Source: a virus. From it: a stretch of DNA of 38,320 bases. Both the position numbers and the translations under genes were made by a program. The stretch is taken from positions 1-38,320 of the IMG/VR virus record IMGVR_UViG_3300049491_000927. One strand, written 5' to 3'. The notes below the pieces were generated by a model. The model ran no database searches. It saw only the letters and a program-made list of their open reading frames with translations, and was not told the origin of the DNA. Below, piece after piece: positions 1 through 38,320 of this stretch; positions within the stretch are counted from its first letter, which is position 1; each line of letters begins with the position of its first letter.

Positions 1-96
1 AGCATCCGGTTTTTCTTTGATTTTTTAGTTGAATTTTCACGATTGACTACTGTTTGCACTGCAATTGTCGCCAAAAAGTTTGAATAAAACAAGAAA

Positions 97-126
97 GGCT
101 ACCGCCCGTCTGGCAGTAGCCTTTTC
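97..126 (-). terminator. Strong intrinsic terminator closing the capsid-side operon
   Basis: A hairpin spans 97-121: GGCTAC pairs with GTAGCC, and GCC/GGC continue the stem with one C/A mismatch around a CGTCT loop. T-rich sequence lies on both sides in the proper orientation, so it could work in both directions. It sits 23 bases past the stop of the last leftward gene (149). The rest of 1-148 holds no gene; it contains the AATTGTCGCCAAAAA repeat at 63-77. If the window is circular, this stretch is also the leader of the endolysin gene at 38303. Confidence 0.85.
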
Positions 127-148
127 TTTACCTAAACCTATGGAACAA

Positions 149-349
149 CTACTCCCCGTTGTTTCGAATTAAATAGCCTTTATCGGCCAGCTTCTCGGCC
201 AATGCCAAGTCAATGGTGGCCAAGTCTACATCGCCCCACTCAGTGTCTACAAATCGCTGCAGCACACCTTCGGCAACTGTGTAAACAGCAGCCACCTCGG
301 GCTTGAGCACCGAGGTAGTTGCTGCTGGCTTTGTCTGTGCCTTACCCAT
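149..349 (-). CDS. Small hypothetical phage protein (66 aa), last gene of capsid operon
   Basis: I do not recognise this protein. It is 66 aa, starts with an ATG that overlaps the stop of the upstream gene (TAATG), and ends just before the terminator at 97-126. The first 40 residues are low-complexity Ala/Thr/Val; the last 25 (around DVDLATIDLALAEKLADKGY) look like a short helical domain. Its first residues (MGKAQTKPAA) resemble those of the 128-aa product at 907-1293 (MGKKQTKVAA). Its place after the capsid and tail-tube-like genes suggests a structural or connector accessory role, which is inference. Confidence 0.65.
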   Translation of the reverse strand: MGKAQTKPAATTSVLKPEVAAVYTVAEGVLQRFVDTEWGDVDLATIDLALAEKLADKGYLIRNNGE

Positions 350-903
350 TACGGAGCTGGCGTTAGTGGTACAGTACCTGCGTACTCAATAGGGTCATGC
401 GCACAAGTGAACTTCCAACCAAGCAATGCACCATTTTGGTCAGATCTTTTCTCACCTGTACTTGAATCTCCTGATTCAAAGTAAGCAGGTATTGACAACG
501 AAAGAGCCGTGGCGGCAATATCCAACTGGGTTACACCCAACAGATACAGCTTGCCATTACGGGCCAACCTGTAAATGATGACCACAGGCGTGTTTTGAGC
601 TTGTCTTTTAAAGTCAGCAAGTTCAAGGCCTATTGCCGGAAATCTTCCGTTGATCATTGTTTCACTGCCTTTTCCATCACGCTCTCCCACCGGTTTACTT
701 TCAACTTTAGCAGTTTCATCTGTAAAGTATACACGGTTAAACTTCTTGCCTGTTTTGCAGGCAATGGCGGTCGCACTGGTTTTAAGTGAGGTGGCTGCCG
801 TCAATACTGGCGGTGTTTGAATATCCTCGGTAGGGCAGATGTACATCTCACCTACGAGGCCGGCCAAGTTATCTTGACCTTGGGTAAACAATAAGTCATT
901 CAT
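349..903 (-). CDS. Putative tail-tube-like or head-tail structural protein (184 aa)
   Basis: The 184-aa product has no signal peptide or membrane segment. It is rich in beta-type segments (NTPVVIIYRLARNGKLYLLG, then LSLSIPAYFESGDSS) and has a late GWKFTCAHDPIEYAG segment. Size, composition and location two genes after the major capsid protein fit a tail-tube or virion decoration protein, but no family motif is decisive. The stop overlaps the ATG of the 66-aa gene by one base, and the upstream gap is 3 bases, so it is translated in the same operon. Confidence 0.6.
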   Translation of the reverse strand: MNDLLFTQGQDNLAGLVGEMYICPTEDIQTPPVLTAATSLKTSATAIACKTGKKFNRVYFTDETAKVESKPVGERDGKGSETMINGRFPAIGLELADFKRQAQNTPVVIIYRLARNGKLYLLGVTQLDIAATALSLSIPAYFESGDSSTGEKRSDQNGALLGWKFTCAHDPIEYAGTVPLTPAP

Positions 904-906
904 GCC

Positions 907-1293
907 TTATGCCTTTAGTCGGATTAAGCCACTCTTGCGCAACACCAGTGCAGCCAAAATTTCATTGGCCTTTTGGGCTAGCTTGGCATCTTTTGATTTA
1001 CTGCCTTCCACCAGCTCTTTCACGTTGATCACGCTGCCGTCATCCCACGTAAACGTAGGTGCCGTAAACTCGTACTCTCCACCTTCGATGTCGTTGTCTT
1101 CATCTTCGTCTACTTCAAATGAAGGAGGAACATCTTTGGTAAGTTCCTTGTTCAGCTCGCTATTGGCGGCTGCCAGCTCTGCGTTTTGCTTTTTCAGCAA
1201 TGCGATTTGCTCTTCCGGAGTCAACTTCTCAAGCTGCTCGGCAGTAACTGCTGCCCCTTTCGGAGCAGCAACTTTAGTTTGTTTCTTTCCCAT
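907..1293 (-). CDS. Putative capsid-adjacent structural protein with coiled coil (128 aa)
   Basis: The protein begins with a charged Lys/Ala tail, then a short coiled coil (about residues 18-52, with LTPEEQIALLKKQNAELAAA), an acidic stretch (about 57-72, EVDEDEDNDIEGG) and a C-terminal globular part ending in a basic tail. It follows the major capsid gene by 13 bases. That position is common for head-tail connector or head decoration proteins; no specific family is recognised. The N-terminus resembles that of the 66-aa product at 149-349. Confidence 0.6.
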   Translation of the reverse strand: MGKKQTKVAAPKGAAVTAEQLEKLTPEEQIALLKKQNAELAAANSELNKELTKDVPPSFEVDEDEDNDIEGGEYEFTAPTFTWDDGSVINVKELVEGSKSKDAKLAQKANEILAALVLRKSGLIRLKA

Positions 1294-1306
1294 TGGTACC
1301 TATCGA

Positions 1307-2572
1307 TTAAACTTGGTCGCCAACTTTGATTGCCTCAGCATCCTGATACTGGAAGCCGATGCGGGTTTTTAAGCCTGCTTTAAATTTCCACAGTTCGCTC
1401 TTCATTACGGACAATGAAGTCATATCGCTTTCTAAGTCAGTGCCCATGTACAAGTTTTTATGCTTTACCGTACCGTTGAGTGTAATGGAAGGACCTGAGA
1501 TTAACCTACGGCTAGTGCCTAACCAGGTAGCAACTTTTACCACACACTTTTTATTGCTGTTAGGCAAATAGATGAATGGCTGACTTGCGATATCCTCTCG
1601 GGTATACTTGCTATAAGTAGCTAAGATATCATCTACCAAGAAATCAAAATCAGTTTGCGAACAGCTGATGATGATGCCCTTGTTGCGATAGGCCACTGAC
1701 CATGCGCGGAACATCTTATTGAAAGCGGTAAGAGCTACACCTGCAGTAGCAGTGATAGCACCGGTAGCCAAAGGCGAAATTTCAGTAGCGGTGATACCTG
1801 CTAAGATATAAGACTCTAAGCCAGGAGCCACAGCACGAGCCGTTACGTTTTGCCATTTGGCCGGATGTGTATCAGGCGATTGACCTGCAGTGGTATCAGC
1901 AATACACATGTAGTACTCAAACACACCGCCCGGGTTGTTGGTAGCAGTAGCAAATTTTACTTTGGCAGCCGATGCAGCGGTATAGGTTGCACCTGCACCC
2001 CATACGGCAGTGGCAGAACTGTCAAATCCTTTGTAGGTTACCTCGTCATTAATCTCTGCTTGCACTTCCATGATCACCTGATCGAACAGAAACTGCGCGA
2101 AGGGGATTTCATCTTTGCCAGCAGGTGAGCCATCAGAAACGGCCTGGCTTAAATAAGTCGCCATATAATCTTCCGGATCTACTTTAAATTCGTACTTACC
2201 TACTTTCACTTCTAAGAAGCGATCGGTATAGGTAAATTTCTTCACGCGGAATTCTTCATCGCCAGAGCCATACGGACGGAAGCCTTTGCCCACTTTTAAT
2301 TTGGGCATGGGAATTTTGTTCTTCACGCCTGGCATCACCATAATGTCATTGGCGATATCCAATCCATTAATTATTTGCCCGATGATGTCGGCCTGCTTAT
2401 CAGCCGCATAGGCGGTGATAGCAGTAACATCGGCATCAGAGAGGCCTAGAATAAGTGAAGAAGATACGAACGGTCGATACAAAAGTGCGCTAACAATAAG
2501 TACCGGACTTGCCGTTACTACGCTAAATGCGCCCACGAAGAACGCAATGGAAAAAATGAGTAACTTTTTCAT
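1307..2572 (-). CDS. Major capsid protein with inserted carbohydrate-binding-like module
   Basis: The 421-aa product is called the major capsid protein from its position after the protease/scaffold gene and from its features: a region about 44-90 (LSDADVTAITAYAADKQADI then GLDIANDIMVMPG), a central coat-like domain, and a C-terminal ELWKFKAGLKTRIGFQYQD segment of the kind seen in phage coat proteins. Two things are odd. Residues 1-40 are strongly hydrophobic and look like a signal peptide (MKKLLIFSIA start). Residues 190-245 form a W/Y-rich insert very like residues 150-202 of the tail protein at 29332-31317. The start is the only ATG upstream of the conserved region. The coat assignment is confident at role level, not family level. 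Confidence 0.82.
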   Translation of the reverse strand: MKKLLIFSIAFFVGAFSVVTASPVLIVSALLYRPFVSSSLILGLSDADVTAITAYAADKQADIIGQIINGLDIANDIMVMPGVKNKIPMPKLKVGKGFRPYGSGDEEFRVKKFTYTDRFLEVKVGKYEFKVDPEDYMATYLSQAVSDGSPAGKDEIPFAQFLFDQVIMEVQAEINDEVTYKGFDSSATAVWGAGATYTAASAAKVKFATATNNPGGVFEYYMCIADTTAGQSPDTHPAKWQNVTARAVAPGLESYILAGITATEISPLATGAITATAGVALTAFNKMFRAWSVAYRNKGIIISCSQTDFDFLVDDILATYSKYTREDIASQPFIYLPNSNKKCVVKVATWLGTSRRLISGPSITLNGTVKHKNLYMGTDLESDMTSLSVMKSELWKFKAGLKTRIGFQYQDAEAIKVGDQV

Positions 2573-2587
2573 TTTGGGTTTTATAAG

Positions 2588-4006
2588 TTATTTTTTGGTG
2601 GATACTTTGGGTTGAGTGGATTTGACCTCTTTTACCTTCTGATCAATAGAAGTCATATACTTCTGATTGTCGTTAGTAGCAGATTCTTTTCCATCGCCAT
2701 TTACATTCTCTTCCCGTTCAGAATTTGAAATGACGGTAGTTGCCTGGCCTGTTGGCTTGGCAGCTAGCTTTGCTTGCAGCTCGGTATTATCGGCTTGCAG
2801 TTTGGCCTTATCAGCAGCCAGCGCTTGGTTGGCTGTAGTAAGACTTTGAACCTGAGCGGTAAGCTCAGTAGCGGATGCTTGCAGCGAAGCCAATTGTGTG
2901 GCTTGCACGGCATTTGCCTCTACCAGCGCGGCATTGGCAGTCTCTAATTCGGCTGCCTGTGTATCGGCAGCTTCCAAAGAAGCCTGATGCTGCTCTGCAG
3001 TAGGGGTTTCTTCAGCAGATTCGGACTGTCCGAAATGTGCGCTGATCAACTTTGATTTGTAACTCATGGTTTTTATTGCTTGGGTACCGCTGGCACCACT
3101 GGAAGCCGATTTTGATTTGCCATGTTTTAGGTTGGCGGCCTTGTTTACAGAATCCATCAGTGAGCCTTTACTATCGGCCATACCATTGGCAATGGCCTGC
3201 TTGGTACCATACATTTTACCAGTGAAGATCTCATCGCTGCTGCTGAGCTTGCTCAATGCCGGGCGACCGTTCTTTACTGCCTGGATAAATGTAGATACGC
3301 CATCTTTTAACATGGCATCAAGCTCTGCGCGCACTGAATCAGTGAGCGGCTCGATGTAGTTAAACAACGCTTTGTTGGTGGACTGTGGGGCGCGGATGAT
3401 TTCTGTCTTCGGCCAATTGCCTGCATCGATCATGTTTTGCACATTCTCTGAGACAATCAATGAACCAATAGATCCTACTTCGGAATCAGTTAGCGAGTTC
3501 ATCATGATATGGTCCGTTTGACTGGCCATATAATAATGCGCACTCGCGGCCATACCATCTACAAATGCAAGTGTCGGCTTGCTGTAGTTGAAGATGTTGT
3601 AGCTGATCTCGGGAGTACCATCGTGACTTCCACCGGGTGCATTGTTGAAATGAAATACAACGGCAGAAATTGAAGGATCTGTCGCAAGTTTAGCCATCGT
3701 ACTTTGATAGTCGCGCATTCCATAACTGCAGGCATCGCCATTTTTTGTGATAGCACCCATCATGGGAATGATCGCTACTCGATTACCATTCTTGGCCTTG
3801 GCCACATAGTAAGGAGTAGAAGCATATGCCGACTCTGTTTCCAGACCGGCATAAAGTGAAGAGATTACTTTTTCATTGGACTGGCGGTTTTTTTGAATGA
3901 ACTGATCGTAGTTGCCTTGTTCAATAGCACGCATTACCACCGGAGCGATCCTGGCAGCAAACTGCGGTTCTATTAACCAAGCGCGATATGACAGAATTCC
4001 TAGCAT
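2588..4006 (-). CDS. S49/SppA-like head maturation protease fused to coiled-coil scaffold
   Basis: The N-terminal 300 residues match the S49 (SppA, protein C) peptidase layout: NNAPGGS at about 121-127, FVDGMAASAHYYMAS with the likely nucleophile Ser155, and the EVGSIGS motif at 176-182. In tailed phages such enzymes process the capsid and scaffold. After a Ser/Gly/Lys linker (295-330), residues about 335-415 form a long Ala/Glu/Gln coiled coil, followed by a polar tail; this looks like an in-frame scaffolding domain (inference from the lambda C/Nu3 precedent). The ATG start at 4006 follows a 53-base gap that holds the CCCCTGTCCTACC repeat. The capsid gene follows after 15 bases. Confidence 0.9.
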   Translation of the reverse strand: MLGILSYRAWLIEPQFAARIAPVVMRAIEQGNYDQFIQKNRQSNEKVISSLYAGLETESAYASTPYYVAKAKNGNRVAIIPMMGAITKNGDACSYGMRDYQSTMAKLATDPSISAVVFHFNNAPGGSHDGTPEISYNIFNYSKPTLAFVDGMAASAHYYMASQTDHIMMNSLTDSEVGSIGSLIVSENVQNMIDAGNWPKTEIIRAPQSTNKALFNYIEPLTDSVRAELDAMLKDGVSTFIQAVKNGRPALSKLSSSDEIFTGKMYGTKQAIANGMADSKGSLMDSVNKAANLKHGKSKSASSGASGTQAIKTMSYKSKLISAHFGQSESAEETPTAEQHQASLEAADTQAAELETANAALVEANAVQATQLASLQASATELTAQVQSLTTANQALAADKAKLQADNTELQAKLAAKPTGQATTVISNSEREENVNGDGKESATNDNQKYMTSIDQKVKEVKSTQPKVSTKK

Positions 4007-4046
4007 TTTAAGTGATAGTAAAATTAGATACAGTTGGATAGGGCAT

Positions 4047-4059
4047 GGTAGGACAGGGG
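4047..4059 (-). repeat. Repeat CCCCTGTCCTACC, copy 1 (upstream of protease gene)
   Basis: This exact 13-mer (plus strand GGTAGGACAGGGG) recurs at 7855-7867 and 26430-26442, always non-coding and always in the same direction ahead of a leftward gene. Here it begins directly after the esterase stop codon and lies 40 bases before the protease start. Function unknown; it may be a regulatory or RNA-processing site. Confidence 0.6.
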
Positions 4060-4818
4060 TTATGGACTAAGTGAAGCTAGTGTAGTATTGAAACGTTGGC
4101 CGAGTGTTACACATCCGCTATCAGAGTAGTGCGCTACATCTTGATATGGACAGTCGTCTGCATTCACTATCACATTGCGATCTTGCCCGCCAACAAGCTG
4201 ACCATCTACAGTAGTTTGTCCGGCACGTATATCTGTTCTATAGGTTGATCCGGTGGCGTTAGTGCTCAGTTTATCGTATAGAATTAACAAAGAAGGTAGG
4301 CTCCAATAGCTACGCACCTCAGCAAAGAATGCTGCCAGATTGGCGACATAGTTGGTGGCATTAGTAGCATTGAGTCCATCGGTGTATCCATGGCACCAAA
4401 GAAAAACTACTTTACCTGTAGGGTATAAAGTTTTAAAGCGGTTGATGGCCGCTAACCCTTCGGTCTTCAGCTTGGTTTTATTGTACTGTCCATAAGGCCC
4501 GCCACTTGCCAGCTGTGTACCACCGGCACCATACTTATAAAAATAAATATCGTCCTGAAGGCGTAGAGACACCCGATACAAAAATTCGTTCATCCAACCC
4601 CATTGAATGGCATTAGGATGCGTATACTTATCGAATGTGCTGGCCCCAACATTGTATTGATACACGTTTTGAGCAGTAGTGAGGTAGCTTGGCATTAAAC
4701 TATAACTGACACGACCCGTAGCCGGAGCATCACCCACATTACTCTGCCCACCAATGATGAACAGATACTTTACTGTCGCCACTTTGCTGATGCCTAATAG
4801 CTTGTAGAACCTTCTCAT
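4060..4818 (-). CDS. SGNH/sialate-O-acetylesterase-like carbohydrate esterase
   Basis: The 252-aa product carries a GQSN block near its N-terminus (FIIGGQSNVGD, Ser26 as likely nucleophile) and a C-terminal QDVAHYSDSG block with likely catalytic His230 and Asp227. This is the pattern of the SASA/DUF303-type carbohydrate acetyl esterases. YKYGAGGTQLASGG and FLWCHGYTD in the middle fit the oxyanion blocks of the fold. Its ATG overlaps the stop of the tail-fibre gene (ATGA). It therefore probably de-acetylates capsular or surface polysaccharide as part of the adsorption apparatus; the virion location is inferred. There is no classical signal peptide. Confidence 0.8.
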   Translation of the reverse strand: MRRFYKLLGISKVATVKYLFIIGGQSNVGDAPATGRVSYSLMPSYLTTAQNVYQYNVGASTFDKYTHPNAIQWGWMNEFLYRVSLRLQDDIYFYKYGAGGTQLASGGPYGQYNKTKLKTEGLAAINRFKTLYPTGKVVFLWCHGYTDGLNATNATNYVANLAAFFAEVRSYWSLPSLLILYDKLSTNATGSTYRTDIRAGQTTVDGQLVGGQDRNVIVNADDCPYQDVAHYSDSGCVTLGQRFNTTLASLSP

Positions 4819-7199
4819 GCTCCTACAGTTGATATCAAAGTTTGAAGATTACTGTAAAAATTAGCCGCATCGAACGTAGTCCCTTGGCCTGCATAGAAGC
4901 ATATAAATTGTGAGTTGGAGAATAGATCTGCGGTGCCGTTGTTATTTCTTGCACCTAAGTATATTCTAGTGGTAGGCCTTCCATTAGAGGTTTGCGAATC
5001 AGAATCTACGTTAGAACCATTTTTTTCTAACGTACTGGTAGTCGATGCTACTCTCTTTATTTCATATAAGGCCCCATTTGAAAAGACTGTTTCTCCATTA
5101 TAACTAGCCGATGTTGATGTGCTATTCATGGTGCGATTGAGCACGTTAGCTGAGCTTTCAGCCAGTGATGTAAAGCGAGTGCCATCACCACAACCGAAAA
5201 GAATCTTAGTTACACCGGCCGCATGGCCCCATGTTTTTACCCACACGCCTGTGCGAGCATTATCTTGCAGATACTTAGTAGCACTGCTAGGTATAAAGCC
5301 TGTATCTACATAGTCATTGACACCATCCGTATTGACATTACTGCCTGAGTTCCAGTTAGCACCATTTACCAAAGAGGCGTTGAAGTTCCCCTTCCAATCC
5401 TTCAATGAATTGATTTCTGTATTAAGCCCGTAAAATTGAAAGCAATCCAGTAGTGTCCAGTTGCCCGATGTTACCTGGCTATCTATAAAAGTAGCCATTG
5501 CATTTTTTAATGCAGTACCAATTGCATCAGGCATTAAGGCGAAAACGGCCGCTGCAGCCACCGAATAGTTAAAGTTGTTAAGCGTGATGGCACCAGTAGT
5601 TTCAGTGCCAACCATAACGTTGCCGGCATAGTCATAGATAGCTGCTCCGCTTGCAGGTTTGATAGTAATGGTTTCCGCACCATTTACTGTACCGGTGATC
5701 GTTAAATTAAATCGAATGGTAGACTCTCCACCGCCCAGTGAGCCACCGGCCGTGGTAACAATACTAGAAATCGTGCAGGCTGTAGCTGTACCACCATTTT
5801 GAGCGAATGTGAGTGTGAAATCGGCTACTACCGGAGGGTTTCTGGATACATCCGTATAAACGCCCTCACTAAAATTGACATCGATGTATGCGTTATTACT
5901 TGCTAATACAGCCGACACAATCTGAGGAGCGGTAGTGTCAATTCCATTCAGGTTTTTATTGCCAGTAGTTTGTGATGTAGGCATCGCATTGCCGGCCGCA
6001 TCGTAAATACTGCTGCTGGTAGCAGGTGTAAGAGAAATAAATTCTGTGCCTGATGGACTGCCGGTAAGTGTTAGGAAAATACGCACGGTGCTTTCTCCAC
6101 CAACCAATGCAGATGCTGCGCCTAAAGTTGAACCATCATTCTTCTTTACTCCTGCAATCGTACAGGCTGTAGCCGTGCCACCATTTTGATTAAAGACAAG
6201 AGCGAAGTCGGATGCTGATAAGCCACCACTTCCACCAGTGTTCGTAAACACACCTTCATTGAAAGTAATGTCGATATAAACATTACTGGCTTGGAGTGCA
6301 CTACTGATAATGCTTGGAGGTACTGTATCTACCACTACGCGGCTGGTATGTGCTATGTAGTAATAGATTTTACCTGCATACGAATTGTAGGTACAAATAA
6401 TGTGGTTGAGCTTGGTGTTATCAAAATCAAGTGAGCCTACAAACTTTTCGAACTTGCTTGAGAAGGTAAGTGTGTTAACTGTGTCACCATTGACCATCAC
6501 ATTCTTTTCGGCACCATGTATAGCTCCGGAAAATGTTGCATCCAGGTTAATGGTGCTACTTTGATCGATATAGACATCACGCAGGTTTTTCGTGAAGCTC
6601 AGCGTAGGATTATAAGTTTCCTGCTTTATAGGCTTTTCGCTTAGCTTTTTGGCTGTAATCGGTTTACTGTCGTCATTCTCTGCGTTTACTTCTGCCTGAG
6701 ATGCTAACGCTCCAATCTTTACCCATTTGCCTGAAGTAATTTCAGTTTCAATATTGGCCGATGTAAATGGCCGAGTGGCTTCAGTAAGCTTATAAAATCC
6801 ATCGCCATCAATGCTATGGCTATAAAAAACAATCTGTAACCCAGACAAGTAAACTCCTGCAGCCCACTCTTTAATGGAAGATCCATCGCTTGGGCTTACT
6901 TCTTTCCAATACGTATTCTCTGTCACAAGCGGATCTGTGGGCGGTTGGTTGCCAGTATTGCCGTTTGTTTTTGAATTCCAAAATCGCAACGCTCCGGTAG
7001 TAGCAGGATAGGTAGTGAAAGCACCTGCTCCACTGCCATTGTTATTAAACGCTAATACATTGGTCCATTCTGGTATGCCAGTGCTAAGGCTTTGTGAGAT
7101 GAAATCAACAATTGCATCTAGGGCGCTATATTCTTGCGCAATGGTTCGTCTGGCAGTTAATGTGCTACGAAAATAGTTTTTTAGCTCGATTGCTGTCAT
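4815..7199 (-). CDS. Tail fibre with two Ig-like repeats and LamG-like C-terminus
   Basis: The 794-aa protein has a modular adhesin layout. Residues 45-162 hold two W/Y-rich carbohydrate-binding-like stretches (FWNSKTNG...NTYWKEVS and EWAAGVYLSG...GKWVKIG). Residues about 294-418 and 424-541 are two related Ig-like repeats of SwmB type: both start PPSIISSAL/APQIVSAVL and contain NQNGGTATACTI or AQNGGTATACTI and AxxIYDxAGN. Residues 550-794 look like a concanavalin/LamG-type lectin domain (RTGVWVKTWG, IYLGARNNNG, FICFYAG). It overlaps the esterase start by ATGA and its own start overlaps the stop of the 214-aa gene. It is most likely the host-recognition fibre. Confidence 0.8.
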   Translation of the reverse strand: MTAIELKNYFRSTLTARRTIAQEYSALDAIVDFISQSLSTGIPEWTNVLAFNNNGSGAGAFTTYPATTGALRFWNSKTNGNTGNQPPTDPLVTENTYWKEVSPSDGSSIKEWAAGVYLSGLQIVFYSHSIDGDGFYKLTEATRPFTSANIETEITSGKWVKIGALASQAEVNAENDDSKPITAKKLSEKPIKQETYNPTLSFTKNLRDVYIDQSSTINLDATFSGAIHGAEKNVMVNGDTVNTLTFSSKFEKFVGSLDFDNTKLNHIICTYNSYAGKIYYYIAHTSRVVVDTVPPSIISSALQASNVYIDITFNEGVFTNTGGSGGLSASDFALVFNQNGGTATACTIAGVKKNDGSTLGAASALVGGESTVRIFLTLTGSPSGTEFISLTPATSSSIYDAAGNAMPTSQTTGNKNLNGIDTTAPQIVSAVLASNNAYIDVNFSEGVYTDVSRNPPVVADFTLTFAQNGGTATACTISSIVTTAGGSLGGGESTIRFNLTITGTVNGAETITIKPASGAAIYDYAGNVMVGTETTGAITLNNFNYSVAAAAVFALMPDAIGTALKNAMATFIDSQVTSGNWTLLDCFQFYGLNTEINSLKDWKGNFNASLVNGANWNSGSNVNTDGVNDYVDTGFIPSSATKYLQDNARTGVWVKTWGHAAGVTKILFGCGDGTRFTSLAESSANVLNRTMNSTSTSASYNGETVFSNGALYEIKRVASTTSTLEKNGSNVDSDSQTSNGRPTTRIYLGARNNNGTADLFSNSQFICFYAGQGTTFDAANFYSNLQTLISTVGA

Positions 7200-7840
7200 A
7201 ACGTGGTGAAGTAGGTATTGAAATCGTAGTCGCTAATAATGGTTAAAGTCTCGCCCGGAGCCAGCGATGCAATAGCCACGGCTGTTTCAGGAGTAGCACC
7301 AAATTTTACAATGCTAGGAGCAGGGCCTGCCGGAGCGGTAGAGATACTGCCATTGTAGAAGTATACATTATCAGGGCCTTCATAAAAAAAGCGACAGCTG
7401 TACGAATTATTGTCGCCAATATCTCCACCTGTGTCGTGACCAAAAGCAAAACGCACCGGAGCTTCTTTAAGGCCGAAGATCTTCTGCTTTCCATTTTCAA
7501 TGTAAACCACCACAAACTCGTCTTCTTCCATGATGGAAAACATCTCGCGCAAGTCGCTGCGATCTTTAGGAATCGAGAGGCGCAATGAATTTACCTTTGG
7601 ACTGCCATCGCGGGTGGTCTTTTCTCCAATGACCATGCGGGCACTCGTGACGGCCCACTTCACAAATCCGGCAGATGCCTCAAAGGTGATGGATCCGTAG
7701 ATGTTGCGGCCAACAGGCTCGGGAATAGATATGATATCCGCCTTTCGGCAGATGCCAATTTCAAGAAGACTGCCGATGTTGTCTTCTTGGTAGAGTCGTT
7801 TGATCTCTTTAATGTATCCCACGCTGTAAAAATGAGTCAC
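7196..7840 (-). CDS. Hypothetical virion protein upstream of tail fibre (214 aa)
   Basis: The 214-aa product starts with GTG, as no ATG lies near the conserved beginning. It is beta-rich, with YGSITFEASAGFVKW, an acidic EEDEFVVVYIENGKQ strand pair, SCRFFYEGPDNVYFYNG, and a C-terminal APAGPAPSIVKFGATPETAV segment that may be a linker or small Ig-like domain. It shares an ATGA overlap with the tail-fibre gene. The fold class and position suggest a tail or fibre-attachment protein, but no family is recognised. It is preceded by a 138-base intergenic region with two kinds of short repeat, and so may begin its own transcript. Confidence 0.6.
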   Translation of the reverse strand: MTHFYSVGYIKEIKRLYQEDNIGSLLEIGICRKADIISIPEPVGRNIYGSITFEASAGFVKWAVTSARMVIGEKTTRDGSPKVNSLRLSIPKDRSDLREMFSIMEEDEFVVVYIENGKQKIFGLKEAPVRFAFGHDTGGDIGDNNSYSCRFFYEGPDNVYFYNGSISTAPAGPAPSIVKFGATPETAVAIASLAPGETLTIISDYDFNTYFTTL

Positions 7841-7854
7841 AACAGACTGCTAGC

Positions 7855-7867
7855 GGTAGGACAGGGG
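7855..7867 (-). repeat. Repeat CCCCTGTCCTACC, copy 2
   Basis: This is an exact copy of the 13-mer at 4047-4059 and 26430-26442. It lies 14 bases upstream of the GTG start at 7840, inside the 138-base gene-free stretch 7841-7978. Confidence 0.6.
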
Positions 7868-7900
7868 TAGGGCTGATTATCGATTGATTAATTGCCTAAT

Positions 7901-7921
7901 ATTTGAAAGCAATTTGAAAGC
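7901..7921 (-). promoter_or_regulatory. Tandem GCTTTCAAAT sites upstream of the 214-aa gene
   Basis: On the minus strand GCTTTCAAAT occurs twice at an 11-base period (7912-7921 and 7901-7910). The same tandem arrangement, GCTTTCAAATCGCTTTCAA, is found on the plus strand at 22103-22121 just before the integrase, and one more copy is at 21940-21949. An 11-base period places both on nearly the same face of the helix, as expected of a protein-binding site. The remaining part of 7841-7978 shows no gene. Confidence 0.45.
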
Positions 7922-7978
7922 ATATACAAGAAAAAGTACAAGATTATGTGGGTTTTGGTACAAAAACGTGAATAAAGT

Positions 7979-8458
7979 TCAAGTCTCAATCTTTGAACGC
8001 TTCCAGTTTTGATAGGCAGTGTCAAGATTGTACTCTTTACCCTCCGGATTGATGTCGTGAAAGGTTAAGAAGCTGCTGCAGGCTGTGCGAATGGGATGAC
8101 CGAGTTGAATCTGTGCCGTTATCCATGTGATCATGGCCTCCTTAAATAACCTGTCGATATCAATATTCAGTCTGTTGAATTTGTACTTACGTGGAGTCAT
8201 GCGCTCTTGGTTTTTAGAAACCTTGATGATAATGGTTTCTGTGAGCTTGTCGCCATAATCATCGTGCTGTTTAAAAGTAGCACCATTCCACCCACGCTTA
8301 TCCAGTAGGCAAAGAGTGACAAGCTTACCCAGCGTGTTATACTCTTCGGTATTAAAGACAGGTTGATCAAGTCCATTGACCTTCGTTTTACTATGAGGAA
8401 ACCTTTTAATCATGAACTTCTTGACGTGTGGGTAGACTGCGATGGTGTATTGGTTCAT
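7979..8458 (-). CDS. Hypothetical phage protein after the DGR (159 aa)
   Basis: This protein is unrecognised. Its start (MNQYTIAVYPHVKKFMIKRF) and a later basic stretch (KNQERMTPRKYKFNRLNI, about 102-120) suggest a nucleic-acid-binding or phage regulatory protein, followed by helices (LFKEAMITWITAQIQLGHPI). It lies 16 bases after the 98-aa gene and may be the last gene of the DGR transcript. No signal peptide or membrane segment is seen. Confidence 0.55.
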   Translation of the reverse strand: MNQYTIAVYPHVKKFMIKRFPHSKTKVNGLDQPVFNTEEYNTLGKLVTLCLLDKRGWNGATFKQHDDYGDKLTETIIIKVSKNQERMTPRKYKFNRLNIDIDRLFKEAMITWITAQIQLGHPIRTACSSFLTFHDINPEGKEYNLDTAYQNWKRSKIET

Positions 8459-8474
8459 ATTTGTATGGAAGAGT

Positions 8475-8771
8475 TTAAGTGAATTCGTAGTGGTCGTTAT
8501 CTCCGCGGATCACTGTAGTGAATGGAAATCCATTTTCAGGCACGCGCTTGATCTGATCGATCATTACCTTTGATCCAATAAAAACAATACGCTTCTCTGT
8601 GCCTTTCATTATTTGTAAGGTAAGCAGCTCGGTACCCTTGTGATGCTTGGACGGCTCGATCTTAAAATCGATTACCGTGATTGTCAGGTTAAACAGTTTT
8701 TGTACCTGAATTTTCTCACCCACAAACGAGTTGGTTTTGGGTTGAATGTTAAAATCTTTAAAGCTGTGCAT
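8475..8771 (-). CDS. DGR-linked small protein, possible OB-fold (98 aa)
   Basis: The ATG lies 14 bases inside the 3' end of the reverse transcriptase gene, so the two are translationally linked. The 98-aa product is made of short strands (VQKLFNLTITVIDFKIEP, ELLTLQIMKG, KRIVFIGSK) and a C-terminal FPFTTVIRGDNDHYEFT segment, which reads like a small OB-fold single-stranded nucleic-acid-binding protein. I infer a role with the cDNA or template RNA; this is not shown. It lacks the four-helix, basic pattern of Avd. Confidence 0.6.
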   Translation of the reverse strand: MHSFKDFNIQPKTNSFVGEKIQVQKLFNLTITVIDFKIEPSKHHKGTELLTLQIMKGTEKRIVFIGSKVMIDQIKRVPENGFPFTTVIRGDNDHYEFT

Positions 8772-9714
8772 GAAGTAACTTTTTGGTTAAGTGTTTGGCG
8801 TTGCAGTGGCCGAGCCAACCGGTATAAGAAGCTTTGCTAGCGTGGTTAGGATTTGCCGCCAGCTTGCGGGCAAAGTTTTGCTTGATGCTCTTGCGGATCC
8901 GCACATGCGTGTGGAAGAAAACATATCCCACGTAATCAATGCCTCTGGCCGCTACCGGAAACACCTGATGATTCTCTTTTACTTCCAGCTTTAGATCAGC
9001 CAAATAAATTTTGATGTTATTCAGCAACTCGTGTAAGATTGCTTTATCGTGGTGGAGAATAACAATGTCATCCGCGTACCGGTAGTAGTACTTTACTCGC
9101 TTTTCTTCTTTGATCCAATGATCGAAATAAGACAGGTAGAAGTTAGCCAGGTATTGGCTCACGTAGTTGCCGATCGGTAATCCAGGTGCGCTATCGACAA
9201 TCTCATCGAGCAGCCACAATAGTTCCTTATCCTTGAACTTGCGCCTGAGCAGGGCCTTCATTGTATCGTGATCAATGCTTGGATAGAATTTCTTTATATC
9301 AAACTTCAGGCAATAAGTAGTGCCTTCGGTATCCTTTAAATCATTTTTAAGTCTGTCCATCAAAGCGTGAATGCCACGCTTTTTTATGCAGCTGTAGGTG
9401 TCGGCAGTAAACGTGCTGACGAAGATCGGTTCGAGAACATTCATAATAGCATGATGTGCGATTCGATCCGGAAAGTATGGGAGGCGATATACAATGCGCT
9501 CCTTAGGTTCGTAAATAGTGAAGATATCATAAGCTGATGTCTTGTAGGATTTGCTGATGAGCATATCTTGAAGTACCAACAAATTACCTTCAGCATTTTT
9601 GTTGTGGAGAATTACCCCATATTGATTTGCCTTTCCTTTCTGACCTTTGCGGTCAGCCTCTTGCAGGTTGGATAGGCTTGTGATCTTCTCGTAGATGTTA
9701 CCGATTCGTTTCAT
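8758..9714 (-). CDS. DGR reverse transcriptase
   Basis: The 318-aa protein has the reverse-transcriptase blocks in order: YRLPYFPDRIAHHAIMNVLE (about 76-95), KFDIKKFYPSIDHD with Asp139, GLPIGNYVSQ at 178-187, YRYADDIVIL with Asp215 and Asp216, and IDYVGYVFF (259-267). The GxxxSQ block instead of the QGxxxSP of group II intron RTs is the known mark of DGR enzymes. Length fits the family (about 300-400 aa), and there is no maturase or endonuclease domain. It follows the 133-aa gene by 4 bases, downstream of the template repeat, so it would copy template RNA into adenine-mutagenised cDNA for homing into the three variable repeats. Confidence 0.97.
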   Translation of the reverse strand: MKRIGNIYEKITSLSNLQEADRKGQKGKANQYGVILHNKNAEGNLLVLQDMLISKSYKTSAYDIFTIYEPKERIVYRLPYFPDRIAHHAIMNVLEPIFVSTFTADTYSCIKKRGIHALMDRLKNDLKDTEGTTYCLKFDIKKFYPSIDHDTMKALLRRKFKDKELLWLLDEIVDSAPGLPIGNYVSQYLANFYLSYFDHWIKEEKRVKYYYRYADDIVILHHDKAILHELLNNIKIYLADLKLEVKENHQVFPVAARGIDYVGYVFFHTHVRIRKSIKQNFARKLAANPNHASKASYTGWLGHCNAKHLTKKLLHAQL

Positions 9715-9718
9715 CTTA

Positions 9719-10120
9719 TCAGAACAATTTAGTGCAGTATCGAAACCCTTGAAATCCTTTTAACTCTCGCTTAAATGGGCAGCGTACAAAAGGACCAACC
9801 AATACGATACGTGGCCATTCAACTAATTTGTCTGTTCCGTCAGGCTTATAAGCAAACGTGGCACTCTTTTCGTACCATCCGAATTTCACTTTACCCCAAA
9901 GTCGATTAAGAGTTATAATGTAGACGTCACAAAATTCCACCGTTGGCCAGAGCATCATCTTATGCATCCAATAGGCATTTTCATCCTGCATTGTCTTTAA
10001 GAAATGTTCCATCATTGCTTTTTTACCTCCATTACTTTCCATCATTTGCTTGCCAAATGTTATAGCAATTGCTTCTGGTCTTATTGATGGGTCTTTTGAA
10101 TATCCTGTTTCTGTTATCAT
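9719..10120 (-). CDS. Unknown DGR-locus protein between template repeat and RT (133 aa)
   Basis: The gene lies between the template repeat and the reverse transcriptase, and is preceded by a purine-rich AAAGGAAA 4 bases upstream of its ATG, one of the few possible ribosome sites in this window. The protein has a helical first half (residues about 20-60, ITFGKQMMESNGGKKAMMEH then ENAYWMHKMMLW) and a strand-rich, basic second half ending KGFQGFRYCTKLF. It does not look like the basic four-helix-bundle Avd that usually accompanies DGR RTs. It may be a substitute accessory factor or an unrelated passenger; location is the only evidence. Confidence 0.65.
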   Translation of the reverse strand: MITETGYSKDPSIRPEAIAITFGKQMMESNGGKKAMMEHFLKTMQDENAYWMHKMMLWPTVEFCDVYIITLNRLWGKVKFGWYEKSATFAYKPDGTDKLVEWPRIVLVGPFVRCPFKRELKGFQGFRYCTKLF

Positions 10121-10329
10121 AGTTTCCTTTGCTTCTTATAAGTCGCTTTCGCTTTACACTACCAACGACCTACGTTTTTAACTCGTTATTTTTTGCCGAG
10201 AGGCAGGGCCTGCAATGATTTTAAATTCAGCAGAGGTGAGAGCTGACATTCGAATTCGAATTCCAATTATCGTAGTCGTTATACCGAAACCCGGACGAAC
10301 CGCCCATATCATCGCACAGCCTTTCATTC
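10121..10329 (-). ncRNA. Likely DGR template RNA region (non-coding, contains TR)
   Basis: This 209-base stretch between the last variable-protein gene and the 133-aa gene has no convincing coding frame and holds the template repeat (10230-10307). In known DGRs the RNA copied by the RT comprises TR plus flanking sequence. Limits here are set by the neighbouring genes, not by a seen promoter or processing site. An 11-base near-palindrome (GCAGGGCCTGC, 10203-10213) lies 17 bases past the 3' end of TR. Confidence 0.7.
10230..10307 (-). repeat. DGR template repeat (TR), 78 bp
   Basis: The 78 bases align without gaps to three variable repeats at 10405-10482, 10799-10876 and 11198-11275. Read on the minus strand it would encode MGGSSGFRYNDYDNWNSNSN and then VSSHLC, with AAY codons at most variable positions. 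It has 17 adenines on that strand. VR1, VR2 and VR3 differ at 14, 11 and 12 of these; outside adenines there is one difference, a C in TR where all three VRs have T (10233). It starts 22 bases after the stop of the last variable-protein gene. Confidence 0.96.
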
Positions 10330-10716
10330 TTACATTACAAAATAGTCCTTGTACAGCTTTTCAAATTGCTTGCCTGCATGCTCCGCAGCTTCGCGAGAAA
10401 TAAAGCAAAGGCGAGAGCCGACACCCGAAAGCGAAGACCAAGAATCGCAGCCGTAAGACCGAAACCCGGACGAACCGCCCATGTCAAACCATGGGTAGTA
10501 TTTATCCCATTGTCCATTTTTCCAATCAGGCTTCCAAGCCTTGCCCTTGTTAGCTACTTTGTTGATAGCTCTGGCTATAATCACAAGTTTAGCATGAGCC
10601 AATAAAGCAGCTTGATCTTTTTTAGGGTATGATGTAACCTTTGGTAATACCTTCTTCGCATCGATGCGCTCAACCTTGCAAGCGTCCTCAAATGTCTTGA
10701 TGTCGGTGATTTCCAT
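10330..10716 (-). CDS. DGR variable protein 1 (128 aa)
   Basis: The 128-aa target protein has an N-terminal helical part (KTFEDACKV at 7-15, shared with variable protein 2), a WKPDW block at 61-65, KYYPWFDMGGSSGFR, the variable segment (residues 79-104) and a conserved tail with AEHAGKQFEKLYKDY. Variable residues read SYGCDSWSSLSG where the template would give YNDYDNWNSNSN. Small proteins with this WKPDW-YYPWF-GSRLCF-AGKQF pattern are known as DGR targets in Bacteroidota; the fold is probably C-type-lectin-like, which is inference. There is no signal peptide or obvious tail anchor. It is 4 bases from variable gene 2. Confidence 0.93.
   Translation of the reverse strand: MEITDIKTFEDACKVERIDAKKVLPKVTSYPKKDQAALLAHAKLVIIARAINKVANKGKAWKPDWKNGQWDKYYPWFDMGGSSGFRSYGCDSWSSLSGVGSRLCFISREAAEHAGKQFEKLYKDYFVM
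10405..10482 (-). repeat. DGR variable repeat VR1
   Basis: This codes residues 79-104 of variable protein 1. It differs from the template at 14 of 17 coding-strand adenines and at one shared C-to-T site. The 3' end (CTCGCCTTTGC on the coding strand) is identical in all three VRs and differs from the template's CTCACCTCTGC, so it is the candidate initiation-of-mutagenic-homing site. Confidence 0.95.
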
Positions 10717-10720
10717 AGTT

Positions 10721-11104
10721 CTATTCTATTACCATCAATTGTTTGTACAGATCAGTAAACTGCTGCCCAATGTATACAGCTGTGGACCTTTCTTTAAAGC
10801 AAAGGCGAGAGCCGACACCCGAAGCCGAAAGCCAAATATCGTAGACGTCATACCGAAACCCGGACGAACCGCCCATTTCAAACCAGGGGGTATACTTATA
10901 CTCATCGTAATCATTCCAATCCGGCTTCCATTCTTCACCGTTGTTGTCGATGCGATTAGCTGCCTTGTTAATGATCATCAACTTAGTTGCAGCTTCAACC
11001 GGAGCACGCAATGCTTCCGGAAAAGAAGACAAGTCTAAGTTTAGTTTTTCGATACCCTCGACCTTGCAAGCGTCTTCGAATGTTTTCAAATCTTGAATTT
11101 CCAT
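10721..11104 (-). CDS. DGR variable protein 2 (127 aa)
   Basis: This is the second of three tandem variable proteins, with the same layout as protein 1: LKTFEDACKVEGI at the start, WKPDWNDYDEYKYTPWFEMG, the variable segment at residues 77-102, and IGQQFTDLYKQL at the end. Variable residues are YDVYDIWLSASG. It has lost the His/Ala-Gly-Lys form of the tail (AVYIGQQF versus AEHAGKQF), so the C-terminus is slightly diverged. It is 15 bases from variable gene 3 and 4 bases from variable gene 1, consistent with one transcript. Confidence 0.93.
   Translation of the reverse strand: MEIQDLKTFEDACKVEGIEKLNLDLSSFPEALRAPVEAATKLMIINKAANRIDNNGEEWKPDWNDYDEYKYTPWFEMGGSSGFRYDVYDIWLSASGVGSRLCFKERSTAVYIGQQFTDLYKQLMVIE
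10799..10876 (-). repeat. DGR variable repeat VR2
   Basis: This codes residues 77-102 of variable protein 2. It differs from the template at 11 coding-strand adenines plus the shared C-to-T site. No other base differs over the 78 positions. Confidence 0.95.
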
Positions 11105-11119
11105 ATTGAGTTAGTTGTT

Positions 11120-11572
11120 TTAGTTGATAACCATGAATTGCTTATACACTTCGATAAACTGCTTACCTGCATGCTCCGCGAGCTTGCTAGATTTGAAGCA
11201 AAGGCGAGAGCCGACAGCCGAACCCGAACGCCAATAAGCGCAGTCGTCATACCGAAACCCGGACGAACCGCCCATTTCAAAATATGGGTAGTACTTGATC
11301 TCATTGGAGTTGTTCCAATCAGGCTTCCAGCCTTCATTGAGCGTCTCGGCAAGCATCTTCAAAATGCGATAAGCTTTCTCATCATCCGACAATGATTCAC
11401 AGCTTGTATCAAACTGTGCCTTTGTCAGGCCATGTGCAGCCAAGATATCATCCACGGTTTTTATCCGCTCCATGACATCCTTTGGCTTTTCTTTCAGCTT
11501 CATCAATTTGGTGATTGGATCGAAGCTGTCGAAAGTGAACCCTTCGGGGATTTCAATTTTGAGTGTTTCCAT
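11120..11572 (-). CDS. DGR variable protein 3 (150 aa)
   Basis: This is the first-transcribed and longest variable protein. Its extra N-terminal 20-25 residues (LKIEIPEGFTFDSFDPITKL) resemble the short strand-rich leader seen on related small Bacteroidota proteins. A helical part with KTVDDILAAHGLT follows, then WKPDWNNSNEIKYYPYFEMG, the variable segment at 100-125 and LAEHAGKQFIEVYKQFM. Variable residues are YDDCAYWRSGSA. It starts 11 bases after the 88-aa gene, so the DGR probably shares a transcript with that gene. Confidence 0.93.
   Translation of the reverse strand: METLKIEIPEGFTFDSFDPITKLMKLKEKPKDVMERIKTVDDILAAHGLTKAQFDTSCESLSDDEKAYRILKMLAETLNEGWKPDWNNSNEIKYYPYFEMGGSSGFRYDDCAYWRSGSAVGSRLCFKSSKLAEHAGKQFIEVYKQFMVIN
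11198..11275 (-). repeat. DGR variable repeat VR3
   Basis: This codes residues 100-125 of variable protein 3. It differs from the template at 12 coding-strand adenines plus the shared C-to-T site. It alone changes the adenine at template position 10270 (GAT to GCT, Asp to Ala). Confidence 0.95.
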
Positions 11573-11583
11573 ACTTGTTTGTT

Positions 11584-11850
11584 TTAGTTGTTTATAGATT
11601 TAAAAAATGTGTCTCTTTCTGCTGCCACTTGTTGGTAAAAAGTGAATATGAACTCTCTGAATTTCTCAACTGTGCTTTGCTCCATGTCAGCTATTTCTTC
11701 TGCCAATCGTTGAGTATCTGGCCACTTTGTATGGTAGCGCATAGCTACTTTTGATTGTGGCTGCAGCACAATAATCCATGTATCTAATGGGCCGTCAATG
11801 CGGATGATTCGGCCGTCTTTTCGGTAGTATTGAGGGTAGGTATCGGTCAT
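11584..11850 (-). CDS. Hypothetical protein upstream of variable genes (88 aa)
   Basis: I place the start at the ATG at 11850 (MTDTYPQYYRKDGRIIRI); a longer frame upstream runs into the repeat-rich non-coding region and is unlikely to be translated. The product is unrecognised: a short strand pair (TWIIVLQPQSKVAMRY), then helices (TQRLAEEIADMEQSTVEKFR). It is the first gene after the candidate origin/promoter at 11891-12013 and lies 11 bases before the first variable-protein gene. Confidence 0.6.
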   Translation of the reverse strand: MTDTYPQYYRKDGRIIRIDGPLDTWIIVLQPQSKVAMRYHTKWPDTQRLAEEIADMEQSTVEKFREFIFTFYQQVAAERDTFFKSINN

Positions 11851-11890
11851 AAAACTTGGGTTTTTATCCTCTGTGAAAATGAAAAAACAC

Positions 11891-12013
11891 GTAACGTAAC
11901 GAACAATTGTAACATGCAACAATGATGCATTAACAAACGTAACAAGCTGACTTCTATATACTTATTATTTAAACTGATTTTGAATATTGTTACAATTGTT
12001 ACATTTGTTACCA
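11891..12013. repeat. TTGTTAC/GTAAC repeat cluster: candidate replication origin or DGR promoter
   Basis: In the gene-free stretch 11851-12024, plus-strand GTAAC occurs at 11891, 11896, 11909 and 11939. The inverted form GTTAC occurs at 11989, 11998 and 12007, the last three as 9-base tandem units (ATTGTTACA, ATTGTTACA, TTTGTTACC). The two arms flank an A/T-rich stretch (11947-11986). Iteron-like repeats with an A/T-rich core beside a primase-helicase gene fit an origin. A minus-strand TACGTTTG (11934-11941) fits the Bacteroidota -7 box TAnnTTTG, so a regulated promoter for the 88-aa/DGR transcript is an alternative. Confidence 0.5.
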
Positions 12014-12024
12014 TAAAAAAATAT

Positions 12025-14499
12025 TCAAAACGGTAAATCATCGTTGGTTGATTTTTGTGCAGCAACTGGCTGGACTTGCTCAACATCATCGGGCACAGTA
12101 GCAAATGACACCGGCTTCAAAAACTCCGCTTTCTGGTCCTCACGAAGCCAAGCATCGGCCACAAACTTGTAGGGCCGGCCCATCTCTTCTTTGTAGATAA
12201 TCTTACCATCATTGAGTGCATCTCCCATATCAAAACCTACCGGTACTTTGATGCGCTGGGGCACTTCTATCTTCAATCCCTTGCGCTCCAGGTATGCCTT
12301 CAATTCGATCGAATCGATCTTGTACTTGCTGTTCTTCGGATCGTTGAAAACTTCGGTAAGAAACTTCTGCGAGAAGCGTAGGACCGGTAGACGGTACAAC
12401 ATAAACTGCTCTTGAATCCAATCTTCAAACACGCGATCGACACGGTTCTTGGTGGCTTCAACAATAATCTTGAACTGCTCAGTAATGAAATCATCCGGGC
12501 TAAACCAAAGCCGATCGACACGCTTATGAAATATGGGTCTGTATTGTAAGAAGTATAACCAGGCCTCTGCCTCTGCCTTCATCTTGTTCTCCAAATCAGG
12601 ATCTCTATTCTCTTTTGGGATGACCGGTACTCGCACCACAAACCACCGGCTTTCACCTTCTTCAATCTTCATCAGGCGATCGGCATCATTACTGCAAATG
12701 ATGATCTTGGCGTAGTATGGGATCTTGCGTACGTTCATGCCCTTTAATTCCAGATAGATGCTGTCAGCTGTTACCAATTGCTTGAGACGCTCTTTCTCAG
12801 CTTTCTTATCTACCTCGAGGAAACCCTCATCAATGCTGATGACAAACTTGGTGGCATAGTGCCCATTGAATTTCATTTGAAACTGCGCATTTCCCAGAAT
12901 GCACATGTTATCGCCAAAAAGCATTTGAAGCCATTTGAGAAATGTAGTCTTACCGGTACCATTCTCCGGAGAAACTAAGCAAGGTACAGGCAGCATGTGT
13001 TTTGGGTGCTTTAGTAAAATGGTCAACCAATCCAATGCTACAGTGAACTGATCGCCTTGGAATGCTTCTTCACGTTCAAAGCGACCTTGGTCATCTAAAA
13101 TGATTTTGCCTTGGCCACCGAATAAATGTTTGATTAAGCCGATCGTATTGGCAATGCTTCCTTCGGTTGGCTTCCACTTGAGCGGTCGGCATACATTGTA
13201 ACAGTTGAGAACGCTTTGTTGATATTGACCATTCCAATTTGGCTCGTTGCAAAATCCATCGTAGCGAGTAATGGTATCGATAAAATCCGGATAGCGCTTG
13301 GCATAGTCGCGTTGGATCTCGCTAATCTTCCATGGTACCAGCTCCTCTTCCGGCTCCCCATGTTTGTTGATTGTGCTAATCACCTTCACCCAGTCCGGGC
13401 CGATGCGCATGAACTTCTCGGCATCTTCATGCTTTACAAAAACGACTTCCTTCTTTTCTTTGTCGTATATGTAGCGCCTGCGCTTGAATCGGAATTCGCG
13501 ATCGCCAATAAAGTCTCCGTAAGTTTTATAGAAGTCATCCTCATTAACAAGTCCTAGCTCCTTGTACAATCGGCCTTGCACATCTTTACTCAGATCGTTG
13601 ATGGCCATGCCATCGAAATACTTGCGGGCAAAATTAAGTGTGTGAAGATCCTCGATGATTTCGATAGTCTTAGATTCATACTTGATAAGCAAATCATCGA
13701 GGCCCTTAGCATCGTTCATGAACTTGCTTTTGATGTACATGAAGTAGACGTACTGTAATGAGACAGCTTCATCATCGAGCAGCAGCTGCAGGCTTTCGCG
13801 GAAAGCTTTCACCGATCCGTAGAAACTATTAGGTCGTTTAGACAGGTCCTTTCCTTCGGCCCACTTTACGCTCAGTAAATCGGCATCTACGAGAAATACG
13901 ATCTTCTGTACCTGGCAGGTGATGATTACATCTTCAATGTCTTCGTGCAGCCGGCCTTTTACATCGCCATTGTAAAACCCATGGATGCTTGGAAGCCCGA
14001 TTATATCTACTCCGCATAAGCTTGCTTTGATGGACTTGATCTCACCTTCCACCAGAAATAGCGTGTGGATCTGTCCGGGATTATCGCCCTGCTTTTCTTC
14101 TTTCCACTCAGCAGCTTGGTTGTACTTTTCAATTATGTTCTTAGAGAAGAAAGGAAACTGTGGGGAACCGGGCTCCTGGTAATATTTCATGTCACCCTTT
14201 GGCACTTTCAGGCGCTTGCGAGAATAGTCGCGGCTCCATTTTCGCTCTTCATCTTTCCATCGGTATGGCTGGCCGTGTTGGTTGAAATAGTGAATAACAA
14301 TGTTGCCGTGCTGATCTGCATCGAGGATTTGATAATCGCGCTCGTGATCATGTTGGGCAATGACCGTTTTACCATCTACAGTTTCGCTGGTTTCCTGCTG
14401 CCATTTTCGCTTGAACGTGTTTTGTTCTTCGGTAATGCCAAGTTGCTGCAGGCGCTCGATAAGATAAGTGGTGTCTTTTATTTGGTTGGTGTCGGTCAC
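12025..14499 (-). CDS. Phage primase-helicase (Toprim-like plus DUF5906-type SF3 helicase)
   Basis: The 824-aa protein joins two replication activities. An N-terminal Toprim-like part has FLVEGEIKSIKAS (Glu151) and VFLVDADLLS (Asp205, Asp207). A C-terminal superfamily-3-type helicase has Walker A PENGTGKTT (511-519), Walker B ISIDEG (555-559), the sensor SND (603-605) and GESRWF (615-620). This matches the DUF5906/D5-like primase-helicases of phages. The start is GTG at 14499, with no ATG near a plausible N-terminus. The last residues are DDLPF, a motif like the SSB-type acidic tail. The gene lies directly before the repeat cluster that may be the origin. Confidence 0.9.
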   Translation of the reverse strand: MTDTNQIKDTTYLIERLQQLGITEEQNTFKRKWQQETSETVDGKTVIAQHDHERDYQILDADQHGNIVIHYFNQHGQPYRWKDEERKWSRDYSRKRLKVPKGDMKYYQEPGSPQFPFFSKNIIEKYNQAAEWKEEKQGDNPGQIHTLFLVEGEIKSIKASLCGVDIIGLPSIHGFYNGDVKGRLHEDIEDVIITCQVQKIVFLVDADLLSVKWAEGKDLSKRPNSFYGSVKAFRESLQLLLDDEAVSLQYVYFMYIKSKFMNDAKGLDDLLIKYESKTIEIIEDLHTLNFARKYFDGMAINDLSKDVQGRLYKELGLVNEDDFYKTYGDFIGDREFRFKRRRYIYDKEKKEVVFVKHEDAEKFMRIGPDWVKVISTINKHGEPEEELVPWKISEIQRDYAKRYPDFIDTITRYDGFCNEPNWNGQYQQSVLNCYNVCRPLKWKPTEGSIANTIGLIKHLFGGQGKIILDDQGRFEREEAFQGDQFTVALDWLTILLKHPKHMLPVPCLVSPENGTGKTTFLKWLQMLFGDNMCILGNAQFQMKFNGHYATKFVISIDEGFLEVDKKAEKERLKQLVTADSIYLELKGMNVRKIPYYAKIIICSNDADRLMKIEEGESRWFVVRVPVIPKENRDPDLENKMKAEAEAWLYFLQYRPIFHKRVDRLWFSPDDFITEQFKIIVEATKNRVDRVFEDWIQEQFMLYRLPVLRFSQKFLTEVFNDPKNSKYKIDSIELKAYLERKGLKIEVPQRIKVPVGFDMGDALNDGKIIYKEEMGRPYKFVADAWLREDQKAEFLKPVSFATVPDDVEQVQPVAAQKSTNDDLPF

Positions 14500-14550
14500 T
14501 GTGAGAAAGAGAAGTTTAAAAAATAAGACGATTCATTTCAGTAGCAATTT

Positions 14551-15144
14551 TTATTCAGGCTTTCCGGTGGTAGATATTACTTTGAATTTTACTGCCCATA
14601 CCCACGGGTCTGATTCAAGCTCTCCATTGAGAGACTCAAACAAGCTCATAAAACTTTCTGAGGCAGTTTCGAAGAATCCATCGGTGCATAGGTTAGAAAT
14701 GTTGTGGCCGATAGTGTCGCACAGATAGCATTTGTATCCAAACTCTGACTTAACTACTCCCTCTGCAATAGCATCATCTTCGCTGATATCGTTTAGGCGT
14801 TCTATTTTGTAGCCTGTGTTTTGCAGGTATATGCGGGCGTGTTCTTTCTTGAGGTGGATGGAGGGTTTCCAGCCGGTATCTAGTTTATCTACTTTCGGAT
14901 TGCACACTGATGCGGCAAAGTGCATTCTATCTTTACCCTGAGCCCAAGTTTCTCTTACCCAAAGCAGATCGCCCTCTTTGCCAAATGGGCAAAGGCTATT
15001 ACCGGGATCTGCGACATACTCGGGGGAAAAACTATTTAACCATTCGAGTGGTGTGCGCTTTACTAGCCTACGCGTCATTGTTTTCTGGCCTTGTAGTATA
15101 GCTTTTACCATGGCAGTAGAGAAGATAATCGGGTACGTTTTCAT
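14551..15144 (-). CDS. ASCH-domain phage protein
   Basis: The 197-aa protein shows the phage ASCH pattern: MVKAILQGQKTMTRRLVK (13-30), GDLLWVRETWA (58-68), WKPSIHLKKEHARIYLQ (92-108), IERLNDISEDDAIAEGV (113-129) and the C-terminal DPWVWAVKFKV. ASCH domains are thought to bind RNA or modified bases; the role in phages is not settled. The pair CYLC (137-140) is in the region that in other members carries an insertion. Its ATG overlaps the stop of the 42-aa gene (ATGA). The 51 bases between it and the primase hold nothing visible. Confidence 0.88.
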   Translation of the reverse strand: MKTYPIIFSTAMVKAILQGQKTMTRRLVKRTPLEWLNSFSPEYVADPGNSLCPFGKEGDLLWVRETWAQGKDRMHFAASVCNPKVDKLDTGWKPSIHLKKEHARIYLQNTGYKIERLNDISEDDAIAEGVVKSEFGYKCYLCDTIGHNISNLCTDGFFETASESFMSLFESLNGELESDPWVWAVKFKVISTTGKPE

Positions 15145-15269
15145 AGCATTATTTGGCTTAGTGAAATTATTCCCGCTAACAGCAACAGCAATACTATACT
15201 GATGCCTAGCAACAGTTGAAGTAAAGCTGAGTGCCGGTAGAGCAGGCGAAAGCGAAGCATTCTTTTCAT
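15141..15269 (-). CDS. Small one-TM protein (42 aa)
   Basis: A 42-codon frame starts at an ATG overlapping the ParB stop (ATGA) and ends overlapping the ASCH-gene ATG (ATGA). Such double overlap strongly supports translation. The peptide has a basic N-terminus (MKRMLRFRLLYRH) and one hydrophobic segment (residues about 16-36, rich in Leu and Ile), so it is an N-in membrane protein. Function unknown. Confidence 0.7.
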   Translation of the reverse strand: MKRMLRFRLLYRHSALLQLLLGISIVLLLLLAGIISLSQIML

Positions 15270-16906
15270 TTGAGTAAGCTGCTCAAACCTTTCTTTGCCT
15301 TGGTAACTTTTTTGGCCGGTGTTTTAGCAATAGAGGCCTGCAGCTCTCGCTTTCGCTTATCTGCATTTTGCTTTCTTTTTATGGCCGCCTGCTCTTGCTC
15401 ATTCCATATATCTGTTACAGGAACATCGAATTCACGAGCAATATCTGCTAGCAAAAAGCCTGCAGTAGAATCATGCATAGTTGACGCGCTATAATTGGTT
15501 ATAGCAATTTGCCGTACCATAAAACTCAACTGGTGAGGACTCATCTGCTTGAAATAGGTTGCCAGTTCACTATCTCTTTTTATCTTGTTAAGTCCAAACT
15601 TTGAATCGATTTCTTGTCGAGTAGTATAACCGGCAGCATCATAAATGATCTTTGCAATCATTCCCTTTTCTGCAAAGCCGTAATTGTGACGATCGATTTC
15701 AATCTGATTAAAAGTTTTACTTTCTTTTGCCAGCTCGATGGTACGGGTATAGATCTTCTCCTTATCCAATTCCTTCGCTCTCTCTAGCCGCTCATTGATT
15801 CTAGCGATGGCTTCTTTGGCATCAACCTTCTCAGGCGTTTGTGACTTGGCTTTTTTTGAAGCGGTATTGCTGTACACTGTTGCCCGGTGGCCGACTTCAT
15901 CACCATTCACATAAATGCCCTTCATCTTTGCATGAGAATTGTTCCAGGTATTGAAGTCGCTTTCGGTAAGGAGCTTGATTTTGTTTTCCTTCAATATCTT
16001 GTCTATGCGTGGATCCACCTTATCGCCTCTGCGTGATTGAAGAAATACCAAGTCGGGCTCCTTATCAATCATCACTTCCAGTTGTGATATCATAAACTGG
16101 AGCCGCTTAGCCATGAAACACTTTCGATCAAAGCAGCGGTCCTTTTCTTTTACATCGGCAAACAGTTGATTAGCGCCCGATCGCTTTGGGCATGTGGAGC
16201 ATGGTCCTGCCTTTGGTATTAGGTTGGTATCGTCTTTTGGGAAAGCTGCAGTACCGAGATTGCAGATTACAGCGGCATTGATAAACTCTTCCAGATTAGA
16301 AACTGTATTGTAAAAACGAACCTTTTTACCTTCCCTTTGAAGCCATTGTGTGCAGCGCTCAATGGCTTTCTTCTGATCGTCCGGAGTGAGTCTGGCCAAT
16401 AGCAAGGCATGCCCTATGGTCATGATGCCCTCAAAGAAATCCTTCTTAGCATCGGCAATCAGATCATTAAGCTTTAGTCTTGTTTGAATGTAGTGCTCAG
16501 TTTTTCCGAATTTTAAGGCTAATTCAGAAATGGTATTGGCCTTATCTTTATCAAACAGATACTTGTAGGCATGAGCCTCCCTGAGTGGATGAACGTCTTT
16601 GCGCTGTAAGTTTTCAGTAACCTGCAAGGCGAATGCCTCTTCGTTTGTCAGCTCTCGAACAGTAGCCGGCACTGTCGACAAAGCTGCATACCCACTGGCA
16701 CGATATCTACGCTCACCACATACAAGTTCATACTTCTTTCCATCGGCCAGTGGCCGTACCAAGATAGGCTGAATGACTCCATGCTCTCGGATGGAATCAG
16801 TCAGCTCCTTTAGCGCATCCTGAGTGAGATCATTTTCATCGCGAAACATTTCGTTGGACTTGCTTACAACTATTGCATCAAGTCGAATGTCTAAGTGCTT
16901 AGCCAT
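15266..16906 (-). CDS. ParB/RepB/Spo0J-family protein with cysteine cluster
   Basis: The 546-aa protein has the ParB nuclease-like N-terminal domain with GERRYRA at 64-70 and ENLQRKDVHPLREA at 98-111, followed by a helix-turn-helix (about 125-147, TISELALKFGKTEHYIQTRL). Four cysteines (236, 239, 258, 263; CSTC and CFDRKC) may bind zinc, as in the Bacteroidota ParB-like group. A long charged C-terminal part ends in a Lys-rich tail. No ParA is in the window, so a plasmid-style segregation pair is not supported. A DNA-binding role in replication or regulation is as likely. It starts 10 bases after the 77-aa gene. Confidence 0.9.
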   Translation of the reverse strand: MAKHLDIRLDAIVVSKSNEMFRDENDLTQDALKELTDSIREHGVIQPILVRPLADGKKYELVCGERRYRASGYAALSTVPATVRELTNEEAFALQVTENLQRKDVHPLREAHAYKYLFDKDKANTISELALKFGKTEHYIQTRLKLNDLIADAKKDFFEGIMTIGHALLLARLTPDDQKKAIERCTQWLQREGKKVRFYNTVSNLEEFINAAVICNLGTAAFPKDDTNLIPKAGPCSTCPKRSGANQLFADVKEKDRCFDRKCFMAKRLQFMISQLEVMIDKEPDLVFLQSRRGDKVDPRIDKILKENKIKLLTESDFNTWNNSHAKMKGIYVNGDEVGHRATVYSNTASKKAKSQTPEKVDAKEAIARINERLERAKELDKEKIYTRTIELAKESKTFNQIEIDRHNYGFAEKGMIAKIIYDAAGYTTRQEIDSKFGLNKIKRDSELATYFKQMSPHQLSFMVRQIAITNYSASTMHDSTAGFLLADIAREFDVPVTDIWNEQEQAAIKRKQNADKRKRELQASIAKTPAKKVTKAKKGLSSLLK

Positions 16907-16915
16907 TTTAAGGGA

Positions 16916-17149
16916 TTAGTTTAGTTTTCCTTGTTCTTTGCCCATTACTTCCATGTTCTTTTTGCCACCGGCTCTGAAGAAGTCAACTTCTGTTTTTACA
17001 GAATTGACTATTACTGTTCCAAGGCTAGCAATCGCTTTTGCCTTGTCAATAGTTCGCTTACGCGCAGCGGGGTCTTTCTCTTCCATGTCTTGCAGCTCTT
17101 CGATAGCAGAGAACATGTGGTTTCTTAAATCTTCAATCGTGTTTTTCAT
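16916..17149 (-). CDS. Hypothetical helical protein upstream of ParB (77 aa)
   Basis: The 77-aa product is helical and charged (EDLRNHMFSAIEELQDMEEK, then RTIDKAKAIASLGTVIVNS). It is a common type of small early phage protein seen beside ParB-like genes in Bacteroidota phages; no function is assigned. It overlaps the HNH endonuclease 3' end by 17 bases and precedes ParB by 9 bases. Confidence 0.65.
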   Translation of the reverse strand: MKNTIEDLRNHMFSAIEELQDMEEKDPAARKRTIDKAKAIASLGTVIVNSVKTEVDFFRAGGKKNMEVMGKEQGKLN

Positions 17150-17786
17150 AGGTTTTGATTTTACTTTTTAACTTTCCAATAGTGCGTATTGCTTGTTTGA
17201 TCTCTGCAGGATATCTGTGTATGGTATTCTCAATCATTTGATTTTGTCGATCTACCATATATAAATTTTCAATCACACAATTCAGTGAGTTCTTATCCTT
17301 AAATTGAATGTTATAACCTTTGGGGATAGGACCGTAATTCTTTTCCCAGACTACCCGATGCAACTCGCGCCAGTAACCCATGGATATTCTAATCCATTGA
17401 TAACATCTTCCTTTGCTATCCTTACGAACACTGATAGTACCATCCTTTTCTTTCGTGTTATGGGGTTTGCTACCCTTTTGGAATCGTGTATGCTTGGTCT
17501 TTTCAATTGATTCAGCAGTCATATATTCAATTTGCTTTTTGCCCTTGTTAAGAGGAACATGACCCTTCTTGAATACTGTACCACCACCTAATTTGCTGCC
17601 TGGTGTAATCCTTCCACAAAATGGAGAGGCAAGGAACTCCGCTGATTTTTTTAATTTAAAGACGAAAGCAGCTCCATAAATTGACTCTTTAGTTCTCCCC
17701 AAATGAGCTATTAACTTGTGCATTGGAGTATTTGCATAGTTTAGTTTTAACCAATCAATTTCTTCACGTGTCCAAATCTTTCTCAT
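17133..17786 (-). CDS. HNH homing-type endonuclease
   Basis: The 217-aa protein has an N-terminal HTH-like part (WTREEIDWLKLNYA...LGRTKESIYG, about 5-37), two repeats of a basic NUMOD-like type (FKKGHVPLNKGKK at 72-84 and FQKGSKPHNTKEK at 102-114), and an HNH nuclease core at about 125-185: WRELHRVVWEKNYG with His143, IPKGYNIQFKDKN and NCVIENLYMV. This is the layout of free-standing phage homing endonucleases. It overlaps the next gene by 17 bases and may be a mobile insertion in the early operon. No intron or intein is seen nearby. Confidence 0.9.
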   Translation of the reverse strand: MRKIWTREEIDWLKLNYANTPMHKLIAHLGRTKESIYGAAFVFKLKKSAEFLASPFCGRITPGSKLGGGTVFKKGHVPLNKGKKQIEYMTAESIEKTKHTRFQKGSKPHNTKEKDGTISVRKDSKGRCYQWIRISMGYWRELHRVVWEKNYGPIPKGYNIQFKDKNSLNCVIENLYMVDRQNQMIENTIHRYPAEIKQAIRTIGKLKSKIKTYEKHD

Positions 17787-17813
17787 CTTTTGTTTTGGCT
17801 TTGGTAAAAATAT

Positions 17814-18062
17814 TTAAAGTGGATGCGCGACTGGTTTGGTCAGATCAGCAACACGTTGGCGCAGATCTCGCGCTGTTTGATTTAGTTTTCTATTGCGCTC
17901 TTTCAACATGCGCAACTTGGCACGAGACTCGCGCAGCATGGCGATGTTGGTTGCGTTTTGTGCATAGATCAAATCGGCCTTGTCGCCAATCGTGTAGATT
18001 GCTTTGATCAGCTCTTTTCGTGGGAGCTTCTCATATTCTGTTTGTAGGAATCTTTTGCCCAT
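17814..18062 (-). CDS. Hypothetical coiled-coil protein (82 aa)
   Basis: The 82-aa product is almost wholly helical, with Arg/Leu heptads (AMLRESRAKLRMLKERNRKL) that suggest a coiled coil or DNA-binding helix. It is not recognised. It lies 6 bases after the 68-aa gene and 27 bases before the HNH gene. Confidence 0.65.
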   Translation of the reverse strand: MGKRFLQTEYEKLPRKELIKAIYTIGDKADLIYAQNATNIAMLRESRAKLRMLKERNRKLNQTARDLRQRVADLTKPVAHPL

Positions 18063-18068
18063 TAGTTT

Positions 18069-18275
18069 TCAAATTCGTTGTTTAACTAAGTGACCCAATC
18101 CTAATTTTATTGCGCATCCAAAATCTTCACAAGCAGGATGTCCATCGCATTGCGCACATTCCTGAAAATCATCCTCATCTTCATCATCCGTATCCGGATA
18201 ACCACAAGCGGCACAGCATTCAGCGGCCATCTCTTCGATGGTCCACACTTCGTTACAGTTAGGGCATCGTGTCAT
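18069..18275 (-). CDS. Small zinc-ribbon-like protein (68 aa)
   Basis: Cysteine pairs CPNC and CCAAC are followed by an acidic run (DTDDEDEDDF) and further cysteines (ECAQCDGHPACEDFGC). That is eight or more cysteines in 68 residues. A two-zinc ribbon is likely, perhaps a protein- or nucleic-acid-binding adaptor. It sits in the tightly packed early operon, 6 bases from each neighbour. Confidence 0.7.
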   Translation of the reverse strand: MTRCPNCNEVWTIEEMAAECCAACGYPDTDDEDEDDFQECAQCDGHPACEDFGCAIKLGLGHLVKQRI

Positions 18276-18281
18276 ATAGTT

Positions 18282-18692
18282 TTAGATTTTAGTGAAATGC
18301 TTTAACAGGGTACTCTCTTTGATGATGATGCGGCAGCAATACTTGCCGAGTACAAAGAGCCGGCAGCTGTATTCGTTTACATCGCGCTCTACTACCTGCA
18401 GCACCAATGCATTAACTAAAGCATGCCGATAGCGATCGCCACCAGCGACTTTGTAATCAGGCTGGCCATAAGTTAATTTTTCGATCTCCCATTTGTAGCT
18501 AACCGGCAGGCGATAAGTTACCTCGCGCAAGATCATATCATGATCTTTTAAGAGTTGATCTAGTGATACACTTTCACCATCATCAGCGGTAATTCTTTTA
18601 CCTGTTCGCTTAGCAATTTCAATAGCTCGGCAACTGTTGGTATAGATATCTAGCAGATCTCGATCGCTGCAGGTGTTGATTAGAATAGACAT
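18282..18692 (-). CDS. Hypothetical early protein (136 aa)
   Basis: The protein is not recognised. It has a helical first half (DLLDIYTNSCRAIEIAKRTG) and a mixed second half with CCRIIIKESTLLKHFTKI. Its ATG lies inside the 3' end of the 56-aa gene (13-base overlap), as is usual in this operon. Confidence 0.6.
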   Translation of the reverse strand: MSILINTCSDRDLLDIYTNSCRAIEIAKRTGKRITADDGESVSLDQLLKDHDMILREVTYRLPVSYKWEIEKLTYGQPDYKVAGGDRYRHALVNALVLQVVERDVNEYSCRLFVLGKYCCRIIIKESTLLKHFTKI

Positions 18693-18850
18693 GGTTGAAT
18701 AGGTTTATGTTGTTTACTCTGTTCTAGATCGGCTTTATGCTTTAGCTTTTTTACTCGCTTGCGATACACGCTTAACTGATATGCGCTGACGTACACTTTA
18801 CGTTTGGCTATTTCCTGCTGCAGCTCTTTCAGTTCTTCGGTGGCGGTCAT
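18680..18850 (-). CDS. Small basic helical protein (56 aa)
   Basis: A 56-codon frame fills the space between its neighbours: its ATG is 2 bases after the 109-aa stop and its stop overlaps the start of the 136-aa gene. The sequence (MTATEELKELQQEIAKRKVY, later YRKRVKKLKHKADL) is basic and helical. Position and overlap support it; no function is known. Confidence 0.6.
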   Translation of the reverse strand: MTATEELKELQQEIAKRKVYVSAYQLSVYRKRVKKLKHKADLEQSKQHKPIQPCLF

Positions 18851-18852
18851 GG

Positions 18853-19182
18853 CTAAATGATTTGCTCGGTTTCGCTTCTCCGTCTGGTGCGCGTGCGGCT
18901 TGGCTTACGTACTTCTACATCATCTCCACAGATTTGCATGTAGCTAAACAGTGTGGCAAAGGCTACCGATAGCAAGCGATTAGCTATGCGGAAATCTTTG
19001 ATGCGCTTGATGAGCGTATCGGCATTGATGGCTTGCATGCTATCAGCTTCGGCCTTGCTGATCAGTTTAGTAGACAGCGCATTTTCAATATGCTTCTTGC
19101 TGGTTTCAAAGCGGCCCAGTATGTGATCGAACAAATAGTCGATCTGGCTACGGTTAAGAATTCGTGCGCGCTGTGCTTGCAT
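18853..19182 (-). CDS. Hypothetical early protein (109 aa)
   Basis: The 109-aa product is helical (DYLFDHILGRFETSKKHIEN) and ends in a very basic tail (RKPSRTRTRRRSET) that could bind nucleic acid. It overlaps the 3' end of the 76-aa gene by 29 bases. Not recognised. Confidence 0.6.
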   Translation of the reverse strand: MQAQRARILNRSQIDYLFDHILGRFETSKKHIENALSTKLISKAEADSMQAINADTLIKRIKDFRIANRLLSVAFATLFSYMQICGDDVEVRKPSRTRTRRRSETEQII

Positions 19183-19384
19183 GGCTTGTTTGGTTTAACT
19201 CAGGCACGAATGAATTAGCAGACTCGTAATGAAAGCTTTTGCAAAGGCTTTCGCAGTGGCAATCAGGGTCGCCACACAAGGATTTGTACTCGGCTTTTAC
19301 GCCCCATTTTTCGGCAAACTTGTCAGCTTCCACTTTATCGTGAAACTGATATGTTTTCATTCGAGAAATTTCAACTACGTACAT
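19154..19384 (-). CDS. Hypothetical early protein with Cys/His cluster (76 aa)
   Basis: The 76-aa product has a small alpha/beta look (MKTYQFHDKVEADKFAEKWG) and a CGDPDCHCESLC cluster (about 37-48) that may bind metal. A start at Met9 is possible. It follows the antirepressor gene by 4 bases. Not recognised. Confidence 0.55.
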   Translation of the reverse strand: MYVVEISRMKTYQFHDKVEADKFAEKWGVKAEYKSLCGDPDCHCESLCKSFHYESANSFVPELNQTSHASTARTNS

Positions 19385-19388
19385 AGCT

Positions 19389-19919
19389 TTAAGAAAATAG
19401 TGGTAGTTGATTTTGGGCGATCTGTTGATCGAGTTCTTTCAGCCCGGCATTGCACAAGCGAATGATTTTCTCTAGCTCGTATGCCTTTTGTCCCTCAGGC
19501 ATGGTGCGAATGGCAGCCACGAGCTTATCGTGCTCGAGCTTGCTCTGTGTTTTTTTGCCGATCAGGGTTTCGCGACTGGTGATTTTGCCGTGGAAGTGTT
19601 CGAACAAAAGGTTGTAGCACTCGCGCTTGTATTGTAGCAACTGAGGGCTATCGCTGCGAATACTGAAAAGCCAGCCGTAGATGTATCGTTCAGGCAGACT
19701 GACCATTTTGCGGAGCTTGTTATCAGCTCCAACCATATGCTGGTTAGCATACAGTTGACCTAAAATGCTATCAGCTTTTATGTTTTGATACTGACGGTCA
19801 AAGTTGACATTGAGAGCCTCGCAAATTGGCTTGATGGCGATCCAGTACTGGCCGTCCTTAGCAAGGAAGTAGATCACCTTGCCATTAAATTCTAAAAACT
19901 TGTCGGTAGTCTGTTGCAT
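19389..19919 (-). CDS. P22-type antirepressor N-terminal domain protein
   Basis: The first 110 residues fit the P22 antirepressor N-terminal domain: FNGKVIYFLAKDGQYWIAIK, CEALNVNFDRQYQNIKADS and LPERYIYGWLFSI. Phage antirepressors relieve the lysogenic repressor. The C-terminal third is a helical oligomerisation-like part instead of a second DNA- or repressor-binding domain. It is the second gene of the leftward early operon, directly opposite the repressor, which supports the role. The 71-base gap to the HTH gene holds one TTGTTAC (19944-19950) and no gene. Confidence 0.85.
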   Translation of the reverse strand: MQQTTDKFLEFNGKVIYFLAKDGQYWIAIKPICEALNVNFDRQYQNIKADSILGQLYANQHMVGADNKLRKMVSLPERYIYGWLFSIRSDSPQLLQYKRECYNLLFEHFHGKITSRETLIGKKTQSKLEHDKLVAAIRTMPEGQKAYELEKIIRLCNAGLKELDQQIAQNQLPLFS

Positions 19920-19990
19920 GATGTAAGGTTTTGTGCGTGTTGGTTGTTACAAGGATTTGATGTGGAACCTAATTGGTAAGTCAATGTTGG

Positions 19991-20263
19991 CTAGGCTTGC
20001 GATAATTGCTTCATGATTCGATTGACGCGCTTATTGGTTTCCTTGGCCTCTTTCTTGCGGGTAATCGCTAGCTCTGCAATAGCCAACACTACTGGATTAT
20101 CCATGTTGGACTTACCTTTTTCTACACCGCGAAGTTTACGCCATTCGCGATACACGGTATCATTGCTGCACTCGCATTCGCGGGCAATTCGGTTGGCTTC
20201 ATTTAGGCCAATGGATGGTAGATACAATAGAATTTCAGCACGGGTACTTTCCGAGATTTGCAT
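19991..20263 (-). CDS. HTH regulator, first gene of early operon (90 aa)
   Basis: I use the ATG at 20263 (MQISESTRAEILLYLPSIGL). A longer version would begin with TTG at 20293 and run into the operator. The protein has a helix-turn-helix-like part (LNEANRIARECECSNDTVYR, about 19-38) and a basic C-terminal helix (RKKEAKETNKRVNRIMKQL). As the first gene opposite the repressor it may be a Cro-like or other early regulator; the exact type is unclear. Confidence 0.7.
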   Translation of the reverse strand: MQISESTRAEILLYLPSIGLNEANRIARECECSNDTVYREWRKLRGVEKGKSNMDNPVVLAIAELAITRKKEAKETNKRVNRIMKQLSQA

Positions 20264-20295
20264 ATATTTGAATATGTTTGAATTACTCTGCAATG

Positions 20296-20315
20296 GTCAT
20301 AAAGTATTTTATGAC
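20296..20315. promoter_or_regulatory. Palindromic operator in the lysogeny switch
   Basis: GTCATAAA and TTTATGAC form perfect 8-base arms around a 4-base centre, between the divergent HTH regulator (start 20263) and repressor (start 20342). A half site TTTATGAT overlaps the repressor start (20338-20345), and CATAT/ATATG arms flank 20261-20276. This is the expected place for repressor or Cro binding. Confidence 0.75.
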
Positions 20316-20341
20316 TTGCAAGTATTTCCGTTAAATATTTT

Positions 20342-20686
20342 ATGATTGTGAGGCAACTATCTGATATTCTGATAGAAAAAGTTAAAAAGGTTGGCGGGAA
20401 AGCTGAGCTTGGAAGATTGATTGGTGTTACTGGCCCTGCAATTTATCAGTACACAACTGGAATGATGCCTTCATTAACCTTTGCCATTAAGTGGAAAGAG
20501 GCCTTCGGAGAAAACTTGATTGATCTAATGTTTGACGAGCCAGTTAATCAAGTTGCCGAATCAGAGCCTGAGTATGGCACGAAAGATGAAGTATTGAAGG
20601 AACTGGTAGAATCGCAAAAGGAAACTATTCTGCTCTTGAAAAAAGAAATCAAGCGGCTGAATGAAAAAGGGAAGAAAGCTAAGTGA
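20342..20686 (+). CDS. CI-like lysogeny repressor (114 aa)
   Basis: The 114-aa protein has an N-terminal XRE-type helix-turn-helix (GGKAELGRLIGVTGPAIYQY, 18-37) and a C-terminal Lys/Glu/Leu coiled coil (about 82-110) that probably dimerises it. There is no LexA-type autocleavage domain, so control may come from the antirepressor at 19389. It is the first gene of the rightward operon and the next gene starts inside its 3' end. Its start overlaps an operator half site. Confidence 0.82.
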   Translation: MIVRQLSDILIEKVKKVGGKAELGRLIGVTGPAIYQYTTGMMPSLTFAIKWKEAFGENLIDLMFDEPVNQVAESEPEYGTKDEVLKELVESQKETILLLKKEIKRLNEKGKKAK

Positions 20687-20888
20687 GCTCATCCACAACA
20701 AGAACTATACAGAGCTGGCGGATGCACTCGAAGATCTGAGGCTGGAGTATCAGATGGAGCGCACGCGCAATGAGCTGAGCAGGCGTGTAGTAAGTGAGCA
20801 TAACTACTACCTGAATGAGTTGGAGCTGGCTGAACTATACAACATGATTTTAATAATAGAGGATATACTTAATCAACGAGAACCATGA
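20661..20888 (+). CDS. Hypothetical helical protein in lysogeny operon (75 aa)
   Basis: The 75-aa product is helical and charged (ELADALEDLRLEYQMERTRN, then ELELAELYNMILIIEDIL). It starts 26 bases before the repressor stop and its stop overlaps the next ATG, so it is a member of the operon. Not recognised. Confidence 0.6.
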   Translation: MKKGRKLSELIHNKNYTELADALEDLRLEYQMERTRNELSRRVVSEHNYYLNELELAELYNMILIIEDILNQREP

Positions 20889-21166
20889 GCAAGAAAATCA
20901 GCAAAGAAGAATTCGACAAAGAAACAAAGCGCTACAAAGAAAAGCATCCGGATGGTACCCATGGAGTAACGATGGACCGTGCGAGCTTTGAGCGCATACT
21001 GGCGCACCCGGGTGTAACACACGTGCACCTTGCCAATGCTCTTGATGATGCCGGCAAGCATACGCTGGCCGCCATTGGTATGGATGCTAAAGGTAATTTG
21101 ATTGCCGCCACTGCAGAGAATCGTGGTGGACTTTGCCCACCTAACTGTCCGCCCACTACAGCATAA
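20885..21166 (+). CDS. Hypothetical protein in lysogeny operon (93 aa)
   Basis: The 93-aa product starts with a Lys/Glu-rich helix, then a VTMDRASFERILAHPGVTHV segment and a C-terminal part ending CPPNCPPTTA. Similar short proteins occur in Bacteroidota genomes beside the type of membrane protein that follows here. No function is known. ATGA overlap with the upstream gene and overlap at the downstream ATG. Confidence 0.55.
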   Translation: MSKKISKEEFDKETKRYKEKHPDGTHGVTMDRASFERILAHPGVTHVHLANALDDAGKHTLAAIGMDAKGNLIAATAENRGGLCPPNCPPTTA

Positions 21167-21750
21167 TGAGTGAGGCCATGGTAACAGCTGGGCAGTACAG
21201 TGTGGCGGTGCCACTGGCAGTAGGACTATGGCGATCGGATAAGATGCCGCTGCACTTCCGTTGGCTTGTAGCTTTGCTAGGCTTGTGGCTTGTAACTGAA
21301 ACAGTTCTATATCTCATGCGCCATGCGGGCCTGCAAAATCTGTGGGTGAGCTATGTGCTTTCGGTAGGCGAGCTGATATTGATCATGCCACTATTTGCAA
21401 AGCTGGTATCAGGTGTGCCGGTGCGGTGGCTTTGTGTAGGTGGCGTGGTGATCACTGCTGTAGAGTTTGTGTTGGGTGGAGCTGCCAACAGTATTAGTCT
21501 GCTGTATGAGTGTATGCTAGTTGTAGTGCTTTGCTTGCTGGCCTTGCGGCAGATGGTGAACGGATCTCTGCCATGGAAGTACGCTTGGATAGTTGCGGCT
21601 TTGCTATTGCTATTCATGGGCAGCGCAGTGTACTACACTTCGTTTCTTCGCCCGGACAATATGGAGCTATTGCACAAGCTGAGCGATGCGCACACGGTAT
21701 TGTTGTTTGTTTCGTACAGCATTTTAACCATAGGCCTGTGGAAGTTATAG
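21166..21750 (+). CDS. Multi-pass membrane protein of lysogeny operon (194 aa)
   Basis: The 194-aa protein has about six hydrophobic segments (for example residues 30-48, 60-80, 84-105 and 112-130) with few charges between. It is expressed with the repressor, so lysogenic conversion or superinfection exclusion is a fair guess. Membrane proteins of this type are also found beside sensor kinases in Bacteroidota, so it may be a host-derived pair with the next gene. No catalytic motif is seen. Confidence 0.7.
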   Translation: MSEAMVTAGQYSVAVPLAVGLWRSDKMPLHFRWLVALLGLWLVTETVLYLMRHAGLQNLWVSYVLSVGELILIMPLFAKLVSGVPVRWLCVGGVVITAVEFVLGGAANSISLLYECMLVVVLCLLALRQMVNGSLPWKYAWIVAALLLLFMGSAVYYTSFLRPDNMELLHKLSDAHTVLLFVSYSILTIGLWKL

Positions 21751-21929
21751 TCTGGTGGGTGTCGCTGGTATTTCCTCTAGTTGTAGTTGGTGCCATTGTG
21801 TGGATAGGAAAAGCCTACTACCGGAGACACCAAAAGGAGCGAGGTGAAAGCGAAAGCTTCCGGCACTTGCTGCAGCGGATAATTGAGGTGAAGAATGAGA
21901 TCATTAGTAGATTGGAAAAGAGGGGATAG
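21738..21929 (+). CDS. Small one-TM protein, possibly a truncated sensor-like N-terminus (63 aa)
   Basis: The frame overlaps the membrane-protein stop by 13 bases. I use the GTG at 21738; a much longer reading of the same frame (from 21510) would lie inside the membrane-protein gene and is rejected. The peptide has one TM (WVSLVFPLVVVGAIVWIG), then a basic, helical cytoplasmic part (YYRRHQKERGESESFRHLLQ) ending at residue 63. This resembles the start of a Bacteroidota membrane sensor kinase but lacks the kinase core. Confidence 0.5.
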   Translation: MEVIVWWVSLVFPLVVVGAIVWIGKAYYRRHQKERGESESFRHLLQRIIEVKNEIISRLEKRG

Positions 21930-21939
21930 GTAATGGTTT

Positions 21940-22122
21940 GCTTTCAAATAGTTTACAGATAACAAAATGAGTTATGGTAAGTAACTGTATAACAGTGTTA
22001 GTAGGTCGTGTTCTTGGTTCCGTCCGGACCGCGAACTTGTGGGGATTGCCAATAAAAAGTGGCAATCCCTTATTGTTTTGCAGGTTTTATCTTCACAATC
22101 ATGCTTTCAAATCGCTTTCAAG
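21940..22122. other. Candidate attP: core dyad with flanking arm-type repeats
   Basis: The stretch 21930-22148 has no gene. It holds an imperfect 27-base dyad (22010-22036, outer GTTC/GAAC, centre near 22023) flanked by direct repeats GCTTTCAAAT at 21940, 22103 and (as CGCTTTCAAG) at 22113. Tyrosine integrases use core dyads plus arm sites beside int. The dyad's CCGTCCGGACC also resembles a tRNA acceptor end. The host site is not available, so this is a candidate only. Confidence 0.4.
22042..22080 (+). terminator. Intrinsic terminator before integrase
   Basis: GGGATTGCC (22042-22050) and GGCAATCCC (22061-22069) form a perfect 9-bp stem with a 10-base loop, followed by TTATTGTTTT. It would stop transcription from the repressor operon before the integrase, so the integrase needs its own promoter or read-through control. 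Confidence 0.75.
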
Positions 22123-22148
22123 AGGTACAATCATTGAACCCACTCAAT

Positions 22149-23324
22149 ATGCGGTTCACTGCTAAGGCTGTACTGGCCGATCACGTGAAGCGTGATGGCA
22201 CTCAGGCAGTATACCTGCGCGCAATCATTGATCGGAGAAGCGCCTCTGTTGCGTTGGGCTTTTGCATCAAAGCCTCAGACTTCGATCAGGACAGAGGCTA
22301 TATGCGAAAGAATACGCCTAACGAAGCGCACATCAATTTGGAAATCGCTAAAGCCATATCACGGGCCAATGAAATATACTTGGAAGCAAAGTATGCGGAG
22401 CGCTACCTGACTCCGGAAATGTTTCGCAGGGAATTCATTGATCCTTCTACCATGCTTGATTTCATTCAGTTCATGGAGAAGGAAATAGAACTTAGACGGC
22501 CGCGCCTTGAGCCGGCTACCTACGGATCTCACATTACTACACTGGGTAAACTCAAGGCCTTTAGAAAGAAGATACTCTTTCATGATTTCAATGTGGCTCT
22601 GGTACAGGAAATGGAAAACTTCCTAATCAAAAAGTATCAGCTTAAACAGAACACGGTGCACAAGGTCATTCGTACCATTAAGGTTTACCTGCATGAGGCC
22701 GAGCGCAAAGAGATTAAATTCAAAAACCCATTCGATAACTACAAGGTAAAGAGTACAGCCCCGCTCAAACCAACACTTTCGTTTGATGAAGTCAAAGCGC
22801 TATTCACTTACTACCACTCTAAGGATACACCCGCTAACCATACCAAAGTACTTCGCTACTTTCTATTTAGTTGCACCACCGGTGTTCGCATCAGCGACAT
22901 TGATAAACTAGAATGGAATCATCTGCATGATACAACACTCATATTTGTGCCATTCAAAACTAGAAAGCTCAACCGATCGATTACTGTTCCGCTATTGGAT
23001 ATCCACTTGGCGCTCATCCCGGAGAAAACAGGCAAGTATCTGTTTGACTGCTTTGCTATGCAGGTAACAAATCGCAGACTTAAGGAAATAGCCAAAGCCT
23101 GCAAGATCAAAAAGCACCTGACCTATCATGTAAGCCGGCATACTTTTGCCACTGAATTCATGAGTAGGGGTGGGCAACTGGATACACTGCAGCAGCTTCT
23201 TGGCCACAGCATGATCACAACTACCATGCAATACGTGAAAGTCAATGACACACGTAAGCGAGAAGAGATGAATAAAGCATTTTTAGGGATAGATATTCCA
23301 GCCAAATCGCCTGCACAGAATTGA
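22149..23324 (+). CDS. int: Tyrosine-family integrase
   Basis: The 391-aa protein starts MRFTAKAVLADHVKRDGTQA, the N-terminal arm-binding type of Bacteroidota integrases, followed by a SAM-like core-binding domain (about 100-190) and the catalytic domain with GVRISD (Arg), HVSRHTFATEF (His and Arg), LLGHSMITTTMQYV (His, and Tyr as nucleophile). An ATG at 22101 would add 16 residues but would place the GCTTTCAAAT repeat in the coding region, so I prefer 22149. It has its own gene-free leader with a terminator and candidate attP. Integrase in the interior of the window indicates a non-integrated phage form. Confidence 0.93.
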   Translation: MRFTAKAVLADHVKRDGTQAVYLRAIIDRRSASVALGFCIKASDFDQDRGYMRKNTPNEAHINLEIAKAISRANEIYLEAKYAERYLTPEMFRREFIDPSTMLDFIQFMEKEIELRRPRLEPATYGSHITTLGKLKAFRKKILFHDFNVALVQEMENFLIKKYQLKQNTVHKVIRTIKVYLHEAERKEIKFKNPFDNYKVKSTAPLKPTLSFDEVKALFTYYHSKDTPANHTKVLRYFLFSCTTGVRISDIDKLEWNHLHDTTLIFVPFKTRKLNRSITVPLLDIHLALIPEKTGKYLFDCFAMQVTNRRLKEIAKACKIKKHLTYHVSRHTFATEFMSRGGQLDTLQQLLGHSMITTTMQYVKVNDTRKREEMNKAFLGIDIPAKSPAQN

Positions 23325-23440
23325 TTATCAATCGAATCAACCTTTGATTTTTAAAAAGAAGGATTCCTTTGGCGCTACAAATTCCCGAGGGACTTGCATT
23401 TTTGGCGACCGCCAATTCAATAATTGAGTGAAATATGAAA
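23325..23440. other. Convergent intergenic region with palindromic motifs
   Basis: Integrase (+) and TerL (-) end here. The 116 bases hold TTGATT/AATCAA arms (23328-23341 region), the inverted repeat TTGGCG-AC-CGCCAA (within 23402-23416) preceded by TTT, and CAATT/AATTG arms (23413-23426). No long stem with a T-run is seen, so a strong terminator is not supported. Confidence 0.4.
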
Positions 23441-24952
23441 TTATAGACTGGAAGAAGTAGATAATGAAGAAGAAGAACTCTTCTCTCTCTGGATCAATCC
23501 ATGATACAACCGATAGTCATGGGCATCTGTAGTGTGAGTAGCATGCTCCGGCTTGATGGATGGGTTAGTCTCACTCGACTTATCTTTCTTGTTATCCTTC
23601 ATACCAGCGCTCTCCATCGCAATGCGGAAGTCTGTGCACTTACTGTTGTAGCGTATGATAGGCAAGCGTGGATCCTGTTCCGCATGTAGCTTGTTAATGA
23701 ATAGATGTCGGTCCATGTGCTCCACATGACCTGTTGCCTTACGCACCACACGCCATCCGTTCTCTCTTAATTGATCGGCAAACTCATCAAAATAATTCTT
23801 CTTAGCGTTGGCCTGCTTGTTGGTACCGGCACGATCACCCCATTGATATACAAGCTTAGATCTATGCATACGGTAGTACTCACAGAACTCATCTGCCAGG
23901 TCATTAAGTATCTTAGGGTTATGTACGTGCATTTGATTGATGAAGCGCACTTCTTTGGGATACTCTTGGTCGATGGTAATGGTATTAAACACACCCCAAT
24001 CGTGGCTGATGTTAATAGGCTTATCCGGATTATAGTCATCTGGTCCCTCATCAAAGCTCGCGTCACGCTTGCGGGTAGTATCTAATAAGCTTAGCGATAT
24101 CACCTTATCATTTGCCTTTGGCGTATACCAATGCTTCTTAGCGAGCAATGGGTAGAATAGATTGCCCCAATTGGATACACGCTGATTATGGATCATTACC
24201 AGGGCAGATAAAGGGTCCATTTCGGCTATCATGGCCTCGATTGCTTTCATGCCTCCGGGCAGGCCCTTGTAATTCATGAACGTTGAGCCTAACTGTACTT
24301 TGGCATTTGGCTCCCAACCGATAAAACCGTATTTCTTTGGATTTTGCAGGGCCTTGGTGCGATAATCGAGCAACCATTCGCCTAAACCTTTATAAGGCAT
24401 TGAAGATGTAAATGTGTGCTTCAAAAACCACTCACAATCGCTAAAACTGGTGTGTGTACCTCTCACTGCTGGCCTTACAAAATCATCGTAAGGCTGTTTA
24501 TCAATCAGGTAGCACTCATCATTGTCGGCATCGTCAAAAGAGCCTCCGGAGATCAGCTCTGGGCGATCAAAGCTTCCAAACATGATTGATCGGCCATTCC
24601 AAAAAGTTACTACATTCTCATATCGATGCGGCCGGAAATAAGGCTTATCAAAATGCTTAGGAGGGACCTTTCCAACGACATAATGCATTCCTTCTACATA
24701 TCCAAAATGCTGCTCCCATGACATCTTCATTGGGATTAGCGTTTTGGTATAAATCATCGTGTATGTGGGCGATGTAAACAATCCCAAGCTGCGCGGCATG
24801 AGTTCTACCTTCTTGGCTTGCTTTAATCCATTGGTAAAGCTCTTCGATGATCCACGCCCGGCAATCAATACGCTATTTGGCGATGGATCCATGACGTGCA
24901 TCATAGCCACCGGATTAAGATATCGATGTACCTTTTCTACGTGCTCTTTCAT
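23441..24952 (-). CDS. terL: Terminase large subunit
   Basis: The 503-aa protein has an N-terminal ATPase with Walker A-like AGRGSSKS (31-38), an acidic block ISGGSFDDADNDECY for Walker B, and a C-terminal RNase H-type nuclease with NISHDWGVFNTITIDQE, YQWGDRAGTN and DAHDYRLY. Length and motifs are typical of TerL, which cuts and packages phage DNA at the portal. The end is Ser-rich (SSSSSLSTSSSL). It overlaps TerS by ATGA and is the last gene of its block, so the portal gene that normally follows TerL is not here. Confidence 0.94.
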   Translation of the reverse strand: MKEHVEKVHRYLNPVAMMHVMDPSPNSVLIAGRGSSKSFTNGLKQAKKVELMPRSLGLFTSPTYTMIYTKTLIPMKMSWEQHFGYVEGMHYVVGKVPPKHFDKPYFRPHRYENVVTFWNGRSIMFGSFDRPELISGGSFDDADNDECYLIDKQPYDDFVRPAVRGTHTSFSDCEWFLKHTFTSSMPYKGLGEWLLDYRTKALQNPKKYGFIGWEPNAKVQLGSTFMNYKGLPGGMKAIEAMIAEMDPLSALVMIHNQRVSNWGNLFYPLLAKKHWYTPKANDKVISLSLLDTTRKRDASFDEGPDDYNPDKPINISHDWGVFNTITIDQEYPKEVRFINQMHVHNPKILNDLADEFCEYYRMHRSKLVYQWGDRAGTNKQANAKKNYFDEFADQLRENGWRVVRKATGHVEHMDRHLFINKLHAEQDPRLPIIRYNSKCTDFRIAMESAGMKDNKKDKSSETNPSIKPEHATHTTDAHDYRLYHGLIQREKSSSSSLSTSSSL

Positions 24953-25527
24953 TCGACTGACTCGTATGGAATTTCGTGCGCGAAGATATCACGCATCTTT
25001 TCGGCTTCGGCTTTCAGGTCTTCAACTTTGAAGTTCATAATGATCTGCTGAGGCTTGAAGTTTTTAAGAAGCTCGGCCAAGTTGTTTTCTCCACCTTCTT
25101 CCTTTAGACCATTGATCTCTGCATACTTATCCATGTACTTTAGGTGCATTTCTAAATTGCCGGTCTTCCAAGCCTTCTCAGCTCCTTTCAGTAAGTTATC
25201 CTCTGCAATAGCTCGCTTGGCCGCCTTCATGTCTTCGCGTGGATCGCTAAACAGGTTCATGGCATTGCGCACATCATCGTAGGCAGTAGATCGAGAGATA
25301 TTGAAAAGCTTTACAAGTATCTGCGAGGTTTGATTGCGCGTGCGATTTCGTAAAAGCAAAAACCAAGCTTTCTCCCAGCGCGCCATAACTTGCTGCTCGC
25401 CTGTAGTAAGTTCGATGCGACTTTTAGAATGAAAGTATTTGTAGATGCGGTCAAACTCCGAATCGGTGCTCTTCTTTGCCTCGCGTGTAGGTAGATCTTC
25501 TTTGCTTTCGACTAGCGCGCTGCTCAT
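24949..25527 (-). CDS. Putative terminase small subunit
   Basis: The 192-aa protein has a central HTH-like part (LVKLFNISRSTAYDDVRNAM, about 71-90) that would bind the packaging site, and a long helical C-terminus (KAAKRAIAEDNLLKGAEKAW then LKAEAEKMRDIFAHE). It starts on an ATGA with the upstream 226-aa gene and overlaps TerL in the same way. Small subunits vary in sequence; the assignment rests on size, HTH and position. Confidence 0.8.
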   Translation of the reverse strand: MSSALVESKEDLPTREAKKSTDSEFDRIYKYFHSKSRIELTTGEQQVMARWEKAWFLLLRNRTRNQTSQILVKLFNISRSTAYDDVRNAMNLFSDPREDMKAAKRAIAEDNLLKGAEKAWKTGNLEMHLKYMDKYAEINGLKEEGGENNLAELLKNFKPQQIIMNFKVEDLKAEAEKMRDIFAHEIPYESVE

Positions 25528-26204
25528 ACATTCATGCTTCTAAGTTTGTAATCGATCTCTGTGATACGTGCCTCGGCCATGGCAATGGACTCACGCCAGC
25601 TATTAACCCGGTTGCTGTTCTTGGGTGCTTTTACACCGCCATTGGCTTTGCCAATCTTCTTGCCTGTTTTGCAGATCAGATCGCCTAGTCTGCGCTTCTC
25701 GTACTTGAGCGCTTTCGCTTCTTCGCTAGTATCATCTGCAGCCGGTGAATTAGCCTTTGCAGTTCCATACTTTTTTAGATGCTCGATCTGATCATATAGC
25801 CTGCGTATATCTTCACTCTTAGCCTCGATGCGCTCGGCATGATCGAGAAGCATTGGATGAGGCACATTGCCTTTTAAAAACTCTTCTGCAGTGGCTTCTG
25901 ATTCTTTCTTTAGCTGAGCTGTGATCTCTTCTACTAAACCTGCAGTTCGCGTACTAAGAATTTTACGCTCTTTCATCACCACTGCCATTTCTTTCTCGAG
26001 CTCGGTGATCTGATACTCCAGATTGGAAGCCATCGGCTGCTCAGTTTGCTTTAAGACTATCTCTGTTACTACTGTTTCTGCCGGAACCGGCTTGATGTCT
26101 TCGGTATTGACCACAATAGACCTGCCACCAATCTTAATCATTGGTGCGGGTTTACTTAAACGGGCTTGTTTGGCGGCCTCTACTTTCTTGATGCTGATGC
26201 CCAT
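25524..26204 (-). CDS. Hypothetical coiled-coil protein upstream of TerS (226 aa)
   Basis: The 226-aa product is largely coiled coil (residues about 60-150: ELEKEMAVVMKERKILSTRT then RRLYDQIEHLKKYGT), followed by a basic segment (KTGKKIGKANGGVKAPKNSN) and a final helix. It may be a packaging or tail-chaperone accessory. ATGA overlap with TerS; its start overlaps the 31-aa gene stop (TAATG). Not recognised. Confidence 0.6.
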   Translation of the reverse strand: MGISIKKVEAAKQARLSKPAPMIKIGGRSIVVNTEDIKPVPAETVVTEIVLKQTEQPMASNLEYQITELEKEMAVVMKERKILSTRTAGLVEEITAQLKKESEATAEEFLKGNVPHPMLLDHAERIEAKSEDIRRLYDQIEHLKKYGTAKANSPAADDTSEEAKALKYEKRRLGDLICKTGKKIGKANGGVKAPKNSNRVNSWRESIAMAEARITEIDYKLRSMNV

Positions 26205-26299
26205 TATCTGACAGGTTTATTACAGTTATCGCAGACCCAATCGCTGAGGTAATAGCGCCATCCGCAATGTGGACAGTAGAAGTGAGGCAAGTATCTCAT
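26204..26299 (-). CDS. Mini zinc-ribbon protein (31 aa)
   Basis: A 31-codon frame holds CPHC and CDNC spaced by 12 residues (MRYLPHFYCPHCGWRYYLSD start), a compact zinc-ribbon pattern. Its ATG overlaps the stop of the 33-aa gene (ATGA) and its stop overlaps the ATG of the 226-aa gene (TAATG), which strongly supports translation. Confidence 0.7.
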   Translation of the reverse strand: MRYLPHFYCPHCGWRYYLSDWVCDNCNKPVR

Positions 26300-26397
26300 C
26301 GCTTCCTATCAGTAATTGAAATGATAAGCCCAATCAATGAAGCTCCAGCCATGAAGCCTGATAAGAAAATAAGCAGGGTAAAACTGTTGTGTGTCAT
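26296..26397 (-). CDS. Small one-TM protein (33 aa)
   Basis: The 33-aa peptide is one membrane helix (residues about 6-28, LLIFLSGFMAGASLIGLIIS within it) with a basic C-terminus (TDRKR). Its start is 6 bases after the palindromic hairpin 26404-26429 and its stop is in an ATGA overlap. Function unknown. Confidence 0.65.
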   Translation of the reverse strand: MTHNSFTLLIFLSGFMAGASLIGLIISITDRKR

Positions 26398-26403
26398 AAA
26401 ACA

Positions 26404-26429
26404 AAATTGGCGACATAGGTCGCCAATTT
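26404..26429 (-). promoter_or_regulatory. 26-base perfect palindrome ahead of the 33-aa gene
   Basis: AAATTGGCGAC and GTCGCCAATTT form 11-base perfect arms around ATAG. On the minus strand TTTTGTTTT follows, so it could be a terminator or attenuator placed directly before the 33-aa start; it could also be an operator, as its half site TTGGCGAC recurs in other leaders (63-77, 23402-23409, 26576-26590). Confidence 0.6.
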
Positions 26430-26442
26430 GGTAGGACAGGGG
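26430..26442 (-). repeat. Repeat CCCCTGTCCTACC, copy 3
   Basis: Third exact copy of the 13-mer. It begins one base after the stop of the 41-aa gene and abuts the palindrome at 26404-26429. Confidence 0.6.
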
Positions 26443-26443
26443 G

Positions 26444-26569
26444 CTAGGAATACCCCCATAAAGGGTAATCAGCTAAGGTAACTTTTCTTTTCTTTTTGGG
26501 CTTATTAGGCATCAGAAAGGCAATTACAATAAGAAGTATAGCCGCTATGAATATATAAATGACCTCCAT
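26444..26569 (-). CDS. Small one-TM protein (41 aa)
   Basis: The 41-aa peptide starts MEVIYIFIAAILLIVIAFLM (one membrane helix) followed by a Lys-rich stretch (PNKPKKKRK) and an aromatic end (ADYPLWGYS). It lies between the tape-measure stop and the palindrome region. No family is recognised; a role in DNA ejection or lysis timing is possible but not shown. Confidence 0.65.
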   Translation of the reverse strand: MEVIYIFIAAILLIVIAFLMPNKPKKKRKVTLADYPLWGYS

Positions 26570-26575
26570 AGGTCT

Positions 26576-26590
26576 AATTGTCGCCAAAAA
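26576..26590 (-). repeat. Repeat TTTTTGGCGACAATT upstream of the 41-aa gene
   Basis: This 15-mer (plus strand AATTGTCGCCAAAAA) is identical to 63-77. It lies 7 bases upstream of the 41-aa start, in the 41-base gap after the tape-measure gene. Confidence 0.5.
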
Positions 26591-26610
26591 AATATGATAA
26601 TTCCTATAGT

Positions 26611-28803
26611 CTACACATCCGCTTCATCCTTCAACTGCTGTAGCACATTTAATCCTCCCTTAACCTCTTGTAGATTTTGATTGACTCGAATGTTGGTGAT
26701 ACGCTTATCCACATAGGCCATCATCGCTTCGCGCTCGGCTCTCAGCTCGTTTTTAAAAGTAGTAGCATCTACCGGCATGTTGCTGTTGCCGGCTACGCTG
26801 GCCACTGGGCCTCGGCTCTTATCTGCATAAGGATTTACGGGACCGCCACTGTAATACTTTGCTGTAGGGCGAATGGCTTCTACCGCACTCACACCACCAA
26901 AGGCCGCTACATCTTCTTGGCTCCATACTACTTCACCGGCATGTACTTCTCCGCGAGGCTCATATTTTCCTCCTGGGCCAGTGTATCCACCGGTGTAGAA
27001 TTTTTTTCCTGATGCTTTTGGTAAAGGTGTGTTTTTAATCTTGTTTACATTAGCTATACCTGCTGCGAAAGCTACTGCTGCAGCAATAGGTGCTAGTGCA
27101 GGACCTATAAAAGGAATAGCAGAAGTAGAAGTGTAGGCGTTAACACTCCCGGAGATAGCTGACATATAAGCTTGCGCTACCATCAGATCTTTAGCTTCCT
27201 GGCTACCTTCTTCTTGCATCGATGCCAGATTTCCAAAAATACCAGCAAGGGCATTGGCTGTTCCACCAATAGCGGCAATTACTTTCTTGGCATGCTCCTC
27301 AGCAAACTGCTGATCTTGCTGCAGTATTTTGGCATATTGATCTTGATACTCTTTACTCTGTACGCCAAGTGAATCTTTGATGATCTGCAACTTTCGCTGC
27401 TCGCTGGCTCGTAAATTTTGCTCGGATAGATCTACGTATTGTTGCTTGGTGATTTGCTCACTGAGCAATTGCTCGGTGAGCATGTTTTGACGAGTGATCA
27501 TCTCAAGCTCATTATCGGCAATCAGCTTGGCTTGGCGCTTGGCCTTTTCATCAGCCGCATACTTATCTTTTAGCTCCTGAATTTTACGCTGGGCAATGTC
27601 TTCCAGCAATAATCTTTGTTCGGCTATCTGTGCCTCACTGCCTACCAATGCCTCAATCTTTTGTTGAGTACTGGCATTGATCATATCAATTTCACGCTTC
27701 AGTCCCTTTTCCTGATCCGATGCCCGGAGTTCAATGATATTAAGTCTCGCTTTCTCTTCATCCTCAAGTTTCTTTCTTAAAAGTTCAGCCTCTCGTTGAG
27801 CATTCTTTTCGGCCTGGGCATCTTCTTTCTCATTTGCTTTCTCCTGCTTACCCAAAATCTGTTCTGTACGGTTGGCTATTTTTTCTTGTATGCCAATGGC
27901 TTGGCCCTCCAAATCAAGAACTTTCAATCGAGCATCGCGCTGTTTGTCTAGTAGTTCATCGCCCAATACACCCTGCTTCTCCGCGGCAGCTACCTCGCGA
28001 TCGACTGCCGCCAGATACTCCTTACTCAATGCCAATTGATCGTCATAACTTTTACGCGTCAACTCATCGGCTTTATTCAGTAAGGCAATACGCTCTTGGT
28101 AGCTCTTGGCTACATTTTTACTTTGAAGAAGTAATTGATCGATTGTGTTTTCATTGCGCTTAGCCTGCACATCCAAGTCGCGCTGACGATCTTCTATGTC
28201 GTCAAATACCTGAACTAGATCATAGCCCTCTACAGCCGCATCTTTAATGTCTTTACCTAAGTTTTTGAAGAATTGAATCGGGTTACTAAATAACTCCTTT
28301 AACGTAGTGCCAATGTTCCAAAGGCGGTTCATTAACGTATCGATTACCGCACCCATCGCTTTGAATGCACCGCTCAGCATGTTGGCACCGGCTTCGGTTT
28401 TAGTAAACCATCCGATTAGAGCAGTAACGGCCAGTATCAATAATCCAATACCCGTTGCTGCAATCGCTGTTTTTAACAGGCCAAATTGGCTGATTAAACC
28501 GCCTACTCCACTTTTCAAAGAGCTAAAGCTGCTGCTGATTTGGTTGAAGTATTGGGCTCCTGGCAACTGATTCCATGCATTTTTTAAGGCGGCACTTGCG
28601 GTTGTCGTATTTTTAACTTGATCACGTATATCGTCTAGCCTTTCATTGACTTGATTAAGTGATTCAGATGCTTTCACAAACTCTTCAGTACCCGGCTTGA
28701 GCGTACTGATTTCTTTTTTTAAAGCTGTTACCTGATTAGTAAGCTGCTTTAATGTCTCACCAGCTTTCTGGCCATTCGCCAATTCGATGTCTATTTTGCT
28801 CAT
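26611..28803 (-). CDS. Tail tape measure protein
   Basis: The 730-aa protein has an N-terminal coiled coil (LKQLTNQVTALKKEISTLKP), a membrane-type helix (about 107-133), long Lys/Glu/Gln coiled coils (about 190-500) and a hydrophobic Ala/Gly-rich region near 530-610 (SAIPFIGPALAPIAAAVAFA), the typical order of tape measure proteins. A late GGYTGPGGKYEPRGEVHAGE segment is common at the C-terminus of TMPs. It is the longest gene of the tail block and sets tail length. Its start is 7 bases from the 173-aa gene. Confidence 0.92.
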   Translation of the reverse strand: MSKIDIELANGQKAGETLKQLTNQVTALKKEISTLKPGTEEFVKASESLNQVNERLDDIRDQVKNTTTASAALKNAWNQLPGAQYFNQISSSFSSLKSGVGGLISQFGLLKTAIAATGIGLLILAVTALIGWFTKTEAGANMLSGAFKAMGAVIDTLMNRLWNIGTTLKELFSNPIQFFKNLGKDIKDAAVEGYDLVQVFDDIEDRQRDLDVQAKRNENTIDQLLLQSKNVAKSYQERIALLNKADELTRKSYDDQLALSKEYLAAVDREVAAAEKQGVLGDELLDKQRDARLKVLDLEGQAIGIQEKIANRTEQILGKQEKANEKEDAQAEKNAQREAELLRKKLEDEEKARLNIIELRASDQEKGLKREIDMINASTQQKIEALVGSEAQIAEQRLLLEDIAQRKIQELKDKYAADEKAKRQAKLIADNELEMITRQNMLTEQLLSEQITKQQYVDLSEQNLRASEQRKLQIIKDSLGVQSKEYQDQYAKILQQDQQFAEEHAKKVIAAIGGTANALAGIFGNLASMQEEGSQEAKDLMVAQAYMSAISGSVNAYTSTSAIPFIGPALAPIAAAVAFAAGIANVNKIKNTPLPKASGKKFYTGGYTGPGGKYEPRGEVHAGEVVWSQEDVAAFGGVSAVEAIRPTAKYYSGGPVNPYADKSRGPVASVAGNSNMPVDATTFKNELRAEREAMMAYVDKRITNIRVNQNLQEVKGGLNVLQQLKDEADV

Positions 28804-28810
28804 AGCTTTT

Positions 28811-29332
28811 CTATTTTACCGCGTTCTCTACTTCCACTTTTATGCCTAGCTGCCAAAGCTCTACCGTCTGATCGTTGAGCTCGCGCAGCAGCTTCACCAG
28901 CGTCTTCTTCTTCCACGCCTTGGGCTTCCACTTGCTTTGGTGTAGGCGCTTGCTCCAAGCTACACCTGCAGCAATCTTGCGCACCTTGGCTTCTTCGCTC
29001 ATGCCGGTGCTGCCCACGCCACTCACATAGCGAAAGCTGCTCACACCACGGCTCCGCACCCACTTTTCCATCTTATCAAGCTCTGGCACCTTGCCCCATA
29101 CCGGATTCTTATAATCCAAAAAGCGGCCATGGTCCGCATAACTGAGAGTGATTACCGGATTGCTATTGGATGTTGCTTTCTTTACCGATATACTCAGGCT
29201 ATTGAGCAGCTCATTACTGGCACTGATGTTGGCCCCGCCGACTACCTGGCGTGCACGTGCCAATATCTGCTCGGCCTTTTGCTCCGCCAGATCGTTCAGT
29301 GCGGATTGTATGGAAGCAGGTATCTCTACCAT
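28811..29332 (-). CDS. Putative tail-completion protein (173 aa)
   Basis: The 173-aa product is mixed alpha/beta with a helical N-terminus (ALNDLAEQKAEQILARAR), a SYADHGRFLDYKNPVWGKVP block and a Trp/Lys-rich C-terminus (RLHQSKWKPKAWKKKTLVKL). Size, basicity and place beside the tape measure suggest a tail-completion or neck protein; no family is certain. Its ATG overlaps the stop of the 661-aa gene. Confidence 0.55.
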   Translation of the reverse strand: MVEIPASIQSALNDLAEQKAEQILARARQVVGGANISASNELLNSLSISVKKATSNSNPVITLSYADHGRFLDYKNPVWGKVPELDKMEKWVRSRGVSSFRYVSGVGSTGMSEEAKVRKIAAGVAWSKRLHQSKWKPKAWKKKTLVKLLRELNDQTVELWQLGIKVEVENAVK

Positions 29333-31317
29333 TAGAAGAGCGTAATCAATTCAACTTCACTACTGCTTACATTGCTTTGGGTGAGCCGAAACTTGATACT
29401 CTTTACCCAAAAGTCTTTTCGATCAAACCTGCGCTTTAACGCCCAGTCAAATTCAAGCAAGTGGCGCAGTTCAAAGTCAACATTCAACATCACTTGCCTG
29501 CGATTAGCCGCGAACAGTAGCCAATAGGCATAGAAGTTATTTCGAATGGTAGTAATATCTTCAGCATAACTGCCCTGGATCGTAGCTACCGGCTTTCCAC
29601 TTACAATGCCTGCATAGTTAAAAACACGTAATCCAAACTTCTCACCATTCTTTCGTTTGGTGAGTGGTCCTGAGATAACTAACCCATCAATCACACGGCT
29701 AGCTGTGCGTTGGATACGGCCACAGGCAATGGGTATTTCTTCTTTGGGAATGGCATCCTTGTAGATTTCTACTGTGCTATAGACATCCTTTTCTTCTAAG
29801 GCTACGGTAAGCTGGTAGCCGGTAATGCGAAGATCTTCAATGTCAGTAATCGGGCTGCTGAGCGAAGTGATATCGTCAAAGGATTTTGCTTTCACCAACG
29901 GCTCGCGAAAGCGCATCGATACCTTAGCACTTTGTTCATTATAGCTTACGGCCAGATTGTAACGCACAGCAATGCGCTTTATAAAATCTACAACCGTGAT
30001 ATCCGGAACGAGATCGGCCAGATTGAAGGACTGTTTCCAAAATGCAAACTTATTGTCTCCAATAAAGTACTGCAGTACATCGAGTGTCTGGCTATTATCG
30101 ATCAGGCGATTTTGCATTTCCGTTTCATTGTATGCATCACCTTCCCAATCAAATCCAAAGTGTGTGGCGATCTTATCGAGTACATAGCGTAATCGCACAA
30201 ATGGCTGAATGCTGTTGTAGTTCAGGCCGAATAATGGTTCGTTCTTTACAACGCCAGCGGCATCTACAGCGTTTATCACGTTGGTTTCGCGAACAGCCTC
30301 TCCACCAAACAAATCATCATTGAACACAATTGGAAAGCGCACTTTATCGGTAGCATAGGTACTGGTAAGATAACCATTCAAGAATGTCTGGAAGCCTGCA
30401 TAATAGGATACGAAGGAATTACAGGACCAGGTATATTTTGATTTGTCATCAAATCGAACACTCAACTCTTCGATCGGATCAGTCACATCAAAAGTCACGT
30501 CTTCTACGCCACTTGGATCATTCCAATGAGCCAGTTTTAAAACGATATCGTAGAATCCGCTTGTTGTTGCAAAAGGCATCGCTTTACCCGTATCGCGCGC
30601 GGCAAAACCATCTAAGTTGATATCATCTTTGATTGTTTCCCAGGCGGTACCATCAGTTCCACTGTATTGCTTTCCGTTTACGGTGATAGAACGCGCTGCC
30701 GCATAGTCTTCTGCAGTTATGCTCTGCCATTTAGTTACATGGGTTTGCGGAGATTCCCCAACCAATGTATCAGTAATGCACATAAAATAGCCTAACACAC
30801 CACTTGAATTAGTGAATTTGACTTTAGCCGAACTAGCCGCTGTGTATGTGAGGAGCGGATTCCAAACGGGAGTGCTGGGATTAAGCCATGTAATAGTTAT
30901 CTCTTTAATCAAAGGAGAGGAATCAATTACAATTGTCTCGTTTAGCAAGGTGCGCAGCTTCGCAGTTTTAAAGTCTTCACTAATGGTATTCAAACCAAAT
31001 GTGAAGTAGTTAGTAGTTTTACCTGAACTGAGCTTTTTACTCTTGAAGTTGCCTTTCTTAAAAGGCACGTCATCGTAAAACAAGGTAGCCTTCACCAGCT
31101 GATAAGCTTCATTGTTTTCGAGCACATCCGGATTCTTTAAGATAGCGCTGTTGTCCGGGCTGTCATCTTCTGCCGGCAAATCAAACGGAATAGAAAAGGA
31201 TCCGGGCGATAACCTTTCAACATCGCCAAGCAATGGATTTTCCAGCGTGATCTCGATAGAGGTATCAGCCTTGGTCTGTAGGTAGCTGGTTTGTCCTTCG
31301 GGCTTTATTCCAATCAT
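29332..31317 (-). CDS. Distal tail/baseplate hub-like protein with inserted carbohydrate-binding-like module
   Basis: The 661-aa protein begins ITLENPLLGDVERLSPGSFS then IPFDLP, a form seen in Bacteroidota phage tail proteins. Its middle (VVDFIKRIAVRYNLAVSYNE, about 435-455) and C-terminal FWVKSIKFRLTQSNVSSSEV segment resemble baseplate hub (gp27/gp44-like) proteins. Residues 150-202 are a W/Y module close to capsid residues 190-245 (shared TYTAAS, AKVKF, SP-TH and KWQ). It overlaps the 742-aa gene by ATGA and is likely part of the tail tip next to the tape measure. Confidence 0.75.
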   Translation of the reverse strand: MIGIKPEGQTSYLQTKADTSIEITLENPLLGDVERLSPGSFSIPFDLPAEDDSPDNSAILKNPDVLENNEAYQLVKATLFYDDVPFKKGNFKSKKLSSGKTTNYFTFGLNTISEDFKTAKLRTLLNETIVIDSSPLIKEITITWLNPSTPVWNPLLTYTAASSAKVKFTNSSGVLGYFMCITDTLVGESPQTHVTKWQSITAEDYAAARSITVNGKQYSGTDGTAWETIKDDINLDGFAARDTGKAMPFATTSGFYDIVLKLAHWNDPSGVEDVTFDVTDPIEELSVRFDDKSKYTWSCNSFVSYYAGFQTFLNGYLTSTYATDKVRFPIVFNDDLFGGEAVRETNVINAVDAAGVVKNEPLFGLNYNSIQPFVRLRYVLDKIATHFGFDWEGDAYNETEMQNRLIDNSQTLDVLQYFIGDNKFAFWKQSFNLADLVPDITVVDFIKRIAVRYNLAVSYNEQSAKVSMRFREPLVKAKSFDDITSLSSPITDIEDLRITGYQLTVALEEKDVYSTVEIYKDAIPKEEIPIACGRIQRTASRVIDGLVISGPLTKRKNGEKFGLRVFNYAGIVSGKPVATIQGSYAEDITTIRNNFYAYWLLFAANRRQVMLNVDFELRHLLEFDWALKRRFDRKDFWVKSIKFRLTQSNVSSSEVELITLF

Positions 31318-33542
31318 ATCACAGCAGGGGTATATACTTCATCCTGAAAAGAATCTAATTGCGTAAAGCGAATGAATCGCTCATAGTCTCGGTCAGCTTC
31401 CATATTGTAGCTGCCACCGATTATGCTTACGGGCTTGCGCACGCCATTGGTGATATCAAAAACCCGGGTGCTGATCAGTAAGTCCTTTAAATAATCAAAC
31501 CACTCTTTACCGAGCGCTCCTTTGATCAGGCCACTTCCTATGCTCGCTTTCTCCTGCAGGCTGGATTGATTGGTTTGCTTCTCGCCATCGAGTGGATCGT
31601 AATTGTAGGGCAAGAATTTGACTACGGTTTCTTTGCCAATGTCTACGCTGGTGCTGGCCAGCCCATTAAAGCGGAGTACCTCATAGCTGCCCAGACTATT
31701 GAGAAAAAGGTAGTAGCGAATGTTGGGAAGGATATCGACCAGCATATAGGTACGTACTTCACTCACCAATGCATCTGCCTGGTTGAGTAAACTGATTTCG
31801 TATTTGACTAAGTTTTTTGCCGGGTTGATCAGCCCTACACCACAGTTGGCACCGGCAGGCACTTGCACCAGGTGGCCGTAGCTTACTGCCAGCGTAGCCG
31901 ATGTGTCAGTGGCATTGGTGGCATCGTCATAATAGGCCTTGATCTTTAGCTTGATCAAAGTGATATCGGCTGAGTAGATAAAGAAGTTAAGATAGTCCTC
32001 CTGGTTCTTATCCACCACCTTGATGATTGGGGCCCATGTCAAAAACTTTTTAGTAGTAGCCAAGTAGCTGCCAAAGAATTCGATGGTTGGCCATGTAGCT
32101 TTGTTTAAGCCACCGAGAAGCACGAGTGAAGAAAGGGATGCTGTGAGTAGGCTTGGTGTTACTTCTTCGTCCTGCAGCTCACCTGTGAAGTGCTTAAAGG
32201 CTTTAATGCGATCAGTCAATCGAACCAGATTACTTTCGTTCTGTGCCGGTGGAATGGCTTTGAGCACACCGCGAAACGCTTGCCTGACCTGAAACACACA
32301 GTTACCGGTAGTCTCCGGATAGAGAGCCACTTTCAGTTTACTGGTGAATACACTGCTGCCGGTGTTTTCTTCTACACGCACATCATCGTATAGCCGATAG
32401 TTGGTCAATGCTTCCCATCCACTGGCCGCACCTTTGTTATGGATTATCGGGTTCTTACTCCAAAACACACGCTCGAACGCCAATGAGGCTGGTGCTATTG
32501 TTACATTGGCCGCGCGCATAATGCCGGTGGCCGACTTAACTACAATGGTGTACGTGCCCGGTGCTAGACCGATGAACAGGTTTCCGGATTGATAGGTGCC
32601 ACCGCCATTTTTGCTAAAGGTAAATGGTGCTACCGTGCCGGTGACGGTTACCAGAATAGATCCATCGGCAGCTCCTGACACGCTCTCATCACTAGCGCTA
32701 GTGGTAAAGCTAAACGTATAGCTTCCTGCGTTGACGGCAAAGCTCTGAGCCGAAGCGCAGCTGATGCGAGTTTGTTCGCGTACGACAACATTATACACTG
32801 CTGGCGCTAGGCCCGTGAACAGATTAGAGGATCGCCAGGTTGTGCCTCCATCTTTGCTGTATTCGAATGGAGCTGTGCCACCGGTGATTGCAACGGTGAT
32901 CGTGCCGTTATTTGCTCCGGGTGTAGTCTCATTTACTACCGTAGTACCAGCAACATCAATTTCAAGCGTACAAGGCTCCACCACATCGATGTATTCATAT
33001 ATCTGAAACTCATCAATGAACAGGTAGCCGGAAACGTTGATCTCAAGACCGGTCCCACCGCGATATAATCCGAATAGTAAGTTGTAGTTTCCGCTGGCCA
33101 GACTAGGAGCCACAAAATCAAATTGCAACTCAGTCCATACACTCTGCGCATCTACCAGCACCTTATTGGCAGCCTCTCTTTGGTCACCATCCGGGAAGCG
33201 CATCCAGAATTGACAACTATCGCTGGCCATCGAATCAAAGCCATCTCCAATAGGAGTAGGGCTATACACCCAGACTTTGATCAGATACTTTTTGCCTGCT
33301 ACGAATGCCAAGCGTGCCGCATCGATCGCTGAGAAGTCAGTCACTTGTGGATCCTCACTATTCTCAAACACATTCAGCGCTCGAAATAAATGGCTGTATA
33401 GGCCGGCTTTCTTTTTGACAGAGCTGCGCGTATGTTCTCCGGGTATCAACGCAGAGCCAAAGCCCCAAGTTGAAGGATCGGATTCATAACTGCCCGAATT
33501 GCCGTATGTATTTAGGTTGCCGCTTACAATCGATATGGCCAT
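31314..33542 (-). CDS. Tail adhesin with SprB-type repeats
   Basis: The 742-aa protein has an N-terminal jelly-roll carbohydrate-binding-like domain (about 20-190, YLIKVWVYSP then GYLFIDEFQIYEY), two SprB-type repeats (about 200-270 and 283-350: NNGTITVAITGGTAPFEYSK, NLFTGLAPAVYNVVV, then NLFIGLAPGTYTIVV), and a unique C-terminal part of 390 residues. SprB repeats belong to gliding-motility adhesins of Bacteroidota, so a host-derived adhesion module is likely. It is probably displayed on the tail tip, paired with the 661-aa protein. Confidence 0.8.
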   Translation of the reverse strand: MAISIVSGNLNTYGNSGSYESDPSTWGFGSALIPGEHTRSSVKKKAGLYSHLFRALNVFENSEDPQVTDFSAIDAARLAFVAGKKYLIKVWVYSPTPIGDGFDSMASDSCQFWMRFPDGDQREAANKVLVDAQSVWTELQFDFVAPSLASGNYNLLFGLYRGGTGLEINVSGYLFIDEFQIYEYIDVVEPCTLEIDVAGTTVVNETTPGANNGTITVAITGGTAPFEYSKDGGTTWRSSNLFTGLAPAVYNVVVREQTRISCASAQSFAVNAGSYTFSFTTSASDESVSGAADGSILVTVTGTVAPFTFSKNGGGTYQSGNLFIGLAPGTYTIVVKSATGIMRAANVTIAPASLAFERVFWSKNPIIHNKGAASGWEALTNYRLYDDVRVEENTGSSVFTSKLKVALYPETTGNCVFQVRQAFRGVLKAIPPAQNESNLVRLTDRIKAFKHFTGELQDEEVTPSLLTASLSSLVLLGGLNKATWPTIEFFGSYLATTKKFLTWAPIIKVVDKNQEDYLNFFIYSADITLIKLKIKAYYDDATNATDTSATLAVSYGHLVQVPAGANCGVGLINPAKNLVKYEISLLNQADALVSEVRTYMLVDILPNIRYYLFLNSLGSYEVLRFNGLASTSVDIGKETVVKFLPYNYDPLDGEKQTNQSSLQEKASIGSGLIKGALGKEWFDYLKDLLISTRVFDITNGVRKPVSIIGGSYNMEADRDYERFIRFTQLDSFQDEVYTPAVI

Positions 33543-33552
33543 AGACTTTTTT

Positions 33553-34071
33553 TTAAACTAGCGTATCCTTCCAGCGTTGAGTATTGAATTGAAAATTGCT
33601 GTTGTCCATAAAATCCATCTGCAGCTCGTAGCCAATGTAAGGAGTAGATCCAAGCGTCATTTCTACCGGTATTGTTTTAAAGCTTTTGATCTCGGTAGCA
33701 ATCATTACCCAGTCGTTGCCCTGTTGATACCCAGCTTTATCACGCAATATCCGCGCGATAATTTCCTCAATGATTGTCTCGCATTGGTTGTACTGCTCGT
33801 CTATGCTGGCAAACAACTCTTTATTGCGTACCTCTAAGTAGCTTACCCGGGCCTGCTTGCGCTTATGTACATTGTCGCTAAAGTTATCCTCATAGTCAGC
33901 TTGCTCATAGGGTACAGTCCACAGCATATTCCTGCCAGTGTTACTACGGTTGTCATTCTTGATCACCACATCATCGCCCCACTTGTAGCCTTCAATAGCT
34001 ACGTGCTGAGCGGCAATACCGGCAAAGTATTCTTTGTAGGAGAGTAGATTGGTAAGCTTAAGATTTGGCAT
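33553..34071 (-). CDS. Putative tail structural protein (172 aa)
   Basis: The 172-aa product has NLLSYKEYFAGIAAQHVAIE at the start, a polar middle and a C-terminal half with VMIATEIKSFKTIPVEMTLG and GYELQMDFMDNSNF. This kind of protein is found just upstream of tail-tip genes in Bacteroidota phages. A tail-terminator-like role is possible. It overlaps the 259-aa gene by 14 bases. Confidence 0.55.
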   Translation of the reverse strand: MPNLKLTNLLSYKEYFAGIAAQHVAIEGYKWGDDVVIKNDNRSNTGRNMLWTVPYEQADYEDNFSDNVHKRKQARVSYLEVRNKELFASIDEQYNQCETIIEEIIARILRDKAGYQQGNDWVMIATEIKSFKTIPVEMTLGSTPYIGYELQMDFMDNSNFQFNTQRWKDTLV

Positions 34072-34837
34072 TTTTGTCGCGTGCTATTTTTTCTAAATGG
34101 TCCAATACATCATACATGTTCGCATGACCAAGCTCAGCGAAGGTTCCGAAAACTAACGTGCGCGCAGCTGCGTGCATGATCTCATGCCACATACTACCCG
34201 TAGGTACAATTACATTCGGTTCATCAGTAGCAGCTGATGGCGGTGTTGCCGGAAGGAGTTGCTTGCAGCGCTTAACCACAAACTCACGCACATGGCTGAA
34301 GGTGAAAAAGATGAGAAGTAATTCATGTGGCTTTGCTTTCAGGCGCTCGGCCTGATCAGCTACCAGCTCTTTATCCCACGGCTCGGCAGCTTTTCTTTTA
34401 TAGAAAGGTTTTTTCTTATACAACGTTACGGCTAATCGCTTCAGATAGATCTGTGCCTTATCAATGTCTTTCTGTGCTAATGCCAGGTAAGTGCTAAACT
34501 CATTGTCGGCAAAAATAAACTGATTAAAGCTACATCGCGCCATTTTCTCATCAGGCTTTTGCCAACCTTTCAAATCAGGAAAGTGATAGAATGGCTTTGA
34601 TAGAAAGGTTTCTTTTAACTCATTGAAACAATCGACTACCTGAGCTTCGTTAATCTTGTCTACCAGTTTGCTATTTTTAATCAGATGGCGCATCAGGCCA
34701 ATCAGCAAGTACCCGTATTCCTCTTTGTCCGGGCTGGTGGCATCAATCTTATTTTTGAGCATGTACACTTCCGCTGCAGCTTTGGTGCTGAGCTGCTTCC
34801 AGTCGCTAAAGAATAAATCACCTACTGTATAGCTCAT
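34058..34837 (-). CDS. Hypothetical protein in tail block (259 aa)
   Basis: The 259-aa product is mostly helical and basic (RLAVTLYKKKPFYKRKAAEP, about 135-155). No conserved motif is recognised. Its position between the 161-aa and 172-aa genes, with ATGA overlap, suggests a morphogenesis role such as a tail chaperone, which is inference. Confidence 0.55.
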   Translation of the reverse strand: MSYTVGDLFFSDWKQLSTKAAAEVYMLKNKIDATSPDKEEYGYLLIGLMRHLIKNSKLVDKINEAQVVDCFNELKETFLSKPFYHFPDLKGWQKPDEKMARCSFNQFIFADNEFSTYLALAQKDIDKAQIYLKRLAVTLYKKKPFYKRKAAEPWDKELVADQAERLKAKPHELLLIFFTFSHVREFVVKRCKQLLPATPPSAATDEPNVIVPTGSMWHEIMHAAARTLVFGTFAELGHANMYDVLDHLEKIARDKNAKS

Positions 34838-35319
34838 AGTACGGAATCAATCTTTGGGGCTTTCTCAATATCTGCCAACATCTTCTTAAACTCGGGCCGT
34901 TCATTTTTAAACACCGATACTTCCAGCACACTCAGCAAGCGTTCCAGGGATGTGCCGGTGGTGTGAAACTTGCAGTAGTCGATCAGTCCCTGTTTTCCTT
35001 TCTTGCGATAGATCCGGTGCATGGTAGCCGCACGATCTACGGCTTGCAACTTAGGCACATACAAATAGTACTTGGCAAATGAGAATACCTTCTTGCCTTC
35101 CCATTCCGTTATCCCCACCTGCAATAGCTCATCTCCTGATATCACTTGTTGCTCTTTGCCATACTGAGCGAAGTCACCTAGTTTTTTACTAAGTGCATTT
35201 ACAAAGATTGTTACCTCCGGAGGTGAAGAATACGCTTCCGGTTTGATCGATGCTTTAAATTCCCTCAATGCTTGCGCATCGACTACTTCAGGCAATTTCA
35301 ACTGTGGGATATCAATCAT
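34834..35319 (-). CDS. Hypothetical protein in tail block (161 aa)
   Basis: The 161-aa product is basic and mixed in structure (FSFAKYYLYVPKLQAVDRAA and MHRIYRKKGKQGLIDYCKFH). Not recognised. ATGA overlaps on both sides tie it to the holin gene and the 259-aa gene. Confidence 0.55.
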   Translation of the reverse strand: MIDIPQLKLPEVVDAQALREFKASIKPEAYSSPPEVTIFVNALSKKLGDFAQYGKEQQVISGDELLQVGITEWEGKKVFSFAKYYLYVPKLQAVDRAATMHRIYRKKGKQGLIDYCKFHTTGTSLERLLSVLEVSVFKNERPEFKKMLADIEKAPKIDSVL

Positions 35320-35807
35320 TTGGTAAGTCGGTCTAAAATCTTTTGCTTATCGGTGCTGCCCTGGCTGCTGCCTCGGTGGAAGTTGATCACCGTACCAAAC
35401 GTAGCCGATACAGCTCCCCATACTGCTGTAACAGCCGTATAGTCTACACCCGTCTGCTTGGGTGCTAGGTTAAGCATGATGGCCATCAGGTAGGTGGTAA
35501 GTCCACCCCATAGAATGGTGACAAACAAATCGATTATGTAAGCAAGATTTTTAGCAAGCCAAGAAGGAGAATCGCCTTGTATCTTGGCATTGGTCTCACG
35601 CGCGCTCTGTACATCGGCTAGGTAAGCTTTTTCAATTTCATCAGCTTGGCCGATCATAACTTCAATGTGCCGGTTTACTTCTTTATCAACTTCCAGCTTT
35701 GCCTGTATCAGTTCTTCTTTGTTGGTGATCAGCTTGTCGAGTACACCACCAACTGAATCTATTACAGTTGTGGCTCCTTTCTTCAAAAGATTGTTAAAAA
35801 AATTCAT
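35316..35807 (-). CDS. Holin-like protein (GTA-holin type)
   Basis: The 163-aa protein has an amphipathic N-terminal coiled coil (residues about 24-75, KEELIQAKLEVDKEVNRHIE) and two membrane segments (about 86-112 and 121-142), ending NFHRGSSQGSTDK. The layout fits the GTA_holin_3TM type common in Bacteroidota and Proteobacteria phages. It lies in the same transcript as the endolysin (38303), supporting a lysis role. ATGA overlap on both sides. Confidence 0.8.
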   Translation of the reverse strand: MNFFNNLLKKGATTVIDSVGGVLDKLITNKEELIQAKLEVDKEVNRHIEVMIGQADEIEKAYLADVQSARETNAKIQGDSPSWLAKNLAYIIDLFVTILWGGLTTYLMAIMLNLAPKQTGVDYTAVTAVWGAVSATFGTVINFHRGSSQGSTDKQKILDRLTK

Positions 35808-36082
35808 ATGCTTGGTTCTACTTTTTGTTGTACAATTTTTGATTTTGCTTCGCGACTGCTAATGGTAGCAATTCCCTGAAATTCCCATACTCCGGACTGA
35901 TCAAAGAAGTTGTTTGCAATTGGGGCCACCAGTATGCTATTGCCTTCTACAGAAGCTACGGTGAGTGTACCACGAGTGCCATCGGGCTTTTTGTACACAA
36001 TCTTTTTTACTGATGCCGCGGAAACATCAATGACCATGTTCAATTTTACATCCAGATAGCTTTGTCTTACATATATACTCAT
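35804..36082 (-). CDS. BppU-N-like small tail/baseplate protein (92 aa)
   Basis: The 92-aa product reads as one Ig-like strand domain with IYVRQSYLDVKLNMVIDVSA, VKKIVYKKPDGTRGTL and GVWEFQGIATIS, the pattern of the N-terminal domain of phage baseplate upper proteins (BppU). I infer a baseplate or fibre-base role. It overlaps the holin start by ATGA. Confidence 0.6.
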   Translation of the reverse strand: MSIYVRQSYLDVKLNMVIDVSAASVKKIVYKKPDGTRGTLTVASVEGNSILVAPIANNFFDQSGVWEFQGIATISSREAKSKIVQQKVEPSI

Positions 36083-36087
36083 ATATT

Positions 36088-37587
36088 TTACGCGTATTGT
36101 ATAGACCCTACTACAGCATTTAATGTGGTAGCCGTAGTATCTGTATCTGCAGCTCCTGTGACAATTGTATAACCAATACCGGTTCCCATACCAATACCTC
36201 CTTCAAAAGAGCATTCTGATTTCCCATTTGGCGGTATAGCAATAGTAAAGAATACTGATGCACCCGGTGTAGGAGCTGTTGTTTGGTTGTGAATTTTTAC
36301 AAACTGCCATGATGCTGTTGTATTTGACAATTGCCAACCAATTATCCTTCCGGCAGAAGCTTTCAAATTTGTGGCATTCGTGGTTGCCGCACTAACAATT
36401 TTAGCAGTAGTTGAAGCTCCAGAAGCGTTTGCTCTATATTGTTGACCTACATCGCCAATAGCATTTGTACCTGCTGCTAATGAGCCGGTTCCAATATTTG
36501 CTGTCACGGTGCCACTGACAGTTGATGCAAAGTTTGCAGCCACAGCCTGCTGAATATTAATCCTCATGGCCGCCCATGGTAGCTCACTAAAGGTTGCTAC
36601 ACATCGCACGTTTCCGCCAGTGAATGCGGTGCTAATTCGAACGCGAACATAGGCTGCTGTGATCGGAGCGGTAAACATTCTAGATGCACTTGCTGCAACA
36701 GCAAAAGCTGCGGTAAGCGGGTTTGCATTTAACCCAGGATCTTCAATAACTGGCAATACGACACCGTTATTTGCGGTGTCGTTGGTCTGCTCAAAAATGA
36801 TTTGTCCAGCTGAGATTCCAGTAAGACCGATAATATGAAAGCTGGCCGAATGAAATGCTCTTGCATCATACCATCCGCTAACTACGCCAGTAAGCAAATC
36901 GGTATTTAATACATTATAACCAGCTGCTGCACTTGCGTCAAATGTTACATCGTTACTCAGATTAACTGGCATTGATGCACTAGGAGATGCATTGCCTTGA
37001 GCTGGTAACTTATTTAGTAAAGCTGCCAACGTAGTTTGGGTAGCAAAGTCCTTTGCATTAAGGGCATCTTGTTTAGCCTCTGTAGCAGGTGCTGCAATTA
37101 ACTTGGCAAGAATAGCAGCTAAAGTTGTTTGTGTGGCAAAGTCTTTTGCATTTAAAGCATCCTGCTTGGCCTCTGTAGCAGGTGCAGTAATCAACTTGGC
37201 AAGAATAGCAGCTAAAGTTGTTTGAGTGGCAAAATCTTCAGAATTGAAGGCAGTTATCATTGCATCTTGCTTGGCCTCTGTTGCGGGCGCAGCAATGATT
37301 TTGTTCTGGATCGCTGTAAGCAACGATTCCATTCCATCCGTGTAGCCAAGTAAAGTAGTTAAGGCCGCAATGATTAAATCTTGTTTGGCCTCAGTAGCCG
37401 GTGCCGCAATGAGTTTGGCAAGGATAGCAGCCAGAGTTGTTTGAGTAGCAAAGTCCTTTGCATTCAGTACATCCTGTTTAGCCTCCGTGGCTCCACCATC
37501 TACTTTCACATGCGGTATTTTCTCACCCGATTCTTCACTGCTTTTGAAGTTGAGTGTGGCATTATTTGCGTCTTTAATTTGATGCAT
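36088..37587 (-). CDS. Structural protein with ATEAKQD repeats (499 aa)
   Basis: Residues 33-196 hold five ATEAKQD units and four FATQTTLAA units, spaced irregularly; such TEAKQD repeats are found in many phage structural proteins and probably form an elongated shaft. The C-terminal 300 residues are beta-rich and Ala/Thr-rich (for example PPNGKSECSFEGGIGMGTGI), like phage fibre or decoration domains. It starts on a TAATG overlap with the 57-aa gene. The exact virion part is unknown. Confidence 0.7.
   Translation of the reverse strand: MHQIKDANNATLNFKSSEESGEKIPHVKVDGGATEAKQDVLNAKDFATQTTLAAILAKLIAAPATEAKQDLIIAALTTLLGYTDGMESLLTAIQNKIIAAPATEAKQDAMITAFNSEDFATQTTLAAILAKLITAPATEAKQDALNAKDFATQTTLAAILAKLIAAPATEAKQDALNAKDFATQTTLAALLNKLPAQGNASPSASMPVNLSNDVTFDASAAAGYNVLNTDLLTGVVSGWYDARAFHSASFHIIGLTGISAGQIIFEQTNDTANNGVVLPVIEDPGLNANPLTAAFAVAASASRMFTAPITAAYVRVRISTAFTGGNVRCVATFSELPWAAMRINIQQAVAANFASTVSGTVTANIGTGSLAAGTNAIGDVGQQYRANASGASTTAKIVSAATTNATNLKASAGRIIGWQLSNTTASWQFVKIHNQTTAPTPGASVFFTIAIPPNGKSECSFEGGIGMGTGIGYTIVTGAADTDTTATTLNAVVGSIQYA
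37000..37491 (-). repeat. In-gene DNA repeats encoding ATEAKQD/FATQTTLAA units
   Basis: Near-identical 60-70-base units are seen at about 37000-37230 and 37370-37491, encoding the shaft repeats of the 499-aa protein. The middle unit (37240-37370) is diverged. They may allow repeat-number change by slippage. Confidence 0.75.
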
Positions 37588-37760
37588 TAGAATATTACGT
37601 TTATGTACTGACTGTTATAATCTTTCGAGAAGTCTAATTGGAAGATGTTGTTTACAATCGGCAAGCCTTGTGGATACTGACTTCCATCGATAATGCACTG
37701 CACCGGTGCATGATAGCTCAGCACAGTTTCGGTAGGGGCATATAGTTCGATGGATTCCAT
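37587..37760 (-). CDS. Hypothetical small protein (57 aa)
   Basis: A 57-codon frame fills the space between the endolysin and 499-aa genes: its ATG lies directly before the endolysin stop (37761) and its stop overlaps the next ATG (TAATG). The peptide starts MESIELYAPTETVLSYHAPV and ends SKDYNSQYINVIF. It is not recognised but is supported by its exact fit in the operon. Confidence 0.65.
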   Translation of the reverse strand: MESIELYAPTETVLSYHAPVQCIIDGSQYPQGLPIVNNIFQLDFSKDYNSQYINVIF

Positions 37761-38303
37761 TTAAATTGAAAATTCTTTCTTGGCGAGTTCTAAATACTTC
37801 AATCGATCTTCATAGCCATTAAGGCCACCATTGATTCGTTTGGTGATGGTTTTAAAATCCATCTTATCAGCCAGCTCATTGAGTCTACGTGTCTGCCAAA
37901 ACCATCCGGCAGATAGTGAGGCATAAATAGGTCCTTCTAATAGTTCTGGATTGGAAATCAGGTCTACTCCAAACTCTTTAGCAAGCGCTTTGTAGTTATA
38001 AGTGCCCGTGATTTGAATAAGTCCGCGGCCCTTGTACTTCTGTCCGTCACCATCTTCCTCCGGAGTGTTTCCCAAGTCAGCGGCTAGTTTGCCTGTATCG
38101 TAAGCCTTACCGCTGGCAATCTCTTTGGTGTAGCGCAAGCAACCACTTTCATGTGCTAGCTGAGCAAGAAAACAGGCTAGTCTTTCCGGAGTAGTGATTC
38201 CATACTTTTGCATTGCATCATTCAAGGGTTGTATGAACCGCTCAATGTTTTGAGCAGTGGCGTATGGCATGCAATTTTTAAGCTGTGCTTTGCTTAGATT
38301 CAT
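37761..38303 (-). CDS. Endolysin, GH19 chitinase/lysozyme-like
   Basis: The 180-aa protein matches the GH19-type phage endolysins: FLAQLAHESGCLRYTKE with Glu52 as likely catalytic acid and Glu61 as the second, KYKGRGLIQITG at 89-100, SAGWFWQTRRLNELAD and TKRINGGLNGYEDR. It would cleave the cell-wall glycan. There is no signal peptide, so it needs the holin (35316) to reach the wall. It is the first gene of the second leftward block, 17 bases from the window end, so its promoter lies beyond the window or, if circular, in 1-96. Confidence 0.92.
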   Translation of the reverse strand: MNLSKAQLKNCMPYATAQNIERFIQPLNDAMQKYGITTPERLACFLAQLAHESGCLRYTKEIASGKAYDTGKLAADLGNTPEEDGDGQKYKGRGLIQITGTYNYKALAKEFGVDLISNPELLEGPIYASLSAGWFWQTRRLNELADKMDFKTITKRINGGLNGYEDRLKYLELAKKEFSI

Positions 38304-38320
38304 TTTGTTTGGATTATCCA

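Follow-up and report, generated by a model that had tools for sequence, protein, structure and literature searches.

Organization of the locus

The window, that is, the whole stretch of DNA analyzed here, is a 38,320-base virus record. It encodes an integrase, a repressor-like protein, a tape-measure protein, and an endolysin, and is thus a temperate tailed phage. It carries a cluster of genes and repeats, all on the minus strand, arranged in the order of transcription as target gene 3, target gene 2, target gene 1, the template repeat (TR), a spacer RNA, orf133, the reverse transcriptase (RT) gene, and orf98. Target genes 3 (11120..11572, 150 aa), 2 (10721..11104, 127 aa), and 1 (10330..10716, 128 aa) encode members of the same family, phrog_11581, the product of target gene 3 having a differing N-terminal part. 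Each holds one variable repeat (VR3, VR2, and VR1, respectively), placed near the 3' end of the gene as in other diversity-generating retroelements (DGRs); VR1 thus falls near the C-terminus of the product. The fold expected of a DGR variable protein is that of C-type lectins; the AlphaFold model of the variable protein here is poor over the VR, and fold searches with this protein retrieved no PDB match among those listed, only uncharacterised phage proteins. Directly upstream of the target genes, positions 12025-14499 encode a primase-like protein of 824 aa with a DUF5906 domain.

The RT gene (8758..9714), situated 0.5 kb downstream of the TR, encodes a DGR-type protein of 318 aa with the IGNYVSQ and YADD motifs, which belongs to PHROG 1423 (phrog_1423, E 2e-120) and matches PF00078 (E 3e-19). 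Its homologues define 80 viral loci (65-84% identity) and 70 genome loci, and about 160 relatives, mostly from Bacteroidota genomes, were compared. The TR and VRs of the relatives, detected by a script that seeks repeats differing at A's, were found in most loci, the usual layout being two or three tandem VRs upstream of the TR and the RT about 100 bases downstream of it. In a related group (L110-L139), drawn mostly from gut Bacteroidales, the TR measures about 110-125 bases and there is mostly one VR; the RT-17-like spacer is weaker there, and in five loci a diverged orf98 is the second gene after the RT.

Template and variable repeats

The TR (10230..10307, 78 bases) and the three VRs (VR1, 10405..10482; VR2, 10799..10876; VR3, 11198..11275) were located exactly by an earlier sequence-only reading of this DNA, and a search of the whole record returned no further copies. 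On the coding (minus) strand, the TR differs from VR1 at 14 A's and one C, from VR2 at 11 A's and one C, and from VR3 at 12 A's and one C. Given 17 A's among the 78 bases of the TR, this concentration of differences has hypergeometric P values of 1e-11, 2e-8, and 2e-9, respectively. The adenine counts of the earlier reading are therefore exact, but two of these adenines (10244 and 10237) are fixed in all canonical relatives and do not reflect mutagenesis. The truly variable adenines thus number only 15, of which 12, 9, and 10 differ in VR1, VR2, and VR3. All A-containing codons of the TR have C or T as the third base, so that mutation at an A yields no stop codon, in agreement with the proposed diversification without stops.

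The A-specific pattern and the adjoining DGR-type RT indicate, on the evidence of single assemblies of the window and its relatives, that this is a true DGR. The view that one template serves three targets by adenine-specific mutagenesis, put forward in the sequence-only reading, is thus supported by the RT and by the relatives; that reading was confined to the repeats and mentioned neither the RT (8758-9714) nor the spacer RNA nor the conserved gene after the RT.

Fixed sites at the 3' end of the repeats

To compare the repeats between genomes, 109 VRs from 55 DGRs were aligned with their TRs by anchoring on the 3' end. At columns -41 to -5 the template A's are mutated to all bases and non-A changes are close to zero, which is the outcome expected when such a check was proposed. 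The 3' ends are non-identical, as is typical of DGRs, with IMH in the VR and IMH* in the TR. Columns 0 and 7 are always A in the TR and always G in the VR (109/109), and column 11 is T in 109/109 VRs, where the TR has A in 102 cases, G in 4, and C in 3, the last being those of the window. The corresponding differences between TR and VR in the window are A versus G at 10244, A versus G at 10237, and C versus T at 10233, the last being the single non-adenine site already noticed as common to all three VRs. Column 11 falls on the synonymous third position of a CTN codon for Leu; selection on the protein cannot fix T there, and the constraint acts on DNA or RNA. As judged from the alignment, the lone non-A site and the two adenines are IMH/IMH* differences, with no mutagenesis event involved. 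In BPP-1, the IMH/IMH* difference sets the direction of transfer (PMC3240598).

Adenines at the 5' end of the TR (columns -61 to -48, for instance in L010 and L069) are nearly always G in the VR, so transfer seems to be limited to the middle of the TR.

Spacer RNA

The region between the TR and the next gene (10125..10229, minus strand) encodes an RT-17-like spacer (Sp) RNA. Its first hairpin lies at about 10205-10194 and its second, which has an internal loop, at about 10172-10139; the 3' element AGCAAAGG (10126..10133) follows. Both hairpins show covariation: RNAalifold predicts 14 pairs, 12 of them with two-sided changes, 88% of cells are paired, and the covariation score is 0.385 versus 0.162 after shuffling and at most 0.074 after sliding. 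The single-sequence fold of the window spacer has a z of only -0.74, and the structure therefore rests on covariation. Our own covariance model matches nearly all loci of the lineage and, weakly, crAss LMMB and archaeal viruses. The Rfam model RF03020 (RT-17), named without mention of the TR or of target pairing, resembles the window spacer in place and structure; it scores 32 bits (E 1.5e-4), under the cut-off of 40.4 bits, which is exceeded in the relatives L030 and L146. The spacer RNA has been kept in the window despite the presence of orf133 between it and the RT. In vir525 (L228 4977), the RT is annotated as starting at a TTG immediately behind the hairpin motif of the spacer; the ATG at 4998 agrees better with the homology. 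A tertiary ACC/GGU pairing between spacer segments, examined by eye, was dropped, most changes in it being uncompensated.

Pairing of the spacer with the variable and template repeats

The 3' element AGCAAAGG pairs completely with the VR end CCTTTGCT, whereas its pairing with the TR end, CCUxUGCU, fails at column 11, leaving one C.A mismatch. The IMH segments concerned are CCTTTGCTTT in VR1 (10411-10402) and VR2 (10805-10796) and CCTTTGCTTC in VR3 (11204-11195). Exact complements to the spacer reach 9-10 bases for each VR of the window and 5 for the TR. Across 65 sequences, the TR-spacer helix has one pair that fails in 59, and this is the pair at the fixed site. Among 116 DGRs, the longest exact complement is longer for the VR than for the TR in 110, equal in 6, and shorter in none, the means being 8.6 nt for the VR, 5.3 for the TR, 5.2 for a shuffled spacer, and 5.4 for the same sense; that is, the TR does not rise above the shuffled baseline.

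The spacer also follows the IMH where the latter has diverged. In the 28 loci with a non-canonical IMH, the own spacer beats permuted spacers on the own VR (0/10,000), while on the TR it fits no better than permuted spacers do (1,759/10,000). For instance, the complement to a divergent VR amounts to 11 bases in L101 and L126, 9 in L052, 7 in L136, and 10 in the distant L146. Spacers that lack one A (CAAGG) co-occur with VRs that lack one T (CCTTG) in all five loci, and only three loci with the canonical spacer have such a VR. Recombination may have given two of the compensated loci, L045 and L059, a common cassette, so the independent compensatory events number about three. The TR end of L059 resembles that of L045. 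The RTs of L054 and L059 are close (tree distance 0.09), and their spacers and IMHs differ in a matched way; TR-VR-spacer cassettes may move between phages as a unit.

Some VRs do not fit their own spacers (L042, L060, L063, L108, L131, L134, and L138). A simple complement test on a dozen other phage DGRs mostly did not reveal the pairing, with nothing seen in hankyphage, crAss LMMB, nd12, Lagaffe, Arawn, ANMV-1, and vir525. The pairing rule is thus either not universal or missed by this crude test. The better pairing of the spacer with the VR than with the TR suggests that target choice is encoded in the RNA. Our literature search, which fell short of key papers, found no earlier report of spacer-VR pairing, and a prior mention is possible.

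Comparison with BPP-1

The DGR of Bordetella phage BPP-1 (NC_005357) shares with the window an A-specific TR/VR pair, IMH and IMH*, and a spacer between the TR and the RT, but has Avd, one target, a longer TR, a spacer RNA of another family (RF03022, Phage_DGR), and no orf98. In its spacer, the segment AGGUGGUCA is a perfect complement of TGACCACCT in the VR, where the TR reads TGCCCATCA; the primer segment of the spacer thus complements the VR IMH better than the TR, as in the window. This segment ends at spacer A56, the nucleotide from which priming, opposite TR G117, is reported to occur. Among 44 BPP-1-like DGRs, a spacer GUGGUCA and a VR TGACCAC occur together in 35, and TGACCAC is found in the TR of none. 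A best-complement search in this set is biased towards the VR, and the anchored count of 35/44 is therefore the one to trust. The pairing rule is thus followed in two lineages whose spacer RNAs differ. The primer arrangement published for BPP-1 is a TR-spacer RNA duplex (summarized in PMC12875486).

Lineage and accessory genes

The bAvd family (PF22296) is absent from the record and from 15 relatives and was detected in three of three positive controls; PF05635 was dropped as an Avd probe, as it fails on BPP-1 itself. An Avd-less "lineage 3" of DGRs was defined by Wu et al. 2018, as summarized in PMC7290462. The window agrees with it in the target-TR-RT order, the lack of avd, and a VR ending in the SRLC motif. 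By its layout and motif, the window DGR is a new member of this known Avd-less lineage; the two or three tandem small targets set the window and its relatives apart. More than one target per template is also known from the gut phages nd4 and nd12 (tentaclins, PMC10743442), where the two targets are of unlike type, in contrast to the three small related tandem proteins of the window.

The orf98 gene (8475..8771, minus strand) comes right after the RT, overlapping it by 14 bases. A tblastn search places its homologues after the RT in 123 of the 149 loci of the lineage. Diverged forms occur in five long-TR loci, L132, and L142, and none of 48 BPP-1-like loci has the gene. Of the 13 loci fetched with the orf98 protein on its own, every one has an RT upstream, and two lie on contigs outside the RT set. 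In the archaeal virus ANMV-1 (PMC4372165), an orf98 homologue likewise lies directly after the RT, at a distance of 2 bases, although this DGR has a single large target, AdtA, and no spacer-VR complement was seen in it by eye. The model of orf98 has OB-fold topology (pLDDT 89), and its nearest structures, at a weak to modest match (best Z 6.7), are OB domains including those of single-strand-binding proteins. Based on this model and the gene linkage, orf98 probably stands in for Avd as an accessory protein that handles nucleic acids. Conserved hypothetical accessory genes were reportedly noted in DGRs by Wu in 2018, and orf98 may be one of them.

The second small gene, orf133 (9719..10120, minus strand), separates the spacer RNA from the RT and is found in this phage only. 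It was rejected as an Avd analogue, having no family match and being unique to the window, and relatives carry unrelated ORFs at this place. Such small ORFs occupy 9719-10120 in the window, 5600-6001 in L006, 3244-3528 in L019, and 2543-2746 in L028; genes are preferentially inserted at this place, always after AGCAAAG.

Proposed mechanism and alternatives

We consider it quite probable that the window carries an Avd-less three-target DGR in which spacer-VR pairing sets target choice, the mismatch guards the TR, and orf98 replaces Avd. Transcription would produce a target-TR-spacer RNA, in which the spacer hairpins would bring AGCAAAGG to the TR 3' end CCUCUGCU to form a mismatched duplex. The 3' element of the spacer would then prime cDNA synthesis on the TR end, as published for BPP-1, and the RT would copy the TR part of the TR-spacer RNA with misincorporation opposite adenines. 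The RNA end of the resulting RNA-cDNA chimera, matching the VR and not the TR, could anneal without interruption to the exposed coding strand of a VR. The cDNA would take the place of the middle segment in one or another of the three VRs, and repair would fix the change; the fixed IMH/IMH* differences would make the VR the target and protect the TR. Priming at AAAGG would copy the TR A's at columns 0 and 7, yet the VR always has G there, so transfer must be assumed to stop short of the first cDNA bases. An Okazaki-like intermediate was proposed earlier by Naorem et al., as cited in PMC12875486. We infer the priming site, the nicking, and the role of orf98 in this scheme, and from the sequence comparisons we likewise infer that the pairing acts in both priming and target choice.

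The spacer could instead belong to an ordinary DGR and need to pair only with the TR end, so as to prime; it would then match the VR as a by-product of the ancestry that TR and VR share. Such an explanation fits the retention of most pairs in the TR-spacer helix, and the TR-spacer duplex published for BPP-1 (summarized in PMC12875486) is of this kind. It does not easily account for a VR pairing that is better in 110 of 116 loci and worse in none, for a TR mismatch at one fixed synonymous site, for spacer changes that follow the VR and not the TR, or for the same pattern in BPP-1-type DGRs, whose spacer RNA is unrelated; we regard it as rather unlikely. The conserved AAAGG, which precedes the ATG of the RT in most loci, might also be a ribosome-binding site that matches the VR IMH by chance. 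This seems highly improbable, as the AAAGG-ATG distance varies from 0 to about 20 bases, AGC is conserved as well, the next ATG in the window starts an unrelated inserted gene, the equivalent element of BPP-1 is far from the RT start, and compensatory changes are observed.

The DGR might also be a decayed one that has kept its repeats from a time when it was active. All three VRs might be old, and single assemblies give no direct sign of present activity. With the RT, the three target genes, and the RNA structure intact, and with 78-base repeats free of non-A drift save the conserved IMH site, we find this improbable.

The rewriting of the VR and not of the TR is credited to the IMH/IMH* difference, for which we found no stated mechanism in the literature consulted, and retrohoming is still called incompletely understood (PMC12875486, 2026). 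We lean towards a broader proposal, namely an "anti-IMH" in at least two lineages (RT-17-like and Phage_DGR), a primer imperfect on the TR and perfect on the VR IMH that would set target choice and protect the TR, with the OB-fold protein as the missing accessory factor of the Avd-less lineage, from phages of Bacteroidota to archaeal viruses. What merits the attention of specialists is above all the pairing rule and the OB-fold partner. The conserved OB-fold gene is a candidate for the accessory protein of Avd-less DGRs, and if base pairing is how the spacer RNA reads the IMH, the choice of target would follow a simple rule, testable by compensatory mutation.
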